Of a stretch of 64,000 nucleotides of DNA, positions 1 through 64,000 are shown in pieces. Source of the DNA: Lampris incognitus (taxonomy: Eukaryota; Chordata; Actinopteri; Lampriformes; Lampridae); assembly GCF_029633865.1 (NCBI RefSeq), contig NC_079213.1, positions 87,517,293-87,581,292 of the forward strand, read 5' to 3'. The notes below the pieces were generated by a model. The model saw nothing but the letters and a program-made list of their open reading frames with translations. It searched no databases and was not told where the DNA came from. Both the position numbers and the translations under genes were made by a program. Each line of letters opens with the position of its first letter. Positions within the stretch are counted from its first letter, which is position 1.

Positions 1-283
1 TCTCGCTACATAAAGATGGGGAACTTCTGGGGTATTTGATCTTGTCATTGCATTGCAGTTTGTTTTTAATCTATTTCTCGCTGTATGAAGCGGCTAAATT
101 GTATTTTGAATGTTTAAGCATTCAGCACTCTGGTTTTGATATGAGATGATAATGATCTGATCAGTTGGGTTGAAAAAGTATCTTGCTTGTACCATAAAAT
201 CCATCTAAATCACAACTCCATGTTGTTGTTTAAATCATTACAATTGCACTGAAACGTGTAGCTGATAAGGTCCTATACTATAC

Positions 284-469
284 CAGTGTTCCTTTGTTCT
301 TCCAGCTTTGGAGGCAGGCCTACGAGACAGCCCAGGGTCTGTAGGATGATCACTTGGACCCAGCGGGGGACCGCAGACAGTTTTCTGGGGCCACAGAGGA
401 GGTTGGTGATGAGGATTGTCTCCAGAAGACTGGCCACCATCAGAGCCAGGCAGAGAGAGAAGAACACAT
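284..469 (-). CDS. 5-HT3-like exon 8 (TM3)
   Basis: The acceptor CAG lies just upstream of position 469. The exon encodes TM3 ([20 protein letters not shown]) and the start of the intracellular loop ([18 protein letters not shown]). The donor is uncertain: a GTATAG at 282-283 would end the exon at 284, but the GTAGGC further upstream is also possible. The remaining MA helix and TM4 exon are not visible between 1 and 283 and must lie outside the window. Confidence 0.8.
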
Positions 470-3400
470 CTGGTACACAGGGATGAGAGCGTGTGTACTC
501 TGTATTCAGTGTTCAAATATCTAATCTAAACATCTGGCTCACCCACTGCTGAGGTGGCTGTCACATAGCTGGTATTTTTTTCTCCTGTTTTTTTAATCAC
601 TTGAATGCATGATGACATCATCGTGCACGCACACACACGACAGATGTCTCCATGCCATCCATCCTGACCAGGCTGATGGAGAGAGGTCTGACTCTAAACC
701 CAGACAAATGCCAGTTTAACATGGACAGGTAAGTTTTCATGGACATCTTGTTGTCTGAGAAGGGCATTGGACTGATGGAAGAGAGAGTGCGAGCAGTGGT
801 GAAAGCTCGCGAGCCAGAGAATGCGGCGGAAATGAGGAGCTTCCTCGGACTAGTCGGATACGGCAGCAGGTTCATCCCACGGCTTGCAACCCTATCGGAG
901 CCGCTGCGACATCTGACAAGAAAGGATACCCTATTCGAGTTTGGATCAGAGCAGAGAGAAGCAGTCAATGCACTAAAGGATGAACTGGCAACAGCTGGCA
1001 CTTTAGCATACTTTGACAAGGAGGCACAGACGAAAGTGATCGCAGACGCGAGCCCCGTAGGATTAGGTGCAGTGCTAGTTCAGGTCCAACATGTGGAAGC
1101 GGTGTCGATATGCTATGTGAGTCGTACCTTAAGTGACTGTGAGCAGAAATACTCAAACCGAGCGAGAGGCCCCACCTCTAGTGTGGGCGTGTGAGAGGCT
1201 GCATCCGTATGTTTATATGGCAGACAGTTTACCTTAATAACAGATCATAAGCCCTTAGAAGTAATATACGGCCCTCACTCCAAACCCTGCGCCCGCATTG
1301 AGAGGTGGGTACTCCGATTACAACCATATGATTTCAAAGTGCTACACATACCAGGCAAGCAAAATATTGCAGACCCACTGTCACGATTGCTGGGTAAGAC
1401 AGCACAATGTGAGAGACACAATCACAACTCGGACCAGTACGTGAGGTTTGTCGCTGTCAGCACCACGCCAAAGGCACTCATGACCAGAAAGGTGGAGGAG
1501 GCCTCTGCGACCGATCCAGAGCTGATCGAGGTACGAAAGGCAATCACAAATGGGTGGTTTGAGAGCTGCAACGCATATGCAGCCATAGCAAATAAACTGT
1601 GCATAGTGGGATATTTAGTCCTCCGTGGGACACATACTATTGTGCTACCCCACATCCTACATGCACGAGCATTGGCTTTAGCATATGAGGGACATCTCGG
1701 GATAGTGGGGACAAAACAACACCTGAGAACCAAGGTTTGGTGGCCGGGGATGGATCAAGTGTCTGAAAAACACTGCAAAGACTGCCACGATTGCCAGATA
1801 GTAGCCAGACCCGACCCACCAGAACCACTGAGACCCACACTCCTTCCAGATGGGCCTTGGCAGGATGTGGCCGTAGATTTGCTTGGACCCCTGCCATCCA
1901 ACCATTCCATTCTTGTTGTAGTAGATTATTATAGTCGTTATTACGAATATGCTATCTAGACATCTACAAGAACAGAGAAGGTTATTGATAGCTTGGAGTC
2001 AATATTTAGTGGTCACGGCTTACCAGTCACCTGTAAATCAGTCAATGGCCCACAGTTCAAGTCTGAGCTATTCCAAGAATATTGTGAAAATAACAGCATC
2101 ACACATCTGAAGACAACAGCTAAATGGGCTCAGGCCAACAGAGAGGTCGAGCGCCAGAATACATCACTAATGAAGATAATCAGGTTTGCTCATTCAGAAG
2201 GACTGGACTGGAAAAGGGAGCTGCGAAAATATGTGACTGTGTACAGCAGCATCGACCATACCACGACAGGGAAGAGACCGGCAGAATTGCTCTAAAATCA
2301 TAAAGTGAGAGGAAAACTGCCAGACGTCACAGAGTCACGCACAGACATGGAAGTGCGTGATCGGGACAGTGAGAAAAAGGGCAAATCCAAACTGTACACA
2401 GATGAACGCCGGAGAGCACAGCGCTCAGAGATCGAAGTCGGTGACACTGTGCTTGTAAGGCAAGACAAAGTGGATAAGTTTACCACTCCCTTTAATGCTA
2501 CACCACACAAATTTGTGAGTAAAACAGGGAGTCATGTGATTGTAGAATCCCCAGCGGGAGCACGGTACGCAAGGAACAGTACTTTCGTAAAAAAAAAAAA
2601 AAATACAGGACAACTGGACCGGAGGAGACAATCCATGAGCAGGACGACACACAAAGGGTTGAGGACATCACAGTGGACTCAGATAAGGACACAGTGCCCC
2701 CGCCAACATGCACTGGCACCAGCGTGGCAGACATGCCTAATGCAGGCAGACCTTAGCGGGCCAAACGAGCGCCTCTGAGATTGTCTGACTATGACTTGAC
2801 TTGAATTTAAAGTAAGGGCACGGGTGACGTGAGAATTGAGGACTTTTTAGTTTTATTGTCAGACACAGGTTTGTAAGATGTCTGGATGCAAAGTAATTAC
2901 AGAATTCAATTATCAGACACAGGTTTGTAAGATGTCTGTAGATTTTCAAAGGAAAAAGGGATGTCATGTATTGTGCTTGGATTTGACACCCGTGGGTACC
3001 CATAAGGAGTGATGTCATACCCGGAAATGTTGTGACAAGAGAATTCACTCAGTAAATGAGAACATTCACAGACATGTTCACTCAGTAAAGTGTTGAAATG
3101 CGATTATGCGTTTGTCGTTTGTTTTGATTTAATTCAGTGAATATTGTAATGGTCTAATTTCAAGTATTAAGACGTAAACCCAACAAGTCAGTCATCCTAT
3201 TACCTCCATCATTGTCTGTTGTCTTTCCGTTTTTCTTTTTATTTTTTTTAATTTTGAACTTCATCTGTCTCGTCGTGTGTCAATAGGCTCGGTGCATTAA
3301 TGTCGCGCTGCGAAACTTCCGAGTGTATCTGTTTGCATAAGAACTTCCGGCACAACTGAACGCTTATGTCCTGCTGAATCATTAGTTAGCTGCTAGCTTA

Positions 3401-6400
3401 TTCGTCCGAAATCTTAATTTCGTCCGAAAAATCAATGAATCAAACGGCAAAAAGGGGCGTTCAAGTATCAACGCCGTGAATCAGGCTCCACTGAGCACTG
3501 TTGTGTGCCACAGTGCGAATTCGGCGCGCTATAATTATCTTTTAAGTGTGTGTCGGCCCTGTGCGATGGCCTGGCGGCCTTTCCAGGGTGTCTCCTCGCC
3601 TGCCGCCCAATGACTGCTGGGATAGGCTCCAGCATCCCCGCGACCCTGAGAGCAGGATAAGCGGTTCGGATAATTATCTTTTAAGTTTCCATTCATTCCC
3701 TTTTAACTGTCAGGAGCTAAGTGGCTAGCGAAGATTCGGAGGGATACATTTACCGTTACCAAGAGTAAAAAGTATGTAGTCAGCATTTTGAACTGGGTGA
3801 TTTCGCTGTGCCAGCTACAGGTGTGTTAAGGAGGCTCAAGAAAGGAGCTGTCCCCACACTCTGCGTGGAATGTACTCCTAACCCGCACCCAGGCTAGGTG
3901 TGTGGTAGCGTCCTGCTGTCGCCTCTCTGACAGCTCTGGACTCCTCTGATAATGAGAAGGATGTCGGCAGATGCCCACAGCAGCTTGACTATTGCGTGGC
4001 TCCTAATCCTGCCGCGTTGGATAGTGCCCTGGCCCAAAATGAGGCAACGAGGAAACAAATAGAAGTGCTCCAGAAACAACGAGAGACCATCCAGCTACAG
4101 TCCAAATTCAGCCTGAGACTATTTGCAGGTTCCGATGAAGACATTCGGTTTTACACCAGGTATGCCTGATTTGTAGAATTTCATTTAATTGCCCCTGCCA
4201 AATAAAAACAAAGTAGCAAGGTAACATTAGTTGCAAAGCAACCAGCTAACGTTAGTTAGCTAGCGCTAGCATAGTTCTACTGATGCCGTTACTCACCCTC
4301 GTAGTTGTCGATGTAGCTCGAAATATATATCCTAAACCCCCTTTTATTTTTTTGCTCGTCTGAGCTACCGAGGAAGCACTCACGATGTGATGTACACCGT
4401 TGACCGTGATTTTAGGGAGGTCTTGCAAACAGCGAGTGTAAAACAAAACCATCTCTTCCCTCAGCAAACCAGACTGGACGTTCTTGTGCAAGTACTCGTA
4501 CGTCGAAAGTCAAACGACGCCATCTTATGCACCCAGGCTGTTCCTGCCCCTGGATTTGACCTCAGTCAACCCAGTATTTCACACACCTGTTCCCCATTCC
4601 CTAATTAGCTCCTCAGCTCAAACACTCCCCTGGTTTCCCTGTTCCCCTGCCAGATCACCCCTTCCCACAGCACACTGCTTGCAGAGCATCAGAGCTCAGA
4701 CCAGCCATCTCAAGAGTTTTTACCCCAAGGCATTCAGAATAATGAACAGTAAACTTAATTGTCTTGTATATACAGCCAAGCTATCCAGCGTTCACTGGCC
4801 TATGTTCTGCCCAGTGGTGTACTGGCCATATATCCTGCTGGACCGTCAAAGAATCCATGATAAGCCATGTGACTTGTCATTCGGGGTGAGCATGAGCGCA
4901 TGCTGGGTGCGTGTTCCGGGACTGGGCTCACTGGCCAATCACAACCAAGTAAGTTAATGCATGTTAACGTTCTAGACGCCAAAGTAGCGTGCACCAGTGA
5001 GACTGCCAACGGAAGCTATGGACAAAAACAAAAAAGGCAATGAAGTGTCTGGGGAAAAAAAGAAGCAGGTATTACAGGCACATGTTTCCAAATGTTAAAC
5101 AAGCACAAAACTGTCCAGACCCACGGCGCAGCTGTGCTTCACGTGTAGGTGGAGCTAGGCAGTGTTCAATGAGAGAGGCGGGGGACCAGCAAACAGTGAT
5201 TATGCTCCAGGGATCAGTCATATCCTAAAAGTGTCACAAATAAAAGAAGACTAACTATATAGTTAGCTAGATTTGTCATGTCCTCACCTCTGTAACGTTA
5301 TTTGTTGTCCATACATCAGTTGCGAGCGCGTCCTACTAAACGTCCCCCTCAGGTTTTTGCGACGCACAGCCGTGGGAGAAGTCGACATACTGTTTGGGCA
5401 TCAGCATCCTCAACTGTCCAGCAATGCTATCTAAGGAGCAGACTGCAGTAACTTGTGGTTACGAAATGACCCCACTGTTAGGCTACTTGTTACTATTGAA
5501 GCCATGCTGATGGCGTGTTACAATATGTCTGTGCCTACTGAAATATGTCCTGAAATAGACATGTGCTACTTTCTATTGCAAACCTTTGAATAGATTCAGA
5601 ATCATCTGTCAGTAAAAGACTACATCATTACCAGCAATGACGACTAGGGTGCTAAATCTCGTATGCACTCTCCCAATTGTAACTGACAGTCGTATACTGT
5701 ACTTATGTAATCAACCCTCGCCAGTCTCAGTGTATAAGACCAGGGTTGAATATCTTAACCAGTACACCCCTGATTCTGCCTGTTTATCTGTGTTTTAGGT
5801 CATTTGCCTGTTACTGGCTCTTGTTTCTCTTGCCTGGCCCTCGTTAGATCTGTAGGCCTGTTTGGACTGATAACCTGGTAACTAGAACTTGTATTTTGGA
5901 CTTGTTTTTGTCAGCCTTCCCCTTGTTTATGTGGTTGCTTGTACGGGCTGATTCCCTGCCTGTTTTTGATGATTAAACTGAGTGCCACTGTAACCTCCAT
6001 GTCTGAGTCATGAATTGGGTTCTCTTTGGCCAGTTTCCTTGGAAAACATGACACTCTTCTTGAATTAAAATCAAAATATTGTCTGTAATCCAAAATACCC
6101 TTTTGACAGAGCTTATTACTTTGAGGAATACAGCATGCTGGATGAATTTGAAGATGGTGACAGATGTACTCTTAGCCCTCCCCCCACCCCCTCGGTTCTG
6201 GGATGGTCGTTCCCTCATAGCATAGATGGCCTCTTTGACTCCCCGTTCAAACCAGTATTACTCCCTATCAAGGATGTGCACATCCTCATCCTTGAGGAGT
6301 GGAGTCCTGGCCTGACGTGTTAGCTCTCCTGTGTTGTGCCATCCTCTTGGCCAGTGTCTGTTTGGCTTCCCCAATGTATACATAATGGCAATCCTTCTGG

Positions 6401-9400
6401 CACTTAACAGTGTACACTATTTTGCTCTGTTTGTGCTGGGGGACCCGATCCTTAGGGTGGACCAATATCTGGTGCAGTGTGTTTTGGGGTTTGAAAGCAA
6501 CTGTGTTTGGAAAATATGCATTTCAACTGTTCCAACACTCCCGCCACATACAGAATCACCACTGGTTTATGCTTAGACAGCTGTTGTCCTTCTCTCTTCG
6601 ATCTGCTGGTGCACTCTCTGGGCATCTTCCTGGCTTTGAAAAATGCCCAGTTCAGATAACCACACTTAACCAGGGCCTGTTCAACGTGGGATTTCTCCCC
6701 TTCCCCAGCTGCTGTGTCAGTGGGGACGTTGTCAGCTCAGTGGTACCGCATCCTGATGACACCTCCAGTGCTCCAGTGGATGATGAGAGTCAAATCTTAA
6801 GTACTGATCAATATGTGTTGGTTTACGGTAAACGTCAACAATCAAATGTCCCCCATAACCAATTGCAATTTCACAGTCTAAGAAGGCTAAGCTGTCATTT
6901 TTCACATCCTCCCTGGTGAACTTGATGTGGTTGTCCACAGAGTTAATGTAGTCGGTGAAATGTGGTACATCCTGGGATTTAATTTTAACCCAGGTGTCCA
7001 CAAATCTGAACCATTGGCTAGGTGGTGTCCTTGGATAGGACATCAGAGCCCTCTTTTCCACTTCTTCCATATACAAGTTGGCCACTACAGGTGAGACTGG
7101 GGAACCCATGTTTCTGCCTATAGTACTGCCCCCTGTATGTGAAGTACTTGGACTGAAGACACAGCTTCAGGAACAGACACACTTGGTCAATGTTAAGGGT
7201 GGTCCTATTGCTAAGGGTGAGGTAGTTCTGTAATTTCAAATGGACTACCTCCACCACTTCATCAACAGGAACGCACAGGAAGAGAGACTTAACATCATAA
7301 GAAACCATTGTTTCATCCTCCCCTATCTACCTTATCCTGAATGTGATGCTCATTACTGCCTACCAATGGGTTAAGAATAAATGCCAGAAACTTGGAGATG
7401 TTATAGGTCACTGAGTTAATCGTAACAATAGACCATAATGGCACATCCTGTTTATCCATCTTAGGTAAACCATACAGATTAGGTGTAGCTTCCTCTGGGT
7501 ATAATCTGTGGTACACTTTGAATTTTGTCCTGTTAAACAGCTTCAGACAGTCTATCACCTTTTTCTAGTAACCATTTCCTGGATCTCATTTCAGAGACGA
7601 CATAAATACGACATAAATACTTATGAGCCACTGAAACAATACCTGCAGTTAGCTGAGACTGACGAAGTCACTTAGATGAGGGATGAAACATTTCTCCCAC
7701 TAAACATTGTGTCCAGATAAACTGATTCAACTTTCTGGGACATGCTTTGTAGTAGAAAATTAATGTAAACCACTTGAAGCAAGGGTGTTCAAAGTTTTTT
7801 TGCATTACAATCAGGGTCCTTTTCATATACTGCTGATTACCTTAAAGATTGGTCATCTTGGTATTCTACTGACCTTTGACATTTGCAATTCCTCAGGTAC
7901 CACCAGTACTGCTATTTTTTTATTCTTTCAATTAGTTCTGATGTTCACTTCTTATGTGAGGTCTAAAATCTCCTTAAATGGATGGCTGAAATACCTGCAG
8001 AATAGAATACCCGTGAGTCCTCAAGGACTGGTTTGAAAACCATTGATAAAAAGGATTATCAAGGCTTTAAGGTTTTGCTTTGACCAATTTCCTGACATTA
8101 TTTGAATCTCATTTACTTGGTCAAAATAGATTTAATTGGTAATTTGAATGTGCAGTCATAGCTTTCACCCAGAGGCTCTCTCTCTTATAGAAAAAGCAGT
8201 TGGTTGTGATGGTGTGCAGACAGAGAGGGATGTATCAGCTATTTATGTAATCACCACTATCTCTGTTCCCTTATTAATTAATTTCCAGATGTCAATTCAC
8301 TGCTTTGATCAGATTGTATTCAATAAAATCCTCTAATACTTCCATGGAATCATCATTTCCAAGTCATACTGTACACCCTCGACTGTAAGATAGCTTGCTG
8401 TATGCACACTGCATGCACACCAGGTGCACTGAGATGACATTACATGCATTGTGTACCTAGCTACAGCCAACAGTGGGTACAAGCACCAGTCAAGTGCAGG
8501 GATCAGCAGATGAAACTGATTTTTAGCAAATTTCTCCCATTATGTTCTCAAGGACAATAATACTGACTTATGAGAGGAATGCTGTTTCCAGTGATGGGTA
8601 GTAGGTCATTCATAATGAGAAGGAAGACAGTGTAGCCCAGGATGAGGGTCATCTTGATGGAAGAGCGGTCAACACACTGGGGGGGCAGCAGGAAGCTGAA
8701 GAGGTCCAATGTGATCAGGAAGCAGCTGGGGATCAGGAGGTTCACCACATAGAGAGTAGCCCTGCGCCTAAGTGTGATCTATGTTTAAGAGACAAAAAAA
8801 AAAACACACACACACAAACAACTGTCTTGGGTTTATTTGTGGGTACACTTAGAAAACGTTTTGTTCTTACAAATGTAACCTGACTTGAACTGATGCACTA
8901 ACAGTATAAAGTCTCCTTATATACGTAGCTAATGTTGATATGCATTTTCTACCTTTAAGACAAGAGTTTTCATCCGTTCTTATTAAACCCGCAACCAAAA
9001 AAGAAAGCTGCATCTAAAGTGACTATGCTGTCAGTCCCATAGGAAGAAAAATCAAACATACATGAAATGCAAGCTCATCTATAACAAACTTGTCCTTTTC
9101 ACTCATAATGTATTTATGATATGTGATATCCAGCAGCTGCCACTCCCCCATGGTGGTCATCACTTTCCTGGAATATGCCAATATGTCCTCTACTGGCTTC
9201 CCTAGGCTCATCCTCACATCCTTCACTGTACAGAGATGAGAAGAACAGAGGAGAAGAGGAGAGATATTTTCTGGGGTGATTTTTGCCTTTATCAGACATG
9301 AGATTACAAACTAGGAGAGAGGAGAGACGGAGGGAAATGAAGCAAAGATCCTGAGCCAGCTTCAAACCCTTTATGCTGCAACAAGGCACTGAACATGCAT

Positions 9401-12400
9401 GGTAAAACTCATATCTGCCCTTTAAACTGAAGCAGCAGCCACCATAAGCCCTACCCCCCCGCCGCTTTTTATTTTACTTGGACAATTATCCCACTCTTCC
9501 AAGCTGTCCCGGTCGCTGCTCCACCCCCTCTGCCGATCTGGGGAGGGCTGCAGACTACAACATTCCTCTTCCAATCAATACATGTGGAGTCGGCAGCCGC
9601 TTCTTTTCACCTGACAGTGAAGAGTTTCACCAGGGGGATGTAGCGTGTGGGAGGATCACGCTATTCCCCCCAGTAACCCCTCCCCCCTGAACAAGCACCC
9701 TGATCGACCAGAGGAGGCGCTAGTTCAGCGACCAGGACAAATACCCACATCCGGCTTCCCACCCGCAGACATGGCCAATTGTGTCCGTATGGATGCCTGA
9801 CCAAGCCGAAGGTAACACGGGGATTCAAACCGGCGATCCCTGTGTTGGTAGGCAACGGAATAAACTGCCATTCCCCTGAGATGCCCGCCAGCATAAGGTT
9901 TTGTAAGCAGACAGAAAAATACAGACTTGAGAGAACAACAAACAGTAAAAAATCAGTTAAATACTTGCTCGAGTTCATATTGCATGATATCATATCCTAC
10001 TTACCACTGTGGATGTAGGAATTGAAGGTGAAAGTGCAGTTTTGGATGTCAAAGGGGAAGGTGTATATATTGAGGTTGCAGGAGCTGACCACTCTGACAG
10101 GTTGAGCATCACGAACATGGCCGTCGTGAGTGAGATACACATATGGGACATTGGGGGCCGTGTTATCATCCATACTGCAAGGTAGTAGGGATAAGCAGGA
10201 CATTTTCTGTAAAATGTTTAAGTGATGAAAGAAATAATCTCTGTTCATAAAAAATGGTCAAGACCTCGGCTCTTTGATCCTACGGCACATCCTAAATCCA
10301 GTCTTTGTACTCGCTCCACAAGAGCGTGCTTTCATCTCAACCATCAGTCTTAACCATAGCAATCATATGTCTTTACCTCAGTTCTGTAGGTATGACAACA
10401 TTTTAGCTACTTTACGCTAAACAAAAACATTATTTAAGAATCAATGACATGAAAAACTGAAATAGAATCATATCTATATCAAATAGATCAAATCTAGTTA
10501 TGAAACAAATCTAAATCTAGCTTAGCTCTGTAAAGTAGTAATCACAGTTTACAAACATCATAACATCATACTCATTTCTATTGCAGTGAGAATATGTACG
10601 TATCTCCATACTTAATGTGTACTTGAATTCAGTTGATAAGGTGACAGTTGGAATATGTAACTGGATAAAAAGTCTGTGATTATCTGGGCAAAGCCATTTT
10701 TAGCACACACTGTACTACTATTACTACTCATTATGGCTGCTCCCATTAGGGGTTGCCACAGTGGATCATCCGTTTCCATCTCTTCCTCTTTTTATTTATA
10801 TTTATTTAGTGCTCTACAGCTTCCTGTCATGCCAGCCTCATGTCTTCCCTCACCACATCCATAAACCTCCTCTTTGGCCGTCCTCTTTTCCTTTTCCTTG
10901 GCAGCTCCATCTTCAGCATCCTTCTCCCAATATACCCAGCATCTCTCCTCTGCACATGTCCAAACCATCTCAGTCTTGCCTCACTTGTTTTGTCACCAAA
11001 CCATCAGTGGCGCCCCCAGAAATGTTTCATAGGGGTGGCCAAATGGGGCTACTGAAAATCTTGGGGTGGCACACCAAAACCAAAAGACATGACTGAATTT
11101 CAGGAATTCTGTTATGCTGTTGTAGTATAATGTATAGGCTAGTTGAAAACTGTCAGTATGAGAGTTAAGGAATCGCATACTGAAATACTTTGGTTTCTTA
11201 TTTTTTTGACAGTTAATGTTACTAAATATCTGATGTGCATAGACTAATACCAGTACAGTTAACATTATGAGTTCCACAACAATTCTGTTTTAATGTGTTA
11301 TGTATCTGTATATATTGTAACATGTTAAATGATTCATTGTTATATTGTAAATGTCCAGAAATGAAAAATGAAAATATCAGATAGAAGCATATTATGCATA
11401 ATCAGAAGCATATTCCGCATATGCGACTTGTGGCGGGGCTGGCCAGCGGGGGGGCCAGGGACTGTATCAGGGTGGCCGTGACCACCCCTGGCCACCCCTT
11501 GGGGGTGCCACTGCAAACCATCCAACCTGAGCTGTCCTTCTAATATACTCATTCCTAATCCTGTCCTCCTTCGTCACTCCCAATGAAAATCTTAGCATTG
11601 CCAACTCTGCTACCTCCAGCTCCACCTTCTGTCTTTTCATCAATGCCACCATCTGTAAGCCATACAACATAGCTTGTCTCACTACCATCTTGTAAACCTT
11701 CCCTTTAATTCTTGCTGGTACCCTTCTGTTGCAAATCACTCCTGACACTCTTCTCTACCCACTCCACCCTGCCTGCACTCACTTCTTCACCTCTCTTCTG
11801 AAGTCCATTACTTTGAACAGTTGTAAACTCATCCACCTTCGTCACCTCTACTCATTGCATCCTCACCATTCTGCTGTCCTCCCTCTCATTCACACGTATG
11901 TATTACATCTTGCTCCTACTGACTTTCATTCCTCTTCTCTCCATTGCATACCTCCACCTATCCCCTCAACCTGATCCCTACTCTCGCTACAGATCATAAT
12001 GTCATCCGCAAACATCATAGTCCACGGAGACTCCAGCCTGATCTCGTCCGTCAACCTGTCCATCATCATTGCAAGCAAGAAAGGGCTCAGAGCCAATCCT
12101 TGATGTAATCCTTCCTCCACCTTGAACCCATCTGTCATTCCAACGGCACACCTCACCACTGTCACAATGCACTCATACTTATCCTGCACCACTCCTACAT
12201 ACTTCTCTGCCCCTCCTGACTTCCTCATGCCATACCACACCTCCTCCCTGTCATATGCTTTCTCTAAATCCACAAAGACACAATATAACTCCTTCTAACC
12301 TTCTCTATACTTCTCCATCAACACTCTCAAAACAAACATCACATCTGTAGTGCGCTTTTGTGGCATGAAACCATACTGCTGTCTAATCAACACCTCTCTT

Positions 12401-15046
12401 CTTAACCTAGCTTCCACTACTCTTTCCCATATCTTCATGCTGTGGCTGATCAACTTTATACCCCTGTAGTTAATACAGGTCTGCACATCACCCAGTGTTG
12501 GCAATTCATGTATGAATGTTTGCTTACTTTTAATCTTTGACCATATATCAGTTATACTATGTTTACATTGCTTGAACAGATGCCTGGGACTCATGTGTAG
12601 CAGGTCAATGGTGGTGCTGAAAGTGCCTCTTCCATGTAAACTGGTAAGGGCCTGATAATAGAGGAATGTCTGGGAAGCCCACTTGAGCGTCACAGAAATG
12701 GTCCTGGAGGGTCCTGGCAGAAGCTAAAGATGAGGGGAGACCTGACCTTTGGCCTCTGAAGAATATGCAAGTTCTGTTACCCATTAGGATGACAGTCCAT
12801 CAAGATAAGCTATCTCCTCCAAAACAGGACGAGGGAGTGACTCTGGGTACACACCTTTGTGGTTGAAGCTACTTCCTCATTATGAGGGAGGGACTCTGGG
12901 CACACATCATTATGATCTAAACAAGTGGCATGGTTGAGCTGCATGGTATAAACATAGTGATCTCTAAGATCGGGGCATTCATTCACGTGTCTGGGCTTGT
13001 GCGTCCTGTTCATTGAACATTAAAATTGTGTGACAATACTGTAAGATATTTTCGTCTCACTCCTTATTTAATGTCAGAGTGGAATTAAATAATTGCCACG
13101 AAAACCCTTATTCTGGAAAATTGGTACCAGTATGCTTCTTTTCCACTCCTCAGACATCCTCTTACTTTTCAAGATTGTGTTAATCTAGTTAAAAAAAAAC
13201 ACACACACACTTTTATTTTGGCACACACTCTAATAGCATAATTTTTGCTCTGCCACAAAATTGCTCATTAGAATGGACTGTTAGGTAGGCTTACAACCTC
13301 CACCTGTACACGAAACTTACAATTCATTGATCACCACATCCGGCACCCAAAAGCTGGCTCTGGGGAGGGAGATCATTTTAGCGCCACACTGGATGGGATC
13401 CCAGTGGACAAACTCATTCTGCCACTCCTGAAATCAACACAATTTATTACCCATATAGATTATTTATTGTAATCTTGGAAAAGTTGAAAATGAATTCCAT
13501 TTTGTAATGTACTGTCCTTTTTACAATGATCTTTGTGTTAAATTGTTTAAAAATACCACACGCATGGATAAGTATATATGTTATTCAAGGGTATGAATGT
13601 GTAAAAATGGGATTTTGTACCGGAATTCAAAGTTTGTGCATTGTTTTATCTGCTATTGTGTCATTGATTGAGGTACAACAAAACTGGAATACTTACTGAA
13701 ATACTTACAAAATTTAGCCAAATATAAGTAGTCAAGAGTTGAGCTTTTTCATCCTGAAGAACAGAGATAGTTTATGTGAGGGTGCAGCATAGCACGGCAG
13801 CTGTATGCTAACATGCTCTGCAAAGGTCCCATAGGGCCCTTCAAGGAGGAGTGCTGCACAGTGTGTAATAATTTAATTTCAGCACTGTCCCCTTAGGTAG
13901 AGGTAGGGGGATGTCTTTTATGATAGTTCTCACGTTTTTCAATGATTGTTCTCTCCAACAGCAGGCTTGGCCCATGCACTTTTATTCTAGATAATGTGTG
14001 GACAAAACAACGGGTCTTGTAAACAACGTAAATCTAATTTGGAGGAGTTCTGTTATACAAGTTTTGAAACCCTTGCTGTTTGTATTAGCTTAATAACAAA
14101 TTTATATACCACAAATCAATGTCTTAATTGAAAAAGAGTTTGAACAATCACCTTGGGGGGGGCACTACATTTCAAGAGCTTTGCTCCAATTTGCTTTACA
14201 TCCTATTTGATTTTGTTCACCAACAACAGATAAGTGATGTGTTCATAATAAATATTCTCAGAAATGTGCTGACAAATAAGGTGGATAAACTGATCTTCAG
14301 TTGGTCGTCATCATTACCCAACCAATTGCCAATACGGGCTGTTTTTTTTTCTTTCTTAAAAACACAATGTATGTATTTTCCCACTTAAATACACTTTAAC
14401 TCTATAACTTTCAGTTCAGTTTGATACTAATTTCATGAATGAAGATTTATGTCAGCCCTCAAACGGTTGGCTAACTATGGTCTGCAAATAAAATTGTGTG
14501 TAAACTGTGTTTGGGTGTGTTTATCCTCCACTACACCATTGCATATATCATAACTTTTGTCATCATTCAACAATACAATCTGGACACAAATTGGTCGGTC
14601 TATTAAAAGAATTTCCTCTTAATAGGGCATAGGTCAGAACATACCACTCCTAGAATTCCATACAGGATGAAGTATATGCGGACATTTGTGTAGGTAGTGA
14701 TGTTCATGACAGGACGGATGGATTGTAGTTTCAACACCGGAGCCAGTGCTTCCAGGAGGGCTGGGGGATTGGGTCTAGAGCAGTTCAACATGATGCTGCT
14801 GCATGGAGCTGTCGAGAAGATAAAAAAGTTTTTAAAGTTTGTCAATGCTGCCATTTGTTGTCCACGTCTCACTCGAAGAGGAGTTTTCATTCTCGGCAGG
14901 AGCCAAGGGTCCACAAAATTTACAGATTGCATGAAATAAAATTTAGAAATAGAAAATAAATCGTAGCTACAGTGCTTTTCGACGCGCTTACCTTGCGTCA
15001 CAGCAAAGGCAATGATGAACACAATCGGAGAGGAGTTCACTGATGG
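284..15046 (-). CDS. 5-HT3-like Cys-loop ligand-gated ion channel subunit, 8 exons seen, 3' end outside window
   Basis: This split gene encodes a pentameric ligand-gated channel subunit of the plasma membrane, closest to serotonin type 3 receptors. Exons in gene order: 15046-14992, 14808-14645, 13753-13709, 13427-13321, 10174-10005, 9225-9062, 8778-8568 and 469-~284. All junctions have GT-AG signals and compatible phases. Exon sizes of 45, 107, 170, 164 and 211 bp match what I recall of vertebrate HTR3 genes. Seen in order: a hydrophobic leader, a glycosylatable N-terminal region, loop D/A (motif [10 protein letters not shown]), a Cys-loop with exactly 13 residues between the cysteines, GEWQLLD, TM1, TM2 ([13 protein letters not shown]) and TM3. 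TM4 is not in the window. The family is clear; ligand and orthology are not. The loop B Trp is replaced by Tyr, which from memory resembles HTR3C/D/E. No in-frame ATG was found for exon 1. Introns are loaded with transposons. Confidence 0.88.
630..2790 (+). pseudogene. Ty3/gypsy pol remnant (RT end, RNase H, integrase)
   Basis: A 5'-truncated gypsy pol runs across several broken frames. Reading along: the last part of RT ([11 protein letters not shown], then [14 protein letters not shown]), RNase H ([14 protein letters not shown] and a later [15 protein letters not shown]), the integrase zinc finger ([11 protein letters not shown]...CKDCHDCQ), and the integrase core with DLLGPLPS and [13 protein letters not shown]. 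The basic C-terminal region follows. Frame breaks occur near 740, 1180, 1957 and 2295, and the core motif normally DRG/DNG reads VNGPQF. The element is therefore dead. It lies in the 5-HT3-like gene's intron 7 in antisense orientation. Confidence 0.85.
2850..2940. repeat. Short direct repeat in gypsy 3' region
   Basis: A segment reading TCAGACACAGGTTTGTAAG occurs twice, near 2860 and 2910, each followed by ATGTCTG. It lies between the gypsy pol end and the proposed LTR, a position where such elements often carry short tandem repeats. Confidence 0.6.
2962..3185 (+). repeat. Probable gypsy 3' LTR
   Basis: A purine-rich tract (AAAGGAAAAAGGGA) directly precedes TGTCATGTATTG, the usual polypurine tract/LTR start arrangement. 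An LTR-like stretch follows and could end at CCAACA near 3185. No second copy exists in the window for comparison, because the element is 5'-truncated, so the right end is a guess. Confidence 0.4.
3440..4160 (+). pseudogene. THAP-domain transposase 5' exon remnant
   Basis: This is the N-terminus of a THAP zinc-finger transposase (P/ISL2EU-type DNA transposon). The frame reads [10 protein letters not shown] (C2 half), and after an inserted SINE it continues as [12 protein letters not shown] with the C-x2-H half, then [15 protein letters not shown] later segment ([18 protein letters not shown], then [16 protein letters not shown]) is the coiled stretch and transition into the DDE domain, ending at a plausible donor GTATGC. 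The catalytic part is absent. A SINE splits the THAP domain at 3548-3669. Confidence 0.7.
3548..3669 (+). mobile_element. 5'-truncated SINE-B inserted in THAP domain
   Basis: This is the 3' portion of the tRNA-headed SINE seen in full at 53393-53762 (GGCCTGGCGGCC...GGATAAGCGGTTCGGA). It is flanked by 17-bp direct repeats ATAATTATCTTTTAAGT at 3531-3547 and 3670-3686, which are target-site duplications. Confidence 0.85.
4161..6160. other. No recognisable gene
   Basis: This intronic stretch has only short frames without recognisable motifs. One 79-codon minus-strand frame at 4252-4491 lies beside the THAP remnant and might belong to the same transposon, but I cannot identify it. Confidence 0.5.
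6160..7600 (-). pseudogene. Penelope-like element: RT plus GIY-YIG endonuclease, decayed
   Basis: On the minus strand the frames follow the Penelope-like (Poseidon/Neptune) order. First comes [10 protein letters not shown] with [15 protein letters not shown] (7313-7558), then VSYDVKSLF (7018-7308), then [20 protein letters not shown] with FRFVDTWVK and the late RT motif [21 protein letters not shown] (6732-7109). Between 6160 and 6400 a degenerate GIY-YIG region reads [14 protein letters not shown] and [11 protein letters not shown] motif C normally reads YVDD but here is FVDT. Several frameshifts and stops make the element inactive. It lies in intron 7, in the same orientation as the host gene. 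Confidence 0.8.
7600..7745. repeat. Terminal (pLTR-like) segment of the Penelope-like element
   Basis: A sequence containing TGACGAAGTCACTTAGATGA and GAAACATTTCTCCC, ending TTTCTGGGACATG, adjoins the RT remnant. It resembles the widespread fish repeat found at Penelope-like element ends. The boundaries are approximate. Confidence 0.45.
8568..8778 (-). CDS. 5-HT3-like exon 7 (TM1-TM2)
   Basis: This 211-bp exon is bounded by AG at 8779-8780 and the donor GTCAGT. It encodes the pre-M1 arginines ([14 protein letters not shown]), TM1, and TM2 with the intracellular-end sequence [14 protein letters not shown]. An acidic residue (Asp) stands where 5-HT3 subunits have Glu at the -1' position, which is consistent with a cation-selective pore. 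Confidence 0.9.
9062..9225 (-). CDS. 5-HT3-like exon 6
   Basis: This 164-bp exon has the donor GTATGT and encodes the end of the extracellular domain, including [15 protein letters not shown]. The GEW-LL motif is typical of 5-HT3 subunits. It completes the split Val codon left by exon 5 and ends in phase 0 ahead of the TM1 exon. Confidence 0.88.
9449..9887 (-). mobile_element. SINE-A copy 1 (tRNA-headed SINE)
   Basis: In minus orientation the head reads as a tRNA-like promoter, with a B box like GGTTTGAATCC. A body shared with three other copies in the window follows (CAGGTGAAAAGAAGCGGCTG etc.). Near-perfect 10-bp flanks CCACCATAAG (9439-9448) and CCAGCATAAG (9888-9897) look like a target-site duplication. 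The copy lies in intron 5 of the 5-HT3-like gene. Confidence 0.8.
10005..10174 (-). CDS. 5-HT3-like exon 5 (Cys-loop)
   Basis: This 170-bp exon contains the signature loop [15 protein letters not shown], with 13 residues between two cysteines and the conserved FPFD. The following segment NSYIHS corresponds to loop B and carries Tyr where 5-HT3A has Trp. Acceptor TGCAG and donor GTAAGT are both strong. Confidence 0.92.
11005..11513. mobile_element. Non-autonomous hAT element
   Basis: The 509-bp element has terminal inverted repeats (CAGTGGCGCCCCCAG at the left, CTTGGGGGTGCCACTG at the right). It is flanked by a perfect 8-bp duplication CAAACCAT at 10997-11004 and 11514-11521. An 8-bp duplication and CA-G..CTG ends are diagnostic of the hAT superfamily. 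No transposase frame is present. It is inserted in the RTE fragment. Confidence 0.88.
12494..13103. mobile_element. Unclassified 610-bp insert (possible solo LTR)
   Basis: The RTE sequence stops at 12493 and resumes at 13108, with ACCC repeated at both junctions (12490-12493 and 13104-13107). The insert ends show weak inverted similarity (TGGCAATT near the left, AATTGCCA near the right). It has no coding capacity. A 4-bp duplication would suit an LTR insertion, but the ends are not TG...CA. Confidence 0.45.
13321..13427 (-). CDS. 5-HT3-like exon 4 (loops D and A)
   Basis: This 107-bp exon encodes [11 protein letters not shown] and [10 protein letters not shown], the classic W-N-E-F...W...P...W-x-P-D pattern of Cys-loop receptor loops D and A. 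The acceptor is TTTCAG and the donor is GTAAGT. The exon ends after two bases of the Phe codon completed by exon 5. Confidence 0.88.
13709..13753 (-). CDS. 5-HT3-like exon 3 (45-bp microexon)
   Basis: This exact 45-bp exon encodes [15 protein letters not shown], flanked by TTCAG and GTAAGT. A 45-bp third exon with the DEK-Q-LTTY-W motif is characteristic of the Cys-loop receptor family. It was found by splice logic and is too short for open-frame detection. Confidence 0.88.
13754..14644. other. Intron 2 of the 5-HT3-like gene, nothing recognisable
   Basis: This A/T-rich intron has no feature that I can identify. A short plus-strand frame at 14128-14388 has no recognisable motif. Confidence 0.6.
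14645..14808 (-). CDS. 5-HT3-like exon 2
   Basis: This 164-bp exon has the acceptor GACAG and the donor GTATGT. It encodes the mature N-terminus with two potential N-glycosylation sites (NCS and NIT) and the first beta strands ([14 protein letters not shown]). The phase fits both neighbouring exons. Confidence 0.85.
14992..15046 (-). CDS. 5-HT3-like exon 1 or 2: signal peptide exon, start codon unresolved
   Basis: A hydrophobic leader ([14 protein letters not shown]) precedes a strong donor GTAAGCG, and its phase fits the next exon. The frame has no ATG here. Reading upstream there is a TAG, and beyond it an in-frame ATG near 15090 that would give a short peptide. Either this exon starts at the AG ending at 15047 and a further 5' exon carries the ATG, or the start is damaged or mis-sequenced. 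Confidence 0.55.
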
Positions 15047-15137
15047 CTGGAGCCACTACAGTTCAAGTAACCATGAGACATAAATCATTTGTGAATTATC
15101 AGTTCAGTTAAAGGTATAATAACTAGTAACATATGTA

Positions 15138-15578
15138 CTTTTGGGTTTTTTTTGTGTGGAATTCCCCCCCCCCCCTTTTTCTCTAATTGTATCCAACCTC
15201 ACTCTTCCGAGCTGTCTCAGTCGCTGCTTCACCTCTCTGCTGATCCGGCAAGGACTGCAGACTACCACATGCCTCCTGTGATACATATGGTGTCGCCAGC
15301 CGCTTCTTTTCACCTGACAGTGAGGAGTTTCACCAGGGGGATGTAGCGTGTGGGAGGATCACGCTATCCCCCCTCCCAAACAGGTGCCCTGACCGACCAC
15401 AGCAGGTGGTAGTGCAGCGACCAGGACACATACCCACATTCAGCTTCCCACCTGCAGACATGGCCAATTGTGTCTGTAGGGATACCCGACCAACCCAGAG
15501 GTAACACGAGGATTCGAACCGGCGATCCCTGTGTTGGTAGGCAACGGAATAGACTGCTATGCCACCCAGATGCCCCAG
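15138..15578 (-). mobile_element. SINE-A copy 2
   Basis: This is a full copy of the same SINE as at 9449, on the minus strand, with a B box GGTTCGAATCC. Perfect 13-bp target-site duplications AGTAACATATGTA lie at 15125-15137 and 15579-15591. Confidence 0.9.
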
Positions 15579-15591
15579 AGTAACATATGTA

Positions 15592-16364
15592 GTTAAAAAG
15601 ACATCAAAGTTTAATCCAACAAGGCTCTTTTCAGTGGTTTGTTTAAGAGAATCATAAATGACAAATATTTACCTTAATATTCAAATCCTTAGCAGCCATC
15701 AAACTGTGATCTTCAGCTTTCAGAATAGTCAGAATGAAGCTGGTGCTTCAGTGTCCAATGCCTGGGAAGCACAGATTCCCTCTGTACAGAACACTAGTAC
15801 TTTTGTACACTTTTAATATTTCATCAAAACATCTTCTGCTGCTCATACACTATACCCACAGTGTTACAGTAACCTTAGCTTCTCAGTTGCCTCATTGAAA
15901 AAAAAAACCCAAAAAACTATTTTCCAGATGAATTGCCGACTTTTACAAACCATGCCAAACTAAACAGCGAGGACCTATCCGATACCTGCCTGGCAGACAA
16001 ACTCCCAGAGGTCTACGATAAGTCCTAGCAGCATGGATATATATAGCATCACCCTAAACCGCGCATGACTTGGATACAACCCTTTGGCAAATGAAGCGGT
16101 ATATGGAGTCCTTTGCAAAGAAGTTACTTTCCCTGTTGGTGGCTTCAAACAAAACAAAGGTTCAGCCACAGCTGGTGGCCTCTGTAAACCGGAGTGTGCT
16201 TTGCTGATGGTGAGAAAGAAACCACTGTGACACCAGAGTCCCACCTGCTGGAGCTACGCAAATGAGAAATAGACGCTCTGTGAACAGCATGTGTCCCAAC
16301 GTGTCACCGCCATTATCTTTTATCAAATTTCATCTTACACATTTATCACTTATCATTTATCATT
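15592..16364. other. No recognisable gene
   Basis: This stretch lies between two SINEs, upstream of the 5-HT3-like gene. It would hold the promoter and any missing 5' exon of that gene, but I cannot point to either. The short minus-strand frame at 15975-16244 shows no known motif. Confidence 0.5.
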
Positions 16365-16490
16365 TATTTGGCCCGGCGGCCTGTCCAGGGTGTCTCCCCG
16401 CCTGCCACCGAGTGACTGCTGGGATAGGCTCCAGCATCCCCGCAACCCTGAGAGCAGGATAAGTGGTTTGGATAATGGAAGGATGGACAT
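16365..16490 (+). mobile_element. 5'-truncated SINE-B
   Basis: This is the 3' part of the SINE-B family (GCGGCCTGTCCAGGGTGTCT...GGATAAGTGGTTTGGATAAT), ending in GGAAGGATGG. The preceding stretch is a TCATTTATCA-type simple repeat. Confidence 0.75.
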
Positions 16491-16799
16491 TTATCACCCA
16501 ACCGGTCAGGGCAATCCAAATGTGCCCCTTAGAGGAAACAGTGGTTCAATTCTTCCACATCTTAATGGAAAACTGCCTTTAGATACAGGCAGCTGGTTGT
16601 CTGAACCCGATAACATTTTGAAGCAAAATACATCCACTGTCCTCCCACTATATCACTATTTGAAAAATCCTTACAATGATTTGAAATGACACAAGTTGTT
16701 TTCCATTGCTGCATCCAATCTGATTGCATTCACCTGTTCTACAACAAATCAAGAACTGTAGAAAATGATGTTTCATTCCATATTGTCGAAACACAAGGT

Positions 16800-17275
16800 T
16801 TGGGGGTGTCTGGGTGGTGTGGCGGTCTATTCCATTGCCTACCAACACGGGGATCCCGGTTGGAATCCCTGTGTTACCTCCGGCTTGGTTGAACGTCCCC
16901 ACAGACACAATTGGCCGTGTCAGTGGGTGGGAAGCTGGATGTGGGCATGTGTCCTGGTCGCTGTACTAGCACCTCCTCTGGTCAGTCAGGGGACCTGTTC
17001 GGGGAGGGGGGGAATAGTGTGATCCTCCCACACACTATGTCCCCCTGGCAAAACTCCTCACTGTCAGGTGAAGAAGGGCTGGCGACTCCACATGTATCGG
17101 AGGAGGCATATGGCTGTCTGCAGCCCTCCTGGGATTGGCAGAATCCCGAGGGGCGGAGCTGCGACTGGGACAGCTCGGAAGAGTGGGGTAATTGGCTGGA
17201 TACAACTGGGGAGGCTCCAGCATCCCCATGACCCTGAGTAAGGATAAACGGTTTGGATAATGGAATGGAATAAAA
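16800..17275 (+). mobile_element. Chimeric SINE: SINE-A body with SINE-B tail
   Basis: The 5' part is a SINE-A copy in plus orientation (head GGTGTGGCGGTCTATTCC, B box GGTTGGAATCC, body to about 17208). Instead of the SINE-A end it runs into GGCTCCAGCATCCCCATGAC and GGTTTGGATAATGGAATGG, the SINE-B 3' tail, and ends in an A-run. No target-site duplication was found. Confidence 0.7.
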
Positions 17276-17389
17276 AAAAAAGCACTAGGTGTGGTTGACG
17301 ATAGTTGACGATCCATTAGATTCATGCAAGAAAACAAGTTAAAAAGCATAACCACTTCAACTGAAGACAATCTATTGAATGTGATATAC

Positions 17390-17395
17390 TTTATT
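17390..17395 (-). terminator. Candidate poly(A) signal of the RTP gene
   Basis: AATAAA lies on the minus strand about 320 nt past the RTP stop codon. It is the first perfect hexamer that I noticed downstream. Confidence 0.45.
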
Positions 17396-17714
17396 TAAAT
17401 TTGACATTTATATGTTTTTAAGGCAACTTGCCTGCTTTAATCGGGCTAGTATCAACATAAGAGGTCACCAAATTTAAGTTACCACATTGATTAATGATAA
17501 AGGCTTACATACATACAATTAGATATACAGTAGCATCCACATTATGTCACTGTAATAATGACAAAGGCGGTCTGTCGAGCTCATGATAAATATAGCATAA
17601 GCAAAAACTAGCAGAGTATTATCATTATCTGATGCCTCTTGTCTGACTTTTAAAGATTTGTTTTAACTTCAGTGCAGTATTATTGAATATCAGCATCTGA
17701 AAAAGGCAAATGTA

Positions 17715-18045
17715 CTAATTCCTTGTACAGATGCCCTTTATACAGGCCTCACAATGTTTTGGCTCGTGTGGGTTTCTGACAGTCTCATGTATAAAATCTC
17801 TGTTAACTGGTCCAAGGTCTTCATGGTAGCACTTGATTCTTATCTTCTCCATTAGCTTCTCAAGGAAAATGTTGATATTCTCAGTGGAGAAACTGGGATT
17901 CACCATGGGGGCATTAGTGCAGCGTTTGCAGTTTTGCCGGAAGCACCTCACCTTGACGGTTCCCTCAGCCTCGATCAGGCGCATGTGAAAAAGCACCATC
18001 ACCCGGTTAGAGGGCCAGGTCCTCGAACACATTGAACATGCAAAC
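17715..18045 (-). CDS. RTP exon 2 (3CxxC domain)
   Basis: The acceptor is CTCCTAG, followed by G TTT GCA TGT. The exon carries all three CxxC pairs and ends in a TAG stop at 17715. Confidence 0.92.
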
Positions 18046-18641
18046 CTAGGAGAGGGGATGAGGATTTCTAAATTATAGAATCACTGGCCATGTAAGTTTG
18101 CACATACATGGAATTTGAATCCAGTTTCATGGCTCTCTCAGTGTACTTAACAGAATAACAACACTACAACACAACAATCTTCAGATATATACACAAGGCT
18201 TGACTATATACAGGCGAAATAAGAGGTGATAAAGTGCAATGGTGCAGAGAATACATCAGAGATGCTGAAATATTAATGTAAATAATTACTTATTCTTATG
18301 TTGCATAGAGTGCAGACAGTAAATAAGTGGTATACCGCACTTAACAAGCCTTTTTTCCTTCCTGTCTGACTCCCTCACAGACAAACAGATGCACATAAAA
18401 ATGAAACGCACCTTCTTATTGAATCTTCACATAGTCCATAAAAAGAAAGCTAGGCTTTGTACACCCAGCAACAATTACAATTTCCCTCTAACCTTGCAGT
18501 TGAATTCTTTATGTACGGTTTCCATCCATTTATTGCCGAATCAGGTTCAATAGAGTCATCATATTCCAGCGTCCAGTGATCCTCTCGTTCGAGTTCCATG
18601 ATTTTTGTCTCGAAAATATGGATCCAGTTTTGTATGTCCAT
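17715..18641 (-). CDS. Receptor-transporting protein (RTP, 3CxxC zinc finger), two exons
   Basis: Exon 1 is 18641-18493 and exon 2 is 18045-17715. They join AG|G across a GT-AG intron into an uninterrupted 159-codon protein. The N-terminus has the family pattern WTLEYDDSIEP then GWKPYIKNSTAR. The zinc-binding part shows three CxxC pairs: CSMC (with SRTWPSNRVMVLFHM), CKRC (after VRCFRQN) and CEAC (KHCEACIKGIC). RTPs act as chaperones in receptor trafficking, and mammalian RTP4 and fish rtp3 are interferon-responsive. Unlike mammalian RTP1-4 the protein ends right after the last CxxC (ICTRN), with no C-terminal membrane segment. An ISRE-type site upstream fits interferon control. The fish name is probably rtp3, but I leave the symbol open. 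Confidence 0.92.
18493..18641 (-). CDS. RTP exon 1
   Basis: The exon starts at ATG (MDIQNWIHIF) and ends AAG|GTTAGA after two bases of an Arg codon. It encodes the 49-residue N-terminal part ahead of the first CxxC. Confidence 0.9.
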
Positions 18642-18732
18642 TATGTAAGTCGGAGGGAGAGTCGATGCTCTGTAAACTGATCAGTACTGCAGGACGACGT
18701 TTCAGCAGCTGTTACCAAAGAGATGCTTTCAG

Positions 18733-18742
18733 GAAACTGAAA
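18733..18742. promoter_or_regulatory. ISRE upstream of RTP
   Basis: The plus strand reads AGGAAACTGAAACT, a perfect GAAANNGAAA interferon-stimulated response element with the preferred trailing CT. It lies about 92 bp upstream of the RTP ATG. ISREs work in either orientation. Confidence 0.7.
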
Positions 18743-19220
18743 CTCAAGAGTAATGAATATCTTTTAAGTTTCTGTTTCTCCTGGTACACTTGATGAGTAA
18801 GGACTACTGAAATATAGGTGGTACTAAATAGTTAACCTCTAACAAGACTGACAGCTCATATCTTTATCATTAGTCATCAAGTGCTACCTCATAAATAACT
18901 TTCTGATACCTTTTAATTACATTAAGGCCATGGCAGCAAGTTGTCTTATTTGTTGTTTGTTGTTGTGAATAAAATTGCTCTCTAGTAGTCATATGATTAC
19001 TTGCAAATTATAGAATTGCTGTCAGCGGGCGTCTCATTCAATCTTTGCAAAACTTACTATACCATTTGACTGTCAAAAAGTCATTGTAAACACTTTTCTA
19101 TGTGGGTACACATGCAAATAAATTATATATGCCTGCATTTGTTAACAGCCGGTAGTGGTTTGCTAAAATGTGTCTACCGAAAATAAGAAAACTTTGTTGG
19201 TGAGTTATTGCCAGAAAAAC

Positions 19221-19230
19221 GAAAGTGAAA
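19221..19230. promoter_or_regulatory. Second distal ISRE-like site
   Basis: The plus strand reads ACGAAAGTGAAAGTGG, which contains GAAAGTGAAA (GAAANNGAAA). It lies about 580 bp upstream of the RTP ATG. Two such sites in one upstream region support interferon control, although the distant one could be chance. Confidence 0.45.
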
Positions 19231-19289
19231 GTGGTTCTAGCCAACCATCTGAAACAACACTCTCTGTTAGGCCAGGACTGTCATCTACC

Positions 19290-19312
19290 CACACACACAC
19301 ACACACACACAC
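19290..19312. repeat. (CA)n microsatellite
   Basis: A short run of CA dinucleotides, about 11 units, lies just upstream of SINE-A copy 4. Confidence 0.95.
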
Positions 19313-19413
19313 ATTGAGTTTTTGTCATTTCAGTGATGGGATGGAGGGCTGATGATGTTGGCTGAGATTCTCAAACAACAGACTTGGCAGTCCATTGACA
19401 GTAGGGGTTTCTT

Positions 19414-19856
19414 TTTTGGATTTTCCCCTCTTTTTCTTCCCAACTGTACCTGGCCAATTACCCCAGTCTTCCAAGCCGTCCTGGTTGTTGCTCCACCCCC
19501 TCTACTGATCCGGGGAGGGCTGCAGACTACCACATGCCTCCTCCGATACATGTGGAGTTGCCAGCCGCTTCTTTTCACCTGACAGTGAGGAGTTTCACCA
19601 GGGGGACGTAGCGCATAGGAGGATCATGCTATTCCCCCCAGTTACTCCCTCCCCCCCGAACAGGTGCCACAACCGACCAGAGGAGGTGCTAGTGTAGTGA
19701 CCAGGACACATACCCACATCTGGCTTCCCATACGCAAACACGGCCAATTCTGTCTGTAGGGACACCCGACCAAGCCGGAGGTAACACAGTGATTCAAACC
19801 AGCGATCCCTGTATTGGTAGGCAATGGATTAGATTGCTATGCTACCCGGACGCCCC
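19414..19856 (-). mobile_element. SINE-A copy 4
   Basis: This is a full SINE-A on the minus strand with perfect 18-bp target-site duplications TGACAGTAGGGGTTTCTT at 19396-19413 and 19857-19874. Body and head match copies 1 and 2. Confidence 0.92.
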
Positions 19857-19874
19857 TGACAGTAGGGGTTTCTT

Positions 19875-21202
19875 GGTATTTAAGTCCATCTGGTCAATCT
19901 GTTCATCAGTCAATCAGTGTATCTAACTACCTATGTATCCACCTCCTTGTCCCTGTATATATCACACACTTTGTTTTATTTTATTTTATTTTATTTAAGA
20001 TTGCACTTTTCTTGTATTCTTAATTGCACCAACAATGCCAAGTCAAATGCCTAGTACATGTAATGCACATGGCAATAAAAGTTTTTCTGATTGTCTCTCT
20101 GTTTTGCAGTCTGTCTGTGTTGCTACCCACATGTGTACCTTCCTACATTTCTATTGGTCTTCTCCAGGTTCCTCTGGCTAAAGAAATTCATTAGTGGCAA
20201 TCTGGGATTGTAATCTGTGGCAGGCCTTACTCACAGTGTGGTCCTGAGAGGTCAGGGCACATTATTCTACAAATATGGCCATTAAATTCTTACATTACCG
20301 CTAATAAAAGAGGACGGGTGTGAGACTTGAGTACGAACAAACATACACATGAAGTTGGATGGCTTTCACTGTTTGGCTGTTCCTGAATTAACATAAAAAC
20401 ACCAACCAACCACTTATTTTTTTTACATCTGCTCAGCCAACTACTCTGATGTGGAGAGCCGCTGCCTTGTATTTACATCTATGCAAAATGTGCAAAATGG
20501 GTCAGCCCCGGGAAAACATCATAGTTTCCCGAGTTGTAATTAATAGTTGTAGATATCAATACTGGCATATTCAGTCTGATACATGCTTCATTGATCATTG
20601 AGTTTTGTGCAGATGATGATTTTATACTTATCTGTTGTATTAACTTTTTATTGTTTACCCTGCTTTGTTTTGATTTTATGCTGTCTGATACGGTGCTGCT
20701 TCTTTTTTATTGTGTTCTGTAAGGTGTCCTTGAGTGCCCTGAAAGGTGTCCACAAATAAAATGTTTTGTAGATCAGTCACTGTGTAATTGCTGATGTTTA
20801 TTGAGCCACTGCAGACACCGTACTGAGGAACACTCAGTTATACAGGTTACCGGGTGGGGGCCCGCGTGGTGATAGTGCTGGACATAGACATATAAAGAGT
20901 AGACGCCGCATCGACCGCTACTGCCTATTGGCGCTGACGAGCCGTGGGGCCGCCATCTTGGACCGGTCACCCGCTCCACTCAGTGTAATGTGTTTGGCAG
21001 GCGCAATGAACTGTCAGCGCGGATAATCTATCATAACTCGCTGAATACCAAACTGATTTCCACGCCTTTTTTGTTGCTGAAAACGTCATACATGTAGCTA
21101 TGATACAGGACACATGGTTTGACGTATTTTAATATTCATAGTTGGCTTAACAGTAATAGAATATTCTGATATATGATATATGTGATGTATGATAGGTAGC
21201 TA
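19875..21202. other. Intergenic; possible LINE 3' tail near 19975-20105
   Basis: The segment from a TTTTA-rich run to GGCAATAAAAG near 20090 resembles the 3' end of a fish L2-type LINE, but this is from memory and weak. The rest up to 21202 shows nothing that I recognise. Confidence 0.35.
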
Positions 21203-21737
21203 CCGTATTGTTCTGAATATAAGACGGGGTTTTTACCCTGGAAATACGTATGAAAAAGTGGGGGTCGTCTTACATTCGAGGTCTAGACTTTTGAATGTCA
21301 ATATACATTCTCACTCAGTCAGATTTGTTTCAAGACCGTTCTAAAATTAGACCACTTCGATGGGTAATGCCGTTATTGAAATGTTGAAATGGTTATTTTT
21401 TCACTATGAGATGGATAGTCTCAATAGACTACAGTTTATTTTAATTTGTATGCTATTTAAATACCATAAGTCATTCATTTACAAATGTATTTACATTTTT
21501 TATTTAAATGTGACAATTTCATCTAAAATATATTGAAAACATAATTTTATGTAAAAGCTGTTAAACAGACTACCTTGTTTTATTCAATGTGTTTTTATTA
21601 TCATTATTTTCAAATATAATGTTTTTCTTTATAAAACCAATATTTGCTCTTCAAAAAGTATTTTTCCAAAAATGAGTCTTGAAAAAAAGGGGGGGTCGTC
21701 TTATAATCAGGGTCGTCTTATATTCGGAACAATACGG
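21203..21737. mobile_element. Mariner-like MITE
   Basis: The 535-bp element has long inverted termini: CCGTATTGTTCTGAATATAA at the left and TTATATTCGGAACAATACGG at the right, with further inner matches around GTCGTCTTA. It is flanked by TA on both sides (21201-21202 and 21738-21739), the target duplication of Tc1/mariner-type elements. It has no coding frame. Confidence 0.85.
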
Positions 21738-21799
21738 TATTTAGAAAAACACTCACTATAAATATATATATATATATATATGCACACACACACACACTC

Positions 21800-22183
21800 T
21801 GTCACAGTCTCTCGCCCTTGACATCAAAGCGTTCGCCCCTGACACCTGCTGACCCCCCCCCCCCCGTCACAGCCTCTCTCCCTTGACTTCAAAGCAATCA
21901 GCCTCTCGCCCTTGACATCAAAGCGTTCTCCCCTGACACCAGCTGGCCATCAAAGCAGTCAGCCGCTCTCCCTTGACATCAACGCGATCATCACCCTTAA
22001 AAAGCCTCCACTGTGGACCAGTCTTCGCTGGAACGTCGCCATTCGTGGACTTCTGCCTGCCTGCCTACCTGCCACAGAGCCACCTCCTGCTCTACCCCCG
22101 AGATCGGTCACTTCAATAAGGACTGGATTCTTCCCTTACCTGGTTGTCCCGTCTGCTTTTAGGTTCCATCCCGATACGTGACA
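21800..22183 (+). repeat. Outer element 5' LTR
   Basis: This 384-bp LTR runs TGTCACAG...GTGACA. Its 5' part contains repeated units of the type CTCTCGCCCTTGACATCAAAGCG. It has a CTTCAATAAGGACTGG segment where the 3' LTR has AATAAA. Confidence 0.88.
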
Positions 22184-22199
22184 GTACGTTCCAGCCACT

Positions 22200-23220
22200 A
22201 TGGACCCAGCAGACCATTCCACCACAGACCTGGCCACGGTCTGCCAGGCTGTAGCCAACCAGGAATCGGTCCTCGGCCTGCACAGCCAGGTGCTACAGGG
22301 GATGGCTGACGCCCTCCGTGGGCTCAGCTCAAAGATCTCTGGAATCCAGACCCAACTTAGTGCCTCCGCTAGCCCGGGATCCGCCCCTCCAGCTCCGCCA
22401 CCCCCAGCGCCATCAACTTCGGCTAAGGAACCATGGGTTGCCCCGCCCGATAAGTATGATGGAGATTTTGGACTTTGTCGCCCTTTTTTGATGTAGTGTG
22501 AGATTGTGTTTAACCAGTAGCCCCAGTCATATTCCACGGATGGAGCCAAAGTCGCTTACATCATGGGTCTTCTCCGGGGAAGCGCCCTGGATTGGGCTAC
22601 AGCGGTGTGGGAGATGCGGGCCTCCACTTCCTCATCCTACGCTGAGTTCACCACTGCTTTTCGCCAGGTTTTTGATCATCCCGTGCGGGGAAAGGACGCG
22701 TCAAAAAGACTGATCTCTCTCCGCCAGGGTTCCCGCAGCGTCGCAGACTACTCAGTTGAGTTCCGTACGCTATCAGCGGAGAGCAGATGGAACAACGAGT
22801 CCCTCCAGGCCGGCTTTTCCAACGGGCTAAGCGAATCCATAAAGGACGAATTAGTTTCCTAGCCTGGAGGGTTGGAGGAATTGGTTACCCTGGCCATTCG
22901 TGTGGACAACCGTCTCCGGTAGCGGAGGATAGAGAGGACGCGCCGCTTTCCTTGTCACAACAACTTACCACGGGCCACACCTCCAAACTCTAGGGGCCGA
23001 GCTCGCTCGACTGAGGTTGCCGTCCTCCGAGAAAGCCCGAGGCGTGACTCTTCCCCAGCTTCGGAGCCGATGCAAGTCGGCCGCTTCCGGCTCAACCCGG
23101 AGGAGCGTCAACGCCGCATCACCGAGAACAGCTGCTTGTGTTGTGGTCAGCCTGGTCACTTTCTCGCCTCCTGCCCTCACCGTTCCGTCAAAGTAGCAGG
23201 CTCACGAGGGAGGGGGGGGG
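22200..23220 (+). pseudogene. Outer element gag, broken
   Basis: The frame starts MDPADHSTTDLATVCQAV and includes a proline-rich stretch and the capsid-like segment GLLRGSALDWATAVWE with FRQVFDHP. It ends with a CCHC zinc knuckle CLCCGQPGHFLASC (C-x2-C-x4-H-x4-C) near 23130-23175. Stops or frame changes near 22495, 22860 and 22920 break it. Confidence 0.85.
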
Positions 23221-23239
23221 ATCCTCGTGAGCCCAACTG

Positions 23240-23579
23240 GCTGCCCTCTGTCTCCTCGTCCACGTACCCAGTTGCAAGCCACCATCAGTTTTAAAGGTCA
23301 GTCCACTAAACTTTTGGCTTTAATTGACTCTGGAGCTGATGAAAGCTTTTTGGATGCAAGTGTTGTGAAGCAGCTAGGTCTTGCCACTGTGAGTCTGGAC
23401 CAGCCTCTTGAAGCTAATGCCCTGGATGGACGTCTCCTGGCCCGGATAACCTCTAAGACCGAGCCTGTGCGCCTCCTGTTGTCGGGAAACCATCAAGAGG
23501 AGTTAAGTTTTTTGTTATCAATTCTCCATTTGCTCCCATTATACTTGGTCATCCTTGGTTGGTTAAGCATAGTCCCCAT
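23240..23579 (+). pseudogene. Outer element protease, cut by insertion
   Basis: A retropepsin-like domain with the active-site motif LIDSGADESFLD follows gag. The frame runs into the inserted LTR at 23580, where the host sequence is interrupted. Confidence 0.85.
23575..23579. repeat. Target-site duplication CCCAT (left)
   Basis: CCCAT occurs directly before the middle element's 5' LTR and again directly after its 3' LTR at 32800-32804. It was one copy in the outer element before insertion. Confidence 0.92.
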
Positions 23580-23776
23580 TGTTATGTATGGATGAGGCTA
23601 TTCTACCAGTGACCACTAGATGGCACCTGTATTCTATATTGCTGTTTTCTGGGTTGTAACCAACAGAAGAAGAGTTCCTAGTAAAGCATGGAAATGAACA
23701 GCCGTGTGTGCGTTGTGGTCCTTGCATCGTGTGTGAAATTGTTTACACTATAGTGTTATTAGCTAGCTACATAATA
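23580..23776 (+). repeat. Middle element 5' LTR
   Basis: This 197-bp LTR is followed by TAAATTGGCGACGAGATG, the likely primer-binding region. Confidence 0.92.
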
Positions 23777-24017
23777 TAAATTGGCGACGAGATGTGGAGT
23801 AGAAACTTTTAGGCACCAAAGTAGCCGTGAAAAGGGAAGTTTTCTACTTGTTTGGACGAAGTCATCCACGCAGTTGTAGCGGAGAAGAAAGGGAAAAGGA
23901 ACCAGAAGGACGCATCATGGCGGGAATTATTGGCGGTATGGAACCATTTGAAGAATCCGGTGAACAATGGGCAACGTATATTGAGCGTTTTGAGAATTAT
24001 ATCCTGGCTAATGAGAT

Positions 24018-24021
24018 CAGG
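24018..24021. repeat. Target-site duplication CAGG (left)
   Basis: CAGG precedes the innermost 5' LTR and recurs at 28429-28432 after its 3' LTR. It is a 4-bp duplication. Confidence 0.85.
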
Positions 24022-24262
24022 TGTGGTGGACACGTATTGGGGACAGAATTCAACCCAGGAACTAAGGGTTAAGTCATGGTTGCCCTGGCAGGTTAACGCA
24101 GGGCTAAGTTATGGTTGTCCAGCCAGTTTTCTGGTTATTCTTGCCGCCTCCGCTCAGTCGAGCTTTGGTTTTGTTGTCTCTCTGATTTACCGTGGATTAA
24201 AGAAAGTTGCCTACACGGCTAAAGTGTGAAACTACGGTCTTCTCCGTTCCTTCGGCTCTACA
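24022..24262 (+). repeat. Innermost 5' LTR
   Basis: This 241-bp LTR runs TGTGGTGGACACG...CGGCTCTACA. Confidence 0.95.
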
Positions 24263-24314
24263 CTGGTGACCCCGACGTCGGTTTTCGGATAAGTTTTCTG
24301 AAACCACACACATT

Positions 24315-24997
24315 ATGGCTACGAACGCCGTTGCAATTAAACTGCCGGAGTTTTGGGAGTCTTCCGCGGCTACGTGGTTCACACAGGCTGAGGCACAGTT
24401 CGCGCTCAGAGACATAACAGCAGACGAAACCAGGTACTACTACGTAGTGGCAGCGCTGGGGTGCGCTACGGCTTCCAGGATAAGCGGTTTCATAACCAAC
24501 CCACCGGCCGATGGTAAATATGCCGCAGTTAAACATCTCCTCCTTGAAACTTTTGAACTGTCAACAACGGAGAGAGCACGTCGCCTCTTCGCCATTCAGG
24601 GCTTGGGAGATGGCAAACCATCGGAGCTAATGAGCAGGATGTTAAACCTACTGGGTCAAGAAAAGCCATGTTTCCTGTTTATGGAGCTGTTTCTGCGCCC
24701 CACGTCCAGACTGCGCTCGCTAACTCCATCATCACTGATCCCCGTGAGCTGGCAAAGGAGGCTGACCGATTCTTCGTCGCTACACAACGTTCCTCCCATG
24801 CCGGGGTGCTGGCTCCTACCTTCACTGGCCTCCCGCCGACATCGCGGGCGTGGCCCGACGGTGGCGCCACAGCGTCAGACCGCTACAAACCCTCTGGACT
24901 CTGTATGTACCACGCTCGATTTGGTGCGAAAGCTAAACGGTGCCGTTCCCCCTGCAACTACAGGCCGACGGGAAACGAGAGGGCCAACACTCAGTAG
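24315..24997 (+). pseudogene. Innermost gag, one frameshift
   Basis: Gag starts MATNAVAIKLPEFWESSAAT and runs through a conserved capsid-like region (YYVVAALG, then LLETFELSTTERARRLF). The reading frame changes near 24690-24700, after which HVQTALANSIITDPRELAKE and a C-terminal [14 protein letters not shown] motif follow to a TAG at 24997. This Cys-His motif replaces a standard zinc knuckle. Pol overlaps its end in another frame. Confidence 0.85.
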
Positions 24998-27900
24998 TGG
25001 CCATGAGTGTTGGCGATACGAGCAGGCTACTCTTCATCCTCGACACCATCTCCGGTCGGCGATTTCTTTGTGACACGGGCGCACAGAGAAGCGTGCTCCC
25101 TGCTACTGACGTCGACATCATGGGCGGGGAGCGGGGCCCCCAGTTGGCGACGACTGACGGCAGCCCTATCCACACCTACGGCGTGCGGTCTGTAGAACTG
25201 TGTTTTGGTGGACAACGTTTCACGTGGGAGTTCGTCATGGCCAATGTAACGCTTCCCCTCCTCGGAGCTGATTTTTTGTGCGCTTTGCTTTACGGTTTGC
25301 TAGTGGACATTCAGAACAGCCGTCTGGTCGATGCCTTAACCTTCTCCTCCTTCGCATGTACGCGGAGGGAAGCGGCCTATGCAGGTCTAGCCAACTCTCT
25401 CTCAGAGGCAGACAAGTGCAACCGCCTCCTCGCTGAGTTCCTTGACCTCACCCAGCCTACCTTCTCTGCACCCACCGCTAAGCATGGGGTGGAGCATCAC
25501 ATTGCTACGAAGGGGCCCCCGGTCTACGCCAGAGCCAGGCGTCTCGACCTCGCCAAACTCGCCATTGCCAAGTCTGAGTTCGAGCACCTGGAACGCATGG
25601 GGATCATCCGCCGCTCTGACAGCCCGTGGGCGTCCCCACTCCACATCGTCGCTAAGCCTGATGGAGGTTGGCGCCCATGCGGGGACTACCGCCGACTAAA
25701 TGACGCCACCACGCCCGACCGCTATCCTGTCCCGCATATCCAGGACTTTTCTGCAAACCTGTCTGGCAAACGCGTCTTCTCAAAAGTCGACCTGGTCCGT
25801 GGTAATCATCAAGTTCCCGTGCACCCCTCGGACATCCCCAAGACAGCGGTGACTACCCCATTCGGCCTATTTGAATTCCTACGAATGCCATTTGGACTCA
25901 AAAACGCGGCCCAGTCCTTTCAGCGGCTGATGGATTCAGTGCTCCGTGGCCTTCCTTTCATCGTCGTCTATTTGGACGACATACTCATCGCCAGCGCCTC
26001 CGAGGAAGAACACCTGTCCCATCTTCACGCCCTCTTCACACGCCTCAGCCAGCATGGGCTGATCGTCAACCCGGCGAAGTGCCGGTTCGGGCTGACGGCC
26101 ATTGATTTCCTCGGGCACCGCATCACTGGGGACGGGGCAGTCCCCCTGCCCTCAAAGGTGGAAGCGGTGGCGGCCTTTCCGCGCCCCCAAACAGCTCGTG
26201 CGCTCAGGGAGTTCATCGGGATGGTGACATTCTACCACCGCTTCATTCCCCGAGCCGCCTTTATCATCCGGCCACTGTATGAGGCGCTGAAAGGCATGTC
26301 CCCCAACCAGGCGGTCGACTGGACAGCAGAGCGGGACCGTGCGTTCACCGAGACTAAAGCTGCGCTCTCCCAGGCTACCCTGCTAGCGCATCCTTCACCT
26401 ACAGCGCCTATTTCCATAACCACGGATGCATCGGACTATGCTGTTGGTGCGGTTCACGAACAGTGGGTGGGGGGGGCTTGGCAGCCTTTGGCCTTTTTCA
26501 GTCGCCAGCTTACACCCCGAGAGCGCAAGTATAGTACTTTTGACAGGGAACTCCTCGGTCTCTGGCTCGCCGTCCGGCATTTCCGTTTCCTGCTAGAGGG
26601 CCGCGAGTTTACTGCGTACGTGGACCACAAGCCCCTCACGTTTGCCATGTCCAAGACGGCCGAGCCATGGTCCGCTCGCCAGCAGCGACAACTCTCCTAC
26701 ATTTCGGAATTCACTACCGACATCCAGCACGTTGCTGGTAAGTCTAACCAGGTAGCTGACTGCCTCTCTAGGGCAGTGATTGGAGCGGTCCACCTAAGCC
26801 TGGACTATGCACAGATGGCCGCTGACCAGGCCACGGATCCGAGCATCCTCTGTCTCCGGACCTCCGACACGGGGCTCCGCCTGCAGGACGTTCCTTTCAG
26901 CGACACAGGTGTCACCCTCCTGTGTGACGTCTCCACAGGACAGCCCAGGCCCATCGTCCCGCACAGCTGGAGACGCCCCGTATTTGAAGCTGTGCACGGC
27001 CTCTCTCATTCAGGCGGTAAGCCATCCGTGCGCCTGACCTCTGCTAAGTTTGTGTGGGAGGGACTTAAGAGAGACGTGAAAGCGTGGGCCGACTCGTGTG
27101 TTGCCTGTCAGCGGGCTAAGATACACCGCCACATTAAGGCGCCCCTGGAACGCTTCGCAGTGCCAGAGAGACGATTTGACCATGTCCACGTCGACCTGGT
27201 TGGTCCCCTACCCCCCTCCCATGGGTTCACCTACCTCTTCACTGTGGTGGACAGGACTACGCGCTGGCCTGAAGCTGTTCCCCTGGCATCCACGACGTCT
27301 GCTGATGTGGCCCGGGCTTTTATTGGGTCGTGGGTCTCACGTTTCGGTACGCCTTCCGACCTTTCATCTGACCGCGGGCCACAGTTTACCTCAGAGCTAT
27401 GGAATGCTGTGGGTGAGGCTCTGGGCATCAAGCTTCATCGCACTACCGCCTACCTCCCTCAGGCGAACGGCCTATGTGAGCGCTTCCACCGATCCATGAA
27501 GGCTGTGCTTCGGGCTACTCTCAAGGACTGAAACTGGGTCGACAAGCTCCCATGGGTCATGCTGGGCCTGCGGACCGCCCCGAAGGAAGACCTACAAGCC
27601 TCCTCTGCGGAGCTGGTGTACGGCACGCCGCTGCGAGTCCCAGGCGATTTTATTCCCAACGCAACGCGTCTCTGGTCAGCTGTGGACCAACGAGCCTCCT
27701 TGCTGGACGGGGTCAGAGCTTTCACACCCGTCCCTACCACCCAACACGGCGCTCCGGTGTCCCAGGTGCCCCCAGGTCTGCAGTCAGCGGACTACATGTT
27801 CATCAGTCACGACGCACACCGCCCCCCTCTGCAACCCCCTTATGACGGCCCCTTCCGCGTCCTGGAACGGGGAACTAAGCACCTGGTGGTGGATTTTGGG

Positions 27901-28186
27901 GGCACGACCGAGCATGTTTCAGTGGACCGAGTTAAACCCGCACACCTGGACTTGACGCAGCCGTTGGAGTTAGCCCAACCTCCTCGTCACGGTCATCCCC
28001 CGGCTCCGCCTCCTCCCCCCGTGGAGGCCCGCGCTGCCTCTTCTGCTCCTCAGGCCGACCTCCACAGGCCCGCGTCAATGCCTCCCAGAGACACTCCGGC
28101 CCCTGTTACCCGGAGCCGCCGCGGACGGCCTGTCGTCCCCCGCGCCTGCCTGACTTCGATTACTAGGGCGAATTCTGGGGGGGCTC
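24940..28186 (+). pseudogene. Innermost pol (PR-RT-RH-IN), interrupted by one TGA
   Basis: An 863-codon frame shows protease ([11 protein letters not shown], residues 44-54), RT with [10 protein letters not shown] and YLDD (residues 344-347), RNase H ([11 protein letters not shown] at 494-504), an integrase HHCC finger (Cys720 and Cys723) and a DD35E core (Asp752, Asp811, Glu847). A TGA at 27529-27531 stops the frame. The same frame continues from 27532 to the 3' LTR with the integrase C-terminal region and a proline-rich tail. The RT position that is usually VDLVRGYHQ reads VDLVRGNHQ. With the TGA and the gag frameshift the copy is probably not autonomous. Confidence 0.9.
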
Positions 28187-28187
28187 A

Positions 28188-28428
28188 TGTGGTGGACACG
28201 TATTGGGGACAGAATTCAACCCAGGAACTAAGGGTTAAGTCATGGTTGCCCTGGCAGGTTAACGCAGGGTTAAGTTATGGTTGTCCAGCCAGTTTTCTGG
28301 TTATTCTTGCCGCCTCCGCTCAGTCGAGCTTTGGTTTTGTTGTCTCTCTGATTTACCGTGGATTAAAGAAAGTTGCCTACACGGCTAAAGTGTGAACCTA
28401 CGGTCTTCTCCGTTCCTTCGGCTCTACA
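28188..28428 (+). repeat. Innermost 3' LTR
   Basis: It is 241 bp, the same length as the 5' copy, with two substitutions. It is preceded by TTCTGGGGGGGCTCA, the likely polypurine tract. Confidence 0.95.
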
Positions 28429-28992
28429 CAGGGATGCTAAGAAGGTGCCGGTTCTATTGAGTGTGATAGGGCCAAAGACCTACGGATTATTGCGCATTCT
28501 GATTGCTCCAGATAAGCCTGGGGAGAAGACGTATTATGACATTGTAAAGGTGTTGAAAGGACATTTCGCCCCCAAACCGATAGTGATAGCAGAGAGATTC
28601 CGTTTCCACAAGAGGAATCAGGAGGACGGTGAGTCGGTGGCTCAGTATGTTGCTGTGCTTAAAGGACTTTCCGAGCATTGTGAGTTTGGTGGCTACTTAG
28701 AGGATGCGCTACGGGACAGGTTTGTTTGTGGACTGAAAAGTGAAACAGTTCAGAAGCGCCTGTTGACCGAGGACAATTTGACCTTTCAGAAAGCGGTCAC
28801 TTATGCAGTTTCAGCAGAAACAGTGGCGCGTGACGCACAACAGTTGAGCGGCTCGTTAAAGGTAAATGCCGTTCTCTCTCAAACATCCCATGCCAAACGC
28901 AGGCAGTGTGGAAAACGTCCATAGTGATGATGACTGTTGGTATAAAGATAAAGACTGCCATCAATGCGGCATGAAAAAAACACAGGGGTCGC

Positions 28993-31900
28993 ATGTGTAA
29001 AAGTAAACCCAAGAATGACTATGGCAGAGAGAGGAAATACAGAGAAGGGAAACTGGAATTTAAAGGCAAAAGCAAAGCATCCAAACACAGCGGGAGAGAT
29101 AATAAGAAGAAGAAAGTGCATTGTGTGGAGGCCAGTGACAATGAAAGTACAAGTGAAGGGACTAAATCTGACACTGATAACGAATTGCCATGTTATGCAC
29201 TGTCTCGTAAGGGTAAATATTCACGTGTATCTGTGTTACCTGAAATAAATGGTAAGAAAATGGAAATGGAATTAGACACAGGGGCTGCTGTATCTTTAAT
29301 TTCATGGGAACAGTATAAAAGTACAATGAAAAAGGTGCCATTGCAGCCTACTGATGTAGTCCTTAGGACGTATACAGGTGAACCTTTGTTACCAGAAGGG
29401 GTTATTAATGTGAAAGTAAACCTGAATAAGCAAACAGCTGAGTTACCATTGTATGTTGTAAAAGTGAATGCAGCTCCACTATTTGGTAGAGAGTGGCTGA
29501 GAGCTATTAAGCTTAACTGGAAAGACTTAAAAACTGTGTATGGTGTACAACTTGAAAAGAAAGACAGTTTAGATGCTGTACTAAACCGGCATTCTGCTGT
29601 GTTCTCAGATGGGTTGGGTTCAATGAAAGACATTAAGGCGAGAGTGACTCTTAAACCTGATAGCATACCCAAATTCTGCCCACCACGTAATGTGCTCTAT
29701 GCTCTGAGATCCAAAGTAGAGGCTGAACTGACCCGCCTCACTGACCTTGGCATGATCTCACCAGTGGAGCATAGTGACTGGGCCACACCCGTAGTTCCTG
29801 TCAACAAGAAGGATGGCACGGTGAGACTTTGTGGTGATTTCAAAGTCACCCTCAACCAAGCACTCTGTGTGGACAAGTATCCTATTCCACGCATTGAGGA
29901 TCTCTTTTCATCGCTAGCTGGAGGTCAACGCTTCAGTAAACCGGACTTGTCAAACGCATACCTACAGATGGAAGTAGTGGAGGAGTCGAGGAAGCTACTG
30001 ACTATTTTCACACAAAAAGGACTTTTCTGCTACAACCGCTTGCCCTTCGGTATTGCGTCGGCACCAGCGTTGTTCCAGAAGGCTATGGATCAAGTGCTCG
30101 TTGGATTGCCATTCACGCACTGTTATCTTGATGACATTCTGGTTAGTGGGCCAGATGAAGAGACCCACCTGAAAGCCCTGGACGACGTTCTCACGAGACT
30201 GGAGGAGTATGGTCTCCATGTCAAAAAGGATAAGTGCATGTTTGTCCAGAAGTCAGTAGAGTATCTAGGTCATATCATCGATGCTGCCGGGCTCCAGAAG
30301 TCGCCAGAGAAGGAACGCGCTGTTGTGGAGGCACCGGCACCCACAAACGTTAGCCAACTACGCTCGCTCCTCGGAATGATAAACTACTATGGACGTTTCA
30401 TCCCGGACCTGGCAACCAACCTGCAACCACTGAACGCACTGCTGCACAAAGGGAAGAAATGGCAGTGGACTACAGCTTGTGAGGCAGCGTTCCGAAAAGT
30501 GAAAGAGCTCATGGTATCTCAGAAGGTGCTAACCCACTACAACCCTGAGCTGCCCCTCCATCTAGCCTGTGACGCTTCACCCTATGGGGTAGGGGCTGTA
30601 CTCTCTCACGTCATCCCTGATGGTGTAGAGAAACCTATCACTTATGCGACAAGAACACTCAGCAAAGCAGAGCAGAACTACGCCCAGATTGAGCGAGAGG
30701 CGCTGGGGATAGTCTTTGGCATACGTAAGTTTCACCAGTATCTCTATGGTAACAAGTTCACTCTACTCACAGACCATCGCCCGCTGACCTCCATTCTCAG
30801 TCCAGTGAGGAGTACGCCGTTGATGGCCGCAGCCCGCATGCAGCGCTGGGCGCTCCTCTTGTCAGCGCATGATTACATTATAGAGTATCATAAGGCTTCA
30901 GCACATACTAATGCAGATGGACTGTCAAGGTTGCCACTTCCGGACACTCATGATGACAAGATAGACACCGTAGATGTGTTTTACATGTCACAGTTAGACA
31001 CACTACCAATCAGTACCACTGATATCCGAAACAACACTAGATCTGACCCTACACTGTCTCGCGTACTAGAGATGGTCACTATTGGACATTTTCCAAACAC
31101 GAAAAACACAGATACTGAACTGTCTGTTTTCCTGACTCATCAAAATGACCTCACAATCCAACAGGGATGCCTCATGTGGGGCACACGAGTGGTAGTGCCA
31201 CCCAAGCTACGGCCCCGGGTGCTCAACGAGCTACATACAGCACACCCAGGGGTAGTGAGGATGAAAAGGTTGGCACGGTCGTATGTCTGGTGGCCAGGTA
31301 TTGACTCTCAGATCGAGCTCCAGGCCAAATCCTGCCACTCATGCCAGCGTAGTCAGAAAGAACCGAGTCTTGCCCCTCTACATCCATGGATGTGGCCTTC
31401 CGGTCCTTGGGAAAGGATTCACGTGGACTTTGCTGGTCCATTTGAAGGACACATGTATCTTGTGGTAGTAGATGCTCATTCTAAATGGCCCGAGGTGCAA
31501 ATCATGGATAGCACCACAGCAAGCAAGACCATCACAGTACTGAGGGGCCTTTTCAGTCGCCACGGCCTTCCTCACATTCTCGTAAGCGACAATGGACCCC
31601 AGTTCTGTTCTGAGGAATTCACCACATTCCTGAAAGCCAATGGAGTCAAGCACATTCGCTCAGCGCCGTATCACCCTGCTACGAACGGCCTGGCCGAGCG
31701 CTTTGTACAGACTTTCAAACACGCCCTCAAATCCTCCAGGGGCGCCGCACCAGTGCAACAGCGGCTCGACACATTCCTGTTGACGTATCGCAACACCCCG
31801 CACGCCACGACAAAGGAACCGCCGGCTATGCTGTTCACAAGGCGCATGCTACGCACGCGACTGGACTTTCTCAAACCCAGTGTGGCTGGGGTTGTTCATC

Positions 31901-32397
31901 GCTCTCAAGACTCACAGCAACAACGCCGTCAACAACACTCCAAGGCCAGACACTTTGCAGTCGGTGAGTCTGTCCTTGTTCGTGATTACCGGAAGGGGGA
32001 GGAAAAGTGGACACAAGGAGTTATAATGACTCAAACGGGACCAGTGTCATACGAGGTCAAGGTGGGAGCACAGGGAGTGTGGAAACGCCATGTGGATCAG
32101 ATGTTGACTCGAACAGAGCAGGCACACGCGGACGCTGCCAGCTCTGCAGTCCACCTTCCTACCAGCTTCCCTATGTCACCTCAACGTAGTGCTGGTGGTA
32201 CTACACGTCACCTCGGTACCCCTGCATCTCACACTGATGAGAACACTAATCCAGTTCCAGTGGCTATCGAGCCCACGGAGACACCTCACTCCAGTGAACC
32301 AGCTGGTGCTGGACCTACTAAGATAGCGGAGACTGTTAGACACTCGCGCTATCCGGTGAGACATACTAAACCACCTGCACGTTACTCTGCTGAGTAA
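28993..32397 (+). CDS. Middle element pol polyprotein, open frame of 1,134 codons
   Basis: One uninterrupted frame carries the full gypsy pol set. Protease has DTGA at residues 95-98. RT has LPFGIASAPALFQ and YLDD (378-381). RNase H has CDAS (526-529) and TDHRPL (593-598). The integrase finger is His748/His751 with Cys781/Cys784. The integrase core is Asp812, Asp866 and Glu902, with exactly 35 residues between the last two. The first Met shown is not a real start, because pol is normally made by readthrough or frameshift from gag. RT motif A usually has a V/L-D-L core and here reads KPDLSNAYL. The pol frame looks competent, but its own gag is broken by the innermost insertion. Confidence 0.93.
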   Translation: MCKSKPKNDYGRERKYREGKLEFKGKSKASKHSGRDNKKKKVHCVEASDNESTSEGTKSDTDNELPCYALSRKGKYSRVSVLPEINGKKMEMELDTGAAVSLISWEQYKSTMKKVPLQPTDVVLRTYTGEPLLPEGVINVKVNLNKQTAELPLYVVKVNAAPLFGREWLRAIKLNWKDLKTVYGVQLEKKDSLDAVLNRHSAVFSDGLGSMKDIKARVTLKPDSIPKFCPPRNVLYALRSKVEAELTRLTDLGMISPVEHSDWATPVVPVNKKDGTVRLCGDFKVTLNQALCVDKYPIPRIEDLFSSLAGGQRFSKPDLSNAYLQMEVVEESRKLLTIFTQKGLFCYNRLPFGIASAPALFQKAMDQVLVGLPFTHCYLDDILVSGPDEETHLKALDDVLTRLEEYGLHVKKDKCMFVQKSVEYLGHIIDAAGLQKSPEKERAVVEAPAPTNVSQLRSLLGMINYYGRFIPDLATNLQPLNALLHKGKKWQWTTACEAAFRKVKELMVSQKVLTHYNPELPLHLACDASPYGVGAVLSHVIPDGVEKPITYATRTLSKAEQNYAQIEREALGIVFGIRKFHQYLYGNKFTLLTDHRPLTSILSPVRSTPLMAAARMQRWALLLSAHDYIIEYHKASAHTNADGLSRLPLPDTHDDKIDTVDVFYMSQLDTLPISTTDIRNNTRSDPTLSRVLEMVTIGHFPNTKNTDTELSVFLTHQNDLTIQQGCLMWGTRVVVPPKLRPRVLNELHTAHPGVVRMKRLARSYVWWPGIDSQIELQAKSCHSCQRSQKEPSLAPLHPWMWPSGPWERIHVDFAGPFEGHMYLVVVDAHSKWPEVQIMDSTTASKTITVLRGLFSRHGLPHILVSDNGPQFCSEEFTTFLKANGVKHIRSAPYHPATNGLAERFVQTFKHALKSSRGAAPVQQRLDTFLLTYRNTPHATTKEPPAMLFTRRMLRTRLDFLKPSVAGVVHRSQDSQQQRRQQHSKARHFAVGESVLVRDYRKGEEKWTQGVIMTQTGPVSYEVKVGAQGVWKRHVDQMLTRTEQAHADAASSAVHLPTSFPMSPQRSAGGTTRHLGTPASHTDENTNPVPVAIEPTETPHSSEPAGAGPTKIAETVRHSRYPVRHTKPPARYSAE

Positions 32398-32602
32398 ACA
32401 CATTGATAATGTGGTAAAGAGACTGAGACTTTTGAGTATAAAAATATTGGGAAACAAATACGGGGTCTGAATGTATACCGGAAAATAACATTGTTTTGAA
32501 TGTACTTTTGGGAAGTAACATTACGCCTTTGTGACTTAATCTTTGTTCCGGGAAGTGATTTTTGCATTGTTGATGTACAACATTTTTTTAGTTGGGAGGA
32601 GA

Positions 32603-32799
32603 TGTTATGTATGGATGAGGCTATTCTACCAGTGACCACTAGGTGGCACCTGTATTCTATATTGCTGTTGTCTGGGTTGTAACCAACAGAAGAAGAGTTC
32701 CTAGTAAAGCATGGAAATGAACAGCCGTGTGTGCGTTGTGGTCCCTGCATCGTGTGTGAAATTGTTTACACTATAGTGTTATTAGCCAGCTACATAATA
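32603..32799 (+). repeat. Middle element 3' LTR
   Basis: This 197-bp LTR has four substitutions relative to the 5' LTR. It ends TACATAATA, next to the CCCAT duplication. Confidence 0.93.
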
Positions 32800-32804
32800 C
32801 CCAT

Positions 32805-34422
32805 ATTGATTGGTCATCGGCCAGAATTTTAAGTTGGGGTCCCGTCTGTCATGCCTTATGCCTCCAGTCTGCTCTGCCTCAGTCTGTCCCCTGTCGGGTG
32901 TCAAGCCCTGGCTCCAGGAATGCCAAGCCCGATGCTCTGTCTCGTGTGCATGGGAAGGAGTCTGAGCCCAGGCTCCAACCTGACACCATCGTTCCCTCTA
33001 CCTGTTTGGTTGCGGCTGCGGCTGTCACCTGGAACATTGAAAGGGAGGTCATGGCAGCACAACAGACTCAGCCTGACCCGGTCCCCCTGGGCGCTTGTTT
33101 GTTCCAGATGCTGTTAAATCTAGTGTGTTGCAGTGGGCTCACTCTTCCAAACTTACCTGCCATCCTGGAGTAACCCGTACCCTAGCCTTCCTCCGCAGGC
33201 GGTTCTGGTGGCCTTCCATGACGGAGGATACTGGGTCTTTTGTTTCTGCCTGTCCTGTTTGTGCCCAGAATAAGCCCTCCACTCAGGCCAGTGCCGGTCT
33301 GCTGCGCCCCCTGCCTGTTCCACACCGTCCCTGGTCGCATCTGTCCTTGGATTTCGTCTCTGGTCTGCCCGCCTCCGACGGTAACACCGTTGTACTGACT
33401 GTTGTTGATCGCTTCAGTAAATTTGTTCACTTTTTGCCCTTGTCTAAACTGCCTTCGGCCCGAGAGACTGCGGATCTGCTGGTCAGGGAGGTTTTCCGGG
33501 TCCACGGTCTTCCCCGTGATATAGTGTCTGACCGTGGCCCCCAGTTCACTTCTGCTGTCTGGAAGGCTTTCTGCTCTGCCATCGGTGCCACCGTCAGCCT
33601 GTCATCGGGTTTCCATCCTCAGACCAACGGCCAGGCCGAGAGGGCCAACCAGGCATTGGAGACGGTTCTCCGCTGTCTGGTGTCTGCGAACCCATCCTCT
33701 TGGTCCTGACAACTCCCCAGGGTAGAATATGCCCATAACACCCTGTCATCGTCTGCTACTGGGTTGTCCCCTTTTCAGTGCCTTTACGGCTATCAGCCCC
33801 CCCTTTTTCCTTCTCAAGAGGTAGACATTCCGATTCCATCTGTCCAGGCCCATGTCCGTTGGTGCCGTCGGACCTGGCGGCAAGCCCGTGCTGCACTGCT
33901 CGGGACCTCCAGCCGTTACCAGCGCTTGGCAGATCGTCATCACACCCCTGCTCCGGACTACTCCCCCGGTGACCAGGTATGGCTCTCTACCAAGGATCTA
34001 CCCTTGAAATCGGACGCTAAGAAACTGTCCCCCAGGTATATTGGTCCCTTTCCCATTGTCAAAGTCATTAACCCCTCTGTGGTCCGTCTGAAGCTGCCCC
34101 GCGCTCTCCGGGTTCACCCTTCCTTCCATTGGTCCTGCCTCAAACCTGTCTCTACCAGCCCTCTAGTTCCTCCGGTCCCCTCGCCCCCACCTCCTCGTCT
34201 GATCAACGATCATCCGGCTTACACCGTTCGTCGTCTCCTGGACTCTCGTCGCCGCGGTCGCGGCCTGCAGTATCTCGTGGACTGGGAGGTATATGGCCCG
34301 GAGGAGAGGTGTTGGGTCCCTCGTCGCCTGGTCCTGGACGCGAACCTCATCCGGGACTTCCACAGGACGCACCCTGATGGGTCTGGTAGGTCGCCCGGTG
34401 GCGCCCCTCGGAGGGGGGGTAC
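32805..34422 (+). pseudogene. Outer element integrase and chromodomain
   Basis: After a short post-protease piece and the linker [14 protein letters not shown] come the integrase finger (His, His, then CPVC at 33248-33262) and a DD35E core ([27 protein letters not shown]) in the frame 33095-33709. A TGA at 33707-33709 breaks it, and a following frame from 33764 to 34444 holds the rest. That frame ends in a chromodomain ([34 protein letters not shown]). Chromodomains in this position direct chromoviruses to marked chromatin. Confidence 0.88.
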
Positions 34423-34844
34423 TGTCACAGTCTCTCGCCCTTGACATCAAAGCGTTCGCTGTCACAGCCTCTCGCCCTTGACATCAAAGCGTTCGCTGTC
34501 ACAGCCTCTCGCCCTTTACATCAAAGCGTTCGCCCCTGACACCTGCTGACCCCCCCCCGTCACAGCCTCTCTCCCTTGACTTCAAAGCAATCAGCCTCTT
34601 GCCCTTGACATCAAAGCGTTCGCCCCTGACACCAGCTGGCCATCAAAGCAGTCAGCCGCTCTCCCTTGACATCAACGCGATCATCACCCTTAAAAAGATG
34701 GACTTCTGCCTGCCTGCCTGCCTGCCTACCTGCCACAGAGCCACCTCCTGCTCTACCCCCGAGATCGGTCACTTCAATAAAGACTGGATTCTTCCCTTAC
34801 CTGGTTGTCCCGTCTGCTTTTGGGTTCCTTCCCGATACGTGACA
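34423..34844 (+). repeat. Outer element 3' LTR
   Basis: This 422-bp LTR follows a purine tract (GGAGGGGGGGTAC). It has more copies of the CTCTCGCCC-TGACATCAAAGCG unit than the 5' LTR and lacks about 40 bp that the 5' LTR has before GGACTTCTGCC. CTTCAATAAAGACTGG holds a poly(A) signal. Confidence 0.88.
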
Positions 34845-35355
34845 CACACACGCTAAAATATGATAGAGAGGCAGAAGCAGATAGTGGCAGTAAAGTCAGC
34901 TATTTTAATAAGTTGAAGAAACAATATATGATTAGGCTATATAAATATATAAACAGTATATGAACACATTATATATCTACAGTATATATATAACAATAAT
35001 ATGTTATATATCAGAGAAAATGAAAATATATACAAATCCCCGCCCAAAACCATATTTACACATGTACAAAGTTGCTTACATGGGTGACCAGTACATTACA
35101 CACAATGGACAAACGTAAACACTGACAACACAAAATATTTACGTGAGGGTAGGAAGTATACAGTGTGTGTGTGTGTATAATAAAGTGGTATAATACTGTA
35201 ATAATATCGTAATTATATCCAATAGTATGATGTAATAATAAAAAATAAATACAGATATACATATATATTTTAAAGAGAGATAAATATATAAACAATGTAG
35301 CATAACAATGTAGGGGAAAAATAAAAGTTGCTAATTAAATTTTGACATGAAACCC
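34845..35355. other. A/T-rich intergenic, no gene seen
   Basis: It contains low-complexity TATA runs and a short (GT)n near 35165. No recognisable feature was found. Confidence 0.6.
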
Positions 35356-35655
35356 CTAAAACCCTTGAAAGAGAACTGTTTTGCAGAGTTTCTTTCTCGT
35401 GCTCCCTTTCTGCAGGTCAAGAGAGGTGAGTTTTGCAATGTGGTGCAACCTTATCTTGAGAAACACAGACACAACCAAAGATAACAAGTTGTAGTGGTGG
35501 TTGTCGATGCCAAACTGTATCTCCTCAATGTGTTCCCCAAGCAGAAAAACATCCTCCGTGCCAATCTCCTCTCGGACGATGTGGGTGACTGTAGACAGCT
35601 TTGGAGTTTGCTTTGTTACAGCTTGGCGAATCACCCTCTCTGCAGCTCTCAGCAC
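35356..35655 (-). pseudogene. C-terminal fragment of a DNA transposase (P/THAP-like)
   Basis: A minus-strand frame reads VLRAAERVIRQAVTKQ, SVFLKIRLHHIAKLTSLDLQ and RKKLCKTVLFQGF followed by a TAG. The ending K-x-R-x-H-H...RKKL-K-VLF-G is one I associate with C-termini of P-element/THAP9-like transposases in animals. The catalytic part is absent; its left side is replaced by an AATAAT run and another repeat. The assignment is from motif memory only. Confidence 0.4.
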
Positions 35656-35880
35656 CTTATAATAATAATAATAATACATTATATTTATATAGCGCTTTAC
35701 ACAGTGCTCAAAGACACTTTACAGAACGGAGAAAATAAGAACAAAGGACAAAGCAACTTTAATATACAAAGATTAAAATATTTTTTAAAACAAGATAATG
35801 AAATCAAACCTTCACTGTGCCTTGTGATGGAATCACTAGGCCGCCCGCCGTTGTGTTTCAGGGCTAGAAGGTGGCAGGTA
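35656..35880. repeat. (AAT)n followed by a dispersed repeat end
   Basis: Six AAT units lead into TATATTTATATAGCGCTTTA and CTCAAAGACACTTTACAG, a dispersed fish repeat end that I recognise but cannot classify. Confidence 0.45.
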
Positions 35881-35882
35881 GC

Positions 35883-36172
35883 TGTTGAGATATGACACCA
35901 GTGTATTTGTATGACTAATGTGTTACTGTACTATTATTTTGTTTACGACTTTGTTTGTCCACAAGTGGGCGGTGTGGCGCTTGCATGCGCGGATTGATTA
36001 CGTCACTGAGACGCTGTTCATTTTCTTCTTCTCCCAAAACTACCGAATAAACGGAGCCTGCATTTTTCCCTCCAGCAGAAGTTCGGTAGTCAGTACGATT
36101 CTTTATAACGGTTTAATAATCCACTTCATCTGCGCAGAGATAGACATAAAGTATTAGTCTAGTCTTCTAACA
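35883..36172 (+). repeat. Copia element 5' LTR
   Basis: This LTR runs TGTTGAGATATGAC...CTTCTAACA, 290 bp, with an AATAAA-like GAATAAACGG. It is directly followed by the copia-type primer-binding site. No second LTR is present in the window. Confidence 0.75.
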
Positions 36173-36186
36173 GGTTATGGGCCCAG
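36173..36186 (+). other. Copia primer-binding site
   Basis: GGTTATGGGCCCAG abuts the LTR end. In animal copia elements this sequence pairs with an internal part of initiator methionine tRNA. Confidence 0.7.
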
Positions 36187-36367
36187 ATAACGTTGGATTA
36201 TTTAGTAGCTTGATAAAAGAAGTACACGAAGTGTGATAACCTCGGATGGCGGGATGCGCGCAGGTTAGCACGGAGTAGCAAGTTAGCAAGTGTGAAGCTA
36301 ATTAGCAACGAGAGAGGCTATCGGGAAGCTAACGGAACGCTAAGCTAAGCTAACGCTACCTAGGGAG

Positions 36368-37342
36368 ATGGAGCGAAAGAAGAGCAGGTGGCCCACATTC
36401 AACGGACAGGCCGATGAGTATGAACTGTGGGAAGAGCGAATGCTCTGTTGCATGCATGGTGTGGGGCTGAAAACCAACATTCTTACCGAGCCCGTGGGAC
36501 CTTTGACAGTGGAAGAGCAGGCCCTAGACGAAGAGCGGAACGCGGACGCCTACTGCGCATTGGCGCCTTTATTGGACAACACAAGCTTGGGACTGATCTT
36601 CAGAGAAACGAAGAACAGAGGTAGAGAGAGTCTACGGGTGTTGCGGGAACATTACATTGTTAAGGGCAGACCCCGGATTGTCACTCTGTATGTAACATTG
36701 ACTGGGCTAAAGAAAGCTGATAATGAGACGATAACCAAATACATTATCCGAGCTGAACAAATCATTACGGCTCTCAAAGGGGCGGGAGAAGCACCGAGTG
36801 AGGGACTAATGATGGCCATGGTGATGAGGGGGTTACCCGAGAGATATAAGCCATTCACTCTAATGGTGACACATGGCGACAGTGAGTTGACATTGGGACA
36901 ATTTAAGGCCAAATTGAGAAACTTTGAGGCGGCAGAAGATGTAGCTAATGCTACAGCATCGGAGGAGACGTCCGAGAAGATGATGAAGGCCCACGCAGCG
37001 CCTAAGAAAAAGCCAGTGAAACGCTGTGAGGGAGATGATGAACAAACGGTGTGCTGGCGATGCGGTGACAAAGGCCATCGGAAATCGGACTGTTCACGCA
37101 GCGTGTGGTGCAGCTTCTGCCGGGTCAAGGTCACACGGACAAAGTGTGCAAGAAGAAGGACGGCGTTGATGGAGCCAGGTGTGCACGCGAGCAAGGTGGC
37201 GGCGGCGGTGGTGGTCACGGAGCAGGTCGAGGTCAGGGACCGGGGAATGCTGCGGAAGAAGAGAACTACATCTTCAGAGTGCAGGCTGGAGAGACCAGCT
37301 CAGCAGGACCAGGACGACGGCAACAGTTCAAACCAGGATTGA
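36368..37342 (+). pseudogene. Ty1/copia gag with zinc knuckle
   Basis: The frame begins at a clear ATG (MERKKSRWPTFNGQADEYEL) and has the copia gag core (LREHYIVKGRPRIVTLYVTL, MRGLPERYKPF). It then has a CCHC knuckle CWRCGDKGHRKSDC (C-x2-C-x4-H-x4-C). In copia elements gag and pol share one frame. Here the frame changes just after the knuckle, near 37118-37130, so downstream protease sequence is read in another frame. Confidence 0.85.
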
Positions 37343-37900
37343 TTGTGGACTGTGGGGCTTCTTCCCACATAATCAATGATAAGAAGAAGTTCAAGAGCTT
37401 TGACAGCTCGTTCGAGCCAGAGAAACACTGCATGGAGCTGGCGGACGGTAAGCGCACCTTTGGTGTGGTGCAGGGCAGGGGAGATGCTACGGTATGTCTG
37501 CTCGACAGTGAGGGGCGACGGTGTATAGTGACACTGCGGAACGCACTATATATTCCATCGTACCCCCAAGAGCTCTTCTCTGTGAAGTCTGCGACAGCAC
37601 ACGGAGCCAGTGTGTTCTTCGAAGAGGGCAGAGCTGCCCTGATGTCACCGGATGGTACCAGGTTTGACATTTTTGCACAGGGGAAAATGTACTATTTGCA
37701 AACTGAATGTGTTGTTGAAAAGTGCCATGTGAGCCATGATATAGAAACTTGGCATGAGATAATGGGCCACTGCAACTATGACGATATCATAAAGCTACAG
37801 GATATCACTAATGGTATGCATATAAAGGGTAAAGTGTGTAAACCTCACAAAGAGTGTGCAGTATGCATAGAAGGGAAGTTTACCCAAAAAAATCTTCTGG
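37125..37900 (+). pseudogene. Copia protease and gag-pre-integrase domain, truncated
   Basis: The frame continuing from gag shows the protease site DCGASSHIIND, typical of Ty1/copia rather than gypsy, and LRNALYIPSYPQELFSV. The pre-integrase zinc motif follows (WHEIMGHCNY...CAVCIEGK). Similarity ends at about 37895. The integrase core, RT and RNase H and the 3' LTR are missing, so only the 5' half of the element survives. Confidence 0.85.
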
Positions 37901-38053
37901 AGCTCTGTAGATCACTATTTATGTGTTTTTGGATGCTCTTACAAAGTGATCTATCTCAATATTTGCCAATATATGTCTATAACAGCACTAAACAGACATT
38001 GTAAAAAAAACCCACATGGCTTACTTGTTTTCCACTTGTAATGTTTAATTGGA

Positions 38054-38156
38054 CATCCATCCATTATCCAAACTGCTTATTGGAGCCTATCCCACCAGTC
38101 ACTGGGTGGAAGGTGGGGAGAAACCCTGGACAGGCCACCAGGCCATCACAGGGTTC
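38054..38156 (-). mobile_element. SINE-B 3' fragment
   Basis: It is the reverse complement of the SINE-B tail, starting from CATCCATCCATTATCCAAAC, and is followed by a CA repeat. Confidence 0.7.
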
Positions 38157-38159
38157 ACA

Positions 38160-38188
38160 CACGCACACACACACACACACACACACAC
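38160..38188. repeat. (CA)n microsatellite
   Basis: CA dinucleotides lie between the SINE-B fragment and the LINE remnant. Confidence 0.9.
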
Positions 38189-38189
38189 T

Positions 38190-40478
38190 GGCAGAATCAC
38201 CTGAATCTTTCTCTCTCCTAACCCCTGACACTGCTACTACTGATCTTCTTCTCTCTACCCTCTCCTCTTCTCTGGACAATCTCTTGTCGCCTCACCTCCA
38301 GGCCTGCATGCCCAACTCCACCTGCCCCTTCGCTGTCCAACTCAGTACATACTGACAGACAGAGCTTAAGAGTGGAGAAAAGGCAAACTCCCAGAGGACC
38401 TTCTCAACTTCCAATCTCTTCTTTCCACTTTCTCCTCCTCCCTTTCTGCTGCTAAGGCTGTCTTCTATCGCTCTAAAATCATATCCTCTTCCTCTAATTC
38501 TAAGAAACTCTTTGAAACCTTCTCTACACTTCTTCAATCCCCACCTCCTCCTCCTACTTCCTCCCTTCTCCCTGATGACTTCGCTAACTTCTCTGACAAC
38601 AAGGTAAACGGCACCAGATCCTCCTTTTCTCACCACCTGGTTAGTGCTGCTTGCACTATCCCACCCTCTGCACCCTCCCTCACCTCTCCATGTCCCACCC
38701 TATCCCACCTCGCTCCCCTCTCCCCTGACGAGGTCCTCAACCTCATCACATCCAGTCGCCCCACCACATGCTCCCTTGACCCGGTCCCCTCTCTTTAGTC
38801 TATACCACCTGAACTGCTTCCCTTTCTAACCCACCTCATCAGCACCTCCCTCCAGGCAGGATGCTTTCCATCTGCCTTCAAGACTGCTAGAGTCATCCCC
38901 CTTCTCAAGAAACCATCACTTAATCCTTCTGACGTCAAAAACTACAGACCAGTTTCCCTTCTACCCTTTCTATCCAAAACTTTTGAACGTGCTGTCTTTA
39001 ACCAGCTTTCTTTTTACTTCCATCAGAGCAACCTCCTGGACCCCAACTAGTCTGGGTTCAAGGTGGGTCACTTGACAGAGACGGCCCTACTTGCAATGAC
39101 AGAATCGCTGCACTCTGCAAGAGCAAACTCTCTCTCCTCTGTCCTGATACTCCTGGACCTGTCAGCTGCGTTTGACACAGTGAACCACCAGATCGTCCCC
39201 TCTACCCTCGAGGGGCTGGGTGTCACAGGCTCTGCACTCTCAATGTTTGCATCCTACCTGACGGGTCGCTCCTACCAGGTGACATGGAGGGGATCTGTGT
39301 CAGAGCCTCGCAGACTGACTACAGACATTCCACAGGGTTCGGTTCTGTGTCCTCTAATTTTTTCCCTGTACATGACATCCCTGGCTTCTGTTATTCGCTC
39401 ACATGACTTCTCTTACCATTGTTATGCTGATGACACCCAGCTGATCTTGTCCTTTCCTCCCTCTGACACACAAGTAGAGACACGCATTGCTGCGTGCTTG
39501 ACTGACCTCTCGGAGTGGATGGTGACACACCACCTGAAACTCAATCTGGACAAGACAGAGCTGATGTTCCTCCCGGGGAAAGGTTGCCCGCACCGAGACC
39601 TGGCCATCACCATTGACAACACCGTGGTGACACCAACTCGGACTGCGAGGAATCTGGGTGTGATCCTGGATGACCAACTGTCGTTTGCTGCAAACGTTGC
39701 ATTGGTTGCTCGCTCCTGCAGATTTCTCCTCTATAACATCAGGAGGATTCGCCCATTCCTCACTGACGAGATGGCATAGGTGCTCATCCAGGCTCTGGTC
39801 ATCTCCCGGCTGGACTATGGCAACTCCCTCCTTGCTGGCGCCCCGGTGTCGGCCATCAGACCTCTGGAGCTTGTTCAGAAAGCTGCAGCTCGTCTGGTGT
39901 TCAACCGCCCTAAGTTCTCCCACACAACTCCCCTTCTCATGTCCCTACATTGGCTCCCAGTAGCTGCTCTCATCCAGTTTAAGACTCTGGTGCTAGCCTA
40001 CAGGGCAGTGAAAGGAACAGCTCTTTCCTATCTCCAGGCCATGGTCAAGCCCTACACCCCCACCCAACCACTTCGCTCTGCTGCCTCAGGACGCCTGGTT
40101 GCCCCGTCGCTCAGAGGCCCCTGCTGCCGATCGACCTGATCACGACTCTTTTTTGTCCTGGCCCCACAGTGGAGGAGTGAACTCCCCACTGTTGTCAGGA
40201 CAGCGGAGATGCTTCACATCTTTCGGTGCAGGTTGAAAACTCTCCTCTTCAAGAACTACTACCCTGTTACTTGTTCTTAGCACTTATTGTATTCACTCAT
40301 TTTAAAAAAAATCTCTTTCTTGCGCTTTTACTTTAGCACTGATTTTGCTCTTAGATGCTTGTTTAGATGCACCTATGACCTCTGATGACTAGTAGTTCTG
40401 ATTTTCTACGTTAGATGCACTTATTGTAAGTCACTTTGGATAAAAGCATCGGCTAAATGACTGTAATGTAATGTAATG
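38190..40478 (+). pseudogene. L2-like LINE, 5'-truncated RT
   Basis: A non-LTR RT reads LLDLSAAFDTVNHQIV, DIPQGSVLCPLIFSLYM and HCYADDTQLI (the YADD catalytic site), then HHLKLNLDKTELMFLP and NLGVILDDQLSF. A stop at 39777-39779 is followed by the C-terminal segment ISRLDYGNSLLAG with LQLVQKAAARL-like sequence. Upstream frames 38200-39050 are heavily broken. The 3' end is TAAGTCACTTTGGATAAAAG followed by a (TAATG)n tail, typical of fish L2-clade LINEs. The 5' end is truncated and no endonuclease domain was seen. Confidence 0.85.
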
Positions 40479-40479
40479 C

Positions 40480-43990
<3,511 letters not shown>

Positions 43991-44015
43991 TTTCTTTCTC
44001 AATTTTCGGCTAACC

Positions 44016-44074
44016 ATGGACAAGTCTGATACAGAGGAAAATACATACCGAATAAGGCCTAATTTTCAGCTCAA
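44016..44074 (+). CDS. dynlt2b: dynlt2b exon 1
   Basis: The exon runs from ATG in ACCATGG to the donor AA|GTGAGT and encodes MDKSDTEENTYRIRPNFQL. It ends with two bases of a Lys codon. Confidence 0.93.
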
Positions 44075-46816
44075 GTGAGTCGAATTGGACAAAGCTTGTG
44101 TTAGCCAGCTCCAACTTCAACATATGTTTAAATAGCTTTTAAAGCTAACGGCGAACAAATCATGTCGCGTCTGGTCTTTCTTTTTGTTTTAAACCACGGT
44201 GTCGCTAATGGTGTGCGTTGTGTTTGTACTTAAGTTAAATTCTTCACGTTTATTGTATATTTATTTAAATTTTATCGTTGTAGCTTTATTTTAGCTTGTT
44301 AACGTGCCATGAATTCACAGCAAGTTGGCTTTTGAATGGTGGTGAAATTGACTGGCCGGTGATATTGTCTCGTAGAGGGTAACTAACAAGCCATTGTAAA
44401 TTAATCTATTATAGCCGCTTCAGATTTGCTATAAAGGTCACTGGTTAATAATACGTCTTATTAGTATTAGCTGGTCGAGTTTTGGGATGAGTCAGACAGT
44501 GATCGTTAGATAGAAAAGGTTCCTGTTGCTGAAATATAAATCTTAACAAAACTCCTTCCAGGTTTAAATCGGCTGTTGCAAAGGAGTGCATTCGCGAAAT
44601 CCTGAGGGAGCGTTTGTCTGGGCTGAAGTATGACCCAGAGGACGTGGCTGCTTTGTCTTCGTCTCTGGCAGACTGCATTAGGGACAAACTGAGGGGTGAG
44701 CCCAGCACTTCACCCCCCCCCACACGCACACACACGCACACAATCAAACAAACACACGTTTGCTTATCTATACGTGTGAGGACCCTCACGGACATTCCTT
44801 TATTCCCACATTATTCCCTAGCTAAGCCCCTAATCCTAACCTTAGCCACACCGAAGTGAAGATAGTAAAATATTGGATATTCGACAGATATTCACTTAGC
44901 AGATGAGGAAACTGTCATCGCCGAGTCGGTGCGCGAGTTTAGACAAATATTGGGTTGTTCAAGGTGGTTAGCGGACAGACGAGGCTTCTTGAAAAACCAA
45001 CGAAACGGGCGGTCCTCGGTGCATCAAAGACGGAAAGGGGAGGCTTTTCACGGGATCTCCGCTCCACTATCAATGCAAATTAGGGACCGTCAACAACTTA
45101 CAGTGTCAACAATGTAATAATTAAAGTTGTTTTCAATAACGTCTGGTCTGCAACGCCTAGAGGTAAATCTAACGCCAGTGTGTTCAGGGTGACTCCCCAC
45201 AAATTGCACAGCTTTTTGAGTTTCCATGTTCCCTTTATTGATACATGTTCATTTTTATGCGTAACATTATGAACATTATTTTTATGACTGCTGACATTTG
45301 ATTCCTAACGGCTATAAAACAACGCACAAATCATAATTCAAAGTTGATTTTGGTTGCACTGACACAAAGGTAATAGGCTAAGCTTGTTAAGCAGAAGACA
45401 AAGATAAAGAAGAAGGAATTGATGGAGAAATAGAAAAAAATAACATTGTTAAGATTCATACCAAAAACATTGTCATTTTAGTACCCTCCATAAATGGAAT
45501 ACAGTTTTTTCATTCATTTTTGTTTGAAATAATTGAAAATATATTAACATATGTTGTTGAATAAAAAAAAAAGTCAAAACCAGTTTCATGAACCACAGCA
45601 GTTCAACATTTTCAATTAATATTGAAAATTGTTTGCTGAGACAATACTTTAGCCATTTAACAAAACAACTGTACGTACCCAGTCAGTGCATGCTCCGCCT
45701 CCGTGGGGTTGGGTGGAGGGGTGTCTAATTCCCGCAATGGCCGCAGAATTCCTGGTCTCTAAAACACATCTGTCTGTCTGTCATCAATTGGGCTTTCAAC
45801 CTATACAATTCAATTAATCTTTTTATCTGTCATTATCTGCCTACCTAACAGATAAACAGACACAGACAGGTACGTACATACTAGACAGTTATATAGATAG
45901 ATAGATAATTTGTGTGTGTTTTTGTACCTATAGCATTCCCACATTTATCTTAAATTTCTTGAATATGGCGTTAATATGTTTTTTTTCAATGTACATACCA
46001 CAGGCCTCCAACACTGCCATTGCCACGTATGCTTTATTATACAAGTTGCTTGCTGAAGGGTCTATCAAAATTGTTGCAGGGACTGTCGGAAATGCTTCCG
46101 CAGACTCCTTTGAAATAAGTATTTTACATGTAAAACTATTTTTTGTGATTATCAAGGAACACATGTTAAAATGTCTTTATTTTTTTAATGAACGAGAATT
46201 ATTTAAAGATACCCTTTCACTTATTATCCTTGTGATTTTTTTTCTTTCTTCAGTCTTGACTGCTGACCAGCATAAAAAAAACCCCACAACCGTTGGAGTC
46301 TTGTTGGTTGATGTGGTTAACTGCACACTTTCCTCTTGAAATCTACCAATTCCACCAGTTTTGTGATTTTTTTTCAAATCATGTTCAATGGAAGTATTAT
46401 TATCTGTGGTGGAAGTGAGAGTATATGAGCTTGCAAGTTTGCTTGCACTTACAAGTTTTTATTTATTTTATATACACAATTATGTCCCTTTCTGTCTTGA
46501 CCAATGTATGCATCTGATACAACAAACCTTTCATGTGTTTTTAAGCTGGGCGTTCACAAAGACATATAGAGAGAGGGAAAGACAGGAGAAAAAGTGGACA
46601 ATAGATAAAGACGTTTCCTGTTAAAGCCACATATACAATACATCACTATCTAAGGAAGCTTCTTGGTGGAAAGGCCATTAGCAAATCATCAGCATGGAGA
46701 AAAGGTGGGCAGTGACCCATCCAGGGACTATCCAACGGCCTATGATTGCCATACTATTCTTTTCAGTTGAACGTCCCCTATGAATTCATACACCCTCTCA
46801 CCCCCCACCTTTTTAG

Positions 46817-46868
<52 letters not shown>

Positions 46869-49800
46869 GCACAAACAAAAAGAACCAATACAGATTATTT
46901 ATTTGCCCTGTGAATACACTGTGACCTGTCAGAGTTGTCAGTCATCCTTCTTGGTTGTTTGATAATCTAAAGAATGTACAAATTCATAATCATCTTATGC
47001 CAAACAGTTTTCAACGGTGTTAGTTTATTTATGTCGTTATTCCAATGAACTGAAGTGAAAAATTACCTGTAAATTTAATTTTCAACTTAATTTGTCACAG
47101 GAAGTTGCAGATGATGCATGTTATTTGTACACGCTTGCATACATTTGTTAAAAAAATGTAGCCATGACATTTAATTTTAAGAACGCTCACAGCAAAGGTA
47201 TTTAAAAAAACTGAGCTCTTAAGTTTGATGCATTTCCTGTCTGGCTCAGTTCCTTTGAGACTGATAAGGGATGGATTCACAGACATGTTCCATGATTATC
47301 TGGGCATCAATAACTGTGTTGATCATAAATTGGGGAATTGTTATTCAAATGGTAATTTTTCATGGTCAAGTTTATGTTTTTATGGGCCCTTCCTCACCCT
47401 AAGATGGACACTCTCTAACAAACTGTCACACTGTACCCTTAGATGTAAATATTTTATGGACAATGTGTTAGATTTTATTGGCCCATTATCTGGAAAATGG
47501 GTAAGTCAAGAAAAGGCTTCCATTTCAGAACCATGGATAGCTTTCAGTCATGCATGGACAGTGGCCAGAAACGTAGGCTAAACAGACATTGTAGGAATCA
47601 AATCAACAAGCCAACAAACCAACTAAGCTGCAGTTATGTGTAAACTACACAAGTATAGCCTAAGCCTACACGCTACTCGTTCGTCAATAACAGAGGAACA
47701 ACGTGGCACATTAAATGTAAAGACTGAAAAAAATGGGTTTGTACTGCACACATAATAGAAGCCCCCCTGTGTTTTGCGTGGCTGCTTTACCCACAACATA
47801 TCAAAAATACAATACAACACGTACTCGGCGGCAATCCAAATCAGAAATTCTGAAGTCAGGCATGGTGGCCTATTAAAAAAAAAAAGCCCAACAAGCTGGC
47901 ACGATGACCAACCAGACACCCAAAATCCCTTGGAAGAGGACTTTAACTCACCCATTTGAACATTATCTGACAAGCTTTGCGTTATTCCAAATTCCCCACA
48001 GTGCCCTTTATATCCAAGTCCTGGACTCTGCATTTCTTATTGCAGTTCTTGTTACACACAAGCACACTGACTGCCCCATGCTGGTCCTTAGGTAGTTCAT
48101 TATTTAATTTATTTTTTAGAAGTATCACTCCACTCTTTGGATTGTGGCATGTAATGTCCTGAACAATACCATGGCAAGGCACACCTCACAAAGTTACATG
48201 TATATAATCCACAATAAGCATTTTTTATAATGTGAGTGGCTGATGACCTAGAAATCATTGCATATCAGAGAATGACAGTAAGTCCAAAGAAATGACCACA
48301 AATTGCTCAATGGGTTGTTAATAGGCCAGCAATATCTTTAGATATGGAAGAGAAGCTTGATAAGTTCAGAGGCTATTTAAAAAAATATCTGTGTGTGTGT
48401 GTGCAGGGTGTTGCTAGGCCTATTTTAGGGGGGCTTTAACCCCCCTAAATGAATTTACATTATTAGTTTAAATCTTTTTTTTCCTCATTAATTTTTCATT
48501 AAAATCGATCGAATTGTGTCATTGCGTCTCCAAATTCACAATGTATCTAGATAGCCGGGCGCTAGGACCTGGGAGAGGCTGCTGCTGCTCTAATCCAGTG
48601 TTTCCATTGGCTGTGCTGCCCACTCTGCAATTCCTGTACCATCTTTGGTAGAGACTGTAACAGTAGTCGGAAACCACGGAAGTTGTGACAAGATGTTGGC
48701 CAAAACTTTACCAAGATAAACATAATGTACAGTGTGAAATAGTAAGTAGTTACAGAGTGAAGATACTTAGCCCCAGTATGAATTTATGGCAAATGATGGT
48801 CAATGTAGCTAGCTATCAAGTTGTTACTTGTTTGTTACCTGCTTAACGTTAGCTAACTTTAGGTTTAAGTGAGGAAAAGACAAGAGGATAAGCTTTAAAA
48901 CACTAATGTTATACTAACTAGCAGACGAGCCAGCCAGCCTAAGTGTGAACGAGTGAAAGAGATAGAAATAATGTTATTGACAGCTCTTTACATTCTTTGC
49001 TTCTACATGCCTCTTAAGTATTTCGAAACAATCATATCAGTAGGCATAGATTGTTGTTTATAATCAGTTAATGTCGGTGAAAAGGTCACATTGTGTTGAT
49101 CATAACACAATTTTATATTGCTCAATTCCTCAACCTGTAGATGGATATATGGAATTTCTTCAAAAAAGGAGGCATCTCCGCTGAAAGCCAGTCAGGTGAG
49201 AAGATTTTGCCAGTTCAGACAAATGCAAATGTAAACTGATAGATCACTCATTAAGCCTTGAGTTCTTGTAAATCTGAGTTTAATAAAATAATGTGTTACT
49301 AAAAACAGGCAAGGAGAGGGAAAAAAGGAAGATGGAGGAGACTGACAGGGTTGAAGGAGTAGGTCTGATGGAGGTTAGTGATCAAGAAGAAAGCGATGGA
49401 GTTGTTTAAGCTTTCAGTTAAAAGTAATACTGGATTTTATGACATAGGCCTATTACTCATACTAGGTATAAGCTAGCCTAAACGATTTTACCTGACATTT
49501 TTAGTTTTAGAGGTTCACACACCAAACATCAGTCTTTCACGATAATTTTTCTTTCCGCCATAGAAATCCACTAACCGGGCGATTTAGCAAAAATGGAGTA
49601 GGCTTCAGGGTTTCATTCATTTAATGATTATTTTATCAAATGTTTGGACTTAAATTTTAACGGGTCATGCAGAGGGAGAGGCCAAGAAAGAAAAGGGTCA
49701 AGAAGCAAGCTGTTTGAGTGAAAGGGAGAAAACGGATCCAGAGACAGAAAGGGAACAAACCGATCCAGAGATGGAGAGGGCGCAAACATCCAGAGATAGA

Positions 49801-52800
49801 GAGGGAGCAAACTAACGTAGAGAGGGAAAGTGATCAAGCAGCTGCAGCAACTCCTTCCAGAAGTTACAGGGATGATTTAGGTGGCAAAGACACTGGGCCC
49901 AGACATGTAAAGCTGAATAGCTACCCACAACACAGATTTGGTACACAGAACAGGGCATTTCAGTATTGCTGGTTTGATAAATATAAATGGCTAGAATAAT
50001 CTGTCAACCAAAATGCAGCTTTCTGCTTTCCATGTTGAATATTTGGAAAAACATAAAACATGATGCTTTGGTCAGTAATGCATGTAAAAACTGGAAGAAA
50101 GCCTTGTTCGTCATTGAAAAGCATGAGATGGCACAAATCCATAAAGACAGTGTTGTAGCATGGCGAAGCTACCAGGCAACTGGCAGTCAGAGAAACATTG
50201 CTCAGATTATAGCATCTGCACATGTAAGCGAGATTGTTACAGAGGGGGCAGTTAAGGAGCGTTTTCTAGCACTAACAGAAATGAAGCCATTTGATGCCCA
50301 GTCCATAGCAACTGAGTTGCAGCAGCAGCTCCAAATCAATGGGCTAGCAGAGCTAAAATGTGACGCACAAACATACGATGGTGCAGCCGTTATGAATGGG
50401 TCCACTGGGGGGGTGCAAGCACATTTCAGAATGTTGCATCCAGAGGCAATTTATGTGCATTGTTATGCTCACGAGCTAAACTTGGTGTTGTGCCATACTT
50501 GTAGGGCTGTGTCGGAGGCTGCAGAGTTTTTCAGTTTGTTGGAGTGTCTTCCTTTTTCAGCACATCCCTAGTTAACCACCACAAGTTCAAAGAAGCTCAG
50601 TCCAAACTTTGATTGACATCAGCTGAACTTGTACAACTTTCAACCACTCGCTGGACATGCCAGCTGCGATCCCTTAATGTAGTTCTTGACACTTTATCTG
50701 CTATTTTTGAATGTCTGTCTGCCATTGGATCCCCCATAGCTCTTGGTCTAAGAAAGAATCTCTACAAGTTCTCAACAGTGTATTCACTACTGATGTTTCA
50801 GTCCCTACTTTCTGTAACCGAGGGACTTCACAAGTTCTTTCAGAGAGACTTAAACCTGGCAGAAGCTGTCATCTGCAGACAAGATGTGTGACACACTGAG
50901 AGGCAAACACACAGATGCATTTGCCACAGAGCTGTATGAGAGAACCAAGGCCCTGTGCAACACTCACAACCCAGAACCAGATGCTAAAAAAGGCATAAAC
51001 AGAGGAAAATGGGTGATTTTGTGTTGGAGACAACCTTGGGTTCAGGGCAGGCACAGATTGGTTCAGCTCAGCAACCTTGAAAACAGTTGCTGTTCCCCTG
51101 CTTGGATAGGATGGTTAGTTAGATGCTCCCACCCACAAAATAGCCTCTCTAATGAATATCAGCTTTTCAGTTTCAGTAAATGAAGTAATTGCTGAAAAGG
51201 GTTATATAAACCTGTCTGTTAAAATTATTTTCCATCTGATCCTTCCTTCGTTCATTTCATTGTGTTTCTCCTTGTGTTTAGTACTATGAGTTCGGTTCAA
51301 GTGCAAAACCTCTGTTCAGTCACAAACCATCCTATATTCTGCATTCTGAATATTGTCTATTTCATTAAATATGTTATGATGGTCCACTGTCTACTGTTTG
51401 AGTGTGACTTTGCATGGTCGTGGAAAATATTTTCCATGGAAAACTCACATGTAAAAAGTTCCATGTCCAGGTATATCATAATAACAATTTCCATACAAAA
51501 CATCAAAAATGTTACATAATCTTAACACTGTAGGAGCCAATAATGTGAGCCAATCTAAATCACACTACACTGAAGTGAAGTCAGCAAGTTGAAAGTTGAA
51601 AGATGTTGATTTCAGTACAACCCAATGTAAATTGCCATGTATACTGCCATCTTATGCATATGCCTTTTTGTTGGTGCTTTTGTGACTAACAACCCTATTG
51701 TCCTCTGGCTGGGAATGGACTGGATTTTGATTTCTTCCATATTTGTAGAAATGTCATTCCTTTAATATATCCTCATTTGTGAGAATAAATAAAAATTGAT
51801 TAAGAAAACTTAGGGGTTTCCTCTGGGGGCTCCGGTTTCCTCCCACAGTCCAAAGACATGTAAGTTAGGTGAATTGGCCGTACTAAATTGTCCCTAGGTA
51901 TGAATGGGTGTGTATGTGTCGACCCTGTAATGGCCTGGCGGCCTGTGCAGGGTGTCTCCCCGCCTGCCATCCAATGACTGCTGGAATAGGCTCCAGCATC
52001 CCCACGACCCTGAGAGCAGGATAAGCGGTTCAGTTAATGGATGGATGGATGAGCTTAATATTTGTGCTGTCAAATGTCACTATGACCTTGAAATTCTGTC
52101 ACCTAGGTTATTACACATGTAAGCACAACTACAGAGCAAAATCACACTCTTTCTGATTGCATAAACTGTGATTGCACCAATCTACAGTCAATGTATGCAT
52201 AACATACGTACATAGGACCTGCAATTTATCTAAGAGAGAGGAGATAGCATTCCTTGACTTCAGTAATTTTGCTTGATCTGTGCCAGTTGTAAGAGGATGG
52301 ATAGCATTTAAATGCATGATCCCCTTCAGGCTACTACCTGGCATAGATGATAAATAATAGTAATAGATATATACTAAAATAGTAAAAGTAGCAATGTGCG
52401 AGACCAGACCTAAAGTTATGTAGTTCCAGAATTGGGGTGGGGCGTGTCAAGACACTGTTGTTGTACAGTCTGATAACTGTTGGCAAAAAGGAACACCTAA
52501 GACACTCTGTCTTGCACCTGGGGTGGATGAATCTCTTGCCTCCACATTCCCTCATGGAGGTGGTGGAAGAGATTAACCAAGATGGAGTTGATTTTACCTC
52601 TCATCATCCTCTCCCCCACATTCTCCAAAATAACCCATTTCAGTGGTGACAACAGAGCTGTATTTCCTTACTAACTAGTGGAACCTGTGTGTTTCCCCTA
52701 CCATGGCACCACTCCCCCAGCACATCACTGCATAGAATAGTATGCTGGCCACTGCGGACTGATAAAACATATGCAGTATTCTACTGCATACATTGAAGGA

Positions 52801-53863
52801 CCTTAGTCTCCTAAGGAATAACATCTCTGCCCTTTGCTGTAAGTAGCCTTATGTTGTCCGACCAGTCCAAGTTATTCACCCTATTGCAATGTCACATCTC
52901 CTTTCATCATCAACAGATGTGGGATTTGACAGATATAAGCTTGTGGTTCAAGTGGTCATCGGGGAACAACGAGGAGAGGGAATCAAGTGAGTGATTGCAT
53001 GGCATTTGTAAACTACAAATTACTCTTGGACTTTTCAAAACATTGGTCTGGAAAAGCCCAAAAATCATGTAAAAAGTATGGCTAGAGCACTGTAAAATAC
53101 TTTAGAGAAATATCTTCTACATAGCGTACAAAACTGTGGCGCTGATGGTGGTAGTTAAGGACTCAAGCCTTACTCTATTAACTCTGTTCTTTTACATTTG
53201 ATTACGTGAGGGTTCTTTTGACATTACAAAAACACCTTGGAATGCTCTGTTTCCTTGTGTTTTGCCAGGATGGTCTCAAGGTGTTTCTGGGACGCAGACA
53301 CAGACAACTACGCTGAAGATGTATTCATGAATGTAAGCCCCTTTGTCTTAGTTCTATTTAGTCAGGTATAAGGAAGTATTGGCCCTCTCAGGGGGCGGCA
53401 CGGTGGTGCAGTGGTTAGCGCCGTCGCCTCATAGGAAGAAGGTCCTGGGTTTGAGCCCTGGGGTAGTCCAACCTTGGTGGTCGTCCCAGGTCGTCCTGTG
53501 TGGAGTTTGCATGTTCTCCCCGTGTCTGCGTGGGTTTCCTCCGGGGGCTCCGGTTTCCTCCCACAGTCCAAAGACATGTAAATCAGGTGAATTGGCCGTA
53601 CTAAATTGTCCCTAGGTATGAATGCATGCGTGTATGTCGGCCCTGTGTGATAGTCTGGCGGCCTGTCCAGGGTGCCTCCCCACCTGCTGCCCAATGACTG
53701 CTGGGATAGGCTCCAGCATCCCCGCGAGAGAGCAGGATAAGCGGTTTGGAAAATGGATGGATGGCCCTCTCAGGTGATGTAAGCTGATTTCCACAACCTT
53801 GCTTTGTCTCTGCAGGACAGCTTGTTCTGTGTAGCTGCTGCCTTTGGGTGCTATTACTACTGA
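44016..53863 (+). CDS. dynlt2b: Dynein light chain Tctex-type 2B, complete, five exons
   Basis: Exons are 44016-44074, 44562-44695, 52917-52986, 53269-53332 and 53816-53863, all with GT-AG borders and matching phases. Together they encode 124 residues and a TGA stop. The start is ACCATGG. The protein has ENTYRIRPNFQLKF at the N-terminus, then the Tctex1 fold (ECIREILRERL, FDRYKLVVQVVIGEQRGEG, CFWDADTDNYA) and ends NDSLFCVAAAFGCYYY. These match TCTEX1D2/DYNLT2B rather than DYNLT1/3. The protein is a light chain of dynein-2 for retrograde intraflagellar transport in cilia. Intron 2 is 8.2 kb and carries a dead hAT transposase; intron 4 holds a SINE. No break in the coding sequence is visible. 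Confidence 0.95.
44562..44695 (+). CDS. dynlt2b: dynlt2b exon 2
   Basis: The acceptor is CTTCCAG and the donor GTGAGC. The exon encodes FKSAVAKECIREILRERL and LADCIRDKLR, the first helices of the Tctex1 fold. Confidence 0.93.
44696..49140. other. Left part of dynlt2b intron 2, no gene seen
   Basis: It is A/T-rich with short frames (for example 47225-47581) that lack known motifs. A (CA)n repeat lies at 46816-46865. From about 48400 the sequence probably belongs to the hAT element, beginning near a G/C-run palindrome at 48425-48447. Confidence 0.5.
46816..46865. repeat. (CA)n microsatellite
   Basis: A run of about 24 CA units lies within intron 2 of dynlt2b. Confidence 0.95.
49141..51060 (+). 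pseudogene. hAT transposase remnant (ZMYM1/DUF4371-like)
   Basis: The reading starts MDIWNFFKKGGISAESQS with a donor, and an acidic/charged stretch near 49310-49410 follows. It continues through a TTF-type zinc-finger region (HRFGTQNRAFQYCWFDKYKW, then AFCFPC in broken frame) and the DUF4371/hAT core at 50000-50571 (DAQTYDGAAVMNGSTGGVQA and YVHCYAHELNLVL). Further pieces are FQSLLSVTEGLHKFFQRDLN and TDAFATELYERTKALC near 50900. The ALxxDGxxxMxG and HC-AHxLNLV motifs are typical of hAT transposases related to ZMYM1. Several stops and frameshifts show it is dead. It lies in intron 2 of dynlt2b, in the sense orientation. Confidence 0.82.
51190..51807. other. Intron sequence, nothing recognised
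   Basis: No motif or repeat that I can name was seen. It may include the 3' untranslated end of the hAT remnant. Confidence 0.5.
51808..52048 (+). mobile_element. SINE-B copy lacking its tRNA head
   Basis: It starts at GGGGTTTCCTCTGGGGGCTCC and matches the full copy at 53393-53762 to its tail GGATGGATGGATG. The tRNA-like head is missing. Confidence 0.85.
52917..52986 (+). CDS. dynlt2b: dynlt2b exon 3
   Basis: The acceptor is CAACAG and the donor GTGAGT. The exon encodes VGFDRYKLVVQVVIGEQRG, the central beta strand of the dimer interface. Confidence 0.95.
53269..53332 (+). CDS. dynlt2b: dynlt2b exon 4
   Basis: The acceptor is TTGCCAG and the donor GTAAGC. The exon encodes MVSRCFWDADTDNYAEDVFM. 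Confidence 0.95.
53393..53762 (+). mobile_element. Full-length SINE-B in dynlt2b intron 4
   Basis: The head GGTGGTGCAGTGGTTAGC (A box) with GGTTTGAGCC (B box) shows a tRNA-derived pol III promoter. The body ends in a GGATGG tail. Twelve-base target-site duplications GGCCCTCTCAGG lie at 53381-53392 and 53763-53774. Confidence 0.92.
53816..53863 (+). CDS. dynlt2b: dynlt2b exon 5 and stop
   Basis: The acceptor is CTCTGCAG. The exon encodes DSLFCVAAAFGCYYY and TGA, the conserved C-terminal strand. Confidence 0.95.
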   Translation, partial: DSLFCVAAAFGCYYY

Positions 53864-55404
53864 GGAGGATGGGTCACACAGCACTCTTTCAGATTGGAGT
53901 GAGATGTTTGGTGTAGAAAAGGAGACAAGTGGTCTATTTTGCCTGCATAACATCAATGTTGTCCACCATCTGGAACCATCATTTGTGCAGTTCTTTGGTA
54001 CACATATCCGAAGTAACCCAAGATTTAACTGCATAATGCTTCAATGTTCTCCAGAAGAGAAAGCTCTTGCTGTTTGAAGAAAGTACGGTAAAAATAATTC
54101 TGTTTCTAAAAATGGATTTAAATCACAATACAGTCATGTGACCCACTGAATTGAGAAAAAAGGAAATGGAAAAAAACCCCATCTATTTATAATAAACTTT
54201 TATAATAAAGTATCTATATTGGACTTTTTCTAAAAGCAAATTTCAAAATGCCTTATAGGCCATTATAGAACAAATGATGCAGTATAGTAAAAGAACAGTA
54301 AATTTGGAATGATTGCCTTGCCTTTTTATATCTCAAGTGGCTATATGATTTTGAAAAAAAAAACAAAAAAAACTGCCAACCATGGTGATTATACAAATGA
54401 CAAGTTCACATGCAATGCCCAGCAGTGTTTAGCTCTCTGTGCCCAACTTGTCACAACTTCCACAACAGAGGTCGCTGTTCGCCTCTGACTCAGTTACCCA
54501 CCGGGGAAACGTTCGGGCAACTTTGACGAACAGTTGCCTCAGGATCTTCCTACTGTAATAACACAGGAACATCTTGTTTAAGACATGTATGTAAACTGTT
54601 CTTTGTCCTCCTTTTTGTCTACTGCAAGGTGTCTTGTTCATTATTATTGCCTAAAGACTTGCCTAAGGTATCACCACCCTTGTGATGGGTTGACTAACTT
54701 TAAATCTCTAAATTTGCATATGCAGTGATTCTCTGAGAAAGAGAGATTAATTTTATATTAGCTAAATATCAGCTATCACTGCAGCACCTGAAACAACATG
54801 GGATGTTAATTTGCGGGGTTTTTAATACCAAATAAAAAGTAGATATACAACATATTAAGAACGACAGCTACTTCTACAAGTGGGGATTAAAATCATTTGT
54901 TTTTTTAACATCTTTTTTTTTTAAAGTGAGAAAATGGGTGCATATATGGATTGTATCGTCTGCAGTTAAATGGTGATTTAAAAAATTTATTTTTTGCCAT
55001 TTGAACATGAACTCTCAGCTCAGCCTTCAATGTTGCTGTTTATCTGTTTGGTCTCTTATGTGCCAATTTGTGCAGGGGTGATTAAAAAATTATACATTAT
55101 CTGTCATTTGGTTTGACATCAGAGCAACATCAGGGGAGCTGTTTGTTCAGTTTGTATGAACTGAGATGCATGTTTGCCTTTTCTTCTTTTGCATTTGTTT
55201 TTCACTGCTCAACAACATTTGAAATTGAAATGAAACTTGAAAAACAGATAAGGTAATATTTGTGGTTCATTTTCAGTGAAAGATTTTCTCCTTGCAAGTT
55301 AAGCATTCTTTCAAACACCAGTATAAACACATTTGCCCTTGATTATTATTTTTTTTTAAATTGGCCTCTTGATATATTGAATTTGCAGCCATTACAATTT
55401 TGAA
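53864..55404. other. dynlt2b 3' UTR and intergenic
   Basis: It contains the UTR with its poly(A) signal, then A/T-rich sequence without a recognisable gene. Confidence 0.6.
54191..54196 (+). terminator. Candidate poly(A) signal of dynlt2b
   Basis: AATAAA lies about 330 nt after the stop codon. A similar TAATAAAG follows within 15 nt. Confidence 0.5.
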
Positions 55405-55740
55405 TTTGGAACTCGGACATCCAGGGGGAGCTCAGAGTAGAGAAGCTGCTCCTTCGCATCGAAAGGAGCCAGTTGAGGTGGTTCGGGCATCTGATTGGGA
55501 TGCCTCCTGGGTGCCTTTCTTTGGAGGTTTACCAGGCACGGCCAACTGGGAGGAGACCCCGGGGCAGACCCAAAACTCGCTGGAGGGACTACATGTGCAA
55601 TCTAGCCTGGGAATGCCTTGGGATCCCCCAGGAGGAGCTGGAGGGCGTTGGGGGGGGGAGAGGGACGTCTGGAGTGCCCTACTTAGCTTGCTGTCACCGC
55701 AACCCAACCCCAGAGAAGCGGCTGAAGATGAATGAATGAA
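55405..55740 (+). pseudogene. LINE 3' end fragment
   Basis: The frame contains RWFGHLIGMPPGCLSLEVYQ and RGRPKTRWRDYMCNLAWECL, with IPQEELEGV. This is the conserved C-terminal tail found in many fish LINEs. Only this 3' end is present, and it ends in a (GAAT)n tail. Confidence 0.8.
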
Positions 55741-55822
55741 TAAATTGATTAGACTTTGTTTTATTAAGTTGTGGAATCATCAGTCAAATAGGGTCTACTA
55801 CTACTACTTTCGGCTGCTCCCG

Positions 55823-57515
55823 TTAGGGGTCGCCACAGCGGATCATCCGTTTCCATTTCTTCCTGTCTTCTGCGTCTTCCTCTGTCACACCAGCCACCTG
55901 CATGTCTTCCCTCACCACATCCATAAACCTCCTCTTTGGCCTTCCTCTTCTCCTCTTCCCTGGCAGCTCCATATTCAGCATCCTTCTCCCAATATACTCA
56001 GCATCTCTCCTCCACACATGTCCAAGCCATCTCAATCTTGCCTCTCTTGCTTTGTCTCCAAACCGTCCAACCTTAGCGGTCCCTCTAATATAATCGTTCC
56101 TAATCCTGTCCTTCTTCGTTACTCCCAGTGAAAATCTTAGCATCTTCAACTCTGCCACCTCCAGCTCCGCCTCCTGTCTTTTCGTCAGTGCCAATGTCTC
56201 CAAACCATATAACATAGCTGGTCTCACAACCATCTTGTAAACTTTCCCTTTAACTCTTGCTGGTACCCTTCTGTCGCAAATCACTCCTGACACTCTTCTC
56301 CACCCACTCCAACCTGCCTGCACTCTCTTTTTCACCTCTCTACTGCACTCCCCGTTACTTTGGACAGTTGACCCCAAGTATTTAAACTCAGATGTCTTTG
56401 TCACCTCCACTCCTTGCATCCTGACCATTCCACTGTCCTCTCTCTCATTCACGCATAGGTATTCCGTCTTGCTCCTACTGACTTTCATTCCTCTTCTCTC
56501 CAGTGCATACCTCCACCTCTCCAGGCTCTCCTCAACCTGCACCCTACTCTCACTACAGATCACAATGTCATCCGCGAACATCATCGTCCATGGAGACTCC
56601 TGCCTGATCTTGTCCGTCAACCTGTCCATCACCATTGCAAACAAGAAAGGGCTAAGAGCCGATCCTTGATGTAATCCCACCTCCACCTTGAACCCATCCG
56701 TCATTCCAACCGCACACCTCACCATTGTCACACTTCCCTCATACGTATCCTGCACCACTCCTACATACTTCTCTGCAACTCCTGACTTCCTCATACAATA
56801 CCACACCTCCTCTCTCGGTACTCTGTCATAAGCTTTCTCTAAATCTACAAAGACACAGTGCAACTCTTTCTGGCCTTCTCTATACTTCTCAATCAACATT
56901 CTCAAAGCAAACATCGCATCTGTGGTGCTCTTTCGTGGCATGAAACCATACTGCTGCTCGCTGATCGTCACCTCTCCTCTTAACCTAGCTTCTATTACTC
57001 TTTCCCAAATCTTCATGCTGTGGCTGATCAACTTTATACCTCTGTAGTTGTTACAGTTCTGCACATCGCCCTTGTTCTTGAAAATCGGTACCAGTATGCT
57101 TCTTCTCCACTCCTCAGGCATCCTCTCACTTTCCAGGATTGTGTTAAACAATCTAGTTAGAAACTCCACTGCCATCTCTCCTAAACATCTCCATGCCTCC
57201 ACAGGTATGTCATCAGGACCAACTGCCTTTCCATTCTTCATCCTCTTCATAGCTGCCCTCACTTCCTCCTTGCTAATCCGCTGAACTTCCTGATTCACTA
57301 TCCCTACATCATCCAACCTTCTCTCTCTCTCATTTTCTTCATTCATCAGCCCCTCAAAGTATTCCTTCCACCTTCTTAGCACACTCTCCTCGCTTGTCAG
57401 CACATTTCCATCTCTATCCTTGATCGCCCTAACTTGCTGCACATCCTTTGCAGCTTGGTCCCTCTGTCTAGCCAATCGGTACAAGTCCTTTTCTCCTTCC
57501 TTAGTGTCTAATCTG
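55823..57515 (-). pseudogene. RTE reverse transcriptase part
   Basis: It carries the RT core ([54 protein letters not shown]) and FADD at [14 protein letters not shown]. The C-terminal region ([20 protein letters not shown]) ends MIRCGDP followed by a stop. The frame is otherwise open; only the shift from the endonuclease part breaks the element. In-frame sequence from 57724 to 57516 is a shadow of the endonuclease reading. Confidence 0.9.
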
Positions 57516-58814
57516 TCACAACTCACCATACGCCTTTTCCTTTGCCTTTGCCACCTCTCTCTTTGCTTTACGCTGCATCTCCTTGTACTCCTGTCTACTT
57601 TCTTCATCTCTCTGACTATCCCACTTCTTCTTTGCCAACCTTTTCCTCTGTATAATTTGCTGTACTTCCTCATTCCACCACCAAGTCTCCTTGTCTTCCT
57701 TCCTCTGTCCTGATGACACACCAAGTACCTTCCTAGCTGTCTCCCTCACTATTTCTGCAGTGGTTTTCCAGCCATCTGGCAACTCTTCACTACCACCCAG
57801 TGCCTGTCTTAACTCCTGCCTGAACTCCACACAACAGTCTTCCTTCTTCAACTTCCACCATTTGATCTTCGGCTGTGTCTTCACTCGCTTCCTCTTCTTG
57901 GTCTCCAAAGTCATCCTACAGACCACCATCCGATGCTGCCTGGCTACGCTCTCCCCTGTCACCACCTTGCAGTCTCCAATCCCTTTTAGATGGTGCCTTC
58001 TACATAAGATATAGTCCACCTGTGTGCACTTTCCTCCACTCTTGTACGTCACCCTGTGTTCCTCCCTCTTCTTGAAATATGTATTCACCACAGCCATTTC
58101 CATCCTTTTCGCAAAATCGACCACCATCTGTCCTTCCACATTTCTCTTCTTGACTCCATACTTTCCCATCACCTCCTCATCACCTCTGTTCCCTTCACCA
58201 ACATGTCCATTGAAGTCCGCTCCAATCACCACTCTCTCCTCCTTGGGTACCCTCTCCACCATGTCGTCCAACTCATTCCAGAATTCTTCTTTTTCATCCA
58301 TCTCACACCCAACTTGCGGGGCATATGCGCTGATAACATTCAGCAATAAACCTTCAATTTCCAGCTTCATACTCATCACTCTGTCTGACACTCTCTTCAC
58401 CTCCAGCACGCTCTTGACATACTCTTCCTTCAGAATTACCCCTACCCCATTTCTCCTCCCATTCACACCATGGTAGAAGAGTTTGAACCCACCTCCGATA
58501 CTCCTGGCCTTACTCCCCTTCCATCTGGTCTCTTGCACACACAGTATGCCTACCTTTCTTCTTTCCATCATGTCAGCCAGCTCTCTCCCTTTACCAGTCA
58601 TAGTGCCAACATTCAAAGTTCCAACTCTCACCTCCACATGCCTACCCTTCCTCCTCTCTAGCTGCCTCTGCACATGCTTTCCTCCTCTCCTTCTCCTTCG
58701 CCCAACAGTAGCATAGTTTCCACCGACACCCTGCTGGTTAACAGTACCGGTGGCGGTCGTTGGTAACCCGGGCCTCGACCGATCCGGTATGTAAGTCTTA
58801 TTTATGATCCGCAT
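57516..58814 (-). pseudogene. RTE endonuclease part
   Basis: The frame has the endonuclease motifs in order: VGTLNVGTMTGKG, ILCVQETRWKG, VIGADFNGHVG, CTQVDYILCRR and SVARQHRMVV. A lysine/arginine-rich linker follows. It ends at a TGA at 57516, where the RT frame should continue. A small indel at 57515-57520 separates the two, since RTEs normally encode both in one frame. Confidence 0.9.
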
Positions 58815-59009
58815 ATTTCATTTGGCAAAGATTTTACGCCGGATGCCCTTCCTGACGCAACCCTCCCCATTTGTCCGGGCTTGGGACCGGCACTAAGGAT
58901 GCACTGGCTTGTGCATCCTCAGTGGCTGGGTTATCAGTCAAATAGGGTAACCTTTAATAATCTTTGGGTTACGGTTAGGATTTCACTCCATACATTGATT
59001 AAAAATTAA

Positions 59010-59010
59010 C

Positions 59011-59045
<35 letters not shown>

Positions 59046-59046
59046 A
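59010..59046. repeat. (GATT)n tetranucleotide repeat
   Basis: About nine GATT units in tandem lie just beyond the RTE insertion. Confidence 0.95.
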
Positions 59047-59049
59047 AAA

Positions 59050-60026
59050 ATAAACATTATTTTAAGTTAGTAAAGAAGACTGAGAAGGACAAAAAAAGAA
59101 AACCACAAATCCCTTCTGGTGGCTCTGCAGGCTGTTTAGGCCCCACAAGGACAATTCAGCACACATTAAAATAGTCCATGGGCCAGACGATATTTCGGTA
59201 CACTCAAGGTGGCAAAACTTACTTATAATTTTTGAAAGGATCCATGTCTGTAGATGATATTTTGGTATGATAACCATTCCTGAGTGGCAGCTGTATCACA
59301 GTTATCAGCTCATGAAGTTAACCACCCGCTAAACTAAATTGCATTTTAGACGCTGGTGCATATCCTGGTTTAGCCTCATGGTCAGGACATTTTTCAATGT
59401 TCTATAATATTGTCTTTGGTATCATTTTAAAGGGGACCTTCTTAGCTTTCATTCAAGCCCTGTTGTGGATATTTCTCACATATATAGAGGTCACTTGAGC
59501 TCTTCAACCCGTGAATAACACACATCTTTCTGCAATTTTCGCCTAAACTATATACTTTCTTTTAGCCCTGTGGCATCTAGGAATATCAGGGACACAAAAC
59601 ACAAAAACTGGAATACTCACAGGACTGTAAAGATTCAGAAAATGTATAATATACCCATACTATTTCATTGTGTGAGGTGATTGTGAGCCTTAAATGAGAA
59701 CTAGACCAAAGCCAGTTAGGTCACAAACTGGTCTCTATACATTTGTTTAAATACACAATCAAAATACATGATAAAAAGGAATACCATAGTGAGGTAATGA
59801 ACTATTTTAATATTTTAAACAACATTGACATTTACATATACTTAGTCAATGATACATGTAATCCCATATCATTAGTGGGTATATGTAATGGTAATGGGTA
59901 GGGTAATGGGTATATGTGAATATGGTTACATTATTGTTATCAAGCTCTGGGTAACCAAGTCCAGAATCAACATCCTGTGCATCAATAGACTACTACCACA
60001 GTAATACCATCAGAATCATCACACTG
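59050..60026. other. No gene seen; 3' flank of the FEN1-like gene
   Basis: It is A/T-rich with no frame of note. It would contain the 3' UTR or the transposon end belonging to the minus-strand gene at 60027. I could not spot terminal repeats because the other end lies outside the window. Confidence 0.5.
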
Positions 60027-63000
60027 TCATTCATCAAACTGCTCGTTTCTCTCATCATCTGACTCCCCAAGTTCAAAGTCCAGTTCTGGACCATCCTGCT
60101 GTTTTTGGTTACTGCAGGTCTGTAACCTGCACATGTCTGTGCATCGAAGTCCGTTTGACAGGCACATGCAGCTTGGCATTTTGCATGAATGCACACACTT
60201 GCATGTTAGCATTTCCAAGACCACATCTGGTGCAGGTGGGGAGCGCATCCAGTAAATGGCCAGCTTGCCTTCATCGTCTGTCCATCCATACTCAGTAGGG
60301 CTTGGCACCACAGGGTTAGCCTGCAGACAGCACTTCCATATTGCTGCCTGATAGTTGGCTCGTTGAACATGCGTAAAGAGACAGTCTCTACATAGTGGCA
60401 GCTGGCTGGACTCAACCTCTCCCCTTTTGGTGCAGAAGAGCTGGTAACGCAGTTTGTTCACCCCAGCAGTGCTGCTATTAGCAACATACATCCGACAGGT
60501 GAACTGCTCAATTTTCTGGAACAGCTCATCACTCACATTCCATGTCTGTCCCAGTTGACTAAAAGTCTCTTGGCAGGAAGTGTGCTTTCTCACTATCTTC
60601 AGGGCATTCAGCTTCCCTCGACCAGCGAATGCACTGACAGTGTCGCAGCCTGTGAAGGCATGTAAGCCAATTAGGCTGTCACAGATGCTGTCTCCAAGTG
60701 AACTTGCCAGTTTGGTGATGTCGACAAACCGTGTGCGGTTCTGAGTCCCACACTTCTGGTAGATGGGACAGGTGATGTCCTTCTGGAAGCCAAGACAAAG
60801 CACCATGACATCAGTGTCCTCAGCTGTGATGATAACTGACTTTGAGCCCGCATTTGCTGCATGCAATGCATGCAGGAGCAGACGGGTGTCAGCTTCTTCA
60901 TGTGTGGAGTGCAGTTCTGCTGCTTCCTCACACCCATCTTCTGTCAACTTGTAGCAGGTTTCCTCACAGGTCATGTACAACACCTTGCCATGCAGCATAG
61001 CTCTGTATCGTGGGAGTTTCCACTCTTCCACCAGAAACTTGATGAGACTGGTCTTGTTGGAGGAACTGCACAGACATTTTCTCCACTGCTGGACGTGGTG
61101 TCCCCCTGCAAGATTCTTGTACCGGAGAGTGATGTCTCCACCCCGGTTCAGTCGTTCAGCATCTTTGATCGAAGTCTGGTGATAGACATCAAAAACAACA
61201 TCAATCCTCCCAGTCTGTGCTCCCTCATGGAGGACCTGGGTCAAGGCTGACTCTGCCACCTGTACAAAGGTTTTGTTGTTGCCATTCATTTTTTGGACCA
61301 GGCTCATCCCATCAATGATGGAAGTAGATGGGATTGGGATGTCTTCTGCAGGAGATACATTCTTTTCCAGCTCTCTGGCAAGTGCAGCCTTGTTTGTTTT
61401 TCGTAAGGACCCATCAGCATTTGCCAGTGCCCATGGTAATGGGCCCAATGGGTAGGCAAGGACATCCTTCAGATTCACCTTCCTGCTTTCAGCCACCAGG
61501 ATCATGTGACTGAAAAGGTTTCTATCTGCCTTCAGCACCACATCCTGTGCTTTCTTTCCATGAGCTTGTTTTGTGCTGACATTGGAGAATGTTTTCAGAC
61601 TTTGCTTGGTCATCTTGTCGTGGAATTTCACAGGTGGTGGGTCTGCATCTAACCTTGTTTGCTGGAATGCTTGGTAGGCCTCTTCTCCTTTCTCAAGAGC
61701 TCTCAAGAGATCTATGGTCACATCAGGTGGAGCCATGTTGCCAGTGGAGAGGCTAACCAAATCAATCTCATCAGGGGACATAGGATTGAGCCAGTTATTC
61801 TCCATAAGGTCCATGAGAGACTGGACATCTGCTTCATCTCTCTTGATCCTTGGACTCTGTAGATCTGGATGAGACCATTTGCACCTGCCTTGACCTGTCA
61901 GGTCTCTCAGCTGTCTGAGGTACATGCTTCTATACTCAGCTGTGAGATAATATTTGGTCACAGCTCCTGGCTTCAAGCTGAATCCCTTTGTCCCTCCAGC
62001 TGTTTGGGTGTCTTTGTTCACCGTTTCTTCTATAGCTTGGTCAACAGGGATTCGGCCAAAGGGATTGGTGGAGCCCAGTTGGACTGAGAAGCCTCCTTCC
62101 ATGAATTCTGTGTACACATCTGGGTGTGTGATGGGCAGCTCAGACATCTGGGCGTAGTAGTAGGGGAGGTAGCGTGCATAATTCATCCTGTCATAAGCCA
62201 AGCACCATGGGATCATTGCTCGAATGCTAGCCAAGTGTAGCATCCAGTCTCCCTCTCTGGATGCTCGGATGAGCCCCAACAAGATTTCAACCATGTCCAA
62301 ATAGGACATCCAGAAGTTCGAGAGGCTGCCGTTTCCACCTCTAAGGAACTCACGGTAGACTTCAAATAGATCCATGATGCGTGTACAAGAGCTGTTCTCG
62401 AGGACCTCCTTCAAAGCATGTTGTGAGACTTCTTTCCCAAGGCTGTCAATGGTCTTCAGTGTCTCATTCAGGTGAACCATGTCATTCCTGTGAGTTTCTT
62501 CCAACCAGGACAGGAAACCATTGAAGGTCAGTCGCATGAGAGCCTCATACAGGAGCTTGTGTAGTCACACTGCCCTGTTGTACTTGCGGCCATCCATAAC
62601 ACCAGCAATTGAGCCTTCTGCAATCATGCCAGACTCAATGCAGAGGTCTTTGAGTCCAGCATCTTGGAAACGCTTTCCTATTATTGCCAGCAGTGTGCAG
62701 ATGGTGTGGAATACCCCAAGCCTAACGATGATATCATGGAACTTGTCATGGTGTTTCCATGTGATCTCGACAGCCTTCGCATACAGGGCTTGGTCAAAGA
62801 CACGGACAATCTTCCTCAGGCCTAAGCACTGCATGATGCTCAGTGACTGGTTAAGCACCTCGTTGACAGTAGACATTTGTGTCGCTGGAGCATTGATGGT
62901 AGGCAGATAGCCTATATTGTCGGGGATGACCGTCATCTCTCCTCGAGTCAGGATGTTGAAGCCTGTCCAGCTGCTGACTGACTGTTCTTCTTGTTGTGAC

Positions 63001-63998
63001 ATGCGTGCTAGGACCCAAAGAAGGTTTTTCTCTCTGGCAAGCTTAGTATTGGCTGCAGTATCGGCATCTGACTTTTTGCTTTGTGGTGGCCCTACCCGTT
63101 GTCCAGCATTGTAAGTTGGTAACATTGGTGGGGGTCCATCAATGCTTCTCTTCTTTGTTTTGGGAACAGTGGGCATGGGTTGGACAGGAAGTGGGTTGAC
63201 TGGCTTTGCTTGCACAGCAATCCCATTGACTCTGTGAGATGTTCCCTCACCACTGACAGTTTCTTCAAGACGGTCGATATTGTCCCAGGCTAAAGTTGTG
63301 AATATGCCAGGATGGATGTTAGCTGGAAGGGCAATGCCACTCCCTGATGATGAGAGTTTCTGGAGACACAGGGCAGTGTTGATCTCTTCCATCTGTGAAT
63401 AGGGCACACTGTGACCAAGTCGGTTGAGGATGTTTATCAACTCTACATTTCCTGTCAACGATTTGACACTGAATGGCAGAACAATGTGCTTGGAAGGCTT
63501 GGTATTTCCACATGTCACTGCATATACTATGTCATGGCCAAATGACTGCAGAAGGCGCTGCACTCTCTGGGATGCATGATCAGGATCATTTGAGCCTGTG
63601 AGTAGAGAGTACAGGAAGATAATGAGCGACTCTGGAATGGTAGGACATTCTGCTTCTGGTTTGACTTCAGGCGGCCAGGTTTGAGGAACATCTTGACTTT
63701 TAATGTCTGCTCTCAATTTGATGGCTGCTTTGGCTATAACATCTTGTGCACTGACACTTTTCAGGGTCTGCAGCTCCCTTTTGAGAGACTGATTTTCTTT
63801 GGCAAGTTCCCTCATGGACAAGTTATCGGGATAGAGGAGGAATTTTCCTTTCTCATCAGGGAATATCTGCAAGGCTCCAGCAAACTCACTCTCCAGGTTT
63901 CGCCTTCTGTGCTTCTTGGTTGATTCCTTGACTTGGGCAATGCCTTGGGAGTTCATTGAAGCTACCAGTCTAGAAGAGAGATCAGTCATTGTCATCAC
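60027..63998 (-). CDS. Uncharacterised large protein: FEN1/PIN-like nuclease plus CXC cysteine cluster, 5' end outside window
   Basis: A single minus-strand frame runs from the window edge to 60027, interrupted by only one TGA (62565-62567). The first 477 codons begin with basic sequence and a short coiled coil (ELAKENQSLKRELQTL). The remaining frame is counted from the Met at 62537. It has FDVYHQTSIKDAERL (Asp450), THEEADTRLLLHA (Glu547, Glu548, Asp550), TAEDTDVMVL (Asp574, Asp576) and FTGCDTVSAFAGRGK (Asp632). This spacing and motif type match FEN1/XPG nucleases (EAEA, T-E-D-M-D, L-G-C-D). Residues 779-808 hold eight Cys arranged C-x-C-x3-C-x4-C-x-C-x6-C-x3-C-x4-C, like a TSO1/tesmin CXC domain. 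I recall similar unnamed proteins in fish and cnidarian genomes. A mobile origin is likely but unproved. Confidence 0.75.
62565..62567 (-). other. In-frame TGA in the FEN1-like gene
   Basis: The frame on both sides is the same: YNRAV, then TGA, then LHKLLYEALMRL. The codon is consistent with CGA to TGA decay at a CpG. A start from the Met at 62537 would still give 836 residues with all nuclease motifs. Confidence 0.85.
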
Positions 63999-64000
63999 TT

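Follow-up and report, generated by a model that had tools for sequence, protein, structure and literature searches.

A high-copy DNA transposon, likely of the AcademX lineage, encodes a predicted DDE transposase and a predicted FEN1/EXO1-like nuclease in one protein

INTRODUCTION

Transposons of the AcademX lineage carry an XPG-like nuclease with a cysteine cluster, and the lineage was reportedly first described by Kojima in 2020. According to a passage of PMC10045372, AcademX elements encode a nuclease and generate 3- or 4-bp target duplications, and AcademH elements encode a helicase and generate 9- or 10-bp duplications, such that the length of the duplication seems related to the encoded enzyme in these two groups. 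Academ elements in a curated bivalve library average 5,565 bp (from a passage of PMC10294476), compared to 6,790 bp for the element described here.

We analyzed a stretch of 64,000 nt (the window; G000:C3:87517293-87581292) of a 1.48 Gb genome. We found that it holds part of a DNA transposon that is present in high copy, ends in long inverted repeats and encodes one large protein, in which a DDE core and a FEN1/EXO1-like nuclease are predicted. We consider with good confidence that this transposon belongs to AcademX, a lineage of the Academ superfamily.

RESULTS

Element, copies and target sites

We fetched 20 copies of the element with their flanks, of which one (L012) is without its left part, so that 19 were delimited. 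The alignment of these copies and their common borders define the following features:

59172-65961 in window numbering (G000:C3:87576464-87583253): whole DNA transposon, 6,790 bp, from the alignment of the 20 fetched copies
59172..64000, minus strand: part of the transposon inside the window, from the borders common among copies
59172..59719: right terminal inverted repeat, about 548 nt, with the tip TCTGGCCCATGGACTA in gene orientation, exact in the window
59168..59171: target-site duplication of the window copy, TTTT beside the right end, in a T run and so 3 or 4 bp

Eleven of the 19 delimited copies are 6,790 bp and the others are 6,759-6,792 bp (the hand-set borders of copies L027 and L028 are one base off). 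The tips of the inverted repeats are TAGTCCATGGGCCAGA and TCTGGCCCATGGACTA, and in copy L017 the two repeats are identical at 539 of 581 alignment columns. When we searched the genome with the 836 residues encoded in the window downstream from an in-frame stop (see below), at least 54 places were scored from 3,706 first-look candidates, all of them full length and 98-100% identical. The left tip (37 bases) has 1,126 exact occurrences in the genome, which count ends and not proven full copies, compared to 0 for the reversed pattern.

Some copies and end pieces have unusual arrangements. At G000:C1:64692218-64694102, four left tips on the minus strand form a tandem array of end pieces with a spacing of exactly 616 bp, and copy L029 (G000:C2:98354900-98364800) is inserted in another copy of the same element. 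In L027 (G000:C2:98970000-98979900), the left tip near base 1266 (gene orientation) resembles the right-end tip. A 3-bp duplication is absent there, and each flank is an inverted copy of the other; this copy may have arisen through a hairpin or by aberrant transposition.

We examined target duplications in the 54 scored copies, 46 of which have two ends that deviate by at most three substitutions, whereas 8 lack an end by this test. Among the 46 two-ended copies, the duplication is 3 bp in 38, 4 bp in one and 2 bp in three, with none in four, whereas in a control in which flanks were paired between different copies, 3-bp agreement was found in 69 of 2,070 pairs (3.3%). The duplicated triplets differ among copies. 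L026, excluded from the 46 with an indel in its tip, has TAA on both sides by eye. Absence of a duplication in two copies, L016 and L017, may be due to flanks shared crosswise in a cluster of neighbors (L013, L016 and L017; G000:C2:52.55-52.74 Mb). In this cluster, the left flank of L016 is that of L017 and its right flank is that of L013, which points to segmental duplication or to recombination between copies. The other two copies with no duplication are L020 and C2:52668330.

To look for empty sites, we compared the joined flanks of 16 copies (one duplication kept) with the window and 20 fetched loci. Four copies (L014, L019, L015 and L029) have an uninterrupted counterpart (95-100%) that spans the junction: those of L014 and L019 are each in the neighborhood of the other, that of L015 is window 35327-35622, and that of L029 is within another copy of the same element. 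Weaker counterparts (72-85%) were found for L013, L020 and L023, and none was printed for the remaining nine copies among these loci. An earlier note on this DNA had proposed that the gene encodes the principal protein of a mobile element and is not a host repair gene. Mapping the copies with their flanks in the same genome bears this out, since what we found is not a single copy but many near-identical ones that have their ends in common and 3-bp duplications beside them, together with empty sites.

Coding region and age

The gene runs on the minus strand and crosses the edge of the window:

60027..64000, minus strand: 3' part of the transposase-nuclease gene (the 1,558-codon ORF of intact copies)
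60029-60027, minus strand: stop codon of this gene
62565..62567 (62567-62565), minus strand: in-frame TGA at residue 713 of 1,558, the sole stop inside the gene of the window copy

The start codon is at 64703 by window numbering, 703 bp past the window edge. Inside the window, two minus-strand ORFs in the same frame, 62565-63998 (477 codons) and 60027-62537 (836 codons), are separated by the single TGA. Both align unbroken to the lancelet protein P0003 (1,407 residues), the 477-codon part to residues 77-556 (60%) and the 836-codon part to residues 567-1392 (62%). Thus, since each ORF aligns in one piece, they form one gene with one in-frame stop and its 5' end outside the window. The single frame of more than 1,300 codons that had been noted earlier is indeed one gene, but its frame is broken by the TGA. 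The window copy carries this one stop, and intact copies are found elsewhere in the genome: the 1,558-codon ORF has no stop in seven of the 19 delimited copies, and in the genome table 21 of 54 copies (counted by hand) have a 1,560-codon open frame with no stop. We considered five copies as a subfamily with an out-of-frame N-part and rejected this grouping, as their lesions differ.

Divergence of 18 copies (L027 left out) averages 0.63% (range 0.22-0.94%), and the spread of the element is probably very recent and possibly ongoing. In the seven intact copies (21 pairs), pN/pS is 0.60, a value that the choice of intact copies biases slightly downwards and for which codons differing at more than one base were split by a fixed rule; this ratio suggests selection on the protein during spread.

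The window protein had no informative match in Pfam, NCBIfam or PDB sequences. PDB sequence searches with this protein or with profile A1 gave zero matches, and profile A2 gave just two weak isomerase matches (E 1.7 and 2). The N-terminal region of the protein is predicted to be winged-helix-like.

Transposase core

We measured conservation in an alignment of up to 204 relatives (203 database proteins and L001, a distant relative described below), in which the number of aligned rows varies by site. The central part of the protein contains the following:

61917..63404, minus strand: predicted RNase H-fold DDE transposase core with a helical insertion (residues 434-929)
63282..63284, minus strand: D474 (WDNID), proposed first catalytic acid, 102/103 rows
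62793..62795, minus strand: D637 (VFDQ), proposed second catalytic acid, 136/136 rows
62028..62030, minus strand: E892 (IEET), proposed third catalytic acid, 175/178 rows, placed by offset from the ends of the aligned range and not by residue superposition

The neighboring D477 is present in 103/103 rows, and D888, near E892, in 177/178. The glutamate of REGDW was also tried as the third acid and dropped; it is present in 135/168 rows, and distant rows that deviate have mostly T or Q.

The best structural match to the predicted core is the hAT transposase Hermes, with a helical insertion common to both, at 9% identity over the aligned part. hAT target duplications are 5-8 bp, about 8 bp, in a passage of PMC12730594; unlike hAT elements, the window element makes 3-bp duplications and also carries a nuclease. 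Pfam DUF6589 (PF20231) matches weakly in the transposase region of relatives P0101, P0125, P0143, P0179, P0201 and L001, and exceeds the cut-off solely in P0101 among the relatives scanned; thus, DUF6589 may be a transposase domain. Our literature search on DUF6589 found no paper. The earlier note had not seen a transposase and had taken the nuclease for the engine of the element, a reading that our results do not support; a DDE core is predicted in the same protein. On the nuclease fold and on mobility it was right.

Nuclease domain and cysteine tail

Behind the transposase core, the protein contains a predicted nuclease domain and a cluster of cysteines:

60297..61394, minus strand: predicted FEN1/EXO1-type nuclease domain (residues 1104-1469)
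61311..61313, minus strand: nuclease acid D1131 (IDGM), 191/194 rows
61188..61190, minus strand: nuclease acid D1172 (VFD), 191/194 rows
60888..60896, minus strand: nuclease acids E1270 and D1272 (EEAD), 189/189 and 186/189 rows
60810..60818, minus strand: nuclease acids D1296 and D1298 (EDTD), 181/187 and 185/187 rows
60642..60644, minus strand: nuclease acid D1354 (GCD), 178/181 rows
60114..60203, minus strand: CXC-like cluster of eight cysteines (C1501-C1530)

The seven acids, which we take to correspond to those of FEN1 by FEN1 numbering, are conserved in 96.8-100% of all rows and, when the comparison is restricted to rows with <45% identity, in 70/73 to 78/78, far above the background (median identity 0.35 over 136 acidic positions evaluated). 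The GRGK turn after D1354 is likewise conserved (G in 168/181, G in 170/181 and K in 176/181 rows). The domain therefore has the marks of the FEN1/XPG superfamily: a predicted PIN/FEN core that carries the seven acids in order, the last of them followed by a glycine turn. It shares the fold, the order and spacing of the acids and this turn with the FEN1/EXO1/XPG (Rad2) nucleases, to which identity is about 10-15% in structural rows, but unlike them it is fused behind a transposase. The four acidic motifs in FEN1 order reported earlier are where they had been placed; the first motif, IDGM at 61313-61311, had been overlooked and completes the seven-acid FEN1 set. The proposed FEN1/XPG-type fold also holds in the structural model, which appears to match EXO1/FEN1 and so does not lack a PIN/FEN fold. 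No XPG model was listed in the Pfam scan of the window protein and of the relatives scanned, in which HMMER filters drop weak matches.

The eight cysteines of the tail are conserved in 142/143, 142/143, 137/142, 135/141, 141/141, 138/139, 138/138 and 135/135 rows. Pfam TCR is above the cut-off in relatives P0125 and P0135 and below it in other relatives, and the matches of the window protein at E<=1 do not include it. Cysteine spacing resembles that of Tesmin/TSO1 CXC proteins such as LIN54, in which, we assume, a tyrosine sits directly before the fourth cysteine. The tyrosines of LIN54 give base-specific contact in the minor groove (from a passage of PMC4974476). Unlike those proteins, the window protein has one eight-cysteine cluster, and in the alignment tyrosine does not figure among the eight residues most frequent just ahead of the fourth cysteine (R, S, K, D, E, T, Q and N, 120 rows together; the adjoining cysteine is covered by 141 rows, and rarer residues were not printed). 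Thus, another kind of DNA binding is more likely for this tail. The C-terminal CXC domain of the earlier note stands as a CXC-like cluster with its cysteines in place, but not as one of Tesmin/TSO1 type with a common LIN54-type tyrosine.

Relatives and genomic surroundings

The 836-residue part has at least 309 relatives at E<=1e-3 (7,992 candidates scored), and the best 120 of these 309 include what we take, by common name, to be lancelet, notothenioid, grouper, halosaur, sea anemone, whelk and sea spider proteins. A search from L001 gave 84 matches, 83 of them new, and added echinoderms, a tunicate, hagfish, hemichordates, corals, a bryozoan and further fish. Database labels of the relatives are mostly "uncharacterized", "hypothetical" or "Tesmin/TSO1-like CXC domain-containing". 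Among viral contigs, 37 stretches had a pattern match and 0 encode a relative.

Two loci among genome contigs are inside bacterial assemblies, L001 (JAJRVU010000273.1), 81% identical to a sea cucumber protein, and L002 (NZ_CAHJWD020000426.1; a mussel-symbiont assembly), a decayed relative with 29% identity. Most likely, both are animal transposon contigs that contaminate these assemblies. L002 has inverted ends TAGTAGGGTGCCC (TAG...) of the same kind as the window element, with TTA on both sides by eye, in keeping with 3-bp duplications in this one case.

The window is also rich in retroelements (24940-27531, 28993-32397, 33095-33709, 36368-37342, 39063-39779 and 55823-58814). By our own reading of the matches for the Gypsy and LINE labels, these frames comprise Gypsy-type reverse transcriptase, RNase H and integrase, a Copia-type gag and one reverse transcriptase frame, and a LINE-type endonuclease and reverse transcriptase pair is on the minus strand.

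DISCUSSION

Every feature of the element that could be set against AcademX matches, as a comparison by description and not by sequence: a DDE transposase with a predicted RNase H fold, a predicted nuclease encoded with it, and 3- or 4-bp duplications, found in 38 and one of the 46 two-ended copies, respectively (39 together), with 3 bp typical of the window element. Thus, it is likely an AcademX member, and what had been called an unclassified mobile element fits a lineage already described. AcademH, reported to be of the same superfamily, differs by its helicase and its 9-10 bp duplications, compared to 3 bp here; Pfam listed no helicase family in the window protein.

We also considered that the element might represent an undescribed superfamily in which a DDE core and a FEN1-like nuclease were joined independently of AcademX. 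The protein has no match to a named transposase in Pfam, NCBIfam or PDB sequences, its relatives match just DUF6589, and weakly, and the likeness to AcademX is one of description and not of Academ reference sequences. However, a nuclease with 3-4 bp duplications is precisely the AcademX description in the passage of PMC10045372, and the relatives are spread over many animal phyla, such that absence of a group of this kind from repeat databases seems unlikely; we regard an independent origin as improbable. Our literature search found no paper that pairs Academ with XPG, which says little as the search lacked the original AcademX description; likewise without that paper, it found none on a flap endonuclease or XPG in DDE transposons with terminal inverted repeats. 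For an XPG nuclease with a DNA transposon, the sole match is on another subject, and for CXC/tesmin with a transposase or nuclease none is on a transposon, both judged by titles.

In the likely mechanism, the DDE domain would bind the inverted repeats, free their 3' ends and join these to a target in which the two cuts are staggered by 3 bp. At the element ends or in the gaps that insertion leaves, the nuclease might remove or trim 5' (non-transferred) strands or flaps, work that may be done by the transposase itself or by host enzymes in transposons with no nuclease, and the cysteine cluster and N-terminal modules would bind DNA. Nuclease activity is a prediction from fold and acids, and the FEN1-like domain might instead have lost it and only bind branched DNA or serve a structural role, but retention of the seven acids, also in rows with <45% identity, makes this quite implausible. 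Both sets of acids are near-invariant across distant relatives, which argues that both catalytic centers are needed.

The modeled EXO1/FEN1-like C terminus and the listing of relatives as LOC genes or CXC-domain proteins might suggest that the locus is instead a paralogue of FEN1/EXO1 that serves host DNA repair and lies in repeat-rich DNA, but this reading is rejected with near certainty by the many near-identical copies, shared ends, 3-bp duplications and empty sites.

We tentatively suggest, as a joint proposal that we think somewhat more apt to fail than to hold in full, that this is a transposase with its own flap endonuclease in one polypeptide, and that the element is still moving in this genome today. 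The FEN1-like domain would be an obligatory second catalytic center. It would clear the 5' strands that are not transferred when the element excises, or the flaps that arise when it inserts; it would also determine the 3-bp footprint and make the element independent of host repair enzymes.

A link between the enzyme carried and the length of the duplication is proposed in the passage of PMC10045372, which itself gives no test of it. With abundant, near-identical and partly intact copies of what is likely an AcademX transposon, the role of a FEN/XPG nuclease in DNA transposons becomes directly testable. Moreover, the "uncharacterized CXC gene" of many animal genomes is likely a transposon gene, and thus many such gene models in fish, lancelet, echinoderm, cnidarian and mollusc genomes probably represent a transposon protein.
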